Part shown: one piece after another, positions 1 through 64,000 of the stretch
Position numbering within the stretch: position 1 is the stretch's first letter
Layout of the letters: the number at the start of each line of letters is the position of its first letter
From: Flagellimonas oceani
GTDB lineage: Bacteria > Bacteroidota > Bacteroidia > Flavobacteriales > Flavobacteriaceae
Reading direction: 5' to 3'
DNA length: 64,000 nt
Assembly: GCF_011068285.1 (NCBI RefSeq)
Contig: NZ_CP049616.1
Location: forward strand, 3,802,001 to 3,866,000
Program-made: the position numbers and the translations under genes
The notes under the pieces: generated by a model
What the model was told of the DNA's origin: nothing
The model's input: only the letters and a program-made list of their open reading frames with translations
The model's database searches: none

Positions 1-1355
1 ATTTAAAGGGCGTCCTTTGGACCAATTCCGACGAAATACCCAATAATGGCAAGGACGATGATGGCAATGGGTATGTGGACGATATACACGGTTATAACTT
101 TTTGGGCAAATCCTATAACGAGCAACTGGAATATGTTAGAATGCTACGTTTAAACATCGGGGATGCATCAGAGAGGGCGGAAGCAAGACTTTTGCTCGAC
201 AAGGAGTATCCCGAGGCCGTTCAGAACAAACAGCAGTACGAACAAATATTTCAGGTGGTGAAAGGTGCCGATGAACTTGTTAAAAACGAGTTGGGCAAAG
301 AGACCTACACCAAAAAGGATTTGCTATCCATAGAACCAAAAACGGCGCAAATGGAGCAAAGTGTTGCCGTATTGACCCAAATGTTCACTTATGGCGATAG
401 TATTACAGAGGTGTTGGAAGAGCTTGAAGAAGGCATCACTTATTTTACCGATCAGGCCAACTACAACCTCAACAAAGACTTTAACGGTAGGGAGCCCGTG
501 GGCGACGACCCTTATGATATTGACGACGTTCCGTACGGTAACGGAAATCCAAAGAACATGGTGGATACCGAAAGTCATGGAACCCACGTTGCCGGAATTA
601 TCGCTGCAAAAAGAAACAATGGCATTGGTATGAACGGAGTGGCCAAAAACGTTGAGATTATGAGCATTAGGGCCGTTCCAAACGGAGATGAATACGACAA
701 GGACATTGCTTTGGGCATTAGATATGCGGTTGACAATGGAGCGTCCATAATCAACTGTAGCTTTGGAAAATCTTTTTCTCCAAAGGCCGAGTGGGTCTAC
801 GATGCCATAAAATATGCCGCCTCCAAGAACGTGTTGATCGTGCATGCCGCGGGTAACGATGGAGACGACCTAGAGATTCCCGAAAACAGAAACTACCCCA
901 ACGACGATATGGACAGCGACAGCGAGTTTGTGGACAACCTGATCACCGTTGGAGCACTTTCCAGTAGTTATGGCTCCAAAATGGTAGCCTCTTTTTCCAA
1001 TTATGGGAAACAACGTGTGGATGTTTTTGCTCCAGGCGATGCCATATATTCCACGATGCCCAATAGCGAATACGAGTTCCAAGGAGGCACATCCATGGCG
1101 GCCCCGGCAGTTGCAGGCGTTGCTGCATTGATTCTTTCTTATTATCCAGACCTTTCCGCATCGCAGGTCAAAAGCATCATCATGCAGTCCGGACTTAGAA
1201 CAAAGACCTCTGTAATTGTTGCCGGTGATGAGACCAAAGCAACCACTTTCGACAAAATTTCCAAGTCCGGTAAGATGGTTAATGCCTATAATGCCTTAAT
1301 TTTAGCAGACAACATCTCAAACGGCAAAATGACCTTAGAAAGCAATTCAAAATAA
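1..1355 (+). CDS. S8 family subtilisin-like serine peptidase, 5' truncated by the window edge
   Basis: The reading frame is open from base 3 and runs upstream of the window, so the N-terminus and catalytic Asp are not visible. The first visible residues (LWTNSDEIPNNGKDDDGNG) are typical of the segment just after the catalytic Asp loop of Bacteroidota S8 proteases. The catalytic His lies in HGTHVAG (His codon at 576), the oxyanion Asn in AAGND (about 847-860), and the nucleophile Ser in GGTSMAAP (about 1083-1105). About 150 residues of mostly helical, charged sequence separate the Asp and His regions, an insertion seen in many flavobacterial members. There is no T9SS C-terminal sorting domain. 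The protein is probably secreted or periplasmic, but the signal peptide is outside the window. The next gene starts 3 nt downstream, so the two are likely co-transcribed. Confidence 0.93.
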   Translation, partial: LKGVLWTNSDEIPNNGKDDDGNGYVDDIHGYNFLGKSYNEQLEYVRMLRLNIGDASERAEARLLLDKEYPEAVQNKQQYEQIFQVVKGADELVKNELGKETYTKKDLLSIEPKTAQMEQSVAVLTQMFTYGDSITEVLEELEEGITYFTDQANYNLNKDFNGREPVGDDPYDIDDVPYGNGNPKNMVDTESHGTHVAGIIAAKRNNGIGMNGVAKNVEIMSIRAVPNGDEYDKDIALGIRYAVDNGASIINCSFGKSFSPKAEWVYDAIKYAASKNVLIVHAAGNDGDDLEIPENRNYPNDDMDSDSEFVDNLITVGALSSSYGSKMVASFSNYGKQRVDVFAPGDAIYSTMPNSEYEFQGGTSMAAPAVAGVAALILSYYPDLSASQVKSIIMQSGLRTKTSVIVAGDETKATTFDKISKSGKMVNAYNALILADNISNGKMTLESNSK

Positions 1356-1358
1356 AAT

Positions 1359-3209
1359 ATGAAGCATTTACGATCCCTCTTTTTTTCGGCCTTTTTTGGC
1401 GCTACCCTTTTTTTAAGTGCGCAATCAAGCGACTGGCAACAGCACGTGGACTATACCATGGATGTACAGATGGATGTAAAGACCTATCAGTACACCGGCA
1501 CACAAAAATTGGTCTATACCAACAATTCCCCGGATGATTTAAATCGTGTTTTTTACCATTTATACTACAATGCATTTCAACCTGGCAGTGAAATGGACAT
1601 TAGGCTCCAAAGTATCAAGGACCCCGATAAACGAATGATGGAAGACGGGAAAAGCAGGATTGCATCCCTATCAGAAAGTGAAATGGGGTATCTCCATGCC
1701 GAATCGCTTACCCAAGATGGCCAACCCGTGACTTTTACCGAGGAAGGAACCATTCTTGTGGTTGATTTGGCCAAGCCTATTCCTTCCGGAGGAAAAACCA
1801 CTTTGGAAATGACGTTCAACGGACAGGTTCCGCTTCAAATCAGACGTTCGGGAAGAAACAGTAGCGAAGGCGTTGCGCTTTCCATGAGCCAATGGTACCC
1901 AAAATTGTCTGAATATGATTTTGAAGGGTGGCATCCCAATCCATACATAGCCCGTGAATTCCATGGCGTTTGGGGCGATTTTGATGTAAAAATCACCTTG
2001 GACAAGGATTACACCGTAGGTGGCTCCGGATATCTTCAGAATCCAAATGAAATCGGACACGGATATGAAACACCCGGCACAAAAGTAAAAACCAAGGGCA
2101 AAACCTTGACTTGGCATTTTAAAGCACCACAAGTACACGACTTTATGTGGGCGGCCGACCCAGACTACATCCACGACATTTATGAAATGGAAGGTGGCCC
2201 AACGCTTCATTTCTTGTACAAGGACAATCCAGAGTTCAATGAAAACTGGAAAAACCTACAGCCGAAAACGGCGGAAGCCATGAAATTTTTCAGCAATAAT
2301 GTTGGTAAATATCCTTATAAACAATATTCCGTTGTACAGGGAGGCGATGGTGGAATGGAATATGCCATGAGCACCTTGATCACCGGCGAACGCGAATTCG
2401 GAAGCCTGGTCGGGGTTATGGTTCACGAAATGGCCCACTCTTGGTTCCAGCACGTGCTTGCGACCAACGAGTCCGAACACGAATGGATGGACGAAGGTTT
2501 TACTTCTTTCATCAGTAGCTTGTGCATGAACCAGATCATGGAACAGAACAAGCAAAACCCTTTTGAAGGTTCCTATCGCGGATACTACGCTTTGGTAAAC
2601 TCCGGTCTGGAAATGCCACAGTCCACCCATGCGGACAGATATCCCACGAACTTTGCCTATGGCATTTCAGCTTATAGCAAAGGTTCTATTTTCCTTTCCC
2701 AATTGGGGTATATAATCGGGCAGGACAAGTTGATGGAAACCATTCAAAAGTACTTTGAAGACTTTAAGTTCAAGCATCCCGTTCCGAACGATATCAAAAG
2801 AACTGCAGAAAAAGTATCCGGCATGGAGCTCAACTGGTATTTGACCGACTGGACCCAGACTACCAACACCATCGATTACGGAATCAAAACTGTTGATGCA
2901 GATGGCGATAACACCAAAGTTGCCTTGGAGCGCATCGGTGAAATGCCAATGCCGTTGGATATCCTGGTCGTTGGAAAGGACGGAACACAGGAAACATACT
3001 ACATCCCATTGCGGATGATGTACGGTGAAAAAGAAAATCCATATCCAAACCTAAACCGCACTGTTCTGGACGATTGGCCATGGGCTTTCCCAACATACGA
3101 ATTTACCTTGGACATGCCCTTGGAGAACGTACAGGCCATTATGATAGACCCATCCCAACTGATGGCGGATGTAGATGGAGAAAACAACGTGTATCAGGCA
3201 GAGGAATAA
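1359..3209 (+). CDS. M1 family zinc metallopeptidase (aminopeptidase-like), secreted
   Basis: This 616-residue protein has a Sec signal peptide of about 21 residues ending at LSAQ. The gluzincin signature is HEMAH (H356, E357, H360) followed by the third zinc ligand E379 in DEGF, at the standard 18-residue spacing. The exopeptidase motif GGMEYAM (E334) lies upstream and corresponds to GxMEN/GGMEY of M1 enzymes. The N-terminal half is the beta-sandwich of M1 peptidases. The likely role is cleavage of N-terminal residues from peptides in the periplasm or outside the cell. It starts 3 nt after the S8 protease stop, suggesting a two-protease operon. A hairpin terminator follows. Exact substrate is unknown. 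Confidence 0.93.
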   Translation: MKHLRSLFFSAFFGATLFLSAQSSDWQQHVDYTMDVQMDVKTYQYTGTQKLVYTNNSPDDLNRVFYHLYYNAFQPGSEMDIRLQSIKDPDKRMMEDGKSRIASLSESEMGYLHAESLTQDGQPVTFTEEGTILVVDLAKPIPSGGKTTLEMTFNGQVPLQIRRSGRNSSEGVALSMSQWYPKLSEYDFEGWHPNPYIAREFHGVWGDFDVKITLDKDYTVGGSGYLQNPNEIGHGYETPGTKVKTKGKTLTWHFKAPQVHDFMWAADPDYIHDIYEMEGGPTLHFLYKDNPEFNENWKNLQPKTAEAMKFFSNNVGKYPYKQYSVVQGGDGGMEYAMSTLITGEREFGSLVGVMVHEMAHSWFQHVLATNESEHEWMDEGFTSFISSLCMNQIMEQNKQNPFEGSYRGYYALVNSGLEMPQSTHADRYPTNFAYGISAYSKGSIFLSQLGYIIGQDKLMETIQKYFEDFKFKHPVPNDIKRTAEKVSGMELNWYLTDWTQTTNTIDYGIKTVDADGDNTKVALERIGEMPMPLDILVVGKDGTQETYYIPLRMMYGEKENPYPNLNRTVLDDWPWAFPTYEFTLDMPLENVQAIMIDPSQLMADVDGENNVYQAEE

Positions 3210-3224
3210 GCGCTGTTCTTTTAA

Positions 3225-3262
3225 CAGCACAACAAGGGTGGCCGTTTGTGCCGCCCTTTTTT
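3225..3262 (+). terminator. Rho-independent terminator after the M1 peptidase gene
   Basis: A stem AGGGTGGC / GCCGCCCT (one G-T pair) encloses a short loop and is followed by a run of six T residues. It lies 16 nt after the stop codon of the M1 peptidase. Confidence 0.75.
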
Positions 3263-3282
3263 ATTAAGGAAGGGCTCATCCT

Positions 3283-3310
3283 TGTCCCCTTGAGGGGACC
3301 TTAGGGGTGT
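3283..3310. repeat. Left inverted repeat of the DUF559 unit
   Basis: The 28-bp sequence starts TGTCCCCTTGAGGGGAC and continues CTTAGGGGTGT. Its reverse complement matches 3743-3770 at 27 of 28 positions. It lies between the M1 terminator and the DUF559 ORF. Confidence 0.85.
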
Positions 3311-3352
3311 TCGTTGACCAATTATTCTTAATATATTTAGCTTTTGTGACCA

Positions 3353-4150
3353 TTGAAAAACAAGATTATTCCATACAATCCAAGGTTAAAAGAGTTCGCT
3401 AGGCAACTGCGTAAAAACAGCACGCTCTCTGAAGTCCTTCTGTGGGAAAAAATAAAACAGCGTGCTTTGGGGGTTCAATTTCATCGACAAGTGCCTCTCC
3501 TTGAGTACATTGTTGACTTTTATTGCCATGAATTACAGCTCGCTATTGAAATTGATGGGATATCTCATGAGTTCAAATATGATAAGGATGCAGAAAGAGA
3601 ACGTCAACTAGAAAAAGTGGGCGTACATTTGATTCGGCTACAAGATAGTGAGGTCAAAAAAAATATGTTCAGTGTTTTGATGACCTTAAAAGAAGTCATA
3701 AATGAAATGCAAAGTAAAAAGCCTGGTTTTGAATTAGAAATTACACCCCTAAAGTCCCCTCAAGGGGACATTTCCTTCCCCAAAAAAGAGAAGCTGACCA
3801 ATAAAAAACTGTTCGAAGCGCTCTTTACAGAAGGCAAGTCATTACATGTATTTCCCATCAAGCTCATCTATTTACCCGTTGATTTTAATGATGGCCCGCA
3901 GGTAAAAGTTGCGGTGGTCGCCCCAAAAAGAAGGTTTAAAACCGCAGTGGCCCGTAACCACATCAAACGACTGATGAGAGAGGCGTACCGGCTCAACAAG
4001 CCCCTCATTTTTAACAACATTGAAGGAAATTTTGCGTTCATATTTTTATACCTTGGCAAGAAGGCTCCAAGTTTTGATGAAGTTGAAACGGCCATGAAAA
4101 AGCTATTAGATGCCTTTATAAATAAAGAATCCCATGAAAAGATTGATTAG
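3353..4150 (+). CDS. rnpA: Fusion of DUF559 (Vsr-like) endonuclease domain and RNase P protein component
   Basis: This 265-residue ORF joins two families. Residues 1-118 are a full DUF559 domain, a PD-(D/E)XK fold related to very-short-patch repair nucleases, with the typical start (KNKIIPYNPRLKEFARQLR), YIVDFYC and AIEIDG. Residues about 141-265 are RnpA, with the family signature RNHIKRLMRE at 201-210. RnpA is the protein subunit of RNase P, which matures tRNA 5' ends. Linker residues 131-139 are encoded by a palindromic repeat. An in-frame stop at 3347 and no earlier Met make TTG at 3353 the likely start. The only later in-frame ATG before RnpA is at 3707. RnpA alone is usually 115-130 residues. 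Whether one fusion protein or an internally started RnpA is made cannot be told from sequence. The end overlaps the next gene by 17 nt. Confidence 0.9.
   Translation: MKNKIIPYNPRLKEFARQLRKNSTLSEVLLWEKIKQRALGVQFHRQVPLLEYIVDFYCHELQLAIEIDGISHEFKYDKDAERERQLEKVGVHLIRLQDSEVKKNMFSVLMTLKEVINEMQSKKPGFELEITPLKSPQGDISFPKKEKLTNKKLFEALFTEGKSLHVFPIKLIYLPVDFNDGPQVKVAVVAPKRRFKTAVARNHIKRLMREAYRLNKPLIFNNIEGNFAFIFLYLGKKAPSFDEVETAMKKLLDAFINKESHEKID
3743..3770. repeat. Right inverted repeat of the DUF559 unit, translated within the fusion ORF
   Basis: The 28-bp sequence starts ACACCCCTAAAGTCCCCT and ends CAAGGGGACA. It is inverted relative to 3283-3310 with one mismatch. Here it is read through in frame as the linker residues TPLKSPQGD between the DUF559 and RnpA domains. 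Confidence 0.85.
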
Positions 4151-5759
4151 AAAGCAGGTTTTGGTTCCCGTTTTGGCGGTTGTGGTCCTGGTCGGGGCCA
4201 GTAGTTTTAAAAGCGACTTTTTTGAAATTGCCAAACAGATAGAAATCTTTACGACCCTCTTCAAGGAGCTCAACATGAATTATGTGGACGAGACCAATCC
4301 CGCCGAATTGATGGATTCCGCCATAAAGAGCATGTTGGAAGAACTGGATCCCTATACCCAGTTTTTGAACGAGCAGGATGTAGAATCTTTCAAAATCAAC
4401 AATGCGGGGGAATACTCCGGCATTGGCGCTCTTGTCCGTTCCTATGAAAACAAATTGGTCGTTGTGGAGCCATATCAAGGGTATGCAGCGGACAAAGCAG
4501 GATTAAAGGCCGGAGACGAAATTATAAAGATTGGGGAAACCTTGGTCGCCGATTTTGACGATAACGCAGGAGAGCTGCTCAAAGGTGCCAACAACTCCAC
4601 TGTTGAGGTCACTTTTTTACGGCAGGGAGAAACCAAAACCACCACCATTACCAGAGGTGGCGTGGAGGTAGATGCCGTTCCTTTTTATGATATGATCGAT
4701 GATAAAACCGGATATATTGTTTTGTCCCGTTTTAACCAAAAAGCTTCCAAACAGACACAAACTGCTTTGCAGGACCTTAAGGGCCGTGGTGCCGAAAGAT
4801 TGATTCTTGACCTTAGGGGAAATCCCGGCGGTCTTTTGTCCGAAGCGATAAACGTAACCAATCTCTTTGTACCAAAAGGCGAACTTATCGTTACCACAAA
4901 ATCCAAGGTGAAAAAATTCAATCAAGAATATAGGACGAGAAACAAAGCTGAGGACTTGGAGATTCCTTTGGTTGTGCTTGTTAATGGAAAAAGCGCATCG
5001 GCCAGCGAGATTGTTTCGGGCGGACTTCAAGATCTGGACAGGGCCGTAATCGTCGGTGCAAGGAGTTTTGGCAAAGGCCTGGTTCAGCGGCCGCTCAAGC
5101 TTACGTACGGCACACAGTTAAAGGTCACCATTTCCAGATATTACACCCCTTCCGGTAGATGCATCCAATCGTTGGATTATTGGAACCGGGACGAACAGGG
5201 AAACGCTGTCAGGAACACCAATTTTAACGAGTTTACCACCAGAAACGGAAGAAAGGTCTGGGACGGGGGCGGTGTAATGCCGGATATCACCATCGAGTCC
5301 TTGAAAACAAACTCCCTGATCGATGCTTTGGAAGCCAACAACATCGTTTTTGATTATGCAACGCAATATTTCTACGACCATAATTTTGATTCCGTCGACA
5401 GCTTTAACTTTTCAAGCTCGGATTACAGCGCTTTCAAGGCCTACGCGGCGGAACAGAACTTCTCTTACCAGACAAAAACCGAAAAGGTTTTGGAGGAGAC
5501 CATTAACGGTGATGATACCTTGCTCGGCTCCGAGGTCCAAGAAAAGTACAAGGACCTTCTTCTTGCCGTAAACAGGGGAAAAATCAATGCGCTGGATACC
5601 TATGAAGACGAAATCAAGAAAAATCTGGAAGACGAGATCATTACCAGATATTTTTACCGGGAAGGTCTTTATAAACATTATTTAAAACATGATGATGCGA
5701 TCTTGACCGCAAAAGAATTATTGGCCGACAACGCCAAATACTCCAAAATTTTAAATTAA
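4134..5759 (+). CDS. S41 family C-terminal processing peptidase (CtpA/Prc-like)
   Basis: This 541-residue protein has an N-terminal signal anchor (residues about 8-25), a helical segment, and a PDZ domain at about 92-175. The S41 catalytic core follows, with the dyad Ser289 in SASASE and Lys314 in FGKG, spaced 25 residues as in E. coli Prc. The motif DLRGNPGG is at 226-233. The C-terminal 120 residues are a charged helical region. Such proteases trim or degrade periplasmic proteins from their C-terminus. The gene overlaps the 3' end of rnpA by 17 nt, so translation is probably coupled, a common arrangement in Flavobacteriia. Confidence 0.94.
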   Translation: MKRLIRKQVLVPVLAVVVLVGASSFKSDFFEIAKQIEIFTTLFKELNMNYVDETNPAELMDSAIKSMLEELDPYTQFLNEQDVESFKINNAGEYSGIGALVRSYENKLVVVEPYQGYAADKAGLKAGDEIIKIGETLVADFDDNAGELLKGANNSTVEVTFLRQGETKTTTITRGGVEVDAVPFYDMIDDKTGYIVLSRFNQKASKQTQTALQDLKGRGAERLILDLRGNPGGLLSEAINVTNLFVPKGELIVTTKSKVKKFNQEYRTRNKAEDLEIPLVVLVNGKSASASEIVSGGLQDLDRAVIVGARSFGKGLVQRPLKLTYGTQLKVTISRYYTPSGRCIQSLDYWNRDEQGNAVRNTNFNEFTTRNGRKVWDGGGVMPDITIESLKTNSLIDALEANNIVFDYATQYFYDHNFDSVDSFNFSSSDYSAFKAYAAEQNFSYQTKTEKVLEETINGDDTLLGSEVQEKYKDLLLAVNRGKINALDTYEDEIKKNLEDEIITRYFYREGLYKHYLKHDDAILTAKELLADNAKYSKILN

Positions 5760-5871
5760 AAAATAGCCCTTTACCAATCCAAACGGGGCATCTATCAATT
5801 CAAACCGTGTAACCGTCAAGTTTAGTGGTGAAATCATCTATTAAGATGGTACTTTAACCTAAAACTTGTTT

Positions 5872-6834
5872 ATGAACTACACCATTCTAACGCTCATCCT
5901 AGTTATTGTTGTCCTTTTGTTTTGGCTCAATAATCTTATGAAAAATTGTTTTTCTCGGTCTTTTTGTATTCTGAGAAACCGCAAGAACAAATCCATCGAA
6001 ACAAAGGAAGCCTCGATCATCTCCGTAAAAACCATTAAAAAAGGGGAAAAGCCACTTTTGGAGCTCTTGCTGTTGTTAGAAAACTTTTCCGGGAGCCATA
6101 TCCATAGAAAAATTAGGGTATGGGACAGCAAGCCCAGCTTAAAACGGTTTGAACAGGATAAGACCATTCCTGTTGGACTGAATATTGCCCGAAAGCCCAA
6201 AGACCCCATTTTCCTGTCTCAAGAAGTTTGTCGGTTTTCGTTCGTGTTTGTGCTCATCTGTATTTTAAAAATCGTCGTCTATGTCGTTGGCAGTTACATT
6301 TTGATGGGTGAGGCCCTGCAGAAAATATTTTCTTCTCCGGAAAAGTATGAGATGGTATTCAAATCATCACAAACATGGCAGATCGGGCTCATTCTCATCG
6401 GGGTAAGCATTCTTTTGTACCTGCTTTTACAAAAAATCGGTGTTTTGGTGAATGGAAAAACCAGTATGCAAAACTGGAACCTATTGTACTACGGCGTTGC
6501 GGCAACAGCCATTATTACGGACCACAGGGACACTGGGGCATTTATAAAAAATGACAAGGCCATCCAATTTTCATACGTATTTAAAAACAGTAGAGGTGAA
6601 AGGGTCGAGGGGCTTGACAAAAAATTCTTGGACGATGCCGATGTTGCCTCACTTTTGGAATCCGATCAGTTGGAAATTATGTACCTCCCCAGTAACCCGA
6701 AGATCTCGCGCATCAAAGAGAATTTGGAGTCCCAAGATTTTATTCTTTTTCTCAACAGACTTTTTATGATAGTGGTCTTTATCTTTTCAGCAGTTTTTGT
6801 ATTCTCTTTTTACAAAACTGTTTTTGGAGGTTGA
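5872..6834 (+). CDS. Membrane protein with DUF3592-like domain, function unknown
   Basis: The ATG at 5872 gives 320 residues and is preferred over a TTG two codons earlier. There are four predicted membrane helices: residues about 3-20, a pair near 120-145 and 165-185, and one at the C-terminus about 295-317. The segment between the third and fourth helices (YYGVAATAIITDHRDTG, SYVFKNSRGE, LEIMYLPSNPKISRI) resembles DUF3592, a small beta-rich domain found between membrane helices. No catalytic residues are recognised. It sits alone between the ctp gene and a convergent lipoprotein gene. Confidence 0.75.
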   Translation: MNYTILTLILVIVVLLFWLNNLMKNCFSRSFCILRNRKNKSIETKEASIISVKTIKKGEKPLLELLLLLENFSGSHIHRKIRVWDSKPSLKRFEQDKTIPVGLNIARKPKDPIFLSQEVCRFSFVFVLICILKIVVYVVGSYILMGEALQKIFSSPEKYEMVFKSSQTWQIGLILIGVSILLYLLLQKIGVLVNGKTSMQNWNLLYYGVAATAIITDHRDTGAFIKNDKAIQFSYVFKNSRGERVEGLDKKFLDDADVASLLESDQLEIMYLPSNPKISRIKENLESQDFILFLNRLFMIVVFIFSAVFVFSFYKTVFGG

Positions 6835-6844
6835 TCTTAGCCCG

Positions 6845-7426
6845 TTAATCCCCCTCCTCAAAATAGATCTTGATCAACGAAAGGGCTTCGTCCTCAAAAA
6901 AGAAATCCATGGCACCATAGTCGTCGGTGTAAACAAATGTGTTGGCCGCCGATGCATTTGGATCATCAATTTGCATGACGGTTAAAAACTCCTGTTTTGG
7001 CATTCCAATTTTTATTCCGTTCAATACCGATAATTTTGGCGTGGTAATGTTGGCATTGTGTTTCCCTTCCTGCAATTGATAGAATTTGATTTCTGTGTCC
7101 TCGTAAGTGACCTTGATCAAAGCATCCCTTTCTCCGGAATACTCATCCTTAAAATAATCGATATCAATCCGAATCTCCTTGCCCAAAAGAGCCTTGATAG
7201 CGTCTATTTCCAAAGCAAAATCATACGGGTCATAAATAGGGACCTCCGATGCTATTACATAACTTTTTTCCGAGGTTTGGACCGCTTTTGGGATATTCGC
7301 GCTCACTTCATGTTGTTCCGTTAAGTCGGTTTTTTCGGGCGATTTACTTTTGATTTCCCCGCTTTTTGGGTTTTTGCATGCCATGCAGAGAATTAATAGG
7401 ATATGGGCACTGATTGTTGCTCTCAT
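6845..7426 (-). CDS. Lipoprotein of unknown function
   Basis: The 193-residue product has a signal peptide ending in the lipobox LCMAC (Cys at residue 17), so it should be lipid-anchored. The N-terminal 50 residues after the Cys are a low-complexity linker rich in Lys, Ser and Glu. The rest is a predicted alpha/beta domain with no motif I recognise. Its stop faces the stop of the preceding gene across 10 nt, so the two converge. The 251 bp upstream (7427-7677) contain the divergent start of the methyltransferase gene. Confidence 0.75.
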   Translation of the reverse strand: MRATISAHILLILCMACKNPKSGEIKSKSPEKTDLTEQHEVSANIPKAVQTSEKSYVIASEVPIYDPYDFALEIDAIKALLGKEIRIDIDYFKDEYSGERDALIKVTYEDTEIKFYQLQEGKHNANITTPKLSVLNGIKIGMPKQEFLTVMQIDDPNASAANTFVYTDDYGAMDFFFEDEALSLIKIYFEEGD

Positions 7427-7666
7427 TGTTAACTTGTTTTGGATTTTTAATCCAAATTAGCGAAACCGTCAAAAAATTGATGCTGCCAATTGACGAATGC
7501 CCCTTTTGAATTTACCAATGGCCCTCTGGAGCCATTTCTGTGATTCCATAATCGGATTCCTGTGAGTTGATTCGATAGAATTTCAGTCTCTGGTCGTGGC
7601 TCTACGTACCAAAAACCCGTGTTCACAAATTTGTGGGACCATACCATTAAAAAAGGGAATTAATTC

Positions 7667-7674
7667 TATTTTTG
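7667..7674 (+). promoter_or_regulatory. Bacteroidota -7 box TATTTTTG before the cytosine methyltransferase gene
   Basis: The octamer matches TAnnTTTG exactly and ends only 3 nt before the ATG at 7678. Transcription from it would start at or next to the start codon, giving a leaderless mRNA. No good -33 TTG is seen at the usual spacing. Confidence 0.35.
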
Positions 7675-7677
7675 GGC

Positions 7678-8925
7678 ATGCAACAACTTAAAGTCTGTGA
7701 ACTTTTTGCGGGTGTTGGCGGTTTTCGCTTGGGATTGGAAAGCACAAAACACTACAAAGTAGTGTGGAGCAACCAATGGGAGCCTTCCACTAAAATGCAG
7801 CATGCATCTTTGGTCTATGAGGCACGGTTTGGTGCCGAAAATCATTCCAACGCAAATATAGAAACCGTAAAAACGGAGGAAATTCCCGACCATGATGTAC
7901 TAGTTGGGGGCTTTCCGTGCCAAGACTATTCCGTTGCGACTTCCTTAAAAAATTCCAAGGGACTCATTGGTAAAAAAGGAGTGCTCTGGTGGTCCATTCA
8001 CCGGATTCTTTCGGAGAAGAAAAATAAGCCCAAATACTTGTTTCTCGAAAATGTGGACCGTCTATTAAAATCGCCCTCCAGCCAACGGGGCCGGGATTTT
8101 GCCGTAATGCTCCGTAGTTTGTCGGATTTGGGCTATGCCGTGGAATGGCGCGTGATCAATGCGGCCGAGTATGGTATGCCACAGCGCCGAAGGCGCGTTT
8201 TTTTTCTGGCGTATTTAAAAGGTACGGACGTTTATAAAAACCTTCAGAAAGCCAATCCTACCGACTGGATTTTAAGGGATAGTACATTTTGTGAGTCCTT
8301 TCCTGTTGAGCAATCCACAAAAAATCTTGTTGAATTTGATTTGGAAAAGGATTTGGTCCAGTTATCGAACAATTTCAATAAGGAAGAAGGGCTGTCCCCG
8401 TTCTTGAACACAGGGATTTGTATAAACGGGAAAGTATCTACCCTAAAAACTGCCCCTTCGTACGATGGCAAAAGAACCGTCCTCTCCGATATTTTGAAAA
8501 AAGGTGCCGTTGCTCCGGAATATAGTATTGACGAAGCCGACCTGCCGAAATGGGAATATTTAAAGGGGGCAAAAAAAGAAATACGCAAGACCAGCACTGG
8601 TTTTGAATACAATTACAGCGAGGGCAGCATGGTTTTCCCCGATGCCCTTGATCAACCTTCCAGAACTATAATAACCGGTGAGGGCGGCAAGTCCCCATCC
8701 CGGTTTAAGCACGTGGTCCAGACCTCCAAGGGACTGCGAAGACTCTTACCTGTTGAATTGGAACGGTTGAACATGTTTCCAGATAACCATACCAAATTGG
8801 AGGGCATTTCGGATGCCAAACGTGCCTTTTTTATGGGCAACGCACTGGTTGTGGGCATTGTGGAAAAAATAGGTGTTTCCCTGTTCCGGAAAATATCCGA
8901 ACTTGAAAAGCAACTTCAAAACTGA
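7678..8925 (+). CDS. DNA (cytosine-5)-methyltransferase of a type II restriction-modification system
   Basis: The 415-residue C5 methyltransferase uses S-adenosylmethionine to methylate cytosine at C5 in a specific DNA site. Motif I is FAGVGGFRLG (10-19), motif IV is GGFPCQDYS with catalytic Cys81, motif VI is ENV (124-126), and motif VIII is QRRRR (169-173). Motifs IX-X are RLLPVELERLNMFPD and GNALVVGIVEKIG near the C-terminus. The variable target-recognition region is about residues 190-325. ATG 7678 is chosen over an in-frame TTG two codons upstream because motif I then begins at the usual distance. The cognate nuclease gene follows immediately and overlaps or abuts it. Sequence specificity cannot be predicted from sight. 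Confidence 0.93.
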   Translation: MQQLKVCELFAGVGGFRLGLESTKHYKVVWSNQWEPSTKMQHASLVYEARFGAENHSNANIETVKTEEIPDHDVLVGGFPCQDYSVATSLKNSKGLIGKKGVLWWSIHRILSEKKNKPKYLFLENVDRLLKSPSSQRGRDFAVMLRSLSDLGYAVEWRVINAAEYGMPQRRRRVFFLAYLKGTDVYKNLQKANPTDWILRDSTFCESFPVEQSTKNLVEFDLEKDLVQLSNNFNKEEGLSPFLNTGICINGKVSTLKTAPSYDGKRTVLSDILKKGAVAPEYSIDEADLPKWEYLKGAKKEIRKTSTGFEYNYSEGSMVFPDALDQPSRTIITGEGGKSPSRFKHVVQTSKGLRRLLPVELERLNMFPDNHTKLEGISDAKRAFFMGNALVVGIVEKIGVSLFRKISELEKQLQN

Positions 8926-9511
8926 TCTTTCCAAAGAAAAACAACTGACGCCTTTACTGGATTCGTACTATCAAAAACACTTAAAGCATTATTGTTTTGA
9001 ACGGGTTTCCCATCTTAAAAAACAAGTACAGGGCATAGATCTTATCCTAAAGGATAAAGCTTCGGGAAAGCAATTTTTTGTTGATGAAAAAGCTCAATTG
9101 GATTACGTGAACGAAAGTTTGCCCACTTTTGCCTTTGAACTGGTGTATCACAAAAATGGAGTACAAAAAGAAGGTTGGCTGTTCGATGTTTCCAAAAAGA
9201 CCCATTTTTACGCCTTGGTGACCAGTATTTATTCAGATGATGAAGATGAGTTCACCAGTTGCAACATCACTTGGGTAAACCGTGAAAAATTGATTCTTCG
9301 TTTGGATGAATTGGGGTTGAATCAAGATAATTTAAAAAAATTGTCTTTCCAACATAGAGAAAATCATGGAAAACTGATTTTGGAACAACTTGACCCCCGA
9401 AATCAAGGCTATCTGTTCTTTTCCCGTCAGAACAAAGCGGAAAAACCCGTGAATCTTATTTTAAAACTGGATTTTTTGGAGCGGCTTGGTGTGGCGAAAA
9501 GGTTGGTTTAG
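8903..9511 (+). CDS. Putative restriction endonuclease partner of the adjacent cytosine methyltransferase
   Basis: The frame is open from 8873 (GTG) to 9511 with no in-frame ATG. TTG at 8903 gives 202 residues (LKSNFKTDLSKEKQLTPLLD), while GTG at 8873 gives 212. Either start overlaps the methyltransferase 3' end, implying translational coupling. The segment GIDLILKDKASGKQFFVDEKAQ fits a PD-(D/E)XK nuclease core, with Asp in GID and the D-x-K of VDEK about 15 residues later on the next strand. I infer a restriction role from this core and from its position directly behind a C5 methyltransferase. The family is not one I can name. A degenerate copy of the DUF559-associated repeat lies 33 nt downstream. 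Confidence 0.65.
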   Translation: MKSNFKTDLSKEKQLTPLLDSYYQKHLKHYCFERVSHLKKQVQGIDLILKDKASGKQFFVDEKAQLDYVNESLPTFAFELVYHKNGVQKEGWLFDVSKKTHFYALVTSIYSDDEDEFTSCNITWVNREKLILRLDELGLNQDNLKKLSFQHRENHGKLILEQLDPRNQGYLFFSRQNKAEKPVNLILKLDFLERLGVAKRLV

Positions 9512-9544
9512 TCAGTAATGCTATGATTTGTAAGTAGATGAATA

Positions 9545-9576
9545 ACACCCCAAAAGTGCCCTAAAGAGATAGGACA
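9545..9576. repeat. Decayed copy of the DUF559-associated repeat
   Basis: The sequence ACACCCCAAAAGTGCCCT followed by AAAGAGATAGGACA aligns along its length with the right repeat at 3743-3770, allowing a few substitutions and a 4-nt insertion. The palindrome arms are degraded. It lies between the restriction nuclease and the GNAT gene. Confidence 0.45.
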
Positions 9577-9577
9577 G

Positions 9578-10021
9578 TTATTCGGTCTTCAACATTCTAC
9601 GATGTGGAATCCCATCTTCCAAATATTCTTCTCCAGTGGCATTAAAACCTAATTCCCTATAAAATTTTAATAGATAGGATTGCGCCGAAATCTCTATGGT
9701 CTGCCCGGGGAATTTTTGATTTATTGCAGCCAAGGATGCCAACATGATCTGTTTGCCCAAACCGTATTTGCGTTGTTCTTTGCTTACCACTACCCTGCCA
9801 ATACTCACATTATCAAAATAATCGCCCGGTTTAAACATTCGTGTGTAAGCAACTACTTCCTTATCTTTAATTCCCATGACATGAAGTGCTTTTTGGTCTT
9901 TGTTGTCCACATCTTGGTACACGCAGTCCTGCTCCACTACAAAAACGGCACTGCGGAGTCGCAGAATTTGGTAAAGTTCTTTGGTTGATAGCTCATCAAA
10001 GGTTTTAACGGATACTTGCAT
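9578..10021 (-). CDS. GNAT family N-acetyltransferase (ElaA-like)
   Basis: With ATG at 10021 the product is 147 residues. The acetyl-CoA-binding motif A of GNAT enzymes is visible as IGRVVVSKEQRKYGLGKQIM (R/Q-x-x-G-x-G/A type), preceded by VVAYTRMF and followed by ISAQSYLLKFYRELGF. The LRSAVFVVEQDCVYQDVD segment near the N-terminus is characteristic of ElaA-like members. The substrate is unknown. The start codon overlaps the stop of the upstream CDF gene by one base (TAATG), so the two are probably translated from one mRNA. A longer start 11 codons upstream is less likely because it would run into the CDF gene. Confidence 0.88.
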   Translation of the reverse strand: MQVSVKTFDELSTKELYQILRLRSAVFVVEQDCVYQDVDNKDQKALHVMGIKDKEVVAYTRMFKPGDYFDNVSIGRVVVSKEQRKYGLGKQIMLASLAAINQKFPGQTIEISAQSYLLKFYRELGFNATGEEYLEDGIPHRRMLKTE

Positions 10022-10944
10022 TAATCTTGGACTATTACGCTTTTGGAATCGCACTTATCAAACTCCGGTTGTATGTTTACATGGTTTATCCCATGCTTAT
10101 GATACACGTGCTCTTCGATTTTTTCAAGGATTTCATCAAACTCGGAAAGGCGGATATCATTTTTAAAATCGATATGGGCCTCCAGGTGGACTTCGTCTTC
10201 ATTGAGTTGCCAAATATGTACGTGGTGCACATTTTTAACGGGCTCTATGGTACAGATGGATTCCACAATATCTTGGATGACCACGGTTTTTGGCGTGAAG
10301 AGCATCAATACCTTGGTGGATTCCTTCAACAGATCATACCCCATATAAATAAGGTAGACACCAATGATCATGGTAAGGATGGCATCCACCCAATAGATCT
10401 GAAAATATTTCATCAGAACACCACCTATTAAAACGGCTACGGATGCCATCATATCGGTAAGGAGATGTAAATAGGCAGATTTCATGTTCATATTGTTCTT
10501 TGAATCCTTTTTCAACAACAATACACTAAACCCGTTTCCTGCAATGGCGACCAAAGCGAGCCAAATAACGAGGTTGGATTCTATTTCCTGCGGATCCATC
10601 AATCTTTCCACAGCTTCTTTCATTAAGATAATGGCCACAACAACCAGAGTCGCGGCATTGATGAATGCTGCCAAAATCTCAGCTCGTTTATACCCAAAGG
10701 TTTTAAGATTGGATGCTTTTTGTTGTCCCAATCGCCTGGCCACATAGCTTATTATCAAACTAAGTACATCACTAAAATTATGAAGGGCATCCGATAATAA
10801 TGCAAGACTGCCCGATAGCAATCCCCCTATAATTTGTGCCAACGTGATCCCAATGTTCAGGAAAATGGAAATAAGGAGGTTCCTTCCCTGTAGATCGGGA
10901 TGGGCGTGCGAATGTGAATGTCCGTGATGGTGATGGTGACCCAT
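10021..10944 (-). CDS. Cation diffusion facilitator (CDF) family metal exporter
   Basis: The 307-residue protein starts with a histidine-rich metal-binding stretch (HHHHHGHSHSHAH). Six membrane helices follow over residues about 24-205, then a cytoplasmic ferredoxin-like C-terminal domain. Helix II carries ALLSDALHNFSD and helix V carries HLLTDMMAS, giving the paired HxxxD/DxxxD metal site of Zn2+/Cd2+/Co2+ exporters of the CzcD/ZitB branch. It expels divalent cations, most likely zinc, from the cytoplasm using the proton gradient. It is the middle gene of a minus-strand run rpiB, CDF, GNAT: 5 nt separate it from rpiB and it overlaps the GNAT gene by 1 nt. Confidence 0.93.
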   Translation of the reverse strand: MGHHHHHGHSHSHAHPDLQGRNLLISIFLNIGITLAQIIGGLLSGSLALLSDALHNFSDVLSLIISYVARRLGQQKASNLKTFGYKRAEILAAFINAATLVVVAIILMKEAVERLMDPQEIESNLVIWLALVAIAGNGFSVLLLKKDSKNNMNMKSAYLHLLTDMMASVAVLIGGVLMKYFQIYWVDAILTMIIGVYLIYMGYDLLKESTKVLMLFTPKTVVIQDIVESICTIEPVKNVHHVHIWQLNEDEVHLEAHIDFKNDIRLSEFDEILEKIEEHVYHKHGINHVNIQPEFDKCDSKSVIVQD

Positions 10945-10949
10945 AGGGT

Positions 10950-11381
10950 TTATCTACATGGAATTTTTTCTATTCTACGTTCGTGACGACCGCCTTGAAA
11001 CTTTGTTTTTAAGAATGTTTCCACCATATCCAATGCCTGCGGTAGTGCAATAAAGCGAGCCGGTAAGCTTAAAATATTGGCATCGTTGTGCTCTCTGGCC
11101 AATTGGGTAATCTCCTTGTTCCAACAAAGGGCTCCCCTAACACCCTGGTGTTTATTGATCGTCATGGTGGCTCCATTGCCACTACCACAAACTACAATGC
11201 CAAAATCTACTTTACCTTCTTCCACATCGGTAGCTACAGGATGTGTAAAATCCGGATAATCCACACTGTCGGTTCCATCTGTTCCGTAATTGATAACTTC
11301 TATTCCTTTAGATTTTAACAGACCGATAATGGCAAGTTTATAATCGGTTCCCGCATGGTCGTTTCCTATGGCTATTTTCAT
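10950..11381 (-). CDS. rpiB: Ribose-5-phosphate isomerase B
   Basis: The 143-residue enzyme interconverts ribose 5-phosphate and ribulose 5-phosphate in the pentose phosphate pathway. Conserved features are GNDHAGTDYK at the N-terminus, DYPDFTHPVA, the anion-hole stretch VVCGSGNGATM (Cys and GSGNG), and NDANILSLPARF. ATG at 11381 starts the protein at MKIAIGNDHAG, the normal N-terminus. A start 40 codons upstream would add unrelated sequence reaching into the AT-rich intergenic region. It begins a minus-strand operon with the CDF transporter and GNAT genes. Confidence 0.95.
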   Translation of the reverse strand: MKIAIGNDHAGTDYKLAIIGLLKSKGIEVINYGTDGTDSVDYPDFTHPVATDVEEGKVDFGIVVCGSGNGATMTINKHQGVRGALCWNKEITQLAREHNDANILSLPARFIALPQALDMVETFLKTKFQGGRHERRIEKIPCR

Positions 11382-11975
11382 GGTTGTGGTATTAAAATGG
11401 GTACATGGCAAAGGTACAATATCTTTTGATGTTATACTGTTCATAAAATCGTACGGAATTTTCCATTCGATTAAAAAACAAGCCATTAACAATAACACCA
11501 TTTTGTTAACTATTTGCCCAAAACTTATAGTAACGAAATTTTGTAATTCAAGAAAATCGATCAGTAGGAATAATTATTTAATGTTGCGGTGATATTCAAT
11601 TAAAAATTAATCAACCAATATCAAGAACTTTTTTACGGTAATTAACATTAAAAACACATTAACTTTTCAATAAATTGATGTTGATAACGGTTATTAAAAA
11701 CTGTGTACAAAAAATCTAATCGATTGATTTTTAAAATTCTTGTGGTCTTACAAATTGTGAACAAACTATTTTGATCGTTCAAAGCAACTTTTTTACCAAA
11801 ATTTTATTCCACATTTCAACGATCCATCATAATCATCATTTTAATTAAATTTAAAAAAGAAGAAAAAATATAATATTGATTATTGTTGATAAAGTTGACT
11901 TTGTTTGTGATTACTTATCCTTTCCTTGTGGGCCAAGGATTATAATTCGTATTTTTCAAAAAAATAAGGACGTTA
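11382..11975. other. 594-bp AT-rich intergenic region between divergent rpiB and rnr; candidate oriC
   Basis: No coding potential is seen. The region is strongly AT-rich, with runs such as TTTTAATTAAATTTAAAAAAG. It contains two copies of TGTTGATAA (reverse complement TTATCAACA, a DnaA-box variant) at 11679-11687 and 11884-11892. It also has TGTGTACAA (reverse complement TTGTACACA) near 11702 and TGTGAACAA (reverse complement TTGTTCACA) near 11757. Four near-box words plus an AT-rich stretch between divergent genes fit a replication origin, but each box departs from TTATCCACA. The parS-like sites 30 kb away are consistent with an origin-proximal window. The region must also hold the promoters of both flanking genes. 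Confidence 0.35.
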
Positions 11976-14159
11976 ATGTCAAAGAAAAAGAAGAGAGCTG
12001 GTAGTCAGCGAAAGAATGAAATTACGAAGGGCATTTTCACCGTACTGGAAAAGGAACCATCTAAAAGCTTCAATTATAAGCAAATAGCATCAAAACTCGG
12101 AATAGACGATACACAGGACCGAAACCTTTTGATCAAACGTTTGGGACAGTTAAAGGCCGGTGAACGAATTTTGGAGCCCGAACGGGGCAAGTATCAAAAG
12201 AAGCAATCACTTCATACGTATTACACAGGTAGGGTTGATTTGACCACAAGTGGCAATGCCTACATTATTGTGGATGAACTGGAAGATGACATCTTTGTCC
12301 AGAACAATAATTTGAACCGTGCCTTCCATGGCGATACGGTCGAGGTTTTTATAAAACCGAGGCGCAAGAGCAAAAAAATGGAAGGTGAGATTTCCAAGGT
12401 ACTCGAGCGCAAGAAAACATCTTATGTAGGTATTGTAGACAAGCAAAAAAGTTTTGCATTTGTACGCCCTACCGATTCCAGGATGTACACGGATATATTT
12501 GTCCCGCCCGAAAAATTGAAGAAAGCAAATGATGGCGACAAGGTATTGGTCAATCTGGGTGATTGGCCCGATGATACCGATTCTCCATACGGCGAAATTG
12601 TGGAAGTACTGGGACGCCCCGGGGAACACAACACCGAGATACATTCCATTTTGGCCGAATATGGCCTGCCGCACGAGTTTCCTTATGAGGTAGAACAGTT
12701 CGCCAAAACATTGGATACCAGTATAAAGGAATCCGAAATAGCCAAGCGAAGGGATATGCGGGACGTACTCACCTTCACCATCGACCCAAAGGATGCCAAG
12801 GATTTTGATGATGCACTTTCCTTTCGAAAGTTGGAAAATGGCAATTATGAGATCGGTATCCATATAGCCGATGTATCACACTACGTGCAGCCGGATACCA
12901 TTTTGGAGGATGAAGCCTACGATAGGGCCACATCGGTATATTTGGTGGACAGGGTGGTTCCTATGTTGCCCGAGGTACTCTCCAATATGGCCTGTTCGCT
13001 TCGACCCAACGAGGAAAAATATACCTTTTCCGCAGTTTTTGAAATGGATGACAATGCCAAATTGGTAAAGCAATGGTTTGGTAGAACCGCCATTAATTCC
13101 AACGAACGTTTTGCCTACGAAGAGGCCCAGCATATTATTGAGACCGAGCAGAACAATATTCCAAAGGAAATATCCATAAGGGAAGGAGCGTATTCCGTTT
13201 CGGACGATGTTGTGGATGCCGTTCTCACTTTTGATAGATTGGCAAAGATAATGAGACAGGCCAGGATGGATGCCGGTGCCATTTCTTTTGATAAAATAGA
13301 GGTGAAGTTCCATCTCTCCGAAGACAATGAGCCCGTTGGGGTTTTCTTTAAAGAAGCAAAGGATGCCAACAAATTGATCGAGGAGTTTATGCTCTTGGCC
13401 AATAGAAAGGTGGCCGAATTTATCGGCAAACAGAAGAAAACGTTTGTGTATCGGGTGCACGACAAGCCCGATGAGGATAAATTAATGGCCCTGAACGGCG
13501 TTATTTCCAGATTCGGACACAGTATCAACCTAAAGGACAGTAAGACCATTAACCAGTCCCTGAACAAGTTATTGGAGGATGTAAAGGGCAAAAAAGAACA
13601 AAATTTAGTGGATACGTTGGCCATCCGCAGTATGAGCAAGGCCATTTATACCACGGAAAATATAGGCCACTACGGACTTGGCTTTGAATATTATACCCAT
13701 TTTACCTCGCCCATACGCCGTTATCCGGACGTAATGGTCCACCGTTTGTTGCAACATTATCTGGATAAGGAAAAAGCCCCAAAAGCTGATTTTTACGAGG
13801 AAAAATGCAAACATTCTTCGGATATGGAACTATTGGCCGCCAATGCGGAGCGCGATTCCATCAAGTATATGCAGATCAAGTTTATGGAAGATCACAAGGA
13901 CCAGGAATTCCTTGGTGTTATTTCCGGAGTTACCGAGTGGGGCATTTATGTGGAAATTGTGGAGAACAAATGTGAGGGCATGGTCCGTATCCGGGACATC
14001 AAAGATGATTATTATGTATTTGATGAACGCCAGTACGCCATAATCGGGGAACGTACCAAACGGATGTACCAGCTTGGGGACGAAGTTTATGTAATGGTGA
14101 AGAACACGGATTTGGTTAAACGCCATCTGGACTTTTCGTTGATCGGTAAAAAGAAATAA
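11976..14159 (+). CDS. rnr: Ribonuclease R, 3'-5' exoribonuclease
   Basis: The 727-residue RNase II/RNB-family enzyme degrades structured RNA from the 3' end. An N-terminal winged-helix segment (about 12-70) is followed by cold-shock domains (about 80-215), the RNB catalytic domain (about 250-580), and a C-terminal S1 domain (about 640-722, starting GVISGVTEWGIYVEI). The metal-binding aspartates are in TIDPKDAKDFDDA (D270, D273, D276, D278, D279 region). YTHFTSPIRRYPD near 565 is the conserved RNB signature. Length is normal for Bacteroidota RNase R. It diverges from rpiB across the AT-rich region. Confidence 0.96.
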   Translation: MSKKKKRAGSQRKNEITKGIFTVLEKEPSKSFNYKQIASKLGIDDTQDRNLLIKRLGQLKAGERILEPERGKYQKKQSLHTYYTGRVDLTTSGNAYIIVDELEDDIFVQNNNLNRAFHGDTVEVFIKPRRKSKKMEGEISKVLERKKTSYVGIVDKQKSFAFVRPTDSRMYTDIFVPPEKLKKANDGDKVLVNLGDWPDDTDSPYGEIVEVLGRPGEHNTEIHSILAEYGLPHEFPYEVEQFAKTLDTSIKESEIAKRRDMRDVLTFTIDPKDAKDFDDALSFRKLENGNYEIGIHIADVSHYVQPDTILEDEAYDRATSVYLVDRVVPMLPEVLSNMACSLRPNEEKYTFSAVFEMDDNAKLVKQWFGRTAINSNERFAYEEAQHIIETEQNNIPKEISIREGAYSVSDDVVDAVLTFDRLAKIMRQARMDAGAISFDKIEVKFHLSEDNEPVGVFFKEAKDANKLIEEFMLLANRKVAEFIGKQKKTFVYRVHDKPDEDKLMALNGVISRFGHSINLKDSKTINQSLNKLLEDVKGKKEQNLVDTLAIRSMSKAIYTTENIGHYGLGFEYYTHFTSPIRRYPDVMVHRLLQHYLDKEKAPKADFYEEKCKHSSDMELLAANAERDSIKYMQIKFMEDHKDQEFLGVISGVTEWGIYVEIVENKCEGMVRIRDIKDDYYVFDERQYAIIGERTKRMYQLGDEVYVMVKNTDLVKRHLDFSLIGKKK

Positions 14160-14211
14160 TACTATTTTGGAATAAAATTTGTTATCCTATTGAGAACCAA
14201 ATTTTTATAAC

Positions 14212-14892
14212 ATGAGAATTATTACGATTGTTATTTTGTTCCTATCCCTTCAATATATTGAAGCCCAGGATGCTACCATAACCCAAAACCTACAAAAATT
14301 TACAGAAGTAAAGGGGTTTGATGGTATTTCCATCAATTTGATTAGATCCAACGAAAACAAGGCGGTCATCACCGGCGCCAATACCTCCAATGTGGCCATC
14401 GTAAACAACGAAGGTGTTTTAAAGATCCGAATGGAGATCGTTAAAATATTCAGTGGATATAGGACCTATGTAGATTTGTATCATTCCGAAGAATTGGTGA
14501 TCATAGATGTTAACGAGGATGCCAGAATATCTTCCGACGATACCTATGTGCAAAAAGTTTTGGAACTTAAGTCACAGGAGGGCGGGGAACTCGAGATCAA
14601 CTGCGAAGTGGACCAATTGCTGATAAAGGCAGTTTCGGGGGGTAAAGTTTTTGCCGGCGGCTTTTCCAATAATCAAGATGTGATCATTAACACCGGTGGT
14701 GAGTACAGTGGTAGAAACTTTAAAACAAAGTTTACCACCATAAGCGTAAATGCAGGCGGTAACGCAGAAATTTATGCAACCGACTATGTTAAGGCCAATG
14801 TTAAGGCCGGAGGGGAAGTGCTGGTATATGGAGATCCAAAAAAAATGGACGAGCATACCCTCTTTGGAGGAAAAATAAAAAGAGTGAATTAA
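14212..14892 (+). CDS. Head GIN domain (DUF2807) protein, secreted
   Basis: The 226-residue product has a signal peptide (residues 1 to about 18, ending YIEAQD) followed by a DUF2807/GIN domain. This is a right-handed beta-helix-like fold with Gly/Asn turns (KAVSGGKVFAGGFSN, INTGGEYSGRNF, VNAGGNAEIYATDYV, VKAGGEVLVYGDP). Such proteins are common in Bacteroidota and are predicted to be periplasmic or surface proteins, but their function is unknown. The stop codon is 2 nt from the start of the LysE gene, so the pair probably forms an operon, 52 nt downstream of rnr. Confidence 0.85.
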   Translation: MRIITIVILFLSLQYIEAQDATITQNLQKFTEVKGFDGISINLIRSNENKAVITGANTSNVAIVNNEGVLKIRMEIVKIFSGYRTYVDLYHSEELVIIDVNEDARISSDDTYVQKVLELKSQEGGELEINCEVDQLLIKAVSGGKVFAGGFSNNQDVIINTGGEYSGRNFKTKFTTISVNAGGNAEIYATDYVKANVKAGGEVLVYGDPKKMDEHTLFGGKIKRVN

Positions 14893-14894
14893 AA

Positions 14895-15557
14895 ATGATT
14901 GATGATATCCAAGCTGCCATCCCTTTGGGATTTTTGTTGAGCTTTATGATCGGACCTGTTTTCTTTGTTTTATTGGAAACCAGTGCCACAAAAGGTTTTA
15001 GGGCAGGTGTGAGCTTGGATATCGGAGTAATATTTGCCGATATTGTTTTTCTGCTCATCGCCTATTTCAGTAGTTTTCAGTTATTGGAAAATTTGAGCAA
15101 CGAACCTGGATTATTTGTTTTTGGTGGAATGATTTTATTGGTATACGGGATTTTTCTTTTTGTGAAAAAAACGAAAAAAAAGACCAATGTAAAGGCCTCC
15201 AAGGGAACGTATTTGGGTTTATTGGTTAAAGGTTTTCTTCTCAATTTCATCAATATAGGAGTATTGGCTTTTTGGTTAGGGCTCATAATTGTAGTTGGGC
15301 CCAGTTTGGAGAACGATCCCAATAGAATGACGGTGTTTTTTGGTACCGTACTGGTGGTCTACTTTGCAACGGACCTAATAAAAATTGTATTGGCCAAACA
15401 ATTAAAAAAATACCTGACCCAAGAACGTATTGTTTTGATAAAGAAAGGATTGGGAATAGTTTTGATCATTTGTGGCATAGTACTCATAAGCAAAGGTTTT
15501 TTGCCGAGCGATCGATTTGATCTTCAAGAACGAATAGAACGGATAGAGCACCTGTAA
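14895..15557 (+). CDS. LysE family translocator
   Basis: The 220-residue protein has six predicted membrane helices. The N-terminal segment (AIPLGFLLSFMIGPVFFVLLETSATKGFRAGV) matches the conserved P-G-P region of the LysE/RhtB family, which exports amino acids and related metabolites. Here the usual GPG is IGP. The gene starts 2 nt after the GIN-domain gene. A bidirectional hairpin separates it from the convergent tRNA-Cys gene. Substrate cannot be inferred. Confidence 0.9.
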   Translation: MIDDIQAAIPLGFLLSFMIGPVFFVLLETSATKGFRAGVSLDIGVIFADIVFLLIAYFSSFQLLENLSNEPGLFVFGGMILLVYGIFLFVKKTKKKTNVKASKGTYLGLLVKGFLLNFINIGVLAFWLGLIIVVGPSLENDPNRMTVFFGTVLVVYFATDLIKIVLAKQLKKYLTQERIVLIKKGLGIVLIICGIVLISKGFLPSDRFDLQERIERIEHL

Positions 15558-15560
15558 ACA

Positions 15561-15588
15561 AAAAACCCAGCACTAAGTACTGGGTTTT
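15561..15588. terminator. Bidirectional terminator between the LysE gene and tRNA-Cys
   Basis: The stem AAAACCCAG / CTGGGTTTT with a 9-nt loop has A-rich and T-rich flanks, so it can terminate transcription from both sides. Confidence 0.75.
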
Positions 15589-15589
15589 G

Positions 15590-15660
15590 AGGCATCGAGC
15601 GGATTCGAACCGCTGTACAAGCTTTTGCAGAGCTCTGCCTAGCCACTCGGCCACGATGCC
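15590..15660 (-). tRNA. tRNA-Cys (anticodon GCA)
   Basis: The minus strand folds into a complete cloverleaf: acceptor GGCATCG/CGATGCC, D-arm GCC...GGC with GG in the loop, anticodon stem GAGCT/AGCTT, loop CTGCAAA (U33, anticodon GCA), and T-arm AGCGG-TTCGAAT-CCGCT. The discriminator base is U73, the main identity element for cysteinyl-tRNA synthetase. CCA is not encoded. Confidence 0.95.
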
Positions 15661-15735
15661 AAAGGGATCGCAAAGCTAAAAATATTTTATGAATATCTGG
15701 ATTGAAATAATCTAAATATTCATGCAACGATTTTG

Positions 15736-15807
15736 AGGCATCGGGTGGACTCGAACCACCATAAAAATCCTTGCGGGACTTTGTCTATCCAATTCGACCA
15801 CAATGCC
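15736..15807 (-). tRNA. Second tRNA-Cys-like gene (GCA) with aberrant anticodon loop, C33
   Basis: The minus strand folds as a full cloverleaf: acceptor GGCATTG/CGATGCC (one G-U pair), D-arm GTC/GAC with GG in the loop, anticodon stem AAGTC/GATTT, and T-arm GGTGG-TTCGAGT-CCACC. The discriminator is U73, as in the neighbouring tRNA-Cys. The 7-nt anticodon loop is CCGCAAG, so the anticodon reads GCA, but the near-universal U33 is C and position 38 is G. All other stems are intact. It could be a functional variant, a tRNA with a non-translational role, or an early pseudogene. It lies 75 nt upstream of the normal tRNA-Cys, in the same orientation. Confidence 0.75.
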
Positions 15808-15871
15808 ATTTATGTTGATAACAACAAAAATATAAAAACAATGTTTTAATCAGTGCTTAATTATCAGCGGT

Positions 15872-16228
15872 TTATCGAGTAATTTTCAATTTTACCGAAA
15901 CACTTTCCACATCACCACCGATGGGCGGATTAATCTTGGAAACTTCGACTTCGACTTCGGTCACTTCTTCTATTTCTTTGAAAATACGATCAATAATACG
16001 TTTGGCCACATGTTCCAATAAATTGGAACGTACTTTCATTTCTTCTTTTATGATGTTGTTAAGATGTACATAATCCACAGTTTCGCTTAACTGATCGGAG
16101 ACTGCAGGTTGGGAAAGATCCGCAGAAATTTCAAGATCTACCCTGTAATCGCTCCCAATGAGCATTTCTTCCTTTAGGCATCCGTGGTTGGAATGTATTC
16201 TAATGTTCTTTAACCTGATCTTTCCCAA
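15872..16228 (-). CDS. folB: Dihydroneopterin aldolase
   Basis: The 118-residue FolB-family enzyme converts 7,8-dihydroneopterin to 6-hydroxymethyl-dihydropterin and glycolaldehyde in folate synthesis. Family features are the N-terminal IRLKNIRIHSNHGCLKEE, the middle SETVDYVHLNNII (Tyr of the active site), and the C-terminal INPPIGGDVESVSVKL, where the conserved K-x-x-P is SKINPP. Length is typical. It lies just downstream of sprF (47 nt) in the same orientation, so it may be read from the spr transcript or from its own promoter. Confidence 0.94.
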   Translation of the reverse strand: MGKIRLKNIRIHSNHGCLKEEMLIGSDYRVDLEISADLSQPAVSDQLSETVDYVHLNNIIKEEMKVRSNLLEHVAKRIIDRIFKEIEEVTEVEVEVSKINPPIGGDVESVSVKLKITR

Positions 16229-16275
16229 AACTGTGATTTATAAGAAAGGGTAAAAATACGTCAAAACACATTAAA

Positions 16276-17235
16276 TCAATACATACATCTACAGTTACTT
16301 ATTCCTTGGAAAAGGTCCATTCCCACGGTAACAACGTGTGTACCTGTACTATATCCCAAAATCTCATTGGTGATCACTTGATAGGAATAACCAAAATAGA
16401 AATTACTTTTCTTAAGTCCGGCTATGGGGGCAATGTACAAGGGTTCCCCTAATTGATCGTTCAAAAAACGGTAGGTGAGGCCCACATAGTAATAATCCTC
16501 AAAATCGCGGAAACGGAACTTGGCGTTCAAATCGGTAACGGAACGGCCATCGCTCTCGAACCACTGAAAGAATACGGATGGTTCAATTTCCAACTTACTG
16601 TTCTTGCTCTTGGAAAAGCTGTAACCGGAATAAACATAATAGTTTCTGAGCTTATTGGGCTCTATGGTAATAATATCGGTATTGAAATTGGAGAGATCCT
16701 TGTTCAGTACGTTGCCTGCATTGGCACTAAAAAAGAACTTGTCGTAGCGATAAAGCACGCCCAAATCAAAATTGTGGTTGGTGGTCGCCTTATCGTCCGC
16801 GGGCAATTGACCGTTATTTTCCCTGAATTGCTCCACATCGATCCTAAACTGGTTAAAGTTGTAGGAGATACCAAAAGAGAGAAAAATGTCGTCGTACCTA
16901 TCCAACGTTAAATGGTGCGCAAAAGATACCCTTGCGCCTCTTTGCCGTGTATATCCATTACTATCGTTGTACAAAAGCATACCAACTCCGGATCTATTCC
17001 CAATTCTGGCATCGGCGGCCAAGGTCTGGGTATCGGGGGCATCTTCTATCCCTACCCATTGCGTAAGACCGTTTAAACGAACTTTTATATGATCACCGAT
17101 ACCTGCATAGGTAGGCGACATTAAAAATGGATTATCGGCGATATATTGGGACAATTGGGGTACGGTCAACTCTTGTCCCTTGGCACAAAATACCAAGGAA
17201 AACAATAAGATTGTTACGTATATTCTTTTTTGCAT
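16276..17235 (-). CDS. sprF: PorP/SprF family type IX secretion outer-membrane protein SprF
   Basis: The 319-residue PorP/SprF-family protein has a signal peptide (1 to about 20, ending FCAKGQ) and then the family opening QLSQYIADNPFLMSPTYAG. It is predicted to be an outer-membrane beta-barrel with repeated aromatic-ended strands. In Flavobacterium johnsoniae SprF is needed to deliver the SprB adhesin to the surface through the T9SS. It is the fourth gene here after sprB, separated by 21 nt, the same order as the F. johnsoniae operon sprC-sprD-sprB-sprF. The gene name is assigned from family and order. Confidence 0.9.
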   Translation of the reverse strand: MQKRIYVTILLFSLVFCAKGQELTVPQLSQYIADNPFLMSPTYAGIGDHIKVRLNGLTQWVGIEDAPDTQTLAADARIGNRSGVGMLLYNDSNGYTRQRGARVSFAHHLTLDRYDDIFLSFGISYNFNQFRIDVEQFRENNGQLPADDKATTNHNFDLGVLYRYDKFFFSANAGNVLNKDLSNFNTDIITIEPNKLRNYYVYSGYSFSKSKNSKLEIEPSVFFQWFESDGRSVTDLNAKFRFRDFEDYYYVGLTYRFLNDQLGEPLYIAPIAGLKKSNFYFGYSYQVITNEILGYSTGTHVVTVGMDLFQGISNCRCMY

Positions 17236-17256
17236 GGGGTTAAAGCAGGTTAAGTG

Positions 17257-20200
17257 TTATTCTCTGTATAATGTAAAGTGACCAACAAACTCTCTGTCGT
17301 CCTGTGCTCCCTCAAGTTGGACAACATACCAGTAATCTCCGGTAGGTAATGGATTACCATCGTAATTTCCGTCCCAACCTTTAATGTTGCGGGTCATCTC
17401 TTCCACTACTCTACCATAACGGTCATAAATCTTGATTAGTACGTCCGGGAACCCTTCAATGTTGTCAGGTATCCAAAAGTCGTTGCGACCGTCGCCATCT
17501 GGGGTGAAAAAGTTCGGGAATTCGATATCTATGAATTCCATAAAGATCTCCGCAGTGGCTTCACAACCGTTCTGATCTATTACGGTTACGGTATAAGTTC
17601 CTGTGCTACTAATAAAGAACGTGTTGTCCGTTCCATAGTCCACATCATTGAAGTAGAAGGTATAGTCTTCTACCCCGCCTTCGGCAATTGCCGTAATCTG
17701 GTTGATTGTTCTGTTCTCCAATGTCAATACCAAAGGTTCAAAAGCATCAATGGTAAAGTCATAAGTGGCCATACATCCATTGGCATGTGCTATGGTGAGG
17801 TAATGGTCGCCTGGGGCCATATTCGTAAAGTCAGCGGATAAATGCATATCTGCCGGGTCGGTGGAATCCAGGGCATACATTAGGTCACCGGCAATGGATT
17901 CATCTTCCAAAACAATGTTCAATGAATTATTGGGGATGTTTCCGGTACACTCGTACATGGGTGTAACGGTGGCAGCCAGTACAACACCTGGGTCTATTTC
18001 CACGATAACATTGGTTTCACAACCTTGGGCATCCCTGATGAATACCACATGTGTTCCGGCAGTTAAATTTTGGAACAAGGTCTGATCTTGCACAAAATTA
18101 GCATCCGCGCTACTGTTCAAACTGGTTTCGTAAGGAGCTGTTCCTCCAGAAATTTGTAGTTCGAAAGCACCATCGCCACTTTCAAAACATACCTCATCGA
18201 TAATATTGATGGCTTCTGCAACAATAGGTTCTGGTTGCTCAAGTTCAAATTGGAACGTCATGAAACATCCGTTCACATCTTGAGCAATGACATCGTAGAT
18301 ACCAGGAGCCAAATCGGTAAAGGTATTTTGGGTATCGAATCTGTTTAGGTTTGGTGAAATGGCGTATAAAATTTCACCTGTTCCACCCGATACCTCAACG
18401 GAAATGGTACCATCTTCCATTCCGGCACAGGTAATATCGGTAGATTCTTGTCTTTCAACCTGCAAAGGAGCTGGATCTTCTATAGGAATGATAGGAGATT
18501 CTTCAATACAATCCTCGCTGGTTACCCTAACATAGTATTCACCGGCCATTAGATTATCGAATCTTCCTGTGGTATTAGGTCCATCCACCAAATTACTGAA
18601 ACCGGGATCGTTGAACAATTCGTAGCTATAGTTGCCAAGACCACCCGTTGCACGTGCAAGAATAGTAGCAGTGGCTTCTCCGGCACAGTTGATAAAGGCC
18701 GCAGAATCGTCAATTTCCAAGATCAAAGCAGGAGGTTCTCTTAGACTGACCTGATTGGAAATCATGGCAGTACATTGATTGGAATCCCTCACCTCAAATT
18801 GATATTCACCAGCTCCCCGATTAAAGAATTCGTGATAGGTAGGATTATCAAAATCTATCCAAGTTGAAGTATCCTCATCAAAATATTGATAGGGAGCTGT
18901 TCCACCGGTTGCTGATAAACGCATGCTTCCATCGGTCAAACACGTTAGGTCCGCAAGTTTGATCAGAGACGCTCTTACTTCAGTTGGTTCCGAAATGGTA
19001 ACGGGGTCTGTTGTATCACTACAGCTCCAATTATCGGTAACGGTAATACTATAGGTCCCAGCACCTAAATTATTGAATATGTTGCTTCTTTGAGAGCCTG
19101 TGGTAAATATAATGGTAGTTCCTGTTTCATCGTAATAGTTCAATTGGTAATCATAGGAACCGCTGCCTCCGGTTACTGGATCCGCCCAAACGGATGCAGT
19201 TTCATCTCCAAGGCAATCCAATAAAGTGGTGGATACATTGATATCCGCTACTATTGGGGCTGGTGGTAACAAGGTCAGCGTTCTATCTTCAAAACAGCCG
19301 CCAGTATCGGTAACCCTAATCGTATAATCATCTGCAGACAAACCAGTGAACACATGGCTTTGTACATCATTGATGGTGTAGACCTGCATTGTGTTCATAT
19401 TGGTCAAAACAATATCGTATGGGGCATATCCGCCTACCGGAGCTACAAGAATTTCACCAAGATCATCGGTACAGGTGACGCTGGCCACTTGTTGTGGTGT
19501 AAAATCAAGCTCAGCGCTTGGTGAAACTATGGTCACCGTACCTGATGTGGCATCACAAAATGGGGTACCTGTCGCGGTAACTTCAACATAATAATTACCA
19601 CCGATCAAATCGGGGTGTGTTACTGGAAATGGACCTGTTGCAGTGTTTTCACTTGCGGATACGATAAGTGTACCATCGGCCCTGAACACACTATAATCGA
19701 AAGGACCATTGTAGTTGGAAACGGTTATGGTCAACTCTCCTGCATCATCAAAACACATCGCTGGTGATGAGGCCACGGCTTCCACATCGATAAGGTCGTA
19801 TGGCTCCACTCGGTGTGTGATAAATTCGTAGCATCCAGTACCGTTATCGGTCACCTGAATGGTGTAATCACCGGGATTTGGCAGTGTAAAGGTAGCCCTG
19901 TCCGTTGCTACGGTCTGGCTATCCCCGGTTTCCAAAACTTCAAAAGTCAAGTCGTCCGGAGTGGATTGTCCACTGGCTATAACCGTGATTTCTTCTCCAG
20001 TATTGCTACAGGTGATATCAACCACATTGGCTATGGACAGACTCATTTGTGGCAATGGATCTATGGTCTGTGTTGGCAATGGAAAAGTACATCCGTTGCT
20101 GTCTCTTACAACAATATCATAGGTTCCATCCAATGTTGTGGTATAGGTGAAAACATTTCCTCCGGTAGCTGTAAAGGCACCACCGTTGACACTATAGAAA

Positions 20201-23200
20201 TACGTTGGTGTTCCTGTTCCCGTAGCAATGGTCACTTCTATTTCTGCCTGTTGTGTTCCATTGTTAGCATCACAAGTCAATTGTGTAATGCCCGTTACAG
20301 CGGCATCTAGAGGTGCGGGTTCGGTAATTGTTATTTGATTTACGAGTTCACACCCTCTTCCGGAAACCACACGAACATCATAAACTCCACCTGGCAGATT
20401 TTGGAAAAAGGAATCGGGTTGTAATGGACGATTTACAGCACCTCCACTAATTGCGATGAGTTCATATTCGTATATCGGGTTGTCGGAACCAGGGCCCAAA
20501 GTAACACGTATTGTTCCGTCACTGTCGCCCGCACAGGTAACATTGGTAACGGCCAAGGTAAAGGATACAGGTGTTGGTAGTTCAAGTTCCACACTTGTAG
20601 TGGCACTACATCCAGATAAGGTGGTATCATAAACTACGGCATCATATAAACCGGCATCCAATCCATTGAATATATTGGATGGTTGTGCACTTCCCGTAAC
20701 GCTTAATCCCGTGTCGGGGCCGGAGGCATAGAACAGTTCATATTCGTACGAACCGGAACCACCAAATGCGGTAAGGGTAACTTGACCATCACCCATAGTA
20801 CAACTTGGCATTACTGTTGGCAATGCGGTCAGTGATATTGGTGGCTCAATGGTTATGGTCTGTGTATCCTGGCATCCGTTTACATCTCTTATTGCAACGG
20901 TATAATTTCCAGATGATAAATTGGTAAATTGATGGGTATCACCCGCATTTGCCATCGCTGTTGGTTGATAGGCCCCACCATTTAGGCTCACGGAATATGG
21001 ACCAACGCCCACATTGTCCAAGGTTACCGTAATGTTGAATGTTCCCTCGTCTCCAGCACATTGATTGCTGGTCAATGATATGGTTGGTGTGGGGTCGTCA
21101 TCTACGGTTATGGGTTTATTGACAATACATCCATAAGCATCCATTACATAAATTATGTAATCACCTCCTTCAACATTAACAGATGTATCGGTGGTCCATC
21201 CGGAACTAGTTGCGTCTGGAGCAGGAGCTGTATTCGGTAAATACTGATACACATAAGGAGCTGTACCAAATCTTCCGGTAGCTGTAATGATACCCATATT
21301 AGGGTTACAGTTATCGTTTTGTGGACTGTCAACATCCAAATCCAAAGGATTGGCGGATTGGCGAATGGTAAATGCCCCTCCATTTATGGAACATCCATTG
21401 TTGGGACCTCCAATTTCGGTAAGCAAAACATAGTACTCTCCAGGAGGAAGTAAACCAACATCTGTGACCGATACAGCGGTTGGTGGATTGACGCTTTCTA
21501 TTCCCGAGAAGCCTGTTGATACATTGGATTGTCTATTGAAAATTTCATACTCAACGCCAGTAGCTAAAGCATCGAAGCCAGTGAAGGAGAAAGAAACATT
21601 ACCATCAGCGGCACCTGTACAACTTACATTGTTTACGTCGGCCAAATTCGCCGTCATTAGTGAAGGAGTGTTGATAGGTGCAGCAGCTTCTTCAAAGTAG
21701 TAACAGTTGGTAATATTATCAAAAACCACAAAAGTATAGGTAATTCCAGGGGTAAGCCCGATAAAGGTAGCGGTACTTCCTCCGGACGTATCCGGTGCTT
21801 GATAGCTGCTGGAATATGGAGCTGAATACGTTTCCAATATGGCAAATTGGTAATTGCCCACCCCTACGGATGAATCTACGGTTACAACGGCTGTTCCACC
21901 AGAGGAGCAGTCTACGGTTGTAGTGCTAACATCAATATTCAAATCGTTCGGGGGTGATGCTATGATTTCCGTTGTGAATGAAGAACAGCCATTGGCATCT
22001 ACTACATCAATTTGATAGATTCCAAATTCCAACACGGTAAAGGTATGGTCTCTGGCACCTGAGGTCGTAGTATAAGTCTGAGAGGGCAATCCATTGTTGG
22101 CACTTAAAATATAGGTATACTCAGGAGTACCACCCGAGACACCTGAAACAGTAATGGAACCAGGGTTTGTGCCTCCAGAAGCATCACATTGTATTGGAAC
22201 ATCGGTGGTTGTATAAACAATAGGGTCTGGTTGAGAAATTACTACAGGATAGGGAGCCGATTCACAACCTTTACTGTCGGTAACAGTAACTTCATACGAA
22301 CCTGCAGGCAACCCTGTGGTCTGGGTTCCATAAACTGTTCCGCTTATGGTCTCTACTACATTTATGGTATATGGAGGCACTCCGACAGATGTATCTATGG
22401 TGATATCCAATGCCCCTGTAATTTCATCATGGCATAGGATGTCCGTAGGCGTTATGTTGCTTATCACAGGCGGGTCGGCAGGGGTTACAGTAACCGTATT
22501 GGTCTCGACCACACATCCTTCGGAATCGGTAACTCTAAATTGATAGGTTCCGTCCGAAGAGGTTGTATATGGAAAAGCCCCTGCATAAGGAGTGTATCCC
22601 GCTCCATCAATATTGACTTCGTAGGTATATGGTGGGTAGCCACCGTTTACGGTCAACCCCAGTTCGGCATCTGGATTAATTGTACAATCAAGGTCTTTGT
22701 CCAAGGACAGGTTCGCTGTCAATTGTGGCTGCACAACAATAGGAGTATCAATATCATCGGAACAACCATTCGCATCCACAACGGTAAAAGTATAGGTGCC
22801 GGGCACAAGATTGTTGAACGTATTGGAACTACGAAGCGGTCCGCCATTTATACTGTATGAGTAAGGAGCGGTTCCCCCGGAAACACCAACTACAACGGTA
22901 GCTCCTGTTGCGGTATCATAACATAGATCGGAGGTAGCATCAACACTTGCGGTTGGTGGTGTAAAGTTGTTCAACAGGAAAGAATCGGTCACCGGACATC
23001 CATTGGCATCGGTCACGGATACATTGTATGTGCCGGATTCATCCAGATTATTGAACACTCCTGTGGCGTTTGTGTAAGTTGTTCCGCTTACAGGATAGGT
23101 AATGGAGTAATCATATCCTCCCCATCCTCCTGAAGCTGTCAAGGTTACACTTCCATCCGTAATACAGGTAGGAGGTGTTTCAGTTATGCTCAAGGTCAAT

Positions 23201-26200
23201 GGTGCAGGGGGCGCTGCAATGGTAACCGTAGTGGTATCAACACAATTTGTATCGGTATCGGTAACCGTAATGGTGTAAGTTCCGTCCTCTAGATTGGTTA
23301 AAGAGATGGTTCCGTTGGTCTCTGCGGTTCCTGTATTGGTATATGCAGAAGGTCCGGTTATGGAATAGTTATAGGAGGTGTTGAATCCAGAAACTGTGAA
23401 AAGGGCCTCGCCATCAGCGGTATTTACACAACTGATATTGGCAGTAGCTTGACCAACCACACCAATCGGCGTTATAGGCAAAATGGTATAGGTTTCTGTA
23501 TATTCACAACCATTGGCATCAGTAACCCTAAATGTGTATGTGTCCGGGTCTAGACCGTTAAAGGTGGCGGTGTCTCCGGATACGGAATCGGCAGGTACGG
23601 ATGTTGGCGCAATTATTTCAAAAACAAAGGCTGCGGTCCCATCGGCCACTGTTACCGTTACGTCCGAAGTTTGATCAGGACATCCGGGAATTGTTGCCGC
23701 AAAGCTTAAATCTGATGGGGGATTTAACGGGGGTATGGTCACCGAATCGGCAAACGTACATCCGTTTTGGTCTCTTACCGTCAAGGTATAGGTACCATCC
23801 GTTAAGTTGCCAAAGGATTCTTCCAGTAAAGTACCAGAATCAGAAATAAAATTTATGCCATCAATACTATATTCGTATGGACCGTTGCCACCTTGTACGT
23901 TGAAAATTCTAACTTCTCCAAGTTGTGTACAGGTATAGTTTTGTACAATCTCAACCTCTGCGTCCAAGGCATTGGTCGGTGCGGATATGGAATGGTACTC
24001 GTAATAATCACAAGATGCACTACCTTTTCTTTGGTTGATGACCACTACGTAGTCACCACTACCAAGACCTGGGAAATTACCCGATGTATTGGTGGCCAAG
24101 GCATTGGCAAAGTCATAATTGTCCTCATCAAAGCCGGTAGCATCAAATAGATAATAGGTGAGTTGATACCCATTATCATCTACCAAATTAAAAGTAATGG
24201 TTCCGGTGGATTCACCGTAGCACAATACATCCATAACAGATGTTGCATTGTATTCCGCAGCTGGCCTAAATTCAATTTCAACGGGCTCAGAAAAGGCATG
24301 ACAGTTGTTTCGGTCCGTTACGATAAAAACGTAGGTACCCGCGCCTGCTGCACCCACAACATCAAAAATTTGTTCGGTCTGGTATTCGGACGGTGGAATA
24401 TCGGTTGGGTCGGGATATGAAATTTGTGTGACACCGTTGTTATCCACAAAGGACCAAATGGCGTAACGATGAGGTGTTTTGCCTCCGGAGGATGACATTA
24501 AAATGTTTCCTTCCCTGCAGGTAATATGTTGTGAAACCCTTGCATCAAGCTCCAAGTCTGCTTCGTCAAGAATGGTTACTTGTTCTGTATAGGAACAACC
24601 GTCATCGGTTGTTACTTCAACATCGTACACACCGCTGCTTAGGTTTTCAAAGGTGTGGTTATTGTCATCAGAAGGGCCAAGTGAATCCACTTCTTCACCA
24701 TCTTTGGAGATGGAATAGTAGTATTGTGGTTCCACATCCAGTACAGAAATTGATATTTCGCCCAGTTCGTTGCAGCTGGTGTTGACGGCTGTAATGTCCA
24801 CTTCGAAGTTCCTTTCGCGGATACCGATGTTGTCCAAAACAAAAACGCACCCATCGGTAACTCCCTGTTGTCTCATTTCTACCATGTAAACGCCGCTATC
24901 GGCTATATCAAAGCTGGTAGCGTTGCCGTAAGGAACCAGTACATTGCCCGTATTTTGATCTACAAGTTGAAACTCATAGGTCAAGGGCATATTGGTCACA
25001 GTGATGTTTCCTGGGTTATCGCAGATAATGTCCCTGGAGGTGTGTTGGGGATTTAGAGGGTTCTTATAGATGTTGAAATAAAATCTGCTAAAACATCCGT
25101 TTTGATAGTTGATGACCAATCTGTATTGGCCTGTGTTTTCTGCCAAAAAATCGTTGCCGGTATCGACCATGTTCCAGGTACAATCGGTATTGGTGTTGGC
25201 ACAACCATCAACGGATGCCCCGCAACTGGTCTCGTCCAGTTGTTCCCAAACTATGCTTGTGGCATCGGGGATGTTTATTTGGATGAGCTCGGTATCGTTT
25301 AATCCACAAAGGAATATTTCCGGAAGTTCACTACCATCGTTGGGGCAAATATCAATGGCGCCATCAATGGTGTTGGAGGTATCGTTGATCAATGCGGTTA
25401 TAGGGTTGGACTGTACAGAACCAAAAAGCTCCACATTGATTATTTCTGCAAAATCTTTACAGGGGTCTGCCACCTGTTTGTCCACAATATATGTTCCGGT
25501 TTCACCTACCAAAATGGTACTTGGGTCGTTGTCGGAATCACTGTCCGTGATCACGGTATCGGTACCAACATCTATTTGTCCGTTTCCGTTTTCGTCGCGG
25601 TACCAGATGTAATTATCAAAATTGTCACCTGCATCCAAGAGCACGTTGTCCCCACAAAGCTGAACGGTACGGGTAAAGTTACAGGCCTCTAGGTCGTCCA
25701 ACAAAAAGTTGGTAGCTCCTGGATAGGGAAATCCACAGCCATCAAAATCGTACACACTGGGGTCGTCGGTTATCGGCGCTTGATTTATTGCACCCGAATA
25801 GGTGGAATAGGCAAGGTTTTCTATTATATCGGTACAGGCATCTATAAAATCGAAGCAGTTTTCGGCCACTTGCACGCGCATGCGGATGGTTGCAGCTGGA
25901 TCATTTTCTTCAACATAGCGATCAGGTATGCTGAAAATTATGGTCCGGGTAGCCGGATCATAGGTATAGGTAACATCGGAAGGCATTATTATGCTGGACT
26001 CATCAAGGGTAACGTTAATGGGCAGGACATCCCTAATAGTATAGTTTACGGCATCATCGTTACCTACGTTTTCGAAGGTAAGCACATAATCCAGATATTG
26101 TCCCAAGTGCACTCCTTGCCCAGTGATGTCGTTTCCGGAAATGTCCTCTACGGTCTTACCAAGGTTTATTTGAGGTTCAATGATCTCAACATCCAAAGAG

Positions 26201-27273
26201 GTAAAAAAGATGTCATATTTATCTCCTGATGACGAAGCCCTAAGCGTGGCTCCTGTTTCATCGTTCGGAATAACATTATTGCTCGGGTTGGGAATGGTAA
26301 AGAGGTCCACATCCCACCCCAGTGTATTGATACTGTTGGGGTTTCTTGTGGTAATGATGTTGTCTTCAATGGTAATATTACTGTTGAAGAAGTTGTTGGA
26401 CGGATTTACCGTATTGAACAAGGTTTGAAACGTACTGTTACTGTCGGCCATGATGGCCAATTGATCTCCGTCTATCCTATTATCTCCCTCCAAGGTGGCT
26501 ACGCCCAATTTTGCCCTTACCGGAAAAGGAGCTGGCAATGTGGTAAACCCATCAATGGGAATATCAACGGTCTCCCCTGCTTTAATACCGGCATAACCAT
26601 CAAAAGTTGTGATGAATTTTCCCGGGTAGGTCGGGTTTTCATAAACCACTACCATGGTCCAACCACCGGAAACACCACCTTGTACATCGTCCCCTGAACT
26701 TGCACGAACATTCCCCACAAAGTATTCCCCATCGGGATTTCCCAATGCGGTGACTATATCGGTAACATCTTTGTAACATGCATAAGGAGCATAGTTTCCA
26801 AAGTCGGAATCCCCCTCGCCGTCGAACAGGATTTCATCTGCGGTAATATCTTGGTACGATCCCCCGGGAACCCGGAACTTGATCTGATTAAAATCGCTAC
26901 TTCTGTTGGAGTCCAGATAAACAGCGGACCAATAAAGTCCAGCATAGCGAATCCTGGAACAACTGGGGTCCGGAACGGCCAATGTTGCACTACTTGAGCT
27001 AAAGGTGGATGGATCTCCATCAATATCTATGTACTGCATGTTGAGGTCATCGTTGTACGATGAACTCGTTCCCGTTACGTTGTAAGGGTCTTCCGGGTCG
27101 TTGGAACTGTTGTCCCTGTTTACAATATTGTTTGCTATAAAGGTAAGGTCTCCCTTAAGCTGATTTTCATAGCGTACATCTAAATTGTTCTTTATTTGAG
27201 AAATACCCGTATATCCCAATAGCAACATACAGGTAATTGTGCCCCACCTGAGTAGTTTTATTTTCATAAGCAT
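17257..27273 (-). CDS. sprB: SprB-like giant gliding-motility adhesin with T9SS type B sorting domain
   Basis: The 3338-residue product has a signal peptide (about 1-26). An N-terminal domain of about 360 residues follows (SRIRYAGLYWSAVYLDS, GGWTMVVVYENP), then a DUF11-like region (KTVEDISGNDITGQG...VGNDDAVNYTI). From about residue 860 to 3240 there are roughly 28 SprB-type repeats of 75-90 residues, each with a start like C-x-x-x-x-DG and a core such as GGTAPYSYSINGG. The C-terminus (FPNFFTPDGDGRNDFWIPD to the end) is the gliding-motility-associated (CHU_C, type B) T9SS sorting domain. In F. johnsoniae SprB moves along the cell surface and drives gliding; that protein is about twice as long. 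Acidic pI and Thr/Asp richness fit an exported adhesin. A second in-frame ATG lies two codons downstream (27267). Confidence 0.93.
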   Translation of the reverse strand: MLMKIKLLRWGTITCMLLLGYTGISQIKNNLDVRYENQLKGDLTFIANNIVNRDNSSNDPEDPYNVTGTSSSYNDDLNMQYIDIDGDPSTFSSSSATLAVPDPSCSRIRYAGLYWSAVYLDSNRSSDFNQIKFRVPGGSYQDITADEILFDGEGDSDFGNYAPYACYKDVTDIVTALGNPDGEYFVGNVRASSGDDVQGGVSGGWTMVVVYENPTYPGKFITTFDGYAGIKAGETVDIPIDGFTTLPAPFPVRAKLGVATLEGDNRIDGDQLAIMADSNSTFQTLFNTVNPSNNFFNSNITIEDNIITTRNPNSINTLGWDVDLFTIPNPSNNVIPNDETGATLRASSSGDKYDIFFTSLDVEIIEPQINLGKTVEDISGNDITGQGVHLGQYLDYVLTFENVGNDDAVNYTIRDVLPINVTLDESSIIMPSDVTYTYDPATRTIIFSIPDRYVEENDPAATIRMRVQVAENCFDFIDACTDIIENLAYSTYSGAINQAPITDDPSVYDFDGCGFPYPGATNFLLDDLEACNFTRTVQLCGDNVLLDAGDNFDNYIWYRDENGNGQIDVGTDTVITDSDSDNDPSTILVGETGTYIVDKQVADPCKDFAEIINVELFGSVQSNPITALINDTSNTIDGAIDICPNDGSELPEIFLCGLNDTELIQINIPDATSIVWEQLDETSCGASVDGCANTNTDCTWNMVDTGNDFLAENTGQYRLVINYQNGCFSRFYFNIYKNPLNPQHTSRDIICDNPGNITVTNMPLTYEFQLVDQNTGNVLVPYGNATSFDIADSGVYMVEMRQQGVTDGCVFVLDNIGIRERNFEVDITAVNTSCNELGEISISVLDVEPQYYYSISKDGEEVDSLGPSDDNNHTFENLSSGVYDVEVTTDDGCSYTEQVTILDEADLELDARVSQHITCREGNILMSSSGGKTPHRYAIWSFVDNNGVTQISYPDPTDIPPSEYQTEQIFDVVGAAGAGTYVFIVTDRNNCHAFSEPVEIEFRPAAEYNATSVMDVLCYGESTGTITFNLVDDNGYQLTYYLFDATGFDEDNYDFANALATNTSGNFPGLGSGDYVVVINQRKGSASCDYYEYHSISAPTNALDAEVEIVQNYTCTQLGEVRIFNVQGGNGPYEYSIDGINFISDSGTLLEESFGNLTDGTYTLTVRDQNGCTFADSVTIPPLNPPSDLSFAATIPGCPDQTSDVTVTVADGTAAFVFEIIAPTSVPADSVSGDTATFNGLDPDTYTFRVTDANGCEYTETYTILPITPIGVVGQATANISCVNTADGEALFTVSGFNTSYNYSITGPSAYTNTGTAETNGTISLTNLEDGTYTITVTDTDTNCVDTTTVTIAAPPAPLTLSITETPPTCITDGSVTLTASGGWGGYDYSITYPVSGTTYTNATGVFNNLDESGTYNVSVTDANGCPVTDSFLLNNFTPPTASVDATSDLCYDTATGATVVVGVSGGTAPYSYSINGGPLRSSNTFNNLVPGTYTFTVVDANGCSDDIDTPIVVQPQLTANLSLDKDLDCTINPDAELGLTVNGGYPPYTYEVNIDGAGYTPYAGAFPYTTSSDGTYQFRVTDSEGCVVETNTVTVTPADPPVISNITPTDILCHDEITGALDITIDTSVGVPPYTINVVETISGTVYGTQTTGLPAGSYEVTVTDSKGCESAPYPVVISQPDPIVYTTTDVPIQCDASGGTNPGSITVSGVSGGTPEYTYILSANNGLPSQTYTTTSGARDHTFTVLEFGIYQIDVVDANGCSSFTTEIIASPPNDLNIDVSTTTVDCSSGGTAVVTVDSSVGVGNYQFAILETYSAPYSSSYQAPDTSGGSTATFIGLTPGITYTFVVFDNITNCYYFEEAAAPINTPSLMTANLADVNNVSCTGAADGNVSFSFTGFDALATGVEYEIFNRQSNVSTGFSGIESVNPPTAVSVTDVGLLPPGEYYVLLTEIGGPNNGCSINGGAFTIRQSANPLDLDVDSPQNDNCNPNMGIITATGRFGTAPYVYQYLPNTAPAPDATSSGWTTDTSVNVEGGDYIIYVMDAYGCIVNKPITVDDDPTPTISLTSNQCAGDEGTFNITVTLDNVGVGPYSVSLNGGAYQPTAMANAGDTHQFTNLSSGNYTVAIRDVNGCQDTQTITIEPPISLTALPTVMPSCTMGDGQVTLTAFGGSGSYEYELFYASGPDTGLSVTGSAQPSNIFNGLDAGLYDAVVYDTTLSGCSATTSVELELPTPVSFTLAVTNVTCAGDSDGTIRVTLGPGSDNPIYEYELIAISGGAVNRPLQPDSFFQNLPGGVYDVRVVSGRGCELVNQITITEPAPLDAAVTGITQLTCDANNGTQQAEIEVTIATGTGTPTYFYSVNGGAFTATGGNVFTYTTTLDGTYDIVVRDSNGCTFPLPTQTIDPLPQMSLSIANVVDITCSNTGEEITVIASGQSTPDDLTFEVLETGDSQTVATDRATFTLPNPGDYTIQVTDNGTGCYEFITHRVEPYDLIDVEAVASSPAMCFDDAGELTITVSNYNGPFDYSVFRADGTLIVSASENTATGPFPVTHPDLIGGNYYVEVTATGTPFCDATSGTVTIVSPSAELDFTPQQVASVTCTDDLGEILVAPVGGYAPYDIVLTNMNTMQVYTINDVQSHVFTGLSADDYTIRVTDTGGCFEDRTLTLLPPAPIVADINVSTTLLDCLGDETASVWADPVTGGSGSYDYQLNYYDETGTTIIFTTGSQRSNIFNNLGAGTYSITVTDNWSCSDTTDPVTISEPTEVRASLIKLADLTCLTDGSMRLSATGGTAPYQYFDEDTSTWIDFDNPTYHEFFNRGAGEYQFEVRDSNQCTAMISNQVSLREPPALILEIDDSAAFINCAGEATATILARATGGLGNYSYELFNDPGFSNLVDGPNTTGRFDNLMAGEYYVRVTSEDCIEESPIIPIEDPAPLQVERQESTDITCAGMEDGTISVEVSGGTGEILYAISPNLNRFDTQNTFTDLAPGIYDVIAQDVNGCFMTFQFELEQPEPIVAEAINIIDEVCFESGDGAFELQISGGTAPYETSLNSSADANFVQDQTLFQNLTAGTHVVFIRDAQGCETNVIVEIDPGVVLAATVTPMYECTGNIPNNSLNIVLEDESIAGDLMYALDSTDPADMHLSADFTNMAPGDHYLTIAHANGCMATYDFTIDAFEPLVLTLENRTINQITAIAEGGVEDYTFYFNDVDYGTDNTFFISSTGTYTVTVIDQNGCEATAEIFMEFIDIEFPNFFTPDGDGRNDFWIPDNIEGFPDVLIKIYDRYGRVVEEMTRNIKGWDGNYDGNPLPTGDYWYVVQLEGAQDDREFVGHFTLYRE

Positions 27274-27291
27274 GGTGGTTATAGTTAATGG

Positions 27292-29364
27292 TTAAGTTTG
27301 TTTTTTTATGCGCATGATCCACATATCGTCGTCATACGATGCGTTCAATTTGGTATAATAAGAGGTTAGGGCATTGTTCCAGGTCTCGTGTCTCTTTAAA
27401 TACACATACCTGTTTTTATCTGCAGGGCTTACAAAATAACTGGCGTGCAACCCTTTGGAATTCAGTTCTTTTACAAATTGCTTTGCGCTTGATGAATTGT
27501 CAAAGACGTTGGCGATTATATAATATCCTTCTGGTAATCCGTCGCCGGACTGACTTCTAATGACCACGTGGCGGTTCCCGTTGGAATTACCGGCCACATT
27601 CTTGGACAATTGGTTGCTTCCATATTTGGAATTGGAATTACGGTTGGCGGCTTCTCCCGAGTATCCTGCAATTTGGGAATTGCCCCCGTTTACGTTCATT
27701 ACCCAGGCATCGCCTTGGTAGGTACCGTTCATTTTGTTGTGGTAGGCATCCAATGCATCCTTTTTGTTGCCAAAATCACCGATGTAAACGTAGTTAAGCC
27801 CATTTTTTGGATTTTGGAAATAATCGGCATCTATGCCCTGGGCCCTAAGTTTTTCAATAAAGGCATTTAAGTTATCGGTGTCCCTGAACACATTGGCTAT
27901 CAGGTAATGTCCGCTCTCTACATTGGGAACGGCATGGGATTTGAACCCAGTTGTTTTTTTACTTTTGGCAGGCCTGTAGGTATTGTCTTTTTCAGAAGTG
28001 GTGTTCGATGCATATGTGGCTCTGGTATTGTCCTTGGCCTCATTGATCTTTATAACCTTTTTAGTGGAGGTATTGTTGGATAGACCGTGGTTGGCCAAAG
28101 GTTGTTTTCTGCGTGTCACGATATCCGCGCTGTCCATATTGGCAAAATATACCGCTTTGGCTTTTTCCTCCAATGCCGGATTTTGACCTCGGGTTTCGCG
28201 CTGAACCATTTTCATTACGGTCTCAAAACGCCTCTCCAAGTCTTTTTTACGAGTTGTTTCTATGGAATCTTGACGCATCAACAATTCATCCAAAATGGCG
28301 TCGTTTTCGGCAAGCTTATCTTGCAAGCGGGCAATTTCGAGGTCTTTATCGGTAATGTTCAAACTATCCTGTGGAACGTCCTCGTCATTGGAGACCAATT
28401 CTTCGCCTTCTTTTTCCAACATCACACGGTCTTCGGTAAGGTTGGGAGTAAAGGAATATGCCAATGAGATTTCGTGGGTAACCCCGAAGTTTTCAAATTC
28501 GTTGGAAAGTCCTTTTTCAACCGTATAACCCAATGAGATATTTTTGGTAAGGTTAAAACCAAGCCCGGCCGAAGCGCCATAAAAATCATCGTAACCAGCT
28601 TGTACCCAGCCCAATTTTGGCAGGTCAAGAATCAAGTTTCCGCCAAGGGTTATGGTTTCTTCCCCTACTTTGCGGACTCTGGCCAACGGCATTAATCTTG
28701 CCTGTTCCATTATTCCTCCTGCATTTTCAAACTGATGGGTATATTGTAAATGTCCGGAGTAGGTTTTTTCGTTGAAATCCGTTACCGATTCGCTGGTTTT
28801 TAAATTGTAGTCAAAGAGATTTTCAGCAAAACCACCGATATCGAACTTGCCTATGGAAAAGTTAAAACCTGGTTGAAAGCTCACCAATGAACTGCTTTCC
28901 AAAGAGCCCAATAATGGGTCAAAATCTACGGAATTGGCCCTATCCTGATTAAATGCACTTTGGTAATAGCTTACGTTGGCCCCAAAAGTAAATGTACTCT
29001 TTTGGCTCAGGCGAATGCCGTAGGCATAATTGGCATGCACTCCAAAATTGTTGAACAAGCCTTCTCGGTTGGTAAATAAACTTAGACCAACACCGCTTCT
29101 ATCGCTTACCCTACCGCTATAGCTCAAAAAGTACACCTGATTGTTGTCATCAAAAGATACCGACTGGTTTCTATGAAACAGGTTGATGTACGATTTGTCT
29201 TCCCTAACCGTGGAAAAAGTCGGGTTCAGAAGGAACCGGTTGAACTTTAATAGGTTTTGTGAAGGTACGTTATAGGGTACATAGTTTCCTTCTTCCTGTC
29301 CTCTAATTCCAGAGAGGGCAAGTAACAAAAAGGCAAGTAATAGTAGAGGTTTTTTGGTCTGCAT
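27292..29364 (-). CDS. sprD: SprD-like: PorP/SprF-type barrel fused to two SPOR-like C-terminal repeats
   Basis: The 690-residue protein has a signal peptide (1 to about 22, ending GIRGQ). A PorP/SprF-type outer-membrane domain spans about 23-310 (NKSYINLFHRNQ-like opening, GVGLSLFTNREGLFNNFGVHANYAY). A charged coiled-coil segment spans about 340-400. Two related C-terminal repeats lie at about 485-560 and 612-688. Each repeat reads YLIANVF or YYIIANVF, then a helix, then a YVYIGDF/YVYLKRH strand and AWVMNV or MWIMRI. They resemble SPOR domains, which bind denuded peptidoglycan. The gene lies between sprC (6 nt upstream) and sprB (18 nt downstream), matching sprD of F. johnsoniae. The SPOR assignment is inference from pattern. 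Confidence 0.82.
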   Translation of the reverse strand: MQTKKPLLLLAFLLLALSGIRGQEEGNYVPYNVPSQNLLKFNRFLLNPTFSTVREDKSYINLFHRNQSVSFDDNNQVYFLSYSGRVSDRSGVGLSLFTNREGLFNNFGVHANYAYGIRLSQKSTFTFGANVSYYQSAFNQDRANSVDFDPLLGSLESSSLVSFQPGFNFSIGKFDIGGFAENLFDYNLKTSESVTDFNEKTYSGHLQYTHQFENAGGIMEQARLMPLARVRKVGEETITLGGNLILDLPKLGWVQAGYDDFYGASAGLGFNLTKNISLGYTVEKGLSNEFENFGVTHEISLAYSFTPNLTEDRVMLEKEGEELVSNDEDVPQDSLNITDKDLEIARLQDKLAENDAILDELLMRQDSIETTRKKDLERRFETVMKMVQRETRGQNPALEEKAKAVYFANMDSADIVTRRKQPLANHGLSNNTSTKKVIKINEAKDNTRATYASNTTSEKDNTYRPAKSKKTTGFKSHAVPNVESGHYLIANVFRDTDNLNAFIEKLRAQGIDADYFQNPKNGLNYVYIGDFGNKKDALDAYHNKMNGTYQGDAWVMNVNGGNSQIAGYSGEAANRNSNSKYGSNQLSKNVAGNSNGNRHVVIRSQSGDGLPEGYYIIANVFDNSSSAKQFVKELNSKGLHASYFVSPADKNRYVYLKRHETWNNALTSYYTKLNASYDDDMWIMRIKKQT

Positions 29365-29370
29365 TGCTGC

Positions 29371-31629
29371 TTATTTAATAACAGTGATGGTTCCTTGTTT
29401 CAGGCTTTTGCCACCACGGGTGATCTTGTAATAAAAGATCATGCTTTGTTTGTTAAAGGATGTGGTGGACTGAGGCCAGTTGTTCTCATAGCCGGCTTGG
29501 CTAAATACCTGTTCTCCCCGCTCATTAAAAATGGTGACAAGAACATTTGGGTCTCGGGAATAGGTGTTGGGCAATACCCATAGATCGTTAATACCATCGC
29601 CATTGGTGGTAATAACGTTGGGTATGGCAAACATATCCCTGTAGGTAACAGTGATCACTTTGCTCACGGTACATGTCCCGAAGTAGGCAATCAACAGGTA
29701 TTCCCCCTCTTCGGCAAAGTCGTAAAAACTGCTAGAAGAAATCAGGTTGTTTCCTGCATCGTACCATTCGTAGGAATCTGCACCGCTTGCGGTAAGAGTT
29801 TGGGTCTCTCCCTCAATAATGATGAGGTCTTTGGATTTATCAAGCACCAATAACGATTCATCAAATGCACTAATGGTTATTTCGTTGGATACCAAAGGGC
29901 AGTCGTTGGAAGTGATAACGAGTTGGTAAACACCTGTTCCGGTTACAGTTAAACTGGTGGACGAAGTATCTACAACGGTACCGTCTTTTTTCCATTCAAA
30001 GGACGCATCGGTCAGGTCCAAAGTACTTTCAAGAACGATTGCTTCGCCGCCCTCACACAAAACAGTGCTGTTTGCGGTTATTTGAAGCGTTTCGTTGGAC
30101 GCTAATTTTACTTGCAGTTTATTGGAAGATGCCTCAAAAGCATCAATGGTACCGAACAAAGTATATTCACCATTCCCATTTTGGTCGGATACGGTAATGG
30201 TTTTGGAAGTTTCAGCAGAAACATCCCCTCCATTAAATTTCCATTGATAATCGAACGAATTTTGAAGGTCTGCGGTAACATCGGTTTTATTGCCATTGTT
30301 TCCGACCGCATATATTTGGGTCAGGCTCAACGTGGCATCAACACTTTCGCAAGAGGTATAGGTTCCAACATAGTCCACAACAAATTCAAATGAATTTGGC
30401 GCTACTACATTGATTTTTGATGATGCAACAGGTGCAGGTGTACATGGTCCTCCGTTATCGGTTACCTTTACATAATATTCTCCTATTCCATCAATTTCCA
30501 ATGAACTGCTGGTTGCATCGGTAATGGCAGAATTGTTCTTATACCATTGATATGTTGCGTTGGACGCGGTAGTGCTTACGGACAGCGTTTTGGTCTGTGC
30601 CGGTAGAAGTACAATGTTTTCTTCGTTGTTCAGGGAAATATCAAAGGAACCTGAACTTGACACGGTAACTGGATTGGACATTTCGGTACAAACCCCAGAA
30701 CCGGATATTTCAACCTTGTACGAGCCTTCAAAACCGCTAGTTCCAGCATCAACCGTAAAGGTGTTGCCATCAACGGTAGGCCCGCTTACCACAGAGCCAT
30801 CTTTATACCATTTGTAGGTCAATCCCTCTCCACTGATGTTGGCTTCCAACAGGTGGGTTTCGCCGGGGCAAATGGAAATGTTGCTTGTTCCATTGATTGC
30901 CAGTCCGGAACTGCTGCCTGTAGTTATTTCGATGGTGTTCGACAAGGTGTTTGCCGACCCAGAACAGTCCCCGTAGTCCAATTCAACATAGTACATGCCG
31001 GATTCAGAAACGGTGATGCTTTCTGTTTTTTCGGCAAGTAATGTCCCGCTACGGTACCAATTGTAAATGTATGTTCCGGCATTGGGTATGTTGTGCGGTT
31101 TCAGGGTTACCGAGCCACCGCCACAAATTTGTATCTCCCCGCCCGCTGGAATGTTTCCGCTACCATTTTCACTTATCAACAAAGGTGAATTATAATCGAT
31201 AAAGTACATGGAAAACGCATCCGAAGCAGGACTTGTCTTGGCAGGGCTTGTACTACGGACCCTAAATTTAAAGTTGTCGCCCCTAATGTCGGAAGGGAGC
31301 GCAAACTGGAACTTAAAATCAAACGTGGTATTTTTATCGCTTACACGGGCCAGTTCAGTTGGGCTGGAAAAGTAACCGTTGGCATCGGACAATTCCAGTA
31401 CAAACTCGTTATTGCTGGCCACCAAAGGTGGGTCCCAGTTAAAGCTTACATAGTATTGGTTGAATCCTGCGGAGGCACAAACTGCGGTCCAAGGCGAGTT
31501 TCCGCCCAAGTTCGGGTTGGCCGCTGGCTCAGGCTTATACAGCACTTGAGCTTGTACTCCTTGAGTGGCCAATAGCATAAAAGCAAAGGCCAGTACCAGA
31601 ATGCTATAGGTTGAATTACTTTGTTTCAT
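29371..31629 (-). CDS. sprC: SprC-like surface protein with Ig-like domains and T9SS type B sorting domain
   Basis: ATG at 31629 gives 752 residues; a GTG directly before it is in frame. A signal peptide (1 to about 28, ending GVQAQ) is followed by a fibronectin-like N-terminal domain (residues about 40-165). Several Ig-like modules come next, each with a C-x-G or W-Y-K core (YNWYRSG, YKWYKDG, YQWYKNN, FEWKKDG, YEWYDAG). The C-terminal 85 residues (IPNVITTNGDGINDLWVLP...) are a gliding-motility-associated T9SS sorting domain. It is the first gene of the operon, matching sprC by position. The 267 bp before it (31630-31896) should contain the operon promoter; I see no convincing -7 box. Confidence 0.82.
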   Translation of the reverse strand: MKQSNSTYSILVLAFAFMLLATQGVQAQVLYKPEPAANPNLGGNSPWTAVCASAGFNQYYVSFNWDPPLVASNNEFVLELSDANGYFSSPTELARVSDKNTTFDFKFQFALPSDIRGDNFKFRVRSTSPAKTSPASDAFSMYFIDYNSPLLISENGSGNIPAGGEIQICGGGSVTLKPHNIPNAGTYIYNWYRSGTLLAEKTESITVSESGMYYVELDYGDCSGSANTLSNTIEITTGSSSGLAINGTSNISICPGETHLLEANISGEGLTYKWYKDGSVVSGPTVDGNTFTVDAGTSGFEGSYKVEISGSGVCTEMSNPVTVSSSGSFDISLNNEENIVLLPAQTKTLSVSTTASNATYQWYKNNSAITDATSSSLEIDGIGEYYVKVTDNGGPCTPAPVASSKINVVAPNSFEFVVDYVGTYTSCESVDATLSLTQIYAVGNNGNKTDVTADLQNSFDYQWKFNGGDVSAETSKTITVSDQNGNGEYTLFGTIDAFEASSNKLQVKLASNETLQITANSTVLCEGGEAIVLESTLDLTDASFEWKKDGTVVDTSSTSLTVTGTGVYQLVITSNDCPLVSNEITISAFDESLLVLDKSKDLIIIEGETQTLTASGADSYEWYDAGNNLISSSSFYDFAEEGEYLLIAYFGTCTVSKVITVTYRDMFAIPNVITTNGDGINDLWVLPNTYSRDPNVLVTIFNERGEQVFSQAGYENNWPQSTTSFNKQSMIFYYKITRGGKSLKQGTITVIK

Positions 31630-31871
31630 CACCGTTAGTTTTTAAGAGGGTTATGGGCTATAAAGCCCTGTTAGTTTGTGCCCCTTAATTGTAATTCATT
31701 CAAAAAGGCGGTGTTCATGCGCCTTTTCATCATATAGTATTCCAATAACAAATATGTCTCTAATTTCGATGAAGGGAAAGATATTGTTGTAGGTGATACC
31801 AAAACTGTTGTGAAATCGCCTACTTTGTATACACAACGGCGCGAAAAATAGCTATCAACTCCGGATTTTAC

Positions 31872-31879
31872 TACCTTTG
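31872..31879 (+). promoter_or_regulatory. -7 promoter box TACCTTTG for glnS
   Basis: Exact TAnnTTTG match ending 17 nt before the glnS ATG. No clear -33 TTG is seen at the usual distance. Confidence 0.5.
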
Positions 31880-31896
31880 CGCTTCAAATTATTGGT

Positions 31897-33582
31897 ATGG
31901 CAGAAGAAGCTAGATCGCTCAATTTTATAGAGCATATTGTTGAGGACGATTTAAAGAAAGTGTATAAAAAAGAGGATTTAAGGTTCCGTTTCCCTCCGGA
32001 ACCCAACGGATATTTGCACATAGGGCACGCCAGCTCCATATGCCTTAATTTTGGTCTGGGCTTACGCTACAATGCTCCCGTAAACCTTCGGTTTGATGAC
32101 ACCAATCCCGCCAAAGAGGAGAAGGAATATGTTGAGGCTATTAAGAAGGATGTCAGTTGGTTAGGGTTTGAGTGGGATACGGAATGTTACGCATCCGATT
32201 ATTTTCAGCAGTTGTACGATTGGGCCGTAAACTTGATCAAGAACGGAAAAGCTTATGTGGACAGCCAATCCTCAGAGGATATTGCCAGTCAAAAAGGGAC
32301 GCCTACCGAGCCCGGCAAGGAAAGTCCGTACCGTAATCGCTCCATTGAGGAGAATTTGGCGCTTTTTGAAGGGATGAAGAACGGCGATTTTAAGGACGGT
32401 GCACATGTTTTAAGGGCTAAGATTGACATGGCGTCTTCCAATATGTTGATGCGTGACCCGGTAATGTACAGAATACTCCATAAACCACATCATCGAACAA
32501 ATACCGATTGGTGTATTTATCCAATGTACGACTGGACACACGGGGAGAGCGATTACATTGAACAGGTTTCGCATTCGTTGTGTACGTTGGAGTTTTTACC
32601 GCACAGGGAGTTATATGATTGGTTTTTGGACCAAGTGGTATCTTCCGATAATTTACGCCCAAAACAGCGTGAATTCGCGCGCAGAAACTTAAGTCATACC
32701 GTGGTGAGCAAGCGTAAATTGATTCAATTGGTGGAGAAAGGTGTTGTGGAAGGTTGGGACGATCCACGGATGCCCACTATTTCCGGACTTCGACGAAGAG
32801 GGTTTACACCGGAATCCATCAGGAATTTTGCAGATACCATCGGGATTGCCAAACGTGACAATGTTGTTGATGTCTCTTTATTGGATTTTCATGTCAGGGA
32901 ACACCTTAATAAGATAGCCCCTCGTGTGATGGCCGTTTTAAATCCATTAAAACTGGTTATAACGAATTACGAAGAGGGCAAGGAAGAATGGTTGGATGCC
33001 GAGAACAATCCAGAAGATGAATCTGCTGGAAGTAGAACAGTGCCTTTTTCAAGAGAGCTATATATTGAGCAAGAGGATTTTAGGGAAGAGGCCAACCGCA
33101 AATTCTTCAGGTTGAAGCTTGGTGGAGAGGTCCGTTTAAAAAATGGGTATATCATCAAAGCGGAAAGCTGCACAAAGGATGATGAGGGCAACATAAAGGA
33201 AGTTCAATGTACCTATGACCCCAAAAGTAGAAGTGGTTCCGGTACAGAGGAAAGTTTGAGAAAGGTTAAGGGTACCCTGCACTGGGTCTCCATTCCCCAT
33301 GCCATTACCGCAGAAGTTAGACTTTACGATCGTTTGTTCACGGATGCAACGCCGGACAGCCATAAGGAAAAGGATTTTATGGATTTTGTGAATCCCGATT
33401 CACTGGAAAAAGTAACCGGTTATCTGGAACCAAGTTTGAAAGATGCCAAAATCGGTGATCGGGTCCAATTTCAGCGGATGGGATATTTTAATGTAGATAA
33501 AGATTCAACACCAGAAAATTTAGTGTTCAACCGAACAGTAACTTTAAGGGATACTTGGGCCAAATTGGAGCACAAGGAATAG
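31897..33582 (+). CDS. glnS: Glutaminyl-tRNA synthetase
   Basis: The 561-residue class I aminoacyl-tRNA synthetase charges tRNA-Gln with glutamine. The HIGH motif is in PEPNGYLHIGHASS (about 34-47) and the KMSKS equivalent is VVSKRKL (about 269-275). The GlnRS-specific DDTNPAKE, DWTHGESDYIEQVSHS and the C-terminal two-beta-barrel anticodon-binding domain (about 345-560) are all present. Length is normal. The presence of GlnRS alongside a separate GltX at 35.9 kb shows direct Gln charging rather than the transamidation route. A strong terminator follows. Confidence 0.97.
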   Translation: MAEEARSLNFIEHIVEDDLKKVYKKEDLRFRFPPEPNGYLHIGHASSICLNFGLGLRYNAPVNLRFDDTNPAKEEKEYVEAIKKDVSWLGFEWDTECYASDYFQQLYDWAVNLIKNGKAYVDSQSSEDIASQKGTPTEPGKESPYRNRSIEENLALFEGMKNGDFKDGAHVLRAKIDMASSNMLMRDPVMYRILHKPHHRTNTDWCIYPMYDWTHGESDYIEQVSHSLCTLEFLPHRELYDWFLDQVVSSDNLRPKQREFARRNLSHTVVSKRKLIQLVEKGVVEGWDDPRMPTISGLRRRGFTPESIRNFADTIGIAKRDNVVDVSLLDFHVREHLNKIAPRVMAVLNPLKLVITNYEEGKEEWLDAENNPEDESAGSRTVPFSRELYIEQEDFREEANRKFFRLKLGGEVRLKNGYIIKAESCTKDDEGNIKEVQCTYDPKSRSGSGTEESLRKVKGTLHWVSIPHAITAEVRLYDRLFTDATPDSHKEKDFMDFVNPDSLEKVTGYLEPSLKDAKIGDRVQFQRMGYFNVDKDSTPENLVFNRTVTLRDTWAKLEHKE

Positions 33583-33608
33583 CATAAAATTTTCTTATCA
33601 AAGCTATG

Positions 33609-33656
33609 CCCGCCATTGAGGTTTCTTATTAAAAACGACCTTAATAGGCGGGTTTT
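33609..33656 (+). terminator. Rho-independent terminator after glnS
   Basis: The stem CCCGCC-ATTGAGG pairs with CCTTAAT-A-GGCGGG (one bulge, one G-T) and is followed by TTTT. Confidence 0.8.
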
Positions 33657-33769
33657 GTTTGCGATTCATTTATTGTCCTTCATATTCTCTGTACAACACT
33701 TTTAAAGTTCATTAGAAGGGTTCTTTTGCAGTATTTCATCAAAAAATAGCTAAAGCGTTAATCATTCTT

Positions 33770-33796
33770 TCGATTGAATCGATCATTGTGTTGATC
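33770..33796. promoter_or_regulatory. Two adjacent palindromes upstream of the YtxH operon (possible operator)
   Basis: TCGATTGAATCGA (33770-33782) is a perfect 13-bp palindrome around a central G. It overlaps by two bases a second dyad, GATCA-N6-TGATC (33781-33796). They lie about 85-110 bp before the YtxH gene start, where a regulator could bind. No regulator is identified. Confidence 0.35.
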
Positions 33797-33878
33797 GTGA
33801 CTTAATTTTGAGTAAATCGATTTGGGACAACACACATCCCACGGTTTAAAATCAAGTTTAATTTAAAGAATCAATATT

Positions 33879-34208
33879 ATGTCAAATAACACAGGAAATG
33901 TATTAACCGCATTGTTGACCGGAGCACTTGTTGGTGCAGGAGTTGGAATTTTGTATGCACCGGACAAGGGAAAAAGAACTAGAAAGAAAATCAAGAAAAG
34001 TGCTGTAAAGGCCAAAGATGATATTTCTCAAAGTCTTACTCACGCCAAGCAAGAATTTAGCAAAACCGCTGATGCCAAGAAAGTAGAGTTCGAGGAAAAA
34101 TTGGAAGACACACTATCCAGCATGAGCTACAAAGCTGATGATATTTTGGTTGCCTTGGAGAAAAAATTGGAAGACCTTAGAAAAAAGAACGCCCAACTAC
34201 AGAAGTAA
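33879..34208 (+). CDS. YtxH domain-containing protein
   Basis: The 109-residue protein has a short N-terminal hydrophobic helix (VLTALLTGALVGAGVGILYAPDKGKRTR). The following GILYAPDKGKRTRKKI is the YtxH signature, and a long charged helix rich in Lys, Glu and Ala makes up the rest. YtxH proteins are small membrane-anchored, stress-associated proteins of uncertain role. It is the first of three tightly spaced genes (3 nt to the next), a trio common in Flavobacteriaceae that is often linked to envelope or general stress. Confidence 0.85.
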   Translation: MSNNTGNVLTALLTGALVGAGVGILYAPDKGKRTRKKIKKSAVKAKDDISQSLTHAKQEFSKTADAKKVEFEEKLEDTLSSMSYKADDILVALEKKLEDLRKKNAQLQK

Positions 34209-34211
34209 TAT

Positions 34212-34562
34212 ATGGCCTTCGAAGAAATTAAAGAACAGATAGACCATGTAGAAGAAGGGGTAAGGTCCTACGTTAAAAACAGTTTTGAGTTTTACCGACT
34301 TCAGAGCTTTAAGTCTATGATGCGGGGAATTACCACTGCGACCAAAATACTTGTAATAGGTTGTGTGGCCTCCCTTGCGCTGTTGTTTCTTTCATTGAGC
34401 GCCGCGTTTTGGTTGGGAAGCGAGCTGGACAGCACTTCGCAAGGTTTTTTAATAGTAGGGGGCTTTTATATACTTTTTGGTATAGTTTTGGTCCTGTTAC
34501 GCAAGAAGTTTGAAAAACCGATTCTTAAGAAGTTTTCTAAATTTTATTTTGATGAATTATGA
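34212..34562 (+). CDS. Phage holin family-like small membrane protein
   Basis: The 116-residue protein has an amphipathic N-terminal helix (about 1-35), two membrane helices (about 46-72 and 80-97), and a basic C-terminus. This resembles the holin superfamily III/YqjE-like group often found next to YtxH genes. There are no phage genes nearby, so a lysis role is unlikely. It starts 3 nt after the YtxH stop and overlaps the next gene by 4 nt (ATGA), so the genes are translationally coupled. Confidence 0.8.
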
Positions 34563-34774
34563 ACAGAGCACCTTATACCACATTTGAAGATATAGACAGA
34601 GACCTTAAAGTTCTGAAATTACAGCGACAAATTGATGAAGAAAAGGTTAAGCTCGCTGTTCAAAGAACAAAAGAGGAGCTGTACCCAACAAATATACTCA
34701 CCGGTATGGCGCCGCTGCTACAAAAATTGGCACTGACCATTGTTGCAAAAAAATTGATGAACAAGTTAAGTTAG
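34559..34774 (+). CDS. Small DUF6327-like protein of the YtxH operon
   Basis: The 71-residue protein opens [24 protein letters not shown], a charged helix. A short hydrophobic C-terminal segment follows ([19 protein letters not shown]). It overlaps the holin-like gene by 4 nt. I associate it with DUF6327 from pattern and context; function is unknown. A bidirectional terminator follows. Confidence 0.75.
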
Positions 34775-34795
34775 ATAAGCGCAACATTTAACACC

Positions 34796-34822
34796 AAAAG
34801 GCTCCAATTGGGAGCCTTTTTA
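34796..34822. terminator. Bidirectional terminator between the YtxH operon and the SPFH gene
   Basis: The stem AAAAGGCTCC / GGAGCCTTTT with loop AATTG is flanked by A and T runs and lies between convergent genes. Confidence 0.8.
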
Positions 34823-34843
34823 TATTTAACAAAGACAACTAAT

Positions 34844-35779
34844 CTAAGAATTTTCAGAATCTTTTTGATTTTGTTTGCGCTTCATGGCCTCGCCAATTTG
34901 GTTACTTGCCGTAAAGGATGCCACCATATTGTTCAACATATCGCTACCTGCTTGGGGTGAGTTTGGCAATAGTATCAAATTGGTGTCCGTTTCTTCGCCA
35001 ATGGCCTGCAAAGTATCATAGTGTTGGGTGACGACAATCAAAGCAGATGCTTCCTGCGAATTGATGCCGACTTTGTTCAACACCTCAACGGATTCTTCAA
35101 GACCGCGTGCGATTTCCCTACGCTGGTCGGCAATACCTTGACCTTGCAACCTTTTGCTCTCTGCTTCGGCCTTCGCTTTTTCCACAATCAAAATTCGTTG
35201 TGCATCACCTTCAAATTGGGCAGCTATTTTTTCACGCTCGGATGCATTGATACGGTTCATGGCAGCTTTTACCTGTGCATCTGGGTCAATATCGGTCACC
35301 AAGGTTTTTATGATATCAAAACCATAGTCCAACATGGCATCTTGCAATTCTGATTTTACCGCGATGGCAATATCATCCTTTTTTACGAAAACATCGTCCA
35401 GTTTCATTTTAGGGACTTCGGCACGGACAACATCAAACACATAGGAGGTAATCTGGTCATGTGGATATTCCAATTGATAGAAGGCCTCGTAGACCTTTTC
35501 CCTTATAACAACGTATTGCACTGAAACCTTCAGTTTTACGAATACGTCATCCAAGGTCTTTGTCTCGACGATCACATCCAATTGTTGGATTTTTAAACTC
35601 AGTCGACCGGCTATACGGTCAACAAGGGGAATCTTCATTTGCAGCCCAGAGCTCCTGATGCTGTGGAACTTGCCAAAGCGTTCCACGGCAACGGCGGTTT
35701 GCTGCTTTACAATAAAGAAAAACTTGAATAGAATGATCAGCGCTACAAACGCAATAGGTATAAAAAGAAAGTTGCCCAT
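34844..35779 (-). CDS. SPFH/Band 7 (stomatin/prohibitin-like) membrane protein
   Basis: The 311-residue protein has one N-terminal membrane helix (about 3-23) and an SPFH domain (about 22-190), including AVAVERFGKFHSIRSSGLQMKIPLVDRI. A long Ala/Glu/Lys-rich coiled coil follows (EREKIAAQFEGDAQRILIVEKAKAEAESKRLQGQGIADQRREIARG). SPFH proteins form oligomeric membrane microdomain scaffolds and often regulate membrane proteases, but no nfeD-like partner is adjacent here. The C-terminal 30 residues are low in structure. It is a single-gene unit, convergent with the YtxH operon. Confidence 0.92.
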   Translation of the reverse strand: MGNFLFIPIAFVALIILFKFFFIVKQQTAVAVERFGKFHSIRSSGLQMKIPLVDRIAGRLSLKIQQLDVIVETKTLDDVFVKLKVSVQYVVIREKVYEAFYQLEYPHDQITSYVFDVVRAEVPKMKLDDVFVKKDDIAIAVKSELQDAMLDYGFDIIKTLVTDIDPDAQVKAAMNRINASEREKIAAQFEGDAQRILIVEKAKAEAESKRLQGQGIADQRREIARGLEESVEVLNKVGINSQEASALIVVTQHYDTLQAIGEETDTNLILLPNSPQAGSDMLNNMVASFTASNQIGEAMKRKQNQKDSENS

Positions 35780-35872
35780 GATATTTAGTTTTTATGTTAG
35801 AAATGGAAATTACGAAACTTGGCCACATAATTAGTAGCTAAATTTCAAATAATGTTACACTTCCATCAATTT

Positions 35873-37369
35873 CTATAGTTGGGCAATAGCTGTTCGGATA
35901 CGGCCTATACTTTCTTCTTTCCCGATCAATTCCATAATATCGAAGAGGTGGGGACCTTTCATATCGCCTACAATGACCAAACGTAGCGGAGGCATAACTT
36001 TTCCAAAGGACAGTTCTTTTTCACCTATCCAGCTTTTGACGGTTTCTTCAATCTTGGAAGAACTAAAGTCTTCTATGGTATCCAAAAGTTCCGAAACCTC
36101 CTGCATGATTCCCGGAGTATCTTCTTTCCATTGTTTTTTGACAGCTTTTTCGTTGTAGGAGGTTGGTGACTTGAAGAAGTAATCGGACAGCTCCCAAAAA
36201 TCCTTAACAAAAGAGGCACGTTCCTTAATGGATGAAACTACTTGTCTTACATATTCCGGCTGGGATGCAATGCCTTTTTTCTGCAGTTGGGCCGCAAACA
36301 ATTTGGCAAGTTCCTCATCACTTGTTTTTTGTAACCATTGCTGATTATACCAATTGTTTTTTTCTGGGTCAAACCGCGCTCCCGACTTGTTCACACGCTC
36401 CAAAGTAAAGGCCTCCACCAGCTCTTCCAAGCTAAAAATTTCCTGTTCGGTGCCAGGGTTCCACCCCAATAGCGCTAAAAAGTTCACTACGGCCTCCGGA
36501 AAGAAACCAGCTTCTCTATATCCTTCGGATTGGTTCCACGTGAGCGGAAATACAGGAAATCCGCCTTTTTCACCATCACGCTTGCTCAATTTTCCTTTAC
36601 CGACCGGTTTCATGATCAAGGGCAGGTGGGCAAATTCAGGAGCATCCCAACCAAAGGCATCGTACAACAAGGTGTGCAATGCCAAGGACGGCAGCCATTC
36701 CTCACCTCGGATCACATGGGTAATCTGCATCAAATGGTCATCAACAATATTGGCCAAGTGGTAGGTGGGCATGCCGTCACTTTTGAACAATACTTTGTCG
36801 TCCAGTATGCTCGAATCTATTTTAATCTCCCCACGGATAATGTCGTTGAGAAGTAACGCTTCATTCTCCGGAGATTTAAATCTAATTACATAATCTTCAC
36901 CTGCCGCGATCTTGTTTTTGACCTCCTCATTGGAAAGAGAAAGGGAGTTCGTCAATTTTTGGCGGTTATGCCAATTGTAAATAAATGTTTTCCCCTTGGC
37001 TTCGTGGTCCTTTCTATGTTGATCTAAAGCTTCGGCAGTATCAAATGCATAATATGCCTTACCTCTTTCTATAAGTTGTAATGCATATGATTTATAAAGT
37101 TGCTTGCGCTCGCTCTGTCGGTACGGGCCAAAGTCACCTTCCTTTCCAGGTCCTTCATCAAATGGAATTCCGCACCAGTTCAATGCTTCGATTATATATT
37201 CCTCTGCACCTTCAACAAAGCGGTTTTGGTCGGTGTCCTCGATGCGTAGCACAAAATCACCGCCATTTTTTTTAGCGAACAAATAGTTGAACAAAGCTGT
37301 GCGAAGACCACCAATATGTAGGGGACCAGTTGGGCTCGGGGCAAAACGAACGCGTACTTTTTGACTCAT
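35873..37369 (-). CDS. gltX: Glutamyl-tRNA synthetase
   Basis: ATG at 37369 gives a 498-residue class I synthetase starting MSQKVRVRFAPSPTGPLHIGG, with the HIGH motif HIGG. The KMSKS equivalent is KLSKRDG (about residue 249-255). The zinc-less bacterial GluRS fold is followed by a helical anticodon-binding C-terminus. It charges tRNA-Glu. The ORF extends 42 codons upstream without typical GluRS residues, so the shorter start is chosen. The upstream DUF4175 gene is divergent, leaving 161 bp for both promoters. Confidence 0.96.
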   Translation of the reverse strand: MSQKVRVRFAPSPTGPLHIGGLRTALFNYLFAKKNGGDFVLRIEDTDQNRFVEGAEEYIIEALNWCGIPFDEGPGKEGDFGPYRQSERKQLYKSYALQLIERGKAYYAFDTAEALDQHRKDHEAKGKTFIYNWHNRQKLTNSLSLSNEEVKNKIAAGEDYVIRFKSPENEALLLNDIIRGEIKIDSSILDDKVLFKSDGMPTYHLANIVDDHLMQITHVIRGEEWLPSLALHTLLYDAFGWDAPEFAHLPLIMKPVGKGKLSKRDGEKGGFPVFPLTWNQSEGYREAGFFPEAVVNFLALLGWNPGTEQEIFSLEELVEAFTLERVNKSGARFDPEKNNWYNQQWLQKTSDEELAKLFAAQLQKKGIASQPEYVRQVVSSIKERASFVKDFWELSDYFFKSPTSYNEKAVKKQWKEDTPGIMQEVSELLDTIEDFSSSKIEETVKSWIGEKELSFGKVMPPLRLVIVGDMKGPHLFDIMELIGKEESIGRIRTAIAQL

Positions 37370-37530
37370 TTTAGGTCTTATTTTACACAAAGATACGTTC
37401 CCGCCAAGGAACTGGAAAGGGATAAGGGGCTGTTTTAAATGTGGATAATGGTTTGATAAATTGAGGTTTAACAAATTTTTTCCGCACTTTTCCAACGGAT
37501 CGGGTAATTTGGTAATAATTATATACTATT

Positions 37531-40500
37531 TTGAGTGCATATCAGGACATATTGACCAAGCTGGAAGAGTTTATCAAACGCTTTTACACAAAGCAATTGA
37601 TAAAAGGCGTATTCCTGTTCCTTACTTTGGGAACCTTATTTTGGATGGCCGTAACTTATTTTGAATATGTTCTATGGCTGAATGAATCTTGGCGGCTAAC
37701 CCTATTTCTACTTTTTGTGGTTGTTGAGCTGTATTTGTTGTATAGGTATATCGCAATCCCTTTGCTCTACCTGTTCAGGGTGAGAAAGGGAATGGACAAC
37801 AGGGCAGCTTCGAGGATTATTGGGAAACATTTTCCTCATGTGGACGATAAATTGCTCAATCTTTTGGAGCTTTCGGAGAACGAGGTCAAGACCGACCTTT
37901 TAATGGCCAGTATAGAGCAACGGGCATCGGGCTTGGGAACTGTTCCGTTCGCTGATGCTGTTAATTTTAAGGAAAGCTACACCTATGCCAAGTATATTTT
38001 GATTCCCCTCGCATTGTTTCTTTTTATTTGGGTAGCTGGTGATATTGTTTCTTTTTTTAATTCCCATCAAAGAGTGATGCATTACGATATGGCTTATGAG
38101 AGACCGGCACCGTTTTCGTTTCAGGTGATGAACGATAGGCTGGAGGTGCTGGATAATGAACCTCTGACCATACAAGTACAAACAGTGGGGGATGTCCGAC
38201 CTGAAACCGTCCAAATGGTGGTCAATGGCGAGGAATTGTTGATGCAAAAAAAAGGAACTTACTACGAATATACTTTTAGCCCTCCGGTTCCCGAAACCAG
38301 TTTTTATCTTACGGCCAATGGTTGGAACTCCAAGAGTTATTCCATTGCGAGCTATAGGACACCGACCCTAATCGATTTTTCTTTAGAGCTGCGTTATCCA
38401 TCCTATCTTAATCTAATGCCGGAGGTCATCTCGGGTACAGGAAACGCAGAAATTCCAGAGGGGACCCAAGTGACCTGGAATATACAGGGAGCATATGTGG
38501 ATGATATAAAAATGGTCACCACCGACACCACATTATCGTTCCAAAAGGAGGATAAATTTTTCACCAACACCAAACGTGTTTACAATGATCTGGATTATGA
38601 ACTCAGCACCTCAAACCAAAGGGTCTCTGATTTTGAAAAACTTTTCTACAGTCTAAAAGTCATAAAGGATGCCAAGGCCACCGTACAGGTCGATCAAGTT
38701 TTGGATTCTTTAAATCCCAACCAATCCTATTATACGGGTCAGGCAGCGGACGATCATGTTATAGATGAAATCCGATTGGTTTGTTACCCTACCGATGATA
38801 TTGATGCTACACAACGTATTTCACTGGCATCACCAAATTCAAATGTCTATCAGTTTTACTATACATTCCCTTCCGGATTGCAGCTAGAGAGCGGTAAAAA
38901 TTACAAGTTGTATTTTGAAGTTGTTGATAATGATGGTGTTAGAGGCGGAAAGGTTACCAAAAGTGCCGTTTTTAATGCAACACTTTATAATGATAATGAA
39001 CTCAACAACAAGGAGTTAGAGTTTCAAAATGCCACATTGAACAAAATGGGCGAATCCTTGGAAAAATTCAAGGAGCAAGAACAAAAACTATCAGAAATAA
39101 ATAATCTTCAGAAGGAAGAAAAATCCCTGAGTTTCGAGGACAAGAGTCAAATCAAGAACTTTTTACAACAGCAGAAAATGCAGGAAGAATTAATGCAGAA
39201 GTTCAGCAACGATTTGAACAAGAGCATGGATAAGAATGCTGAGGATTCCGAAATGAAGAAAATGCTGCAAGAACGTTTGGAGCGACAGGAGGCCGAGGCA
39301 AAGAAGAATGCCGAGTTATTGGAAGAGCTCAATAAAATTGCTGACAAAATTGACAAGGAAGATTTGCAAAGGCGTTTGGAGGAGCTGGGCAAAAGCCAAG
39401 GTAAGAACACCCGTAATCTAGAGCAAATATTAGAGTTGACGAAACGATATTATGTAACCGAAAAGGCATCACAGATTGCCAAAGAGCTGGATGAACTTGC
39501 AGAAAGACAACAAATATTATCCGAATTAAAATTAGGCCAAGATTTTAGCGATAAAGAGCAGATGAAGCTAAATGAACAATTTAAGGAATTGGAAAAAGAC
39601 ATCCGTGAATTGGAAAAGGACAATAATGGACTTCAAAAGCCTTTGGATTTAGATACAGATAAAGACAAAACAGAAGCTGTAAAAAAAGATCAACAAAATG
39701 CGTTAGAAGAGATTAATAAGCATCAAGGAATGGAGGAGTCTTCCCAATCCAAGGAGAAGCAAGAAGCAGGCAACAATGCTTCAAAGAAACAGAAATCTGC
39801 TGCCCAAAAAATGCGCGAGATGAGCCAATCCATGAAATCGAGCTCCATGGGAGGAGGAGAAACCGATGCTGAGGATGCGGAAATGCTTCGCCAGATTTTG
39901 GATAATTTGGTCACATTTTCTTTTAAACAAGAGCATCTTTTTGACAACATACAACAAGCAGATGTAGATATTTCCCAATTTTCCAGAACTGTTAAGGACC
40001 AACAGAATTTACGAAGGTTATTCGAACATGTGGACGACAGCCTGTTTGCCTTATCGTTACGAAGGGCCGAGTTGTCGGAATTTGTCAATGAACAGATCAC
40101 CGAGGTTTATTACAACATTGACAAGTCACTCGAAAGTATAACAGAAAATCAAATTTACCAGGGAGCGTCCTATCAACAGTACGTAATAAATGCAACCAAC
40201 GCATTGGCCGATTTCCTGGCCAACATTTTGGATAATATGCAACAGAACATGATGCCTGGCCAGGGGCAAGGAGGGGGACAAGATTTTCAATTGCCGGATA
40301 TTATCAAAGGTCAACAAGCAATCCAAGAAAAGATGAACGGATCTGGCGAAAAGGGGAAGCAATCCCAAGGGCAGGGCCAACAGCAAGGGGATAATGAGGG
40401 AGGTCAGCAACAAGGCGACAAAGGAAGTCCTGGTCAAGGTGATAATGGGGAGAACGGAGAGGATGGCGAGAACGGCAACAAAGATTCAAGTAATGGCGAA

Positions 40501-40950
40501 GATGGCAAATCAAACGGAAATGGTCTTGGTGAAATGGATTTGAACGAGGTGTACGAAATCTATAAGGAGCAACAATTTTTAAGGGAGAACTTGGAAAAAC
40601 AATTGCAGGACATGATGCAGGAGTCCGACAAGAACCTTGCTAAGAAGTTGATCCAGCAAATGGAGGATTTTGAGAATGATTTATTGGAGAATGGCATAAC
40701 AGAGCGCACACGAAACAAGGCAAACAATATTCAACACCAGCTTATGAAACTGGAAAACGCTTCAATGGAGCAGGGAGAAAAGAAGGAGCGTGAAAGTAAC
40801 ACCAACGTCAATCAATACACAAATCCAATAACCACCAAACCAGAGTTGCTTCAAGATTACCAGAACAGCATTGAAATATTAAATAGACAAGCTTTACCTT
40901 TGCGCCAAAATTTTGAGAAAAAAGTAAAGGTGTATTTCGATAATGATTGA
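37531..40950 (+). CDS. DUF4175 family membrane protein with Gln/Gly-rich region
   Basis: The 1139-residue protein starts at TTG 37531; no nearby in-frame ATG exists and homolog-like sequence begins immediately (YQDILTKLEEFIKRFYTKQLIKG). Three membrane helices are near residues 30-50, 55-78 and 150-170. A beta-rich extracytoplasmic region (about 190-490) follows, then a long coiled-coil region (about 500-790) and a Gln/Gly/Asn-rich low-complexity stretch (about 905-1010). The C-terminal helices are charged. DUF4175 proteins are conserved in Bacteroidota, usually next to ybeY and mnmG as here. Function is unknown. The end overlaps ybeY by 8 nt. Confidence 0.88.
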   Translation: MSAYQDILTKLEEFIKRFYTKQLIKGVFLFLTLGTLFWMAVTYFEYVLWLNESWRLTLFLLFVVVELYLLYRYIAIPLLYLFRVRKGMDNRAASRIIGKHFPHVDDKLLNLLELSENEVKTDLLMASIEQRASGLGTVPFADAVNFKESYTYAKYILIPLALFLFIWVAGDIVSFFNSHQRVMHYDMAYERPAPFSFQVMNDRLEVLDNEPLTIQVQTVGDVRPETVQMVVNGEELLMQKKGTYYEYTFSPPVPETSFYLTANGWNSKSYSIASYRTPTLIDFSLELRYPSYLNLMPEVISGTGNAEIPEGTQVTWNIQGAYVDDIKMVTTDTTLSFQKEDKFFTNTKRVYNDLDYELSTSNQRVSDFEKLFYSLKVIKDAKATVQVDQVLDSLNPNQSYYTGQAADDHVIDEIRLVCYPTDDIDATQRISLASPNSNVYQFYYTFPSGLQLESGKNYKLYFEVVDNDGVRGGKVTKSAVFNATLYNDNELNNKELEFQNATLNKMGESLEKFKEQEQKLSEINNLQKEEKSLSFEDKSQIKNFLQQQKMQEELMQKFSNDLNKSMDKNAEDSEMKKMLQERLERQEAEAKKNAELLEELNKIADKIDKEDLQRRLEELGKSQGKNTRNLEQILELTKRYYVTEKASQIAKELDELAERQQILSELKLGQDFSDKEQMKLNEQFKELEKDIRELEKDNNGLQKPLDLDTDKDKTEAVKKDQQNALEEINKHQGMEESSQSKEKQEAGNNASKKQKSAAQKMREMSQSMKSSSMGGGETDAEDAEMLRQILDNLVTFSFKQEHLFDNIQQADVDISQFSRTVKDQQNLRRLFEHVDDSLFALSLRRAELSEFVNEQITEVYYNIDKSLESITENQIYQGASYQQYVINATNALADFLANILDNMQQNMMPGQGQGGGQDFQLPDIIKGQQAIQEKMNGSGEKGKQSQGQGQQQGDNEGGQQQGDKGSPGQGDNGENGEDGENGNKDSSNGEDGKSNGNGLGEMDLNEVYEIYKEQQFLRENLEKQLQDMMQESDKNLAKKLIQQMEDFENDLLENGITERTRNKANNIQHQLMKLENASMEQGEKKERESNTNVNQYTNPITTKPELLQDYQNSIEILNRQALPLRQNFEKKVKVYFDND

Positions 40951-41362
40951 CTTTCATTTTAAGAGTGATTTTATACTTCAGAACAAAGCCGACTATGCCG
41001 ATTGGGTAAGTAGGATTATAACTTCTGAGGAATGTACTGTAGGACAAATTGATTATATTTTTTGTTCGGACGAATATCTTTTAGAACTCAATCAAGAGTA
41101 TTTGAACCATGATACATTGACCGATATTATCACTTTTGATTATGTGGATGGCAGAACTATTTCGGGAGATATTTTTATTTCTACTGAGCGGGTGTTTGCC
41201 AACGCGAAAGAATTTGAAGTTGATTACGACATAGAGCTCCGTAGGGTCATGAGCCATGGAATCCTCCACCTTATCGGTTATGGGGACAAGGCTCCACAAC
41301 AAACACGGATAATGCGTGAAAAGGAAGAAGAGAAAATTAAAATGTTCCACGTGGAACTATAG
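40943..41362 (+). CDS. ybeY: Endoribonuclease YbeY (rRNA maturation factor)
   Basis: The 139-residue UPF0054 family protein acts in 16S rRNA 3' end maturation and 70S quality control. The motif HGILHLIGYGDKAP supplies two zinc histidines (HGILH). The third, normally the H of GYDH, is replaced by Gly-Asp, so metal binding must differ. The start overlaps the DUF4175 stop by 8 nt. The last codons (MFHVEL) are encoded by a parS-like palindrome at 41343-41358. mnmG starts 2 nt after the stop. Confidence 0.92.
   Translation: MIDFHFKSDFILQNKADYADWVSRIITSEECTVGQIDYIFCSDEYLLELNQEYLNHDTLTDIITFDYVDGRTISGDIFISTERVFANAKEFEVDYDIELRRVMSHGILHLIGYGDKAPQQTRIMREKEEEKIKMFHVEL
41343..41358. other. parS-like centromere site inside the 3' end of ybeY
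   Basis: TGTTCCACGTGGAACT differs only in its last base from the fully palindromic site at 43244. It follows the ParB-binding parS consensus TGTTnCACGTGnAACA. It codes the FHVE of the YbeY C-terminus. Confidence 0.7.
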
Positions 41363-41364
41363 GT

Positions 41365-43233
41365 ATGTTTGAAAAGGAATATGATGTAATTGTTGTTGGG
41401 GGAGGCCACGCAGGGGCAGAGGCTACAGCGGCCGCTGCCAATATGGGCTCCAGCACTTTGTTGGTGACGATGAACCTTCAAACCATTGGACAGATGTCCT
41501 GTAATCCCGCGATGGGCGGGATAGCCAAGGGGCAAATAGTTCGTGAAATTGACGCCCTTGGAGGCTACAGCGGGATAGTTACGGACAAGTCTGCCATACA
41601 GTTCAAAATGTTGAACAAATCCAAAGGTCCGGCCATGTGGAGTCCACGTGCCCAGAACGACCGAATGCGTTTTGCGGAAGAATGGCGAATGGCTTTGGAA
41701 AACACCCCAAATGCGGATTTCTATCAGGAGATGGTCAATGGTTTGTTGATTGAAGGGGATAAAGTTGTCGGCGTACGAACGAGCCTTGGCCTGGAGATTC
41801 GTGCCAAAGCGGTAGTGCTCACCAATGGGACCTTTTTAAATGGATTGATCCATATCGGGGAGAAGCAGTTAGGGGGAGGTAGAGCAGGAGAAAAAGCAGC
41901 AACGGGGATAACCGAGCAATTGGTGGAACTTGGTTTTGATAGCGGTAGAATGAAAACCGGAACCCCTCCACGGGTTGATGGAAGGTCTTTGGATTATTCC
42001 AAAATGATACCACAGCCTGGTGATGAACAACCGGAAAAGTTCTCCTACTTGAACACATCAATTCTTCAAACTCAACGTGATTGCCACATGACCCACACCA
42101 GTAAACTGGTCCACGATTTGCTTAGAGAGGGGTTTGATCGTTCGCCGATGTTCAATGGAAGAATCCAAAGCTTGGGGCCTCGATATTGTCCATCAATTGA
42201 AGATAAAATAAATCGTTTTGCCGATAAGGATGCCCATCAAATTTTTGTGGAGCCAGAAGGTTGGAACACCGTTGAGGTTTATGTAAATGGCTTCTCGACT
42301 TCCTTGCCCGAGGACGTGCAATACAAAGCGCTAAAATCTGTAGTAGGATTTGAGAACGTAAAGTTTTTTAGGCCCGGTTATGCCATCGAATATGATTATT
42401 TTCCGCCGACACAATTAAAGCATACGCTCGAAACTAAATTGGTCCAAAACCTGTATTTTGCTGGACAGATTAATGGAACAACGGGCTACGAAGAGGCAGC
42501 TTCGCAAGGTTTGATGGCAGGGATAAATGCCCACCTAAAAATCAACGAAAAAGAGCCATTTATCTTAAAAAGGGACGAGGCTTATATAGGTGTCCTGGTC
42601 GATGATTTGATAACAAAAGGAACTGAAGAGCCTTATCGAATGTTTACTTCGCGCGCTGAGTATCGCACCCTGTTGAGGCAAGACAATGCGGATTTGCGAC
42701 TGACCCCAAAGGGATACGAAATAGGTTTAGCCAAAGAAGAGCGCCTAAAACGGATGGAGGAGAAGATGAGCAAGTCGGATAATTTTGTGGATTTTTTTAA
42801 GAAAACAAGTTTTACTACGGACGAAATCAATCCTATTTTGGAGTCGTTGGATTCATCTTTGGTAAAGCAATCGGACAAATTGTTCAAGGTGTTTTCAAGG
42901 CCAAAAGTTACCATGGACCACATGCTCCAATTGGAATCCGTATCCGAGTTTGTAAAGAACAATGATTTGGACACGGAGGTATTGGAACAGGCCGAAATAC
43001 AGGTAAAATATTCCGGTTATATAGAAAAGGAAAAGACCAATGCGGATAAACTACAGCGGTTGGAAAATGTCCGTATCCCGGATAATTTTGATTATTCAAA
43101 ACTTAAATCCCTGTCTTACGAAGCCAGGGAAAAGTTAGCGTCGATACAGCCCGTTACAATATCACAGGCGTCTCGAATCAGTGGGGTTTCTCCTGCTGAC
43201 ATCAGCGTTCTTTTGGTGTATTTGGGGAGATAA
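41365..43233 (+). CDS. mnmG: tRNA uridine-5-carboxymethylaminomethylation enzyme MnmG
   Basis: The 622-residue FAD-dependent enzyme works with MnmE to modify U34 of several tRNAs. The N-terminal FAD motif is VVGGGHAGAEAAAAAA-like (GGGHAGAEATAAA, about 11-23). The signature GGIAKGQIVREIDALGG is near 52-68 and GPRYCPSIEDK is near 270-280. The GxxGYEEAASQGLMAGINA block is near 372-390. The C-terminal GidA-associated domain (about 555-620) ends normally. The gene is flanked by parS-like sites on both sides (41343 and 43244), an arrangement consistent with origin-proximal location. Confidence 0.97.
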   Translation: MFEKEYDVIVVGGGHAGAEATAAAANMGSSTLLVTMNLQTIGQMSCNPAMGGIAKGQIVREIDALGGYSGIVTDKSAIQFKMLNKSKGPAMWSPRAQNDRMRFAEEWRMALENTPNADFYQEMVNGLLIEGDKVVGVRTSLGLEIRAKAVVLTNGTFLNGLIHIGEKQLGGGRAGEKAATGITEQLVELGFDSGRMKTGTPPRVDGRSLDYSKMIPQPGDEQPEKFSYLNTSILQTQRDCHMTHTSKLVHDLLREGFDRSPMFNGRIQSLGPRYCPSIEDKINRFADKDAHQIFVEPEGWNTVEVYVNGFSTSLPEDVQYKALKSVVGFENVKFFRPGYAIEYDYFPPTQLKHTLETKLVQNLYFAGQINGTTGYEEAASQGLMAGINAHLKINEKEPFILKRDEAYIGVLVDDLITKGTEEPYRMFTSRAEYRTLLRQDNADLRLTPKGYEIGLAKEERLKRMEEKMSKSDNFVDFFKKTSFTTDEINPILESLDSSLVKQSDKLFKVFSRPKVTMDHMLQLESVSEFVKNNDLDTEVLEQAEIQVKYSGYIEKEKTNADKLQRLENVRIPDNFDYSKLKSLSYEAREKLASIQPVTISQASRISGVSPADISVLLVYLGR

Positions 43234-43243
43234 ATGATTGTTA

Positions 43244-43259
43244 TGTTCCACGTGGAACA
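43244..43259. other. parS centromere site downstream of mnmG
   Basis: TGTTCCACGTGGAACA is a perfect 16-bp palindrome that matches the parS consensus TGTTnCACGTGnAACA exactly. It lies 10 nt after the mnmG stop codon. Confidence 0.85.
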
Positions 43260-43331
43260 CAGGTTTTTGTTCCCTGTTTATATCTAAATGGCTCAGTTTT
43301 TGATTTGGTATTCGGTATAACACTATGCCAG

Positions 43332-43877
43332 ATGAAACAAACCTTACTAGCCATTTTTGTTTTGATCTTCTTGAGTTCTTGTATCCCAATTCGGATTGCA
43401 CCGAACATTAAAGATTATAAATTGACGAGAGGAAAGCGATTCAAAAAAGGTCTTCCGAAGAAAACGATCTTTGTATTCGAGGATCCAAAGAATGCAAATG
43501 AATTTTACGAATACATCAACACAAAATTTCAGCTAAACGATTATTATGTGGATGTCCAAGTTCCATTTTTAGTAGACGGACAAACTTTCTATTTTTCGTT
43601 TTATGAAGTTGAAATCCCAACCAAAACAATCAATTTGATTCCGTTGGCCTTGGATGTCGCGTTGAACCGAGCAGCGGATACAGAACCTATTTTTGAAGAC
43701 GCTCATACCTCTCGTATTGGAAATTGGTATATCGCCGCTGAAGTTTTTAGCGATTCGGAAAAGGATTGTTTATTGGAAGGTTCCGTTTCAAGGGAAATAG
43801 TTTTACCCTATCTTCGAGAATTGAAAACCGAATATTTGGCAACCGATAACTATAATGAAGTTGTTTTTAAAAACTAA
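43332..43877 (+). CDS. Lipoprotein of unknown function
   Basis: ATG at 43332 gives 181 residues beginning MKQTLLAIFVLIFLSSC, a lipoprotein signal peptide with lipobox LSSC (Cys at residue 17). An upstream in-frame start 9 codons earlier would disrupt the signal. The mature part is alpha/beta with KKTIFVFEDPKNANEFYEYI and no recognised motif. It overlaps the start of the methyltransferase gene by 23 nt. Confidence 0.78.
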   Translation: MKQTLLAIFVLIFLSSCIPIRIAPNIKDYKLTRGKRFKKGLPKKTIFVFEDPKNANEFYEYINTKFQLNDYYVDVQVPFLVDGQTFYFSFYEVEIPTKTINLIPLALDVALNRAADTEPIFEDAHTSRIGNWYIAAEVFSDSEKDCLLEGSVSREIVLPYLRELKTEYLATDNYNEVVFKN

Positions 43878-44685
43878 GGATCACGCTGTTTCCGGAGAAC
43901 CGTTCGAATTGTATTTAGATGAACAATTGGATATGCTGGTGACCAAACCGCAACCCCATAATTTAGCTCCGTACTATGAAAGTGAAGACTATATTTCCCA
44001 CACAGATTCAAAATCATCGTTTACGGACCGTTTATACCATAGGGTTAAGGGTATAAATCTTAAAAATAAGGTTCAAATCATTGAAAATCAAAAGAATAAC
44101 ACCAAAAACCTTTTGGATTTGGGTGCGGGAACGGGAGATTTTTTGATTGCGGCCCAGAATTCAGGTTTTCAAGTAAGCGGGGTGGAGCCAAGTTCTAAAG
44201 CAAGAAAACTTGCCGAGCAGAAAGGTATCCAACTATCATCAAGTTTAGAAGATGTGTCCGGGCAAAAATTTCAGGCAATCACACTTTGGCATGTTTTGGA
44301 ACACCTCCCCAATCTGGATGACCAAATAAAAACCTTGGTCAATCTTTTGGAAGAGAATGGTATTTTGGTGATTGCTGTGCCCAACTTTAAATCCTACGAT
44401 GCCAAACACTACAAAACCCATTGGGCAGCTTATGATGTTCCCCGGCACCTTTGGCATTTTTCAAAAAAATCCATTTCCAAACTTTTTGAACCACATCAAA
44501 TGGAGGTGGTTAAAATCAGACCGATGTGGTTCGATGCTTTTTATGTATCCATGCTCTCAGAAAAATATCGAGGTAACAAACTGTATCTCATCAGCGCATT
44601 TTTGGTAGGGTTGTGGTCCAACTTCAAAGCCATCTTTACAAAAGAGCACTCTTCATTGATTTACATTCTTGAAAAGAAGAAATAA
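43855..44685 (+). CDS. Class I SAM-dependent methyltransferase
   Basis: The 276-residue protein has a short N-terminal module (FELYLDEQLDMLVTKPQP) followed by a class I methyltransferase fold. Motif I is LLDLGAGTGDFL (about 86-97), the acidic residue after strand 2 is in VSGVEPS (Glu), and ITLWHVLEHLPNLDDQI (about 143-159) is the UbiE/Methyltransf_11-type post motif. The target is unknown. It overlaps the lipoprotein gene by 23 nt, implying coupled translation. Confidence 0.88.
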   Translation: MKLFLKTKDHAVSGEPFELYLDEQLDMLVTKPQPHNLAPYYESEDYISHTDSKSSFTDRLYHRVKGINLKNKVQIIENQKNNTKNLLDLGAGTGDFLIAAQNSGFQVSGVEPSSKARKLAEQKGIQLSSSLEDVSGQKFQAITLWHVLEHLPNLDDQIKTLVNLLEENGILVIAVPNFKSYDAKHYKTHWAAYDVPRHLWHFSKKSISKLFEPHQMEVVKIRPMWFDAFYVSMLSEKYRGNKLYLISAFLVGLWSNFKAIFTKEHSSLIYILEKKK

Positions 44686-44897
44686 GCCGTTTTAGGCCCA
44701 TTTGCCGCATTTAATAGGATGGTGGCGCATCATCACATCAAACAAAAAAGATCTACCTAAAGACACGCGTTTATGAAGGCCATTAAAATAAATATTTCCA
44801 ATGCATCAGATGTGCTGCTATAAAGAATTCTTATCGGGCAATGGGATTGATTTTTTATATCACAAAAACTTAATGACCACCTTTCCAAAAGCTTTTC

Positions 44898-44905
44898 TAT
44901 TTTTG
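44898..44905 (+). promoter_or_regulatory. -7 promoter box TATTTTTG for the OmpH-like gene
   Basis: Exact TAnnTTTG match ending 21 nt before the ATG at 44927. No clear -33 box. Confidence 0.45.
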
Positions 44906-44926
44906 CGCATCTATAAAAAGTAAAAG

Positions 44927-45433
44927 ATGAAAAAATTAGTAGTGCTTGCCATTGCCATTGCCGCAATGTCGTGTCAGCAAAACAAAATTGCATTTGTGGA
45001 TAGTGTAAAGATCATGGACGAATATCAAGAGAAGATGGATGTTGAGGCCAAGTTCCAAAAAAAGGCCGAATCCATGTCCAGAAAACGTGACAGTATCTCA
45101 CAAGCGTTCCAAATGGAATTGCAACAATTCCAGGGCAAGGCTCAAAGCCTGTCACAGCAAAACGCCCAAGAGCAATATTCCGAACTGCAACAACGCGGTC
45201 AGCGTATTGGCCAACAACTGCAGCAAGAAGAGCAGCAATTGCAACAGACCAGCCAAGAACAAATGGACTCTTTGGTAAAAAAGGTGAAAAAGGAAATCAG
45301 GGCCTACGGAAAAGAGAACGGCTACACCTACATTTTAGGTGGCGGTGAAGGAGGTTCCGTAATCTATGGAGACGACACAAAAGATGTTACCGATGCCATC
45401 CTTAAAATATTGAACGATAAGTACGAGAAGTAA
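44927..45433 (+). CDS. OmpH/Skp-family lipoprotein chaperone
   Basis: The 168-residue protein has a lipoprotein signal peptide with lipobox AMSC (Cys about residue 16). The OmpH/Skp start KIAFVDSVKIMDEYQEKMDVE follows, then a long Gln-rich coiled coil (about 40-115). The return segment YTYILGGGEGGSVIYGDDTKDVTDAILKIL closes the Skp-like domain. Skp proteins hold unfolded outer-membrane proteins in the periplasm. The predicted lipid anchor is unlike E. coli Skp, though such variants occur in Bacteroidota. It is a single gene followed by a terminator. Confidence 0.88.
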   Translation: MKKLVVLAIAIAAMSCQQNKIAFVDSVKIMDEYQEKMDVEAKFQKKAESMSRKRDSISQAFQMELQQFQGKAQSLSQQNAQEQYSELQQRGQRIGQQLQQEEQQLQQTSQEQMDSLVKKVKKEIRAYGKENGYTYILGGGEGGSVIYGDDTKDVTDAILKILNDKYEK

Positions 45434-45454
45434 GCTCGATACATTCAATTACGC

Positions 45455-45486
45455 AAGGCCCATTCGAAAGATTGGGCCTTTTTGTT
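45455..45486. terminator. Bidirectional terminator downstream of the OmpH-like gene
   Basis: The stem AAGGCCCA / TGGGCCTT with a 10-nt loop is followed by T-rich sequence and lies between convergent genes. Confidence 0.8.
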
Positions 45487-45491
45487 TTGCG

Positions 45492-46064
45492 TTATTTGGT
45501 TTTCCTGTAAGATAGAAATAGATAGATACCAAAACCAATTTCTATAATTGAGCCTGATAGGGCAGAAATGGCAGGGGAAGCCTTCAAAACAAACAACATA
45601 AATGAAGCTGCACCCAACAGACCGCCCAAGATCCAATACGTTTTGATGCCATAAAGCGTAGTGAACGTTAAATACCTTCCACCAATGATCAACAACATGC
45701 CCTGAAAAAACCAAGCGTGGTTCTGTAACGATAGGAGCAATGCCAAGGGAATGCACATCAACATAAAAATTGTTCCCTCCAAAGCTAGTTTGCCCAAGGT
45801 ATTTTTTGGGGAATGACTTGCAGGAACACCAATCAGCTTGGCCAGCAACAACCCTAAAGGATGAATGAGCATACCGCCGAAAAACAAGGTCCAAACAGCG
45901 ATTTGAGATGTAACGGACAAGGCCACCAGAGCGGCCGTCATCCAAACCGTTCCGGAAACCAAAACTCCCAAAGAGCCATCTGCATAGCCTTTGCGCAGAT
46001 CGGCCTGTGCAGCCGAAATGGAATCAACCGAAGTTCCCTCTGTATTTTGTTCTTGTTCGTTCAT
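45492..46064 (-). CDS. Membrane protein, DUF7010-like
   Basis: The 190-residue protein has a polar N-terminus of about 30 residues and then six predicted membrane helices. The motif AQADLRKGYADGSLGVLVSGTVWM at the start of the first helix is the most conserved-looking part and recalls the DUF7010 family. Function is unknown. Its start overlaps the stop of the small upstream gene by 4 nt, so the two are coupled within a run of minus-strand membrane-protein genes. Confidence 0.8.
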   Translation of the reverse strand: MNEQEQNTEGTSVDSISAAQADLRKGYADGSLGVLVSGTVWMTAALVALSVTSQIAVWTLFFGGMLIHPLGLLLAKLIGVPASHSPKNTLGKLALEGTIFMLMCIPLALLLSLQNHAWFFQGMLLIIGGRYLTFTTLYGIKTYWILGGLLGAASFMLFVLKASPAISALSGSIIEIGFGIYLFLSYRKTK

Positions 46065-46249
46065 TTTTTGGACTTTTTCTTATTACCGGTGATTACCAAA
46101 GCCATGGCGATAATTAGCAAAATATTGGAAACCATGCCCCAAATCCCACCATTTCCGTTTTTTAATTCTATCAGATTGATAACAAAAAGGACTAGACTAA
46201 TCACCATGACCACTAAAGGAGCAATCGCTTTTTTCCCGAACATGATCAC
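46061..46249 (-). CDS. Small two-helix membrane protein
   Basis: The 62-residue protein has two hydrophobic helices (about 7-27 and 34-54) joined by ELKNGNGG and ends in a Lys-rich tail. It overlaps its neighbours on both sides by 4 nt, which supports it being a real translated gene. No family recognised. Confidence 0.7.
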   Translation of the reverse strand: MIMFGKKAIAPLVVMVISLVLFVINLIELKNGNGGIWGMVSNILLIIAMALVITGNKKKSKK

Positions 46250-46701
46250 ATCTTAAGTTCAATATCCAGTTGCCTGCCCTCTTCTTTTGCCTTGTTGTCC
46301 ATTCGGGCGCCCATTGCCAGCCCCATCGACATGCCTATGGGCAGTCCAATGCCCAAAAACGCCATATTTCCCAAACTAAGCCCCAAGGCAGCTCCAATGG
46401 GCAAACCAAAAACTGTCATGCCCAGAACAAACCAGTTTTTTCTAAAATAATTTATGGGTACGATTTTGAGTTTCTGAGCCAACAATCCTACAATTTTAGA
46501 TTGCTCTTTTCGGATTTCGTTTCGTAATGTTTTACCGGTATCGGGAACCGAATTGAGTTGTGTAATGTGCTTATTGATGACCAGCTCCATTTCCTCGGGC
46601 AGTTTCTTTTTTTTGATTTCAATGATCAATCGTTTGAATTGCTCGTAGGCACTTTTGGTCTTGTCGGCGAGTTCAGGACGTTGTTTGGGTTCTAGAATCA
46701 T
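46246..46701 (-). CDS. Membrane protein of unknown function
   Basis: The 151-residue protein has a charged, helical N-terminal half (residues 1 to about 85). Two Gly-rich membrane helices follow (VLGMTVFGLPIGAALGLSLG and AFLGIGLPIGMSMGLAMGA), joined by a short loop, with repeated GLPIG motifs. It ends in a charged tail. No family recognised. It is the first of three coupled genes (46.7 to 45.5 kb) and lies 12 nt after the DoxX-like gene. Confidence 0.72.
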   Translation of the reverse strand: MILEPKQRPELADKTKSAYEQFKRLIIEIKKKKLPEEMELVINKHITQLNSVPDTGKTLRNEIRKEQSKIVGLLAQKLKIVPINYFRKNWFVLGMTVFGLPIGAALGLSLGNMAFLGIGLPIGMSMGLAMGARMDNKAKEEGRQLDIELKM

Positions 46702-46713
46702 AAATGATTGGGA

Positions 46714-47109
46714 TTACTGCATCAAATACACCAAAAAAATAGTTGGAATCAAATACACCACAATGGTTTGAGCGCCTGCGTAATCCTTGGCCACACGTTG
46801 GCCCAACAATAGCATCAACAAAGTCACCGCAGAAAGAAGGGCCCCATAAAAACCATAATTGCTCTCGCCATCAACAGCTATTTGAAAAATACCGACTCCG
46901 CAGAGTATGCCGGACAACATTTCCAGTATCAAAACAATACCTAAAAGCAAAGGAACCGAGCCCTTGAAAATAGACTTGGAAAAATGCCCGGTAAGCCAAC
47001 CTAGATTGCCTTTCCAATCCATAAGCTTATCGATTCCGCTCTGTAAAAAAGTAATCGTCAAAAATGCCAACAATAGAATTTCTGCGGCATTGGAAAATAA
47101 ATGGTTCAT
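46714..47109 (-). CDS. DoxX-like four-helix membrane protein
   Basis: The 131-residue protein has four membrane helices. FLTITFLQSGIDKLMDWKGN in the first helix region matches the DoxX family pattern (F-x-x-G-x-x-K). DoxX-family members are linked to quinone redox or oxidative stress, but this one has no direct evidence of role. It lies between the DNA polymerase III delta' gene (11 nt) and the small membrane-protein genes on the minus strand. Confidence 0.78.
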   Translation of the reverse strand: MNHLFSNAAEILLLAFLTITFLQSGIDKLMDWKGNLGWLTGHFSKSIFKGSVPLLLGIVLILEMLSGILCGVGIFQIAVDGESNYGFYGALLSAVTLLMLLLGQRVAKDYAGAQTIVVYLIPTIFLVYLMQ

Positions 47110-47120
47110 GGTAAGTTTAT

Positions 47121-48272
47121 TTATGCGGCCTTGGCGTGCAAGAGCCGTGTAAGTTTTATGGACAAATCGGTGAAAATCAATTTGGAGTTTCCATTGCGTT
47201 CCACGTGAAAAATTGCCTGCTCCAACTCCTTTACAATATCCAAAATATTGTTTTCATGCACAAAGGGCGCAAACTTTTTTAGATCAAAACCTTCCATGTG
47301 AACTTTGGCATGCACAAGTTCGTTGGCCTTATAGTTGAGCAAAAGGGCCTGCCGCATCATGGTAAGGCAATAGTTCAGGAACTTTTTTTGGACCTCACGT
47401 CCGGTTTTGGACACTTCGTCGCTCCACAGAATCAACTCCTGAATGGCGCCCTTGTTGCCTTTTGCCTTAAAAGCGCTACGGACCCATTGTACGAACCAAC
47501 GTTCAAACACGAGATCCTCCGAATCCTTGTTCAGCAGGTCAAGAGCCTTATTAAAATTGCCATTGGCCTCCAACGCAATTGTCAAAGCTTCGGTCTGGGC
47601 GACCCCCTTCACCAAAAGCGCATCGGTAATCACCTGTTCCGCAAGCGGCGGGAAGTTAAGGATTTGACAGCGGGATCGTATGGTGTTGATGATCTGTTCC
47701 TCCTCTTCCGCCAAGAGCAATAAAATGGTCTTGTTCGGCGGTTCCTCGATCAATTTTAAAAGTTTGTTGGCTGCCGAAGTGTTCATTTTTTCCGCCATCC
47801 AAACAATCAAGATTTTATAACCCCCTTCGTAGGATTTGAGGGAGAGCTTTTTTACCATGTCCTGGGCTTCGTCCACCCCGATCTGTCCCTGCTTTTTTTC
47901 GATGCCGATATGCCGGTACCAATCGAACAAGTTGCCATAGGGCTGTTCTTTTACGAATTGGCGCCACTCTTCCAGATAATGATCGCTCACCGCATGCGAT
48001 TTTACCTTATCCGAATTGGAAACCGGAAAAGCAAAATGTAGGTCAGGGTGTGTCAACGAATTACACTTGGTATTGCAAACCGTGTTCTCCCCATCATTTT
48101 CACCACCCGTATTGCCGCACAGCAAATATTGTGCATAAGCCAGCGCCATGGGAAGCACCCCGGAGCCTTCGGGACCCACGAACAATTGCGCATGGGCCAC
48201 CCGACCGGTTTCCGCAGTGGTCACCAAATGGTTTTTGATGTGTTCCAGCCCTAAAACATTTTTAAAAAGCAT
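47121..48272 (-). CDS. holB: DNA polymerase III subunit delta'
   Basis: ATG at 48272 gives 383 residues. The AAA+ clamp-loader subunit begins FKNVLGLEHIKNHLVTTAETGRVAHAQLFVGPEGSG, in which the P-loop is degenerate (GPEGSG without a K-S/T end), as is usual in delta'. A zinc-binding Cys cluster (CNTKCNSLTHPD) follows, then the sensor segment SAANKLLKLIEEPP. The protein loads the beta clamp with delta and tau/gamma. A weak parS-like word (47197-47212) lies in its 3' part. The alternative start five codons upstream is less typical. Confidence 0.88.
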   Translation of the reverse strand: MLFKNVLGLEHIKNHLVTTAETGRVAHAQLFVGPEGSGVLPMALAYAQYLLCGNTGGENDGENTVCNTKCNSLTHPDLHFAFPVSNSDKVKSHAVSDHYLEEWRQFVKEQPYGNLFDWYRHIGIEKKQGQIGVDEAQDMVKKLSLKSYEGGYKILIVWMAEKMNTSAANKLLKLIEEPPNKTILLLLAEEEEQIINTIRSRCQILNFPPLAEQVITDALLVKGVAQTEALTIALEANGNFNKALDLLNKDSEDLVFERWFVQWVRSAFKAKGNKGAIQELILWSDEVSKTGREVQKKFLNYCLTMMRQALLLNYKANELVHAKVHMEGFDLKKFAPFVHENNILDIVKELEQAIFHVERNGNSKLIFTDLSIKLTRLLHAKAA

Positions 48273-48422
48273 GACCCAAAGATACATTTTTAAGTCTTGA
48301 AGTTTTGCAGGACAGGTTAGACAGGTTCATTGCGGGTTTAACATATCAAACCGAAAAGGTTAAAAAGAGATAAACTTTGAAATAAAAGGCCCGTCAAACC
48401 GATGAAAATGCAGGAAATCTTT

Positions 48423-48430
48423 ACATTTGA
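48423..48430 (+). promoter_or_regulatory. -7 promoter box TACATTTG for pgk
   Basis: Exact TAnnTTTG match ending 24 nt before the pgk ATG. No clear -33 TTG. Confidence 0.45.
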
Positions 48431-48454
48431 AACTCTCAAAAAAGAACACATTAC

Positions 48455-49645
48455 ATGAAGACGATAGACGATTTCAATTTCGAAGGAAAAAAAGCATTGA
48501 TCAGAGTGGATTTCAACGTACCATTGGACGGTGATTTCAAGGTAACCGATACCAGTCGTATCGATGCCGCAAAACCTACCATTCTAAAAGTTTTGGAAGA
48601 TGGCGGTTCTGCAATTCTGATGAGCCACTTAGGAAGACCAAAAGGAAAGGCCAATCCAGATATGTCACTTTCCCACATTGTAGAAAAGGTATCCGACATT
48701 ATCGGCGTACAAGTAAAATTTGCAGCCGATTGTGTGGGAGCAAAAGCGGATGAAGCTGTTGCGGGACTTAAAAGTGGAGAGGTGCTTTTGTTGGAAAACC
48801 TTCGTTTTCATGCCGAGGAGGAAGCAGGTGATGAGTCCTTTGCAGAGGCCTTGTCCAAGCACGGTGATATTTACGTGAACGATGCATTCGGTACCGCGCA
48901 CCGGGCACACGCCTCCACTACGATCGTGGCCAAGTTCTTCCCGGAAAATAAATGCTTCGGGTACTTGTTGGCCAAAGAAATCAAAGCCATTGACAAGGTG
49001 ATGGAAACAGGAGAGAAACCAGTGACCGCTATTTTGGGCGGAGCGAAAGTGTCTTCCAAGATCACCATTATTGAAAACATACTTGATAAGGTTGACAACC
49101 TCATCATTGGTGGCGGCATGACCTATACCTTTGTAAAGGCCAAAGGCGGTAAAGTAGGGGATTCCATCTGCGAGGACGACAAAATGGAACTGGCTTTGGA
49201 TATTCTTAAAAAGGCCGAGGCCAAAAACGTAAAGGTGTACTTGCCCGTAGATGTTTTGGCCGCCGATGATTTTAGCAACGACGCCAACACCCAATTTGTG
49301 AACGTAAACGAAATTCCCGATGGATGGCAAGGATTGGATGCCGGTCCAAAAACCTTGGAAATCTTCAAACAAGTAATCTTGGCATCCAAGACCATTTTGT
49401 GGAACGGTCCGGTAGGTGTTTTTGAAATGGAAAACTTTGCCAAAGGAACCATTGCCGTTGGTAATTATATTGATGAGGCCACCCAAAGCGGAGCCTTCTC
49501 CCTAGTAGGTGGAGGGGATTCCGTTGCCGCGGTCAAGCAATTCGGGTTCGAAGAGAAGGTAAGTTACGTATCCACGGGAGGAGGAGCCATGTTGGAAAGC
49601 CTGGAAGGGAAAACATTACCGGGCATTGCTGCAATATTGGGCTAA
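48455..49645 (+). CDS. pgk: Phosphoglycerate kinase
   Basis: The 396-residue glycolytic enzyme transfers phosphate from 1,3-bisphosphoglycerate to ADP. The N-terminal [10 protein letters not shown] and [10 protein letters not shown] substrate-binding motifs are intact. So are [12 protein letters not shown], the hinge region [12 protein letters not shown], and the C-terminal nucleotide-binding [13 protein letters not shown] and [13 protein letters not shown]. Length is standard. It is a single gene. A small perfect hairpin lies 1 nt after its stop (49647-49661). Confidence 0.98.
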
Positions 49646-49646
49646 G

Positions 49647-49661
49647 TCTCACGTTGTGAGA
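49647..49661. other. Short perfect hairpin after pgk
   Basis: TCTCAC-GTT-GTGAGA is a 6-bp stem with a 3-nt loop starting 1 nt after the pgk stop codon. It has no following T tract, so it is not a classic terminator. It may act as an mRNA stabiliser or an operator. Confidence 0.4.
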
Positions 49662-49762
49662 TATCGGGGCAAACGTTAAAAGTTGGAGAATTTTGTCTCA
49701 GGGCTTTATTCTTTCAGAAAAAAAAGCCATTTTCGTTCGCCCCGAAATCAAATCTTGTCCAA

Positions 49763-51364
49763 ATGAATCATAATTTAAGAATAGCTGTTTTTGCGGTTCT
49801 GATTTCCGCAGCTCCATTTGTACGAGCACAACAGGCAGGCGTATCATCCAAAAATGAGCAGGATTCTACCTCGCTGCAACAAGATGAAAGGCCGGCCATT
49901 GCTGTTTCCAACATCAAAATAGACGGCCAGCTTATGGCCTTGGAAACGCACGAAGACGGAAAGTTTAAATTGCGCGATCTTGAAGAAGCGTGGAGATATG
50001 ACAGCCTTTGGCTGAAGGAACTCCATAGCAATGCCGATTTGTTCAGTGATATGGTTTTGGAGATTCAAAATAATCCGGACCTGGAGGAAGCCTTCGAGGT
50101 GGATTTGCCGACGGACACGCTTAAGGCAAGATTGGCCCGAATGAACGAGAAGACCCCGTTCAACATCACTTACAATTCTTCTTTGGAAAGTGTTATCAAA
50201 TCCTTTTTGACAAGGAGAAGGGACCTGATGCAGCGCATGATCACGGCAAGCCAGTTTTACTTCCCATTGTTCGAACAGGAGTTGGACAACCAAAATATTC
50301 CTTTGGAAATAAAATACTTGGCCATTGTGGAATCCGCTCTCAACCCGAAGGCAATGTCCAGAGTGGGAGCTAAGGGACTTTGGCAGTTTATGTACAGCAC
50401 GGGCAAAATGTACGGACTGGATGTAAGCAGTTATGTGGACGAGAGGCACGATCCCATCATGGCGACCAAGGCCGCAAGTAAATACCTTGCAAGGCTATAC
50501 GGCATCTTTGGGGACTGGGACTTGGCTTTGGCGGCGTACAACTCTGGCCCAGGAAACGTAAACAAAGCGATACGACGCTCTGGAGGATATGAGAACTATT
50601 GGAACATAAGGCCGTTCCTTCCACGTGAAACTGCAGGATACCTTCCGGCATTCTTGGCTACCATGTACATTTTTGAATATGCGGAAGAGCATGGCCTACA
50701 ATACAAAAAAGCGGACCGCGCCTATTTTGAAACGGATACAATTCATGTAAAAAACATGATCACTTTCGACCAGATTTCAAAATTGGTGGATATAGGGACC
50801 GAAGAGCTGGAAATGCTCAACCCTGCCTATAAGCTCAATATTATCCCTAAAGTCGAGGGGAAAAATTACGCGCTGCGCCTGCCCATATCCAAAATAGGAA
50901 AGTTTGTTTCCAACGAAGAGCAGATTTATGCCTACGCAAAGAAGGAGCTCGATTCTTTGGAAAAACCATTGCCCAACATGGTAACTGCGGATGACCAAAT
51001 ACGATATCGTGTAAAAAGCGGAGATTATTTGGGCAAGATCGCGGAACAATACGGCGTAGGTGTAAGCCAGATAAAAAGATGGAACGGACTTCGCAGCAAC
51101 AATCTGCGCGTTGGACAACGCTTAACGATATACCCCAGAAAGCCCTACATTGCCAAGAGTACATCCAAGCCCAGCAGTTCCAACTCAGGAACCACGGTTG
51201 CAGGCGGCTCCAAGATCCATACGGTACAGTCGGGCGATTCACTTTGGACCATCTCCAAAAAGTACCCCGGGGTTTCCATAGAAAATTTACGAGAATGGAA
51301 CGGTATTAGCGGTAATAATCTAAAACCGGGCACAAAACTTAAATTGTGTGATTGTTCTTCGTAA
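49763..51364 (+). CDS. Lytic murein transglycosylase with two LysM domains (MltD-like)
   Basis: The 533-residue protein has a signal peptide (1 to about 22, ending VRAQQ) and then a polar and helical region. The SLT catalytic domain follows (about 165-310), with catalytic Glu190 in IVESALNPKAMSRVGAKGLWQF. Two C-terminal LysM peptidoglycan-binding domains lie at about 412-457 (YRVKSGDYLGKIAEQYGV) and 484-528 (HTVQSGDSLWTISKKYPG). Such enzymes cleave glycan strands to 1,6-anhydro-muropeptides. The DUF4837 lipoprotein gene starts 12 nt downstream, so they are probably co-transcribed. Confidence 0.93.
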   Translation: MNHNLRIAVFAVLISAAPFVRAQQAGVSSKNEQDSTSLQQDERPAIAVSNIKIDGQLMALETHEDGKFKLRDLEEAWRYDSLWLKELHSNADLFSDMVLEIQNNPDLEEAFEVDLPTDTLKARLARMNEKTPFNITYNSSLESVIKSFLTRRRDLMQRMITASQFYFPLFEQELDNQNIPLEIKYLAIVESALNPKAMSRVGAKGLWQFMYSTGKMYGLDVSSYVDERHDPIMATKAASKYLARLYGIFGDWDLALAAYNSGPGNVNKAIRRSGGYENYWNIRPFLPRETAGYLPAFLATMYIFEYAEEHGLQYKKADRAYFETDTIHVKNMITFDQISKLVDIGTEELEMLNPAYKLNIIPKVEGKNYALRLPISKIGKFVSNEEQIYAYAKKELDSLEKPLPNMVTADDQIRYRVKSGDYLGKIAEQYGVGVSQIKRWNGLRSNNLRVGQRLTIYPRKPYIAKSTSKPSSSNSGTTVAGGSKIHTVQSGDSLWTISKKYPGVSIENLREWNGISGNNLKPGTKLKLCDCSS

Positions 51365-51376
51365 ATTTAACACAAG

Positions 51377-52381
51377 ATGAAAAGATTAGGAACGCTATTT
51401 TTTGCCACAGTTATGTTGGCAATGGGATCCTGTAAGGAATCAGGATCAAAAGAAAAGTTTTTGCCACCTTCAACAGGGGGTATAAATACCTTAATGGTGG
51501 TAATGGACACCGACCTCTGGAGAGGGCCTGTAGGTGAAAAAATAAGGGACAAGTTTGCCGCCCAGATCGTTGGGCTCCCGCAAATAGAACCCAAGTTCAC
51601 CATAACACAAGTGCCTCCAAAGGTTTTTAAGGGCACAACCACGCATTCCAGGTCATTGTTGTATGTTGAGCAAGATTCCACATCATTGGCGCATATTAAG
51701 GACGATGCCTACGCCAAACCACAAAAAGTAGCTGTGATCACCGGGCCAACAGAGGAGGTTATGATCAAGAATCTGGATTCTTTGGCTGACAGGGCCATCA
51801 AGGAATTCAAGGCCAATGAAATTGCCGAGGCACAACGAAGGTTTGAACGCTCCCTGAGCAAGGACAAAGCCTTGGAAGAGGAATTTGGGATTCATATGGA
51901 TGTACCATCGCTTTATAAGGTCGGCAGGCGTGAGGACAACTTTGTTTGGATGGACATACAGATTCCGAAGGGAACCATGAACATCATTGCGTACGAAATG
52001 CCTTGGGACTATTTCAGCAACGATTCCACCTTTGTGGAAGATATTGTACGAATGCGGGACTCGATCGGACAAAAGTTTATCCCCGGCGAATATGAAGGGA
52101 CCTATATGATTACTGAAAAAGCGTTTGCCCCCTATGTGTTTCCCGCGGAAATAGGAGGAAAAAAGGCAGCTGAGGTCAAAGGGGTTTGGGAAATGCACGG
52201 ATACCCGATGGCGGGCCCTTTTTTAACGTATATCATAAACGATAAAGAGAACAACAGAAAAATGGTCATTGAAGGGTTCACTTTCGCTCCATCCGAAGAG
52301 AAAAGGGACTATATGTTCGAGCTGGAAGCCATTTTAAAGACGGTGGACTTTCAGCCGGAGACCACTGCTCCAAAGAATTAG
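51377..52381 (+). CDS. DUF4837 family lipoprotein
   Basis: The 334-residue protein has a lipoprotein signal peptide with lipobox MGSC (Cys about residue 19). The mature part starts with a short linker and then NTLMVVMDTDLWRGPVGEKI and FTITQVPPKVFKG, typical of DUF4837, which is confined to Bacteroidota. Function is unknown. Co-occurrence with a transglycosylase gene 12 nt upstream suggests an envelope role. A strong terminator follows. Confidence 0.85.
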   Translation: MKRLGTLFFATVMLAMGSCKESGSKEKFLPPSTGGINTLMVVMDTDLWRGPVGEKIRDKFAAQIVGLPQIEPKFTITQVPPKVFKGTTTHSRSLLYVEQDSTSLAHIKDDAYAKPQKVAVITGPTEEVMIKNLDSLADRAIKEFKANEIAEAQRRFERSLSKDKALEEEFGIHMDVPSLYKVGRREDNFVWMDIQIPKGTMNIIAYEMPWDYFSNDSTFVEDIVRMRDSIGQKFIPGEYEGTYMITEKAFAPYVFPAEIGGKKAAEVKGVWEMHGYPMAGPFLTYIINDKENNRKMVIEGFTFAPSEEKRDYMFELEAILKTVDFQPETTAPKN

Positions 52382-52406
52382 AAAAAGGGATTCCCCATAA
52401 AAAGCA

Positions 52407-52440
52407 AAAGGCCCGAACCAATTGGTTCGGGCCTTTTTTT
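52407..52440. terminator. Strong rho-independent terminator after the DUF4837 gene
   Basis: A perfect 24-bp palindrome (52410-52433; arms GGCCCGAACC and GGTTCGGGCC around AATT) is flanked by A and T runs. It can serve the DUF4837 gene and the convergent small gene at 52458. Confidence 0.9.
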
Positions 52441-52457
52441 ATTTAAACGTGATGAGT

Positions 52458-52628
52458 TTAGTCAAAAGCAAAACCTGTGGCCATCCTGTATACAAATGCA
52501 TAAAGAACTATAAAGAACATTACAAAGCTGAACCATGCGAAAAACTTAAAATACTTTTCGACTATAATGTGGCCTAAATTGCGGAAGCCTTCTATGTAGA
52601 TTTCTTTAACGAGTAGTAATTTTTTCAT
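52458..52628 (-). CDS. 56-residue membrane protein, DUF6747-like
   Basis: The short minus-strand ORF begins MKKLLLVKEIYIEGFRNLGH and has one membrane helix of about 20 residues (FAWFSFVMFFIVLYAFVYR), ending TGFAFD. The sequence resembles a small flavobacterial family (DUF6747) that I recall with the same layout and C-terminus. It is convergent with the DUF4837 gene and shares its palindromic terminator. Function is unknown. Confidence 0.75.
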   Translation of the reverse strand: MKKLLLVKEIYIEGFRNLGHIIVEKYFKFFAWFSFVMFFIVLYAFVYRMATGFAFD

Positions 52629-52868
52629 ATGTCTGATTTAAGGATTAAATACAGGCCAAAGATTTGACTTTGTGGATCAAGAAGTAAAACTAAAGGACAA
52701 AATGCCGCAAAAACAAGGTGAACTCAACCAAGAAGAACTTGTAATCCACGAGAATATACCTTTGATCGATAAAGTGCAGGTGAATCAAAAACCATTGGTC
52801 GGGCAAAGGCATCGATAAAGTGTAATGTGCTTGGGAAATTGAGCGTTTAACCCTTCGCTAAGCTGGAT

Positions 52869-54692
52869 TTATTGGGCAACCAGTATAAATTCGGACCTTC
52901 TGTTCAGGCGGTGCTGATCGGGCGTACATGGGGACCCATTGGCGCAATCGTTCAACAAACGTTCCTCACCATACCCAATGGCACTCACAATCCTGGATGC
53001 ATCGATCCCCTGGGAAATAAGATATGCCTTTGTGGACTTGGCTCTTTTGTCCGATAAATATTTGTTGTAGGCCTTTGGGCCTATGGCATCCGTATGGGAT
53101 TCAATTTTTAACGATAGGGTTTGGTTCTCTTTCAGTACGGTGATCAACTTGTCCAGTTCTTGTGCATATTTGGCCGTTACTGTATAACTGTCAAACCCAA
53201 AATAGACATTGCTTGGTTCAAAAATCTCCGTGATCGGCTTTTCTTCCATCAGCATTTTTAAGGAATGGCTTACCGATATGTTTTCGTTCTCCTTGGTCTG
53301 TACCGATAGACTGTCGTTAACAAAACCGGTATTGGAGGCGACAACAGTGTACTGTGTGTCGGGATCAAGGTCTTTGAAGAGATAAGAACCCACGGAGTCC
53401 GAGGTGGTCTCGTAAAGAAGCTTTCCATTTTCATCGAGCAAGGACACGTTTGTTCCTGGCAGAACGTCACCCGTTGATGCATTTTCAATGGAGCCTACAA
53501 TCGCATTCAGGTTCAATGTTTGGTTAAAGGAATAAATGTCATCATCCCCTTTGCCCCCTGTACGGTCGGAAGCAAAGTAGCCATGCTGGCCGGAAGGGTC
53601 AATAATATAGGAGAAATCGTCCTTAGTGCTGTTGATGGGCTCGCCTAGGTTGACGCCTACGCTGAACGTACCGTTTGTCCCATTAGATCGGTACACATCC
53701 AAACCGCCAAGCCCCATAGCTCTATCAGAAGAAAAATAAAGTGCATTTTCGGCGATGTAAGGAAACATTTCCTTTGCAGGTGTGTTGATGGTCTCCCCAA
53801 GGTTTTTTGGCTCCGAGAAGCCGCCGTTCTTATCAATATCGACCATATAGACATCGGTTTCCCCGAAACCGCCGGGCCTATCGGAAACAAAGTACATTTT
53901 TGTTCCATCCAAACTTACCGTGGGATGGCCGGTGGAATAATCTTCGCTGTTGAACGGAAGCTCTTCGGCCTTGGTCCATTCGCCGTCCACAAAATAGGAT
54001 CGATATATCTTTAGGTGATTGATGCCGTTTTTTCCCCGCTTGAGTCGCTTTTTGTAATTGTTTCTGGTAAAATAAATGGTATTATGATCCGGGGAGAAGG
54101 CCATTGAGGCTTCGTGATACTTGGTGTTGAGTTTTTTTGAAAATTTTTGTGGGGACGAAAGGTCGCCTTGCTTGTTCTTGGCCTTGGCCACATACAGATC
54201 CAGAAAGGGCTGATTTGTGCGGCGGTACCTTCGGGTGGTCAAAAACAGGGTGTCCTTTGCCGAAGCATATACAATACCGGAATCTTTATGGAACATCGGG
54301 GAAAAATCGGAATAGGGAGAGTTGATTTCCAGATTTTTGATTTTTACGTTGTATGCGCCCAAGTTGTTGAGCTCTTTGAGGGGCTCATCCCTTTTCTGAC
54401 GTAGCATCTTGGTAATTGCTACTGCCCGTTGATATTTTCCGGCACTTTTTGAGGCTTGGGTGTTTCTTATAAAAGTATCCTCTTGCATTTCATGCTGATA
54501 CTCCCGGTAAAGTTCGTTGTACCATTTATATGCTTTTTCTTCTACATCTGTTACAAATACCGAAGCAACCTTATCCGTAGAAGTTGATTCATCGGAAGGT
54601 GAGGACATTCCGTCAAATTCGGATAGGGAGCGCTCTTGGGAAAATATCCCAAAGGAGCACAAGAAGAAAATAAGCAAGATCAGTCTTTTCAT
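52869..54692 (-). CDS. OmpA family protein with PD40 beta-propeller and carboxypeptidase-regulatory-like domain
   Basis: ATG at 54692 gives 607 residues with a signal peptide (1 to about 18, ending IFSQ). A helical linker precedes a PD40/WD40-like propeller (about 135-405), with repeats such as GTKMYFVSDRPGGFGETDVY and GQHGYFASDRTGGKGDDDIY. A carboxypeptidase regulatory-like domain (about 410-485) follows. The C-terminal OmpA peptidoglycan-binding domain (about 495-605) contains YFGFDSYTV, SHTDAIGPKAYNKYLSDKRA and RLNRRSEF. The order propeller, CRD, OmpA recalls the T9SS component PorE, which also carries an N-terminal TPR, and other envelope anchors. A T9SS or gliding role is possible. Confidence 0.85.
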   Translation of the reverse strand: MKRLILLIFFLCSFGIFSQERSLSEFDGMSSPSDESTSTDKVASVFVTDVEEKAYKWYNELYREYQHEMQEDTFIRNTQASKSAGKYQRAVAITKMLRQKRDEPLKELNNLGAYNVKIKNLEINSPYSDFSPMFHKDSGIVYASAKDTLFLTTRRYRRTNQPFLDLYVAKAKNKQGDLSSPQKFSKKLNTKYHEASMAFSPDHNTIYFTRNNYKKRLKRGKNGINHLKIYRSYFVDGEWTKAEELPFNSEDYSTGHPTVSLDGTKMYFVSDRPGGFGETDVYMVDIDKNGGFSEPKNLGETINTPAKEMFPYIAENALYFSSDRAMGLGGLDVYRSNGTNGTFSVGVNLGEPINSTKDDFSYIIDPSGQHGYFASDRTGGKGDDDIYSFNQTLNLNAIVGSIENASTGDVLPGTNVSLLDENGKLLYETTSDSVGSYLFKDLDPDTQYTVVASNTGFVNDSLSVQTKENENISVSHSLKMLMEEKPITEIFEPSNVYFGFDSYTVTAKYAQELDKLITVLKENQTLSLKIESHTDAIGPKAYNKYLSDKRAKSTKAYLISQGIDASRIVSAIGYGEERLLNDCANGSPCTPDQHRLNRRSEFILVAQ

Positions 54693-54844
54693 TACCACTC
54701 CATCTGCACAAACGAACTTAAAAGGTCCATTTGGAGGTTAAGCATAGGGGGCCTAACGGTTTAGTTACGACCGCTAAAATAGGATAAGGTAATTGGGGTG
54801 ATAATTTTTTGTTGTGAAAGGGCCTATTTTTGGCGTTGAACGTT

Positions 54845-54888
54845 AAAAAAGTGTTGTTGTCGCCGAAAATGATTTGGCAACACAACAC
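54845..54888 (-). terminator. Terminator downstream of tatA (minus strand)
   Basis: On the minus strand, GTGTTGTGTTGCC pairs with GGCGACAACAACAC (one bulge, one G-T) and is followed by TTTTTT, starting 27 nt after the tatA stop. Confidence 0.75.
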
Positions 54889-54914
54889 GTTTTACACCAT
54901 AAAAAGTGTCAAAT

Positions 54915-55112
54915 TTAGGATTTTGACTCCTTTGTTTCCCCTTCCAGTTTGTCGTCTTCTTTGGTGGCGTCCTTAAATTCTTTAATACCGCTACCAAGGC
55001 CCTTCATTAGTTCTGGGATTTTTCTACCTCCAAACAGCAAAACAACCACGGCAACAATCAACACAATCTGCCAAGGACCTAGCATTCCAAGAAATATAGT
55101 TTGAGCAATCAT
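54915..55112 (-). CDS. tatA: Sec-independent protein translocase TatA/E
   Basis: The 65-residue protein has an N-terminal membrane helix (residues about 11-28, [17 protein letters not shown]) and then the TatA signature [21 protein letters not shown], an amphipathic helix, and a charged tail. TatA oligomers form the twin-arginine translocation pore. No tatC is in the window. It is transcribed away from the M23 peptidase gene and is followed by its own terminator. Confidence 0.93.
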
Positions 55113-55264
55113 ATTATCAAAACCTTTAATTAGAATAGTAAAAGTACTAAAAAGAAGTGGAAGAGCGTGTTCGATTAACGAAAATTAGCATTTGGGAACG
55201 ATTTTTCAGAACTTAAGCCCATAAGCTTTTTAAAAAGCTTAACATGCATATTAAAATCTAAGCC

Positions 55265-55272
55265 TATCTTTG
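55265..55272 (+). promoter_or_regulatory. -7 promoter box TATCTTTG for the M23 peptidase gene
   Basis: Exact TAnnTTTG match ending 6 nt before the ATG at 55279. Transcription would start at or near the ATG, so a TTG start at 55270 inside the box can be ruled out. Confidence 0.5.
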
Positions 55273-55278
55273 TTCATC

Positions 55279-56148
55279 ATGGCAAAGGACAAAAAGAAAA
55301 GAAAGGAGATAAAGCGTAAGCTGCTGCACAAGTATCGCTTGGTCATTCTCAATGAAAGCACTTTTGAGGAAAAGATATCCTTTAAGCTTAACAGATTGAA
55401 TGTTTTTGTTACGGGAACCATGTTCATGATTCTACTTATTGGCGTCACTACCCTGATCATTGCCTTTACTCCCCTACGCGAATATATTCCTGGGTACTCG
55501 TCCACCAAATTGAAACGCCAGGCCACCGACCTTACCTATAAAACGGATTCATTGGTCACTGTGCTCAACTACACCAACCGATATTTGGACAACGTGAGAA
55601 AGGTGTTGCGAGGCGATATCGAAAACAACCAAATGAATCGGGATTCCCTGTTTGAGCAGTATAAGCTGGACCCGGCCTCCGTGGACCTTACCCCAATTCG
55701 ACAAGATCTGTTGTTGAGGGAAGAGGTGGAGCTCGAGGACAAGTACAATCTTTTTGAAAGGGACATCGAGAATTTGGGAACATTGTTCTTTTCGCCTGTT
55801 AGCGGGACCATATCCCAAGGGTTCGACCAAAAAACAAAACACTACGCCGTGGATTTGGTGGCACCAAGGGACACTCCCGTAAAAGCCATTGCCGATGGCA
55901 CCGTGCTTTTTGCAGAGTGGACCACCGAAACCGGATATGTGATCATTGTAGAACACCAAGAAGGAATCACCTCGGTGTACAAGCACAATGGCTCTTTGAG
56001 CAAGGGACAAGGAGATTTGGTAAAGGCAGGAGAAGTAATCGCATCTATTGGAAACACGGGAGAACTTACCACAGGGCCTCACCTCCATTTTGAACTTTGG
56101 AGAAAGGGCAAACCGGTAGACCCACAGAACTATATTGATTTCAACTAA
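55279..56148 (+). CDS. M23 family (LytM-like) metallopeptidase
   Basis: ATG at 55279 gives 289 residues: a Lys-rich N-terminus, one membrane helix (about 45-70), and a coiled segment. The C-terminal LytM domain (about 180-288) carries the zinc motif H-x-x-x-D (HYAVDLVAPRDTP) and the conserved HLHFELW (second H in HLH). The LytM motifs look intact, so the enzyme may cleave peptidoglycan cross-links, or act as a membrane-anchored activator of such cleavage. The GH3-family gene starts directly after its stop codon at 56149, so the two are almost certainly co-transcribed. Confidence 0.92.
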   Translation: MAKDKKKRKEIKRKLLHKYRLVILNESTFEEKISFKLNRLNVFVTGTMFMILLIGVTTLIIAFTPLREYIPGYSSTKLKRQATDLTYKTDSLVTVLNYTNRYLDNVRKVLRGDIENNQMNRDSLFEQYKLDPASVDLTPIRQDLLLREEVELEDKYNLFERDIENLGTLFFSPVSGTISQGFDQKTKHYAVDLVAPRDTPVKAIADGTVLFAEWTTETGYVIIVEHQEGITSVYKHNGSLSKGQGDLVKAGEVIASIGNTGELTTGPHLHFELWRKGKPVDPQNYIDFN

Positions 56149-57648
56149 ATGTCCTTAAAAGCATTTGCTGCAAAAATATTTGCGAACCGAATCGCCAAAA
56201 AAACCAAAAAATGGGTAGACCAACCCGTGAAAACCCAACAAAAGGTTTTCAACCACTTGGTAGCGCAGGGCAAGGGCACCGTTTTTGGCAAAGACCATCA
56301 GTTTGAAAACATAAGGTCCCACCAAGATTTTGTAGCGCGTGTTCCCATACGCGATTACGAGGAGCTAAAGGGATACGTGCAACAAATCATTGATGGTAAA
56401 CAAGATGTACTGTGGCCAGGAAAGCCCATCTATTTTGCAAAGACCTCGGGAACTACTTCTGGGGCCAAATACATTCCCATTACCAAACCATCCATTAAAA
56501 ATCAGGTGGAAGCCTCAAGGAACGCCATTCTCAATTACATACACGAAACCGGGAACGCCGACTTTGTAGATGGCCGGATGATTTTTTTACAAGGTAGCCC
56601 GGAGCTAGAGGAAAAGAATGGCATCAAACTGGGCCGTCTTTCGGGGATTTCTGCCCATTATGTGCCGAATTACCTTCAAAAAAACCGATTGCCGAGCTGG
56701 GAAACCAATTGTATTGAGGATTGGGAGACCAAGGTGGACAAAATTGTTGAGGAGACCGAGAAAGAGAATATGTCGGTCATAGCGGGAATACCATCTTGGG
56801 TGCAGATGTACTTTGAAAAACTTAACGCCAAGACAGGGAAAAAGGTCGGTGAACTTTTCAAAGAGTTTCAGTTGTTCATTTATGGAGGGGTGAATTACGA
56901 ACCTTACCGTGCTAAATTTGAAAATCTTATCGGAAGAAAGGTGGACAGTATTGAGCTTTTTCCTGCCAGTGAAGGATTTTTTGCCTATCAAAATTCCCAA
57001 AAGGAAAAGGGAATGTTGTTGCTATTGGACGCAGGCATTTTTTATGAGTTTGTAAAGGCCGATGAATTTTTTGATGAAAACCCCAAACGATTGACCATTG
57101 CAGATGTGGAACTGGGCGTTGATTATGCGATGGTAATTTCCACAGATGCCGGGCTTTGGGGCTATAATCTTGGCGATACCGTTCGGTTTGTTTCCAAAAA
57201 CCCATACAAAATAGTGGTTTCGGGCCGCATTAAACATTTTATTTCCGCTTTTGGGGAACATGTGATTGCCAAGGAGGTTGAAGAAGCATTACGACTTGCG
57301 GTTGAACAGACCGACGCTCTGGTAAACGAATTTACCGTAGCCCCGCAGACCAATCCAGCGGAGGGAGAACTGCCCTATCATGAATGGTTCATCGAATTTG
57401 AAAGGGAGCCAACGGACATGAAAAAGTTCCAGGGCATCATGGAGGAAAGCATGAAACAGCAGAACAGTTACTATTTTGACCTTATTGATGGAAATATTCT
57501 TCAAACATTGAAAATAAGCAGCATCAAACCAAATGGTTTTCAGGATTATATGAAATCCATCGGTAAACTGGGAGGTCAGAACAAGGTCCAACGCCTTGCC
57601 AACGACCGAAAAGTGGCCGACGGACTCCAACCATTTAAAATTAGTTGA
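56149..57648 (+). CDS. GH3 auxin-responsive promoter family protein (acyl-adenylate-forming type)
   Basis: The 499-residue protein belongs to the GH3 family, whose plant members adenylate acids and conjugate them to amino acids. ATP-binding features include AKTSGTTSGAKYIPITKPS (about 102-120), a P-loop-like Ser/Thr/Gly stretch, and YGGVNYEP and SEGFFAYQ (motif 2 region). The C-terminal GRIKHFISAFGEHV matches the conserved (D)-x-x-G-E lid segment. GH3 proteins are widespread in Bacteroidota, where the substrate is unknown. The gene is fused by zero spacing to the M23 peptidase gene, which hints at an envelope role. Confidence 0.9.
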   Translation: MSLKAFAAKIFANRIAKKTKKWVDQPVKTQQKVFNHLVAQGKGTVFGKDHQFENIRSHQDFVARVPIRDYEELKGYVQQIIDGKQDVLWPGKPIYFAKTSGTTSGAKYIPITKPSIKNQVEASRNAILNYIHETGNADFVDGRMIFLQGSPELEEKNGIKLGRLSGISAHYVPNYLQKNRLPSWETNCIEDWETKVDKIVEETEKENMSVIAGIPSWVQMYFEKLNAKTGKKVGELFKEFQLFIYGGVNYEPYRAKFENLIGRKVDSIELFPASEGFFAYQNSQKEKGMLLLLDAGIFYEFVKADEFFDENPKRLTIADVELGVDYAMVISTDAGLWGYNLGDTVRFVSKNPYKIVVSGRIKHFISAFGEHVIAKEVEEALRLAVEQTDALVNEFTVAPQTNPAEGELPYHEWFIEFEREPTDMKKFQGIMEESMKQQNSYYFDLIDGNILQTLKISSIKPNGFQDYMKSIGKLGGQNKVQRLANDRKVADGLQPFKIS

Positions 57649-57681
57649 CTTAGAAGGGCTTAACTTTCATAGGAATTCACT

Positions 57682-57689
57682 TATTTTTG
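57682..57689 (+). promoter_or_regulatory. -7 promoter box TATTTTTG for the DUF6909 gene
   Basis: Exact TAnnTTTG match ending 9 nt before the ATG at 57699. It rules out the in-frame TTG at 57687, which lies within the box. Confidence 0.5.
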
Positions 57690-57698
57690 CCAGAAGAT

Positions 57699-59387
57699 AT
57701 GATGGCAACAGAAGTAAAACAGACTACTAGGGCGCAAGAGTCCACCAATGCGATCGAACGCTTGTACATCACCATGCGCCATTTGCTAAATAGGGGATTC
57801 TATAAGCCCTCCGGCGTTTCCGGCAATGCACTCAGAACAGCACTTTTATTGCTCCGCCCCGAAATTTATGGGACCATTGCAGAAGAAAAGGCCGAACTTA
57901 ACGGATTGATCTATGTGTTGGAGCGACTGCCCGAAGGGATAGAAGAGTGCCGTTTTATCAACCTAACATCCGATGAGGGTTTTGCAAAATCACATTTAAG
58001 GCCCATTGTACCCCCAAAGCGAAGAAGAAACTGCTACCGCATTGACGACGAGCAGATGAACATCGAAATTACAAGGGGCAGAAGTGATATTTACGACATT
58101 TTGACCCACCTTACCTTTTTGTTCGTTGAGTCCGGTAAAATCTCGAAAAGGGTTTTGGTAGATGACGGAACGTCTACCATAAGGGACTGGGACAAGTTGA
58201 GCGAGTTTGTTCTTTTGGAGGAAAAGGACAATGAGCAAAGGGAAGTTGCTTTGATTCATTGTGCCAATATTTTGGGGAGGACTTTTGATGAGGTAGTAAA
58301 CATTCAAAACAAACTGAAGACCCCCGAAGACCCAGACCGCTTTTTGAACGTAATTTACTGGCTCGGCAAATTGGCCATTGAGGAGGAGACCACCGGCAAT
58401 AAGAGAACCATTACCTTCAGTCCGTTGCTAAGGGAACGATTGGGACATCATATCCATGGAGAAAAGTGGGCCGATAAAATCAAGGCTACTCTTAAGGAGC
58501 ACAACCTGATGTCCAGGCCGCTTCATATCATAAGCGCCAATATGCACAGTGTAATGAACTCGCTCTTTGCCAAAAAAGCATTGGCCGAGGAGTTTCCGGA
58601 CAATGAATCTTTGGATATTTATGAAGCCTTGGGCTCCGATAAGAACAGGTCGCTCAATAAAAAGGTGAAGAATTTGGCCCAAAGCAATGGAATGATCTTT
58701 CTGGATGACGAGTCCGGTGCGAACATTGATGTCCAAATTTTTGATACCGCCAAATTTGGAAGCGAAAGCTGTTGTTACCAGCTCCCGGCAGATGTTCCAG
58801 AGGAAGAAAAACCCGTTATATTTGTGATGGACTATGCCTTTGGGGAACAGGCCTACGAGACTATCGATGAGCTTTTGAAACCGATGGAAGATGGTAAGGA
58901 AAAGATTTTTCTTAATGTAGATTCGGTATCCATAATGGGAAAAGCTGGAATACTGGAAGGCGGCAAAGGAGACTTGATGATTCCTTCCGCACATATTTTC
59001 GAGGGTACGGCGGATAATTATCCCTTCAACAACGAACTCAGTGGTTCCGATTTTGAAGGGCACGGTTTGAAGGTCATGGAAGGGACCATGGTTACCGTAT
59101 TGGGAACATCGCTTCAAAACAGGGATATTCTACAGTTTTTCAACGAATCCACTTGGAACGTGATCGGATTGGAAATGGAAGGGGTGCACTATCAAAAAGC
59201 GATACAATCGGCATCGCAGATACGAAAGAGCATCAAGAAAGATGTGAAGGTAAGATACGCTTACTATGCATCGGACAATCCCTTGGAGACCGGGAGCACT
59301 TTAGCTTCGGGCGGACTGGGAACAACAGGGGTAAAACCCACATATTTGATAACGGACAGAATTTTAAAACAAATATTCAATTCATAG
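57699..59387 (+). CDS. DUF6909 family protein, possibly with a nucleoside-phosphorylase-like C-terminus
   Basis: ATG 57699 (or 57702) gives about 562 residues. The N-terminal RAQESTNAIERLYITMRHLLNRGFYKPSGVSG is typical of a Bacteroidota-specific family that I associate with DUF6909. The region from about 370 onward has HxxxGT- and GLEMEG-like elements (IGLEMEGVHYQKAIQ). These recall the substrate-binding loop of PNP/UDP-family nucleoside phosphorylases, where a Glu binds ribose, followed by ASDNPLETGSTLA. This suggests nucleoside or nucleotide binding. The Wzz-like gene starts 2 nt after the stop, so the gene may be the first of the polysaccharide operon. Confidence 0.78.
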   Translation: MMATEVKQTTRAQESTNAIERLYITMRHLLNRGFYKPSGVSGNALRTALLLLRPEIYGTIAEEKAELNGLIYVLERLPEGIEECRFINLTSDEGFAKSHLRPIVPPKRRRNCYRIDDEQMNIEITRGRSDIYDILTHLTFLFVESGKISKRVLVDDGTSTIRDWDKLSEFVLLEEKDNEQREVALIHCANILGRTFDEVVNIQNKLKTPEDPDRFLNVIYWLGKLAIEEETTGNKRTITFSPLLRERLGHHIHGEKWADKIKATLKEHNLMSRPLHIISANMHSVMNSLFAKKALAEEFPDNESLDIYEALGSDKNRSLNKKVKNLAQSNGMIFLDDESGANIDVQIFDTAKFGSESCCYQLPADVPEEEKPVIFVMDYAFGEQAYETIDELLKPMEDGKEKIFLNVDSVSIMGKAGILEGGKGDLMIPSAHIFEGTADNYPFNNELSGSDFEGHGLKVMEGTMVTVLGTSLQNRDILQFFNESTWNVIGLEMEGVHYQKAIQSASQIRKSIKKDVKVRYAYYASDNPLETGSTLASGGLGTTGVKPTYLITDRILKQIFNS

Positions 59388-59389
59388 GT

Positions 59390-60439
59390 ATGGCAGACCA
59401 ACCAGTAAATCAGAAAAATTCGGATGAAATCGATTTGGGGCAATTGTTCCAGATGATCGGAAAGGGATTTCAAAAGCTCTTTAACTTCATTGGCAGCATT
59501 TTTAAAGGAATATTCCACTTGATCGTGTTGTTTCTTCTTTTTATCCAAAAAAACATAATTTTTATTGGTGCGGCTATTATCATAGGTGGAGTAGCTGGAT
59601 TTGTTCTGGATAGAACCACTCCTGAGAAATATATTTCCAGAATGGTGGTAGAACCGAACTTTAACAGTGTCCAACAACTATATAATAACATTGCCTTTTA
59701 TAATGATTTGGCTGATGCACAGGATTCTGTTGCCCTGGCAACTGCGTTGAACATTACGGAACATGAGGCGGCCAGTATCAAAGAGATTTTTACAGATTCT
59801 TATTCGGATGAAAACCAGAAGATAAAATTATTCGACGAGTTTATCCGAGAGTTGGATACTACTACCGTTAAGGCCATCGATTACACGAATTATCTCGAAA
59901 ACTTTAATTCCATGGATGCTAGATTTCATCAAATATCCATGATAAGCACGGACAATAGAGTGGCCAAAAAGGCCCAACCGGCCATAATCAACTCGATTTC
60001 TGTAAATGAGTATTTCAAGCTTCAAAAAAGAATCAATGACGAAAACTTAGATCTTCAAGAAGAGATATACAAAAAACAGTTGGTGGAAATAGATTCCCTA
60101 CAGAGCTTATACCGAACGGTTTTGGTAAAGGAGGCCGATAAACCGATGCAAGGCACCAACATCAATTTAGCAGAAGGAGGCGAATCCAAGGGGAGGGAGT
60201 TGGCCCTTGTCCAAGAAAAAGATATTTTAAAAGAAAAACTGGTTGAATTGAACCAAGAACGAGCCAACAAGTCGACCATCATCAACGTAATAAGTGATTT
60301 TCCGACAAGAGGAGTAGAGCAAAAAGGGTTATGGAAAAGTTATAAGTTTAAGTTGCCCATTTTGTTGTTGATTGTGGTGTTGGGAGTTCTGGCACTTTTG
60401 GAACTTAATAAGTATTTGAAGTCCTATAATCAGAAATAA
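59390..60439 (+). CDS. Wzz-like polysaccharide chain-length determinant or co-polymerase
   Basis: ATG at 59390 gives 349 residues starting MADQPVNQKNSDEIDLGQLF. There are two membrane helices, near residues 44-68 (HLIVLFLLFIQKNIIFIGAAIIIGGVAG) and 318-338. Between them is a periplasmic helical region with the opening KYISRMVVEPNFNSVQQLYNNI. The two-helix layout matches Wzz/chain-length regulators of the PCP family, which set O-antigen or capsule chain length. No cytoplasmic kinase domain is present. It leads a plus-strand run with rfbD, rfbB, rfbA and rfbC. The reading frame upstream of 59390 stays open into DUF6909 but is a shadow of that gene. Confidence 0.82.
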   Translation: MADQPVNQKNSDEIDLGQLFQMIGKGFQKLFNFIGSIFKGIFHLIVLFLLFIQKNIIFIGAAIIIGGVAGFVLDRTTPEKYISRMVVEPNFNSVQQLYNNIAFYNDLADAQDSVALATALNITEHEAASIKEIFTDSYSDENQKIKLFDEFIRELDTTTVKAIDYTNYLENFNSMDARFHQISMISTDNRVAKKAQPAIINSISVNEYFKLQKRINDENLDLQEEIYKKQLVEIDSLQSLYRTVLVKEADKPMQGTNINLAEGGESKGRELALVQEKDILKEKLVELNQERANKSTIINVISDFPTRGVEQKGLWKSYKFKLPILLLIVVLGVLALLELNKYLKSYNQK

Positions 60440-60474
60440 ACCTTATTGTAGGGATACGGGAACAATTGAGTGCT

Positions 60475-61251
60475 ATGGTACGAATCTTGGTGACAGGAGC
60501 TGGCGGGCAACTTGGTCAAACCCTGCAAAATAACGCCCAAAAATTTACCGTTTTTAGTTTTGACTTTAAACTATCCAATGAGTTGGATGTTACAGAGCCC
60601 GCCCAATTATTTGATGTTTTTAAGCAAGGGCAGTATGATTTCTGCATCAATTGCGCTGCTTATACAAATGTTGAAGAAGCAGAAAAACAGCCCCAAAAAG
60701 CCATGAATGTGAATGCCGAGGGAGCAAAACAACTTGCGGAAGTTTGTAAAATGCATGGTACGACTTTGATTCATATTTCCACGGATTATGTTTTCGATGG
60801 GAAAAAAAAAGCGGGGTACACCGTGGCAGATAAAACCAATCCAATCAACGTATATGGAAAATCCAAGTTGGCCGGGGAAAAGTTTATTCAACAGATTCAA
60901 CCCAACCATTATATAATCCGCACATCTTGGTTGTACAGTAAGAAATACGGGCACAATTTTTACAGAGCAATAGTGAGAAAGGCTTTGGCGGGAGAGGACT
61001 TGAATATCACGGATGCCCAAAAAGGGTGCCCCACCAACGCAGAGTCATTGGCCAAATTTATTTTGAACGAAATCGTGTTGGGAGAAAAACCTTTTGGTAT
61101 TTACCATTTTACGGATGGAAAACCGATGACATGGTATGATTTTGCCAAACAAATATTGAATGAGAATGGTCTGACGGATAAGGTCAATCTTGTTTTGGAG
61201 CCTAATTATCGTACTTTAGCAAAGAGGCCAAAGAACAGTGTTCTTGAATGA
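60475..61251 (+). CDS. rfbD: dTDP-4-dehydrorhamnose reductase
   Basis: ATG 60475 gives 258 residues, beginning MVRILVTGAGGQLGQTL, the Rossmann nucleotide-binding motif of extended SDRs. The substrate motif HISTDYVFDG, the catalytic YGKSKLAGE (Tyr and Lys of YxxxK), and the C-terminal RTLAKRPKNSVL, typical of RmlD, are all present. The enzyme performs the last step of dTDP-L-rhamnose synthesis, reducing the 4-keto sugar with NAD(P)H. It is somewhat shorter than the 280-300 residues of most RmlD. Order here is D-B-A-C, with 35 bp before Wzz's end and 38 bp to rfbB. Confidence 0.93.
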   Translation: MVRILVTGAGGQLGQTLQNNAQKFTVFSFDFKLSNELDVTEPAQLFDVFKQGQYDFCINCAAYTNVEEAEKQPQKAMNVNAEGAKQLAEVCKMHGTTLIHISTDYVFDGKKKAGYTVADKTNPINVYGKSKLAGEKFIQQIQPNHYIIRTSWLYSKKYGHNFYRAIVRKALAGEDLNITDAQKGCPTNAESLAKFILNEIVLGEKPFGIYHFTDGKPMTWYDFAKQILNENGLTDKVNLVLEPNYRTLAKRPKNSVLE

Positions 61252-61289
61252 GTGAATAAGGCCTTAAAAGGCTTTTAACAGGGGCATAC

Positions 61290-62351
61290 ATGGAGAAGAA
61301 AAATATTTTGATTACCGGAGGAGCTGGTTTTATCGGCTCTCATGTGGTTCGGCGGTTTGTTGAACTATATGGGGAGTATCAAATTTTTAATCTAGATGCC
61401 TTGACTTATGCTGGAAATCTGGAAAACCTGAAAGATATAGAGCAAGCCCCAAACTATTCATTTGTTAAAGGAGATATTACTGATGCGGGTTTTGTAAACG
61501 ATCTTTTCTCCCAAATCAATTTTGATGGGATAATTCATTTGGCCGCGGAATCCCATGTGGACCGGTCTATATCTGACCCCTTATCTTTTGTGCGAACGAA
61601 TGTTTTGGGCACCGTCAATTTGTTGAACGCCTCATTACAATCGTCAAAAGCGAACCCCGCCTTTTTGTTTTATCATATCAGTACCGATGAGGTTTTCGGA
61701 AGCTTGGGGCAGGAAGGGCTTTTCAATGAAAGTACGGCGTACGACCCAAACTCGCCTTACTCGGCATCCAAGGCAAGCTCTGACCATTTTGTAAGGGCCT
61801 ATGGTGAAACGTATGATTTGCGGTATGTTATTTCTAACTGCTCCAACAATTACGGCCCCAATCAATTCCCCGAAAAATTAATACCGTTGTTCATCAATAA
61901 TATCATAAAAAACAAGCCATTGCCCGTTTATGGTGATGGCAACTATACCCGCGATTGGTTGTATGTAAAAGATCATGCAGAGGCCATCGATTTGGTATTT
62001 CATAAAGGAAGAAAAGGAGAAACCTACAACATAGGCGGTTTCAATGAATGGAAGAATATAGAATTGACCCGCTTGCTATGCCAACTAATGGACAAAAAAC
62101 TTGGAAGAAAGGAGGGAACATCAGAAAAACTCATAACCTTTGTAAAAGACCGCCCAGGACATGATCTAAGATATGCCATAGACGCATCCAAAATAAATAA
62201 AGAATTAGGCTGGAAGCCTTCGGTCACCTTTGAGGAAGGGCTCGAAAAGACCATAGATTGGTATTTTGAAAACCAAAAATGGTTGGACCAGGTCACGTCG
62301 GGTAATTATCGTGAATATTACCAAAAACAATATCAAGAATACAACTCATGA
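61290..62351 (+). CDS. rfbB: dTDP-glucose 4,6-dehydratase
   Basis: The 353-residue extended SDR has NAD+ motif [10 protein letters not shown] (about 8-17), [11 protein letters not shown] near 82-92, HISTDEVFG near 128-136 (the Asp-Glu catalytic pair), and [10 protein letters not shown] (YxxxK). It converts dTDP-glucose to the 4-keto-6-deoxy intermediate, the second step to dTDP-L-rhamnose. Length is usual. It overlaps rfbA by 4 nt. Confidence 0.96.
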
Positions 62352-63217
62352 AAGGAATCATACTGGCAGGAGGAACCGGTAGCAGGCTGCACCCACTTAC
62401 CCTTTCGGTGAGCAAGCAGCTGATGCCCATTTACGACAAGCCAATGATTTATTATCCTTTGTCCACCTTAATGTATGCCGGAATCAGGGAAATTCTTATT
62501 ATTTCAACCCCAAAAGACCTTCCACTTTTTCGGGAACTGTTGGGTGACGGACAAAAATATGGTTGTTCTTTTACCTTTGCGGCGCAAGAATCCCCGAATG
62601 GTCTTGCGGAGGCATTCATCATTGGAGAAGACTTTATTGGCAGGGATAAGGTTGCCCTTATTTTGGGGGACAATATTTTTTATGGAGCCGGTTTGTCCAA
62701 ACTATTGCAGGAAAATAGCGACCCAGAAGGGGGGGTCATTTATGCTTACAGGGTAAACGACCCACAGCGATATGGGGTGGTAGAATTTGACGAGGAAGGG
62801 AAAGCCATCAGTATAGAAGAGAAGCCCAAAAAACCCAAATCCAATTATGTAGTGCCGGGAATCTACTTTTACGATAATGATGTTGTCTCTATTGCCAAAA
62901 ACATACAGCCCAGCAGTAGAGGAGAATTGGAGATTACGGATGTCAACAAAGCGTATTTAAAAAAGGGTAAGCTCAGCGTTAGTATATTGGACAGGGGAAC
63001 TGCGTGGCTGGACACCGGGACATTTCAGGCTTTGATGCAAGCGTCACAATTTGTGGAGGTGATTGAAGAGCGCCAAGGGTTGATAACAGGATCAATTGAA
63101 GTAGCCGCCTATGAAATGGGTTATATCAATGAAAATCAGTTGAAAGAATTGGCCGAACCATTAATGAAGAGTGGTTACGGTAAAAGATTGTTGGGAATTT
63201 TGAATAAAGAAGAATGA
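62348..63217 (+). CDS. rfbA: Glucose-1-phosphate thymidylyltransferase
   Basis: The 289-residue nucleotidyltransferase opens [25 protein letters not shown], the pyrophosphorylase signature. [15 protein letters not shown] and the C-terminal [20 protein letters not shown] are characteristic of RmlA. It makes dTDP-glucose from dTTP and glucose 1-phosphate, the first step to dTDP-L-rhamnose. It overlaps both neighbours by 4 nt (rfbB and rfbC), so translation is coupled. Confidence 0.97.
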
Positions 63218-63759
63218 TAAAAGCGACAGAGACGAAACTAAAAGGATGCTTTATCATAGAACCGGAAATTTTTGAAGATGAACGGGGGTATTTCTTTGAG
63301 AGCTTTAATCACAGAGCGTTTTGTGAAGCTATTGGCCGAGAGGTAAATTTTGTACAGGATAACCAATCCTTCTCAAAAAAAGGAGTGTTGCGTGGATTGC
63401 ATTTTCAAAAAGGAGAGCATGCCCAGGCCAAGTTGGTTTCGGTGTTACAAGGAAGAATTCAGGATGTAGTGGTTGATTTGCGTAAAGATTCTCCTACCTT
63501 TGCGCAGCATTTATCCATAGAGTTAAGTTGTGATAACAAGAAGCAGTTATTTGTTCCACGAGGATTTGCCCATGGGTTTTTAACATTGAGCGAATCAGCA
63601 GAGGTATTTTACAAGTGCGATAATTATTATAATAAAGAGGCTGAGGGGGGGATTAAGTATGATAATTCGGATTTAGGTATCAAGTGGAGATTGAAAAATA
63701 GCGACATTGTACTGTCTAATAAAGATAAAGTTTTATCGAATTTAATGGATAAATTTTAG
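63214..63759 (+). CDS. rfbC: dTDP-4-dehydrorhamnose 3,5-epimerase
   Basis: The 181-residue RmlC-type cupin has [30 protein letters not shown] (catalytic His in GLHFQ), [13 protein letters not shown] and [24 protein letters not shown]. It inverts C3 and C5 of the 4-keto sugar in dTDP-L-rhamnose synthesis. With rfbD, rfbB and rfbA it completes the pathway. The gene overlaps rfbA by 4 nt. The last residues and a short AT-rich gap lead to the next polysaccharide gene. Confidence 0.96.
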
Positions 63760-63807
63760 TGATTAAGACAAGCCGAAAAGGATACAAAACAATTACAAAT
63801 TAAAACA

Positions 63808-64000
63808 ATGGACAATATATTATCCTTGATTGGAAGAAAAAATGAGCTCTTCGGGGAGGATATTAAGGCTCATGAAGAGATACTATTACAAAAAATCATA
63901 AACTCATCTTTTTTGGTTTTAGGAGGAGCTGGTTCAATAGGACAAGCCGTTACCAAAGAAATCTTTAAAAGAAACCCCAAAAAACTTCATGTTGTTGACA
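63808..64000 (+). CDS. UDP-sugar 4,6-dehydratase/polysaccharide biosynthesis protein, 3' truncated
   Basis: The ORF starts at ATG 63808 and continues past the window edge. The 64 visible residues contain a Rossmann motif VLGGAGSIGQAV preceded by an N-terminal helical segment, as in CapD/PseB-type UDP-GlcNAc 4,6-dehydratases. It lies 48 bp after rfbC in the same direction and probably continues the O-antigen or capsule cluster. Exact substrate is not decidable from this piece. Confidence 0.7.
   Translation, partial: MDNILSLIGRKNELFGEDIKAHEEILLQKIINSSFLVLGGAGSIGQAVTKEIFKRNPKKLHVVD

Follow-up and report, generated by a model that had tools for sequence, protein, structure and literature searches.

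A Vsr-like DUF559 nuclease between inverted hairpin repeats at the start of rnpA in Flagellimonas oceani: a candidate homing-type unit

In a 64,000-nt stretch of the Flagellimonas oceani genome (hereafter the window), a Vsr-like DUF559 nuclease lies between two inverted hairpin repeats and is joined in-frame to the RNase P protein, RnpA. The analysis shows the anatomy of this unit, a match between nuclease family and repeat type, the occupation of the rnpA start within the genus, the decay and scars left there, and a recent exchange between two species. We consider it somewhat better than an even bet that repeat, nuclease and inverted repeat make up a homing-type selfish unit with its own REP-like repeats.

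Anatomy of the element and its fusion to RnpA

The preliminary description had placed a DUF559 coding segment between 28-bp inverted repeats of 27/28 identity, each with a 16-bp near-palindrome, and both repeats were recovered at those positions. The arms (3283-3310 and 3743-3770) are 28 nt each, are 27/28 complementary (96%) and are spaced 432 nt apart. Each contains GTCCCC-TTGA-GGGGAC, which as single-stranded DNA folds into a 6-bp hairpin. Folding energies were modestly better than those of shuffles, not clearly lower (z -0.86 and -1.79), and the hairpin is supported by the palindrome and by a single end pair with compensating changes (of 118 hits, 95 have G-C and 17 have A-T). The features of the locus are as follows.

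3283-3310, + strand: left repeat, hairpin plus TTAGGGGTGT tail, the tail aimed into the element
3353-3742, + strand: coding part of the DUF559 (Vsr-like, PD-(D/E)XK type) nuclease; PF04480 at 1e-27, fold matches 3hrl and 3r3p
3707-3709, + strand: in-frame ATG by the nuclease C-terminus, a possible start of nuclease-free RnpA read from the sequence
3743-3770, - strand (inverted): right repeat, the tail aimed into the element; + strand translation TPLKSPQGD
3771-4150, + strand: rnpA (RNase P protein), with the element's right end in place of the native start
3229-3801, no strand: exchanged tract of 573 bp, 2 differences (3526, 3734) from Allomuricauda chongwuensis

The DUF559 domain (PF04480, 1e-27) does lie between the arms, as had been described, but it is not a separate gene: the open frame 3353-4150 crosses the right repeat into RnpA (PF00825, 5e-18, residues 142-253). 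The translated right repeat and the RnpA fusion had been overlooked. A stop at 3347-3349 precedes the frame, the first start codon after it is the TTG at 3353, and an M1 peptidase upstream and an S41 peptidase downstream are the neighbours. The 265-aa DUF559-RnpA fusion product is a prediction, because the in-frame ATG at 3707 could start a nuclease-free RnpA; in nuclease-free relatives, starts are present in the stretch matching this region. AlphaFold modelled the fusion as two confident domains (mean pLDDT 84.2, pTM 0.48) with residues 126-141 below 50, and the repeat-encoded linker TPLKSPQGD between nuclease and RnpA is predicted to be disordered. Because RnpA at a relative's locus (L083) simply begins MDFSFPKKEKL, the right end of the element is placed at the native rnpA start codon. 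No Rfam match was found at the DUF559-rnpA locus at the gathering cut-off, and since the frame also runs straight into RnpA, the locus does not have the make-up of a self-splicing intron or intein. Elsewhere in the window, ARAGORN called two adjacent tRNA-Cys (gca) genes, at 15589-15660 and 15735-15807, the first of which alone passed the Rfam gathering cut-off.

The nuclease family and its repeats

The nuclease has the features of the Vsr/DUF559 family, namely the PF04480 profile, the fold and the conserved acidic and His residues. Foldseek returned 3hrl (7e-7) and the homing endonuclease I-Bth0305I (3r3p, 1.5e-4), which was also among the sequence relatives. We surveyed fusions in the best 120 of 270 protein hits plus the window's protein (121 rows). 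The catalytic-type residues E27, D55, E66, D68, H72 and D79 were each kept in at least 118 of the 121 rows, and the partners were RnpA (43), a threonine-dehydratase-like PALP domain (38) and CutC (1), with 39 proteins unfused; partners are under-sampled because the search admitted only lengths of 0.55-1.75 of the query. The PALP fusion was confirmed in L054 and the CutC fusion in P0041, and the linker is the translated repeat in many fusions. On the nuclease tree, for which two RnpA carriers (P0014, P0036) were labelled unfused (RnpA 41, unfused 41), 6 changes were counted for RnpA and 2 for PALP. The dehydratase fusions of Winogradskyella (9 loci, 36 pairs) revealed no excess nuclease similarity. 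Homing was rejected for these fusions on the 36 pairs, and they are read as domestication or old fixation; they evolve vertically with a constrained nuclease, and the nuclease may therefore have been domesticated there.

The 23-nt repeat core CCCCTNNAGGGGANNNTAGGGGT occurs 7 times without mismatch in the genome, 2 of these at the DUF559-rnpA locus. With at most 1 mismatch there were 7 matches compared to 0 for the backwards control, and with at most 3 mismatches 11 compared to 3. Among 299 sampled Flavobacteriaceae genomes, any DUF559 was present in 143, the core (at most 1 mismatch) in 32, and a close nuclease (E<1e-40, a cut picked after seeing a gap in the match list) in 21. The core occurred in 15/21 close-nuclease genomes compared to 17/278 others (Fisher p=3e-12); 6 of the 21 lack the core, and 17 of the 32 core-bearing genomes lack a close nuclease. 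Many core copies directly adjoin the nuclease gene with their tails inward.

From a collection search yielding more than 570 nuclease relatives, the closest 79 distinct loci were kept and scanned for a generic hairpin plus GGGG(A)TG tail, the tail facing inward. The results showed such repeats on both sides of DUF559 at 48 loci, on one side at 20 and on neither at 11, compared to 1, 20 and 155, respectively, for 176 other genes of the same loci. The preliminary description had asked whether the repeat flanks DUF559 genes beyond chance; in Flavobacteriaceae and at these loci it does (48/79 on both sides against 1/176 controls). Repeat clusters are common, since outward-facing copies also sit in the DUF559 flanks (left 20/79, right 26/79). 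One nuclease clade (L156, L157, L166) was missed by the inward detector, and the repeats flanking L166 read tail outward. Near-tandem duplications of the DUF559 unit were seen at L326 (G073; ~605 bp at 96.7%) and at L122 (two copies ~1 kb apart).

We also compared repeat type with nuclease descent. In some clades a distinct but related repeat, CCCCCTTTGAAGGGGG..AGGGGGATGT, occurs at loci named Bacteroidales, Calditrichota, Scalindua, Capnocytophaga and Empedobacter. On the tree of the 79 nucleases, which has many unresolved forks, tail type changed 4 times compared to 13.6 for shuffled labels (0/500 as low), the test covering 64 single-type loci (4 were mixed and 11 had no call). These results show that the nuclease family pairs with its own repeat type, a signal that genome kinship can produce in part. 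The same tail accompanies another hairpin at L122 and in one arm each of L136, L160 and L168. Scanning 48 loci with more distant DUF559 genes revealed several other G+C-rich palindromes, and several loci had none. At plasmid DUF559 loci of other phyla (7 of at least 36 records), clear flanking hairpin repeats were present in 4 (L301, L303, L304 and L305), a count made without a control set; the repeats of the Deinococcus plasmid locus match at 55/56 bases, and no matched repeat pair was found at L300, L302 and L306. In the window's genome, another DUF559 hit (L001) had no flanking repeat above shuffles, and a further hit (L003) matches the Pfam model in part and gave no hit to the locus nuclease.

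Occupation, decay and exchange among relatives

We assessed the rnpA site in 71 genomes of the genus (Allomuricauda by named relatives), all of which yielded rnpA. A close nuclease was present in 12 and absent from 59, and in 12/12 it was at rnpA; in G330 it lies ~1.5 kb from rnpA, with a long insert. Nine of the 12 copies are in-frame fusions and three are decaying (G313 and G354 with a shifted C-terminus, G330 in pieces). The repeat core was found in 12/12 close-nuclease genomes compared to 17/59 others (p=4e-6), and genus genomes also contain, at other places, DUF559 genes of lower similarity (at most about 52% identity). The rnpA loci of the 30 nearest genomes were read closely: 7 were fused, 1 (L084) was unscored and 22 were scored as nuclease-free. 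Of the latter, 14 carried a peptide scar before RnpA, with at least 5/9 residues of TPLKSPQGD (equalled by 0 or 1 of 200 shuffles), 2 were borderline at 4/9 and 6 had 3 or fewer; L079 retains a piece of the nuclease C-terminus. Judged from the sequences, the pattern at rnpA in the genus reads as insertion, fixation and decay.

The window was then compared with A. chongwuensis (G310), with which 59,189 bases align at 83%; in 100-bp windows outside the element, identity lies between 71 and 95%. The exchanged tract, which extends 54 and 31 bp beyond the ends of the element, holds only the 2 differences listed above. Among 1,119 windows of 500 bp, identity of at least 97% occurred only at starts 3151-3351, and the longest stretches with at most 2 mismatches in the 64 kb were 573 bp at the element and 165 bp next (binomial p ~3e-33 for the tract at 13.5% divergence). 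The dS was 0.015 for the nuclease and 0.687 for the adjoining rnpA. A weaker excess of similarity was seen for G317 against G338 and G339 (nuclease 0.115 and 0.151, rnpA 0.33), and little for G000 against G366 (0.525 compared to 0.632), so that one species pair alone shows exchange clearly. Nuclease dN/dS was at most 0.235 in pairs with finite dS. The element at rnpA appears to have passed recently between species; a tract centred on the element with short flanks is what homing would leave, and ordinary recombination there is possible. Separately, alignment with A. chongwuensis is poor or absent at ~19758-23709, probably a variable region of the window.

Five further repeat copies lie in the genome, each at a junction of same-direction genes and all in the same orientation relative to their neighbours: trpB/trpA, hisG/hisD, the end of prmC, ferredoxin/reductase and CoA-transferase A/B (gene names read from translations). 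These sites were compared in 20 of the 71 genus genomes, picked as near relatives. At hisG/hisD, of 19 other genomes 14 had a plain junction, 1 (G310) the repeat and 1 a different insert, and 3 were unreadable. At CoA-transferase A/B (20 genomes), a degraded repeat was found in 2, a plain junction in 11 and other inserts in 7; at the prmC end (14 genomes), the repeat in 4, none in 9 and another insert in 1; and at trpB/trpA (10 genomes), a plain junction in 4 and other sequence in 6. The trpB/trpA copy is an inverted dimer, flanked on either side by ATAGATA in the window's genome, a possible target-site duplication; the four plain relatives lack this sequence. At ferredoxin/reductase, matches span the site in many genomes and paralogues confuse the comparison. 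Among relatives, sites with and without the solo repeat thus both exist, as the preliminary description had proposed to check; it had named a missing link to DUF559 and sites that are never empty as grounds against its proposal, and we found the link and the empty sites.

Among 29 repeat-bearing genus genomes, 17 have no close nuclease, and G305 and G365 hold 16 copies each and G332 holds 9. Such numerous repeats without a close nuclease fit relics, and also another mover. Several gaps at these junctions hold other sequences. In the CoA-transferase A/B gap, a small gene in L234 (377-742) and L235 (365-724) matches PF05635 (23S rRNA-intervening sequence protein), and a gene in L238 (387-740) looks like it. 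The trpB/trpA junctions of L276, L278 and L283 hold a different, GTCATTCC..GCAGGAATCC-like repeat, which we take to resemble the CGTC REP type.

Known systems and competing explanations

An enzyme gene enclosed by inverted repeats of which further copies are spread over the genome is a feature of REP sequences with RAYT/TnpA_REP (REPtron, REPIN, BIME). The names REPIN, BIME and EDxHD, like the Rickettsia comparison below, belong in part to general background. The two systems are alike in hairpin repeats inverted around the enzyme gene, in intergenic scatter as singles, dimers and clusters, and in repeats that differ with the enzyme lineage. They differ in the enzyme, a Y1 HUH transposase there and a Vsr-like DUF559 nuclease here. 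The statement of the preliminary description that the partner is unlike the usual RAYT was borne out: the Y1 transposase (PF01797) had 0 matches in the window's genome and none in 13 of 32 repeat-bearing genomes. They also differ at the hairpin's 5' foot, where REP/RAYT repeats have a GT[AG]G tetranucleotide (PMC6006769); none of 90 distinct copies has GTAG or GTGG directly at the foot, and the preceding bases vary (118 hits). The CGTC end tag is not part of the repeat consensus (118 hits), and the TTTAGGGGTGT-type tail stands here on the other side of the hairpin. With neither the Y1 enzyme nor the GT[AG]G foot, the DUF559 unit is not of the RAYT/REP kind, and RAYT as the partner enzyme is ruled out for the window's genome by a search for the Y1 family alone.

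Among other systems, homing endonuclease genes commonly, not obligatorily, lie in introns or inteins. The free-standing ones of the EDxHD group (I-Bth0305I, 3r3p) are alike in fold, single site, decay, scars and short exchanged tract, whereas the unit here is without intron or intein, is flanked by scattered hairpin repeats and is in-frame with a host gene. Rickettsia RPE and intragenic CGTC/GTAG REPs (PMC3733652) are likewise palindromic repeats translated in-frame, N-termini included, but here a whole nuclease domain travels with the repeat, and the CGTC/GTAG tag is absent. Other DUF559/Vsr-like nucleases (3hrl, Caulobacter VsrA) share protein family and fold; the passages available on them describe a predicted repair nuclease or a protein without an assigned role and do not mention flanking repeats. 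Among the matches listed in open PMC full text, which leaves subscription journals and most preprints outside, no account of DUF559 paired with repeats was found. The unit belongs to a widespread repeat-plus-nuclease family, for which that literature yielded no description.

In the homing reading, the nuclease would nick or cut the allele without the element, empty or scarred, and recombination repair would then transfer a copy of the element together with some tens of bases on its flanks. The hairpin repeats would be the ends of the unit and perhaps its recognition sites, fusion to an essential gene would make clean loss hard, and solo repeats at operon junctions may be moved in trans by the nuclease. 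One site filled in some relatives and absent in others, decay, and short co-converted flanks in one clear case support this assignment, the step of target cleavage being putative. The preliminary description had proposed that repeat and DUF559 form a mobile unit whose nuclease cuts or moves the palindromes. The tie between repeat and DUF559 and the interspecies exchange of the whole element agree with a mobile unit, and the nuclease may act on the palindromes in this way, but homing at a fixed site is the better-supported role because in the genus the close nuclease is found only at rnpA and the repeats are scattered. Against a homing unit stand the restriction of clear exchange to one species pair, the dehydratase fusions without excess nuclease similarity, the many repeat-bearing genomes that have no close nuclease (17/32 in the family, 17/29 in the genus), the 6/21 close-nuclease genomes that lack the core, and the 11 of 79 loci without an inward repeat by the detector. 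A hydrolytic (PD-(D/E)XK) nuclease alone cannot join DNA ends, which also counts against it and favours an explanation in which another machinery moves REP-like repeats, two of which came to enclose DUF559, and the tract arose through homologous recombination by chance. We regard this explanation as unlikely, if the most serious rival. The wider spread of solo repeats than of the close nuclease and the single clear exchange tract speak for it; the flanking of DUF559 and not of controls (48/79 against 1/176), the agreement of tail type with the nuclease tree, a tract centred on the element with nothing like it elsewhere in 64 kb, and the lack of a RAYT-type Y1 transposase here and in 13/32 repeat-bearing genomes overall (Y1 family only) argue against it.

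It is less probable still, and in our view distinctly improbable, that the nuclease is kept for a host function (RNA or DNA processing) in a two-domain RnpA or dehydratase protein. The low nuclease dN/dS, the catalytic-type residues retained in fusions and the vertical inheritance of the dehydratase fusions would agree with such domestication, but an intact nuclease would be maintained by homing selection as well, it is broken in 3/12 genus rnpA copies and absent with a scar in 14/22 scored loci, and the near-identical interspecies tract is left unexplained. That the protein is a repair or restriction enzyme of the Vsr type, acting together with a cytosine methyltransferase and only incidentally flanked by repeats, is very improbable: a relative of the window's methyltransferase was found within ~3 kb of only 6/79 DUF559 loci, a count of linked pairs that leaves room for unlinked ones, and both the repeats and the exchange tract would go unexplained. 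In its favour are the functional link of the Caulobacter DUF559 protein VsrA to a solitary C5 methyltransferase (PMC12907096), a weak hit (7e-5) that PADLOC gave between the fusion and a methyl-directed type II enzyme, and a C5 cytosine methyltransferase in the window at 7672-8925 (PF00145; PADLOC MTase_II 2e-171). A 212-aa frame at 8873-9511, without Pfam or PADLOC match, overlaps this methyltransferase and is possibly a restriction partner.

Extending the homing-type unit, we tentatively propose, at rather less than even confidence, an undescribed, multi-phylum class of mobile element made up of Vsr-like DUF559 nucleases with cognate hairpin-plus-tail repeats, in which the nuclease would home the unit and spread repeats in trans, and taking the start of an essential gene into the unit's frame would guard against loss. 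In the homing-type reading, a REP-like repeat has as its statistical partner a nuclease family other than Y1, and the signature of homing is open to test; repeats also become protein linkers between a selfish gene and host genes such as that of RnpA. If true, it suggests a role for many genes labelled just 'endonuclease domain-containing protein'.
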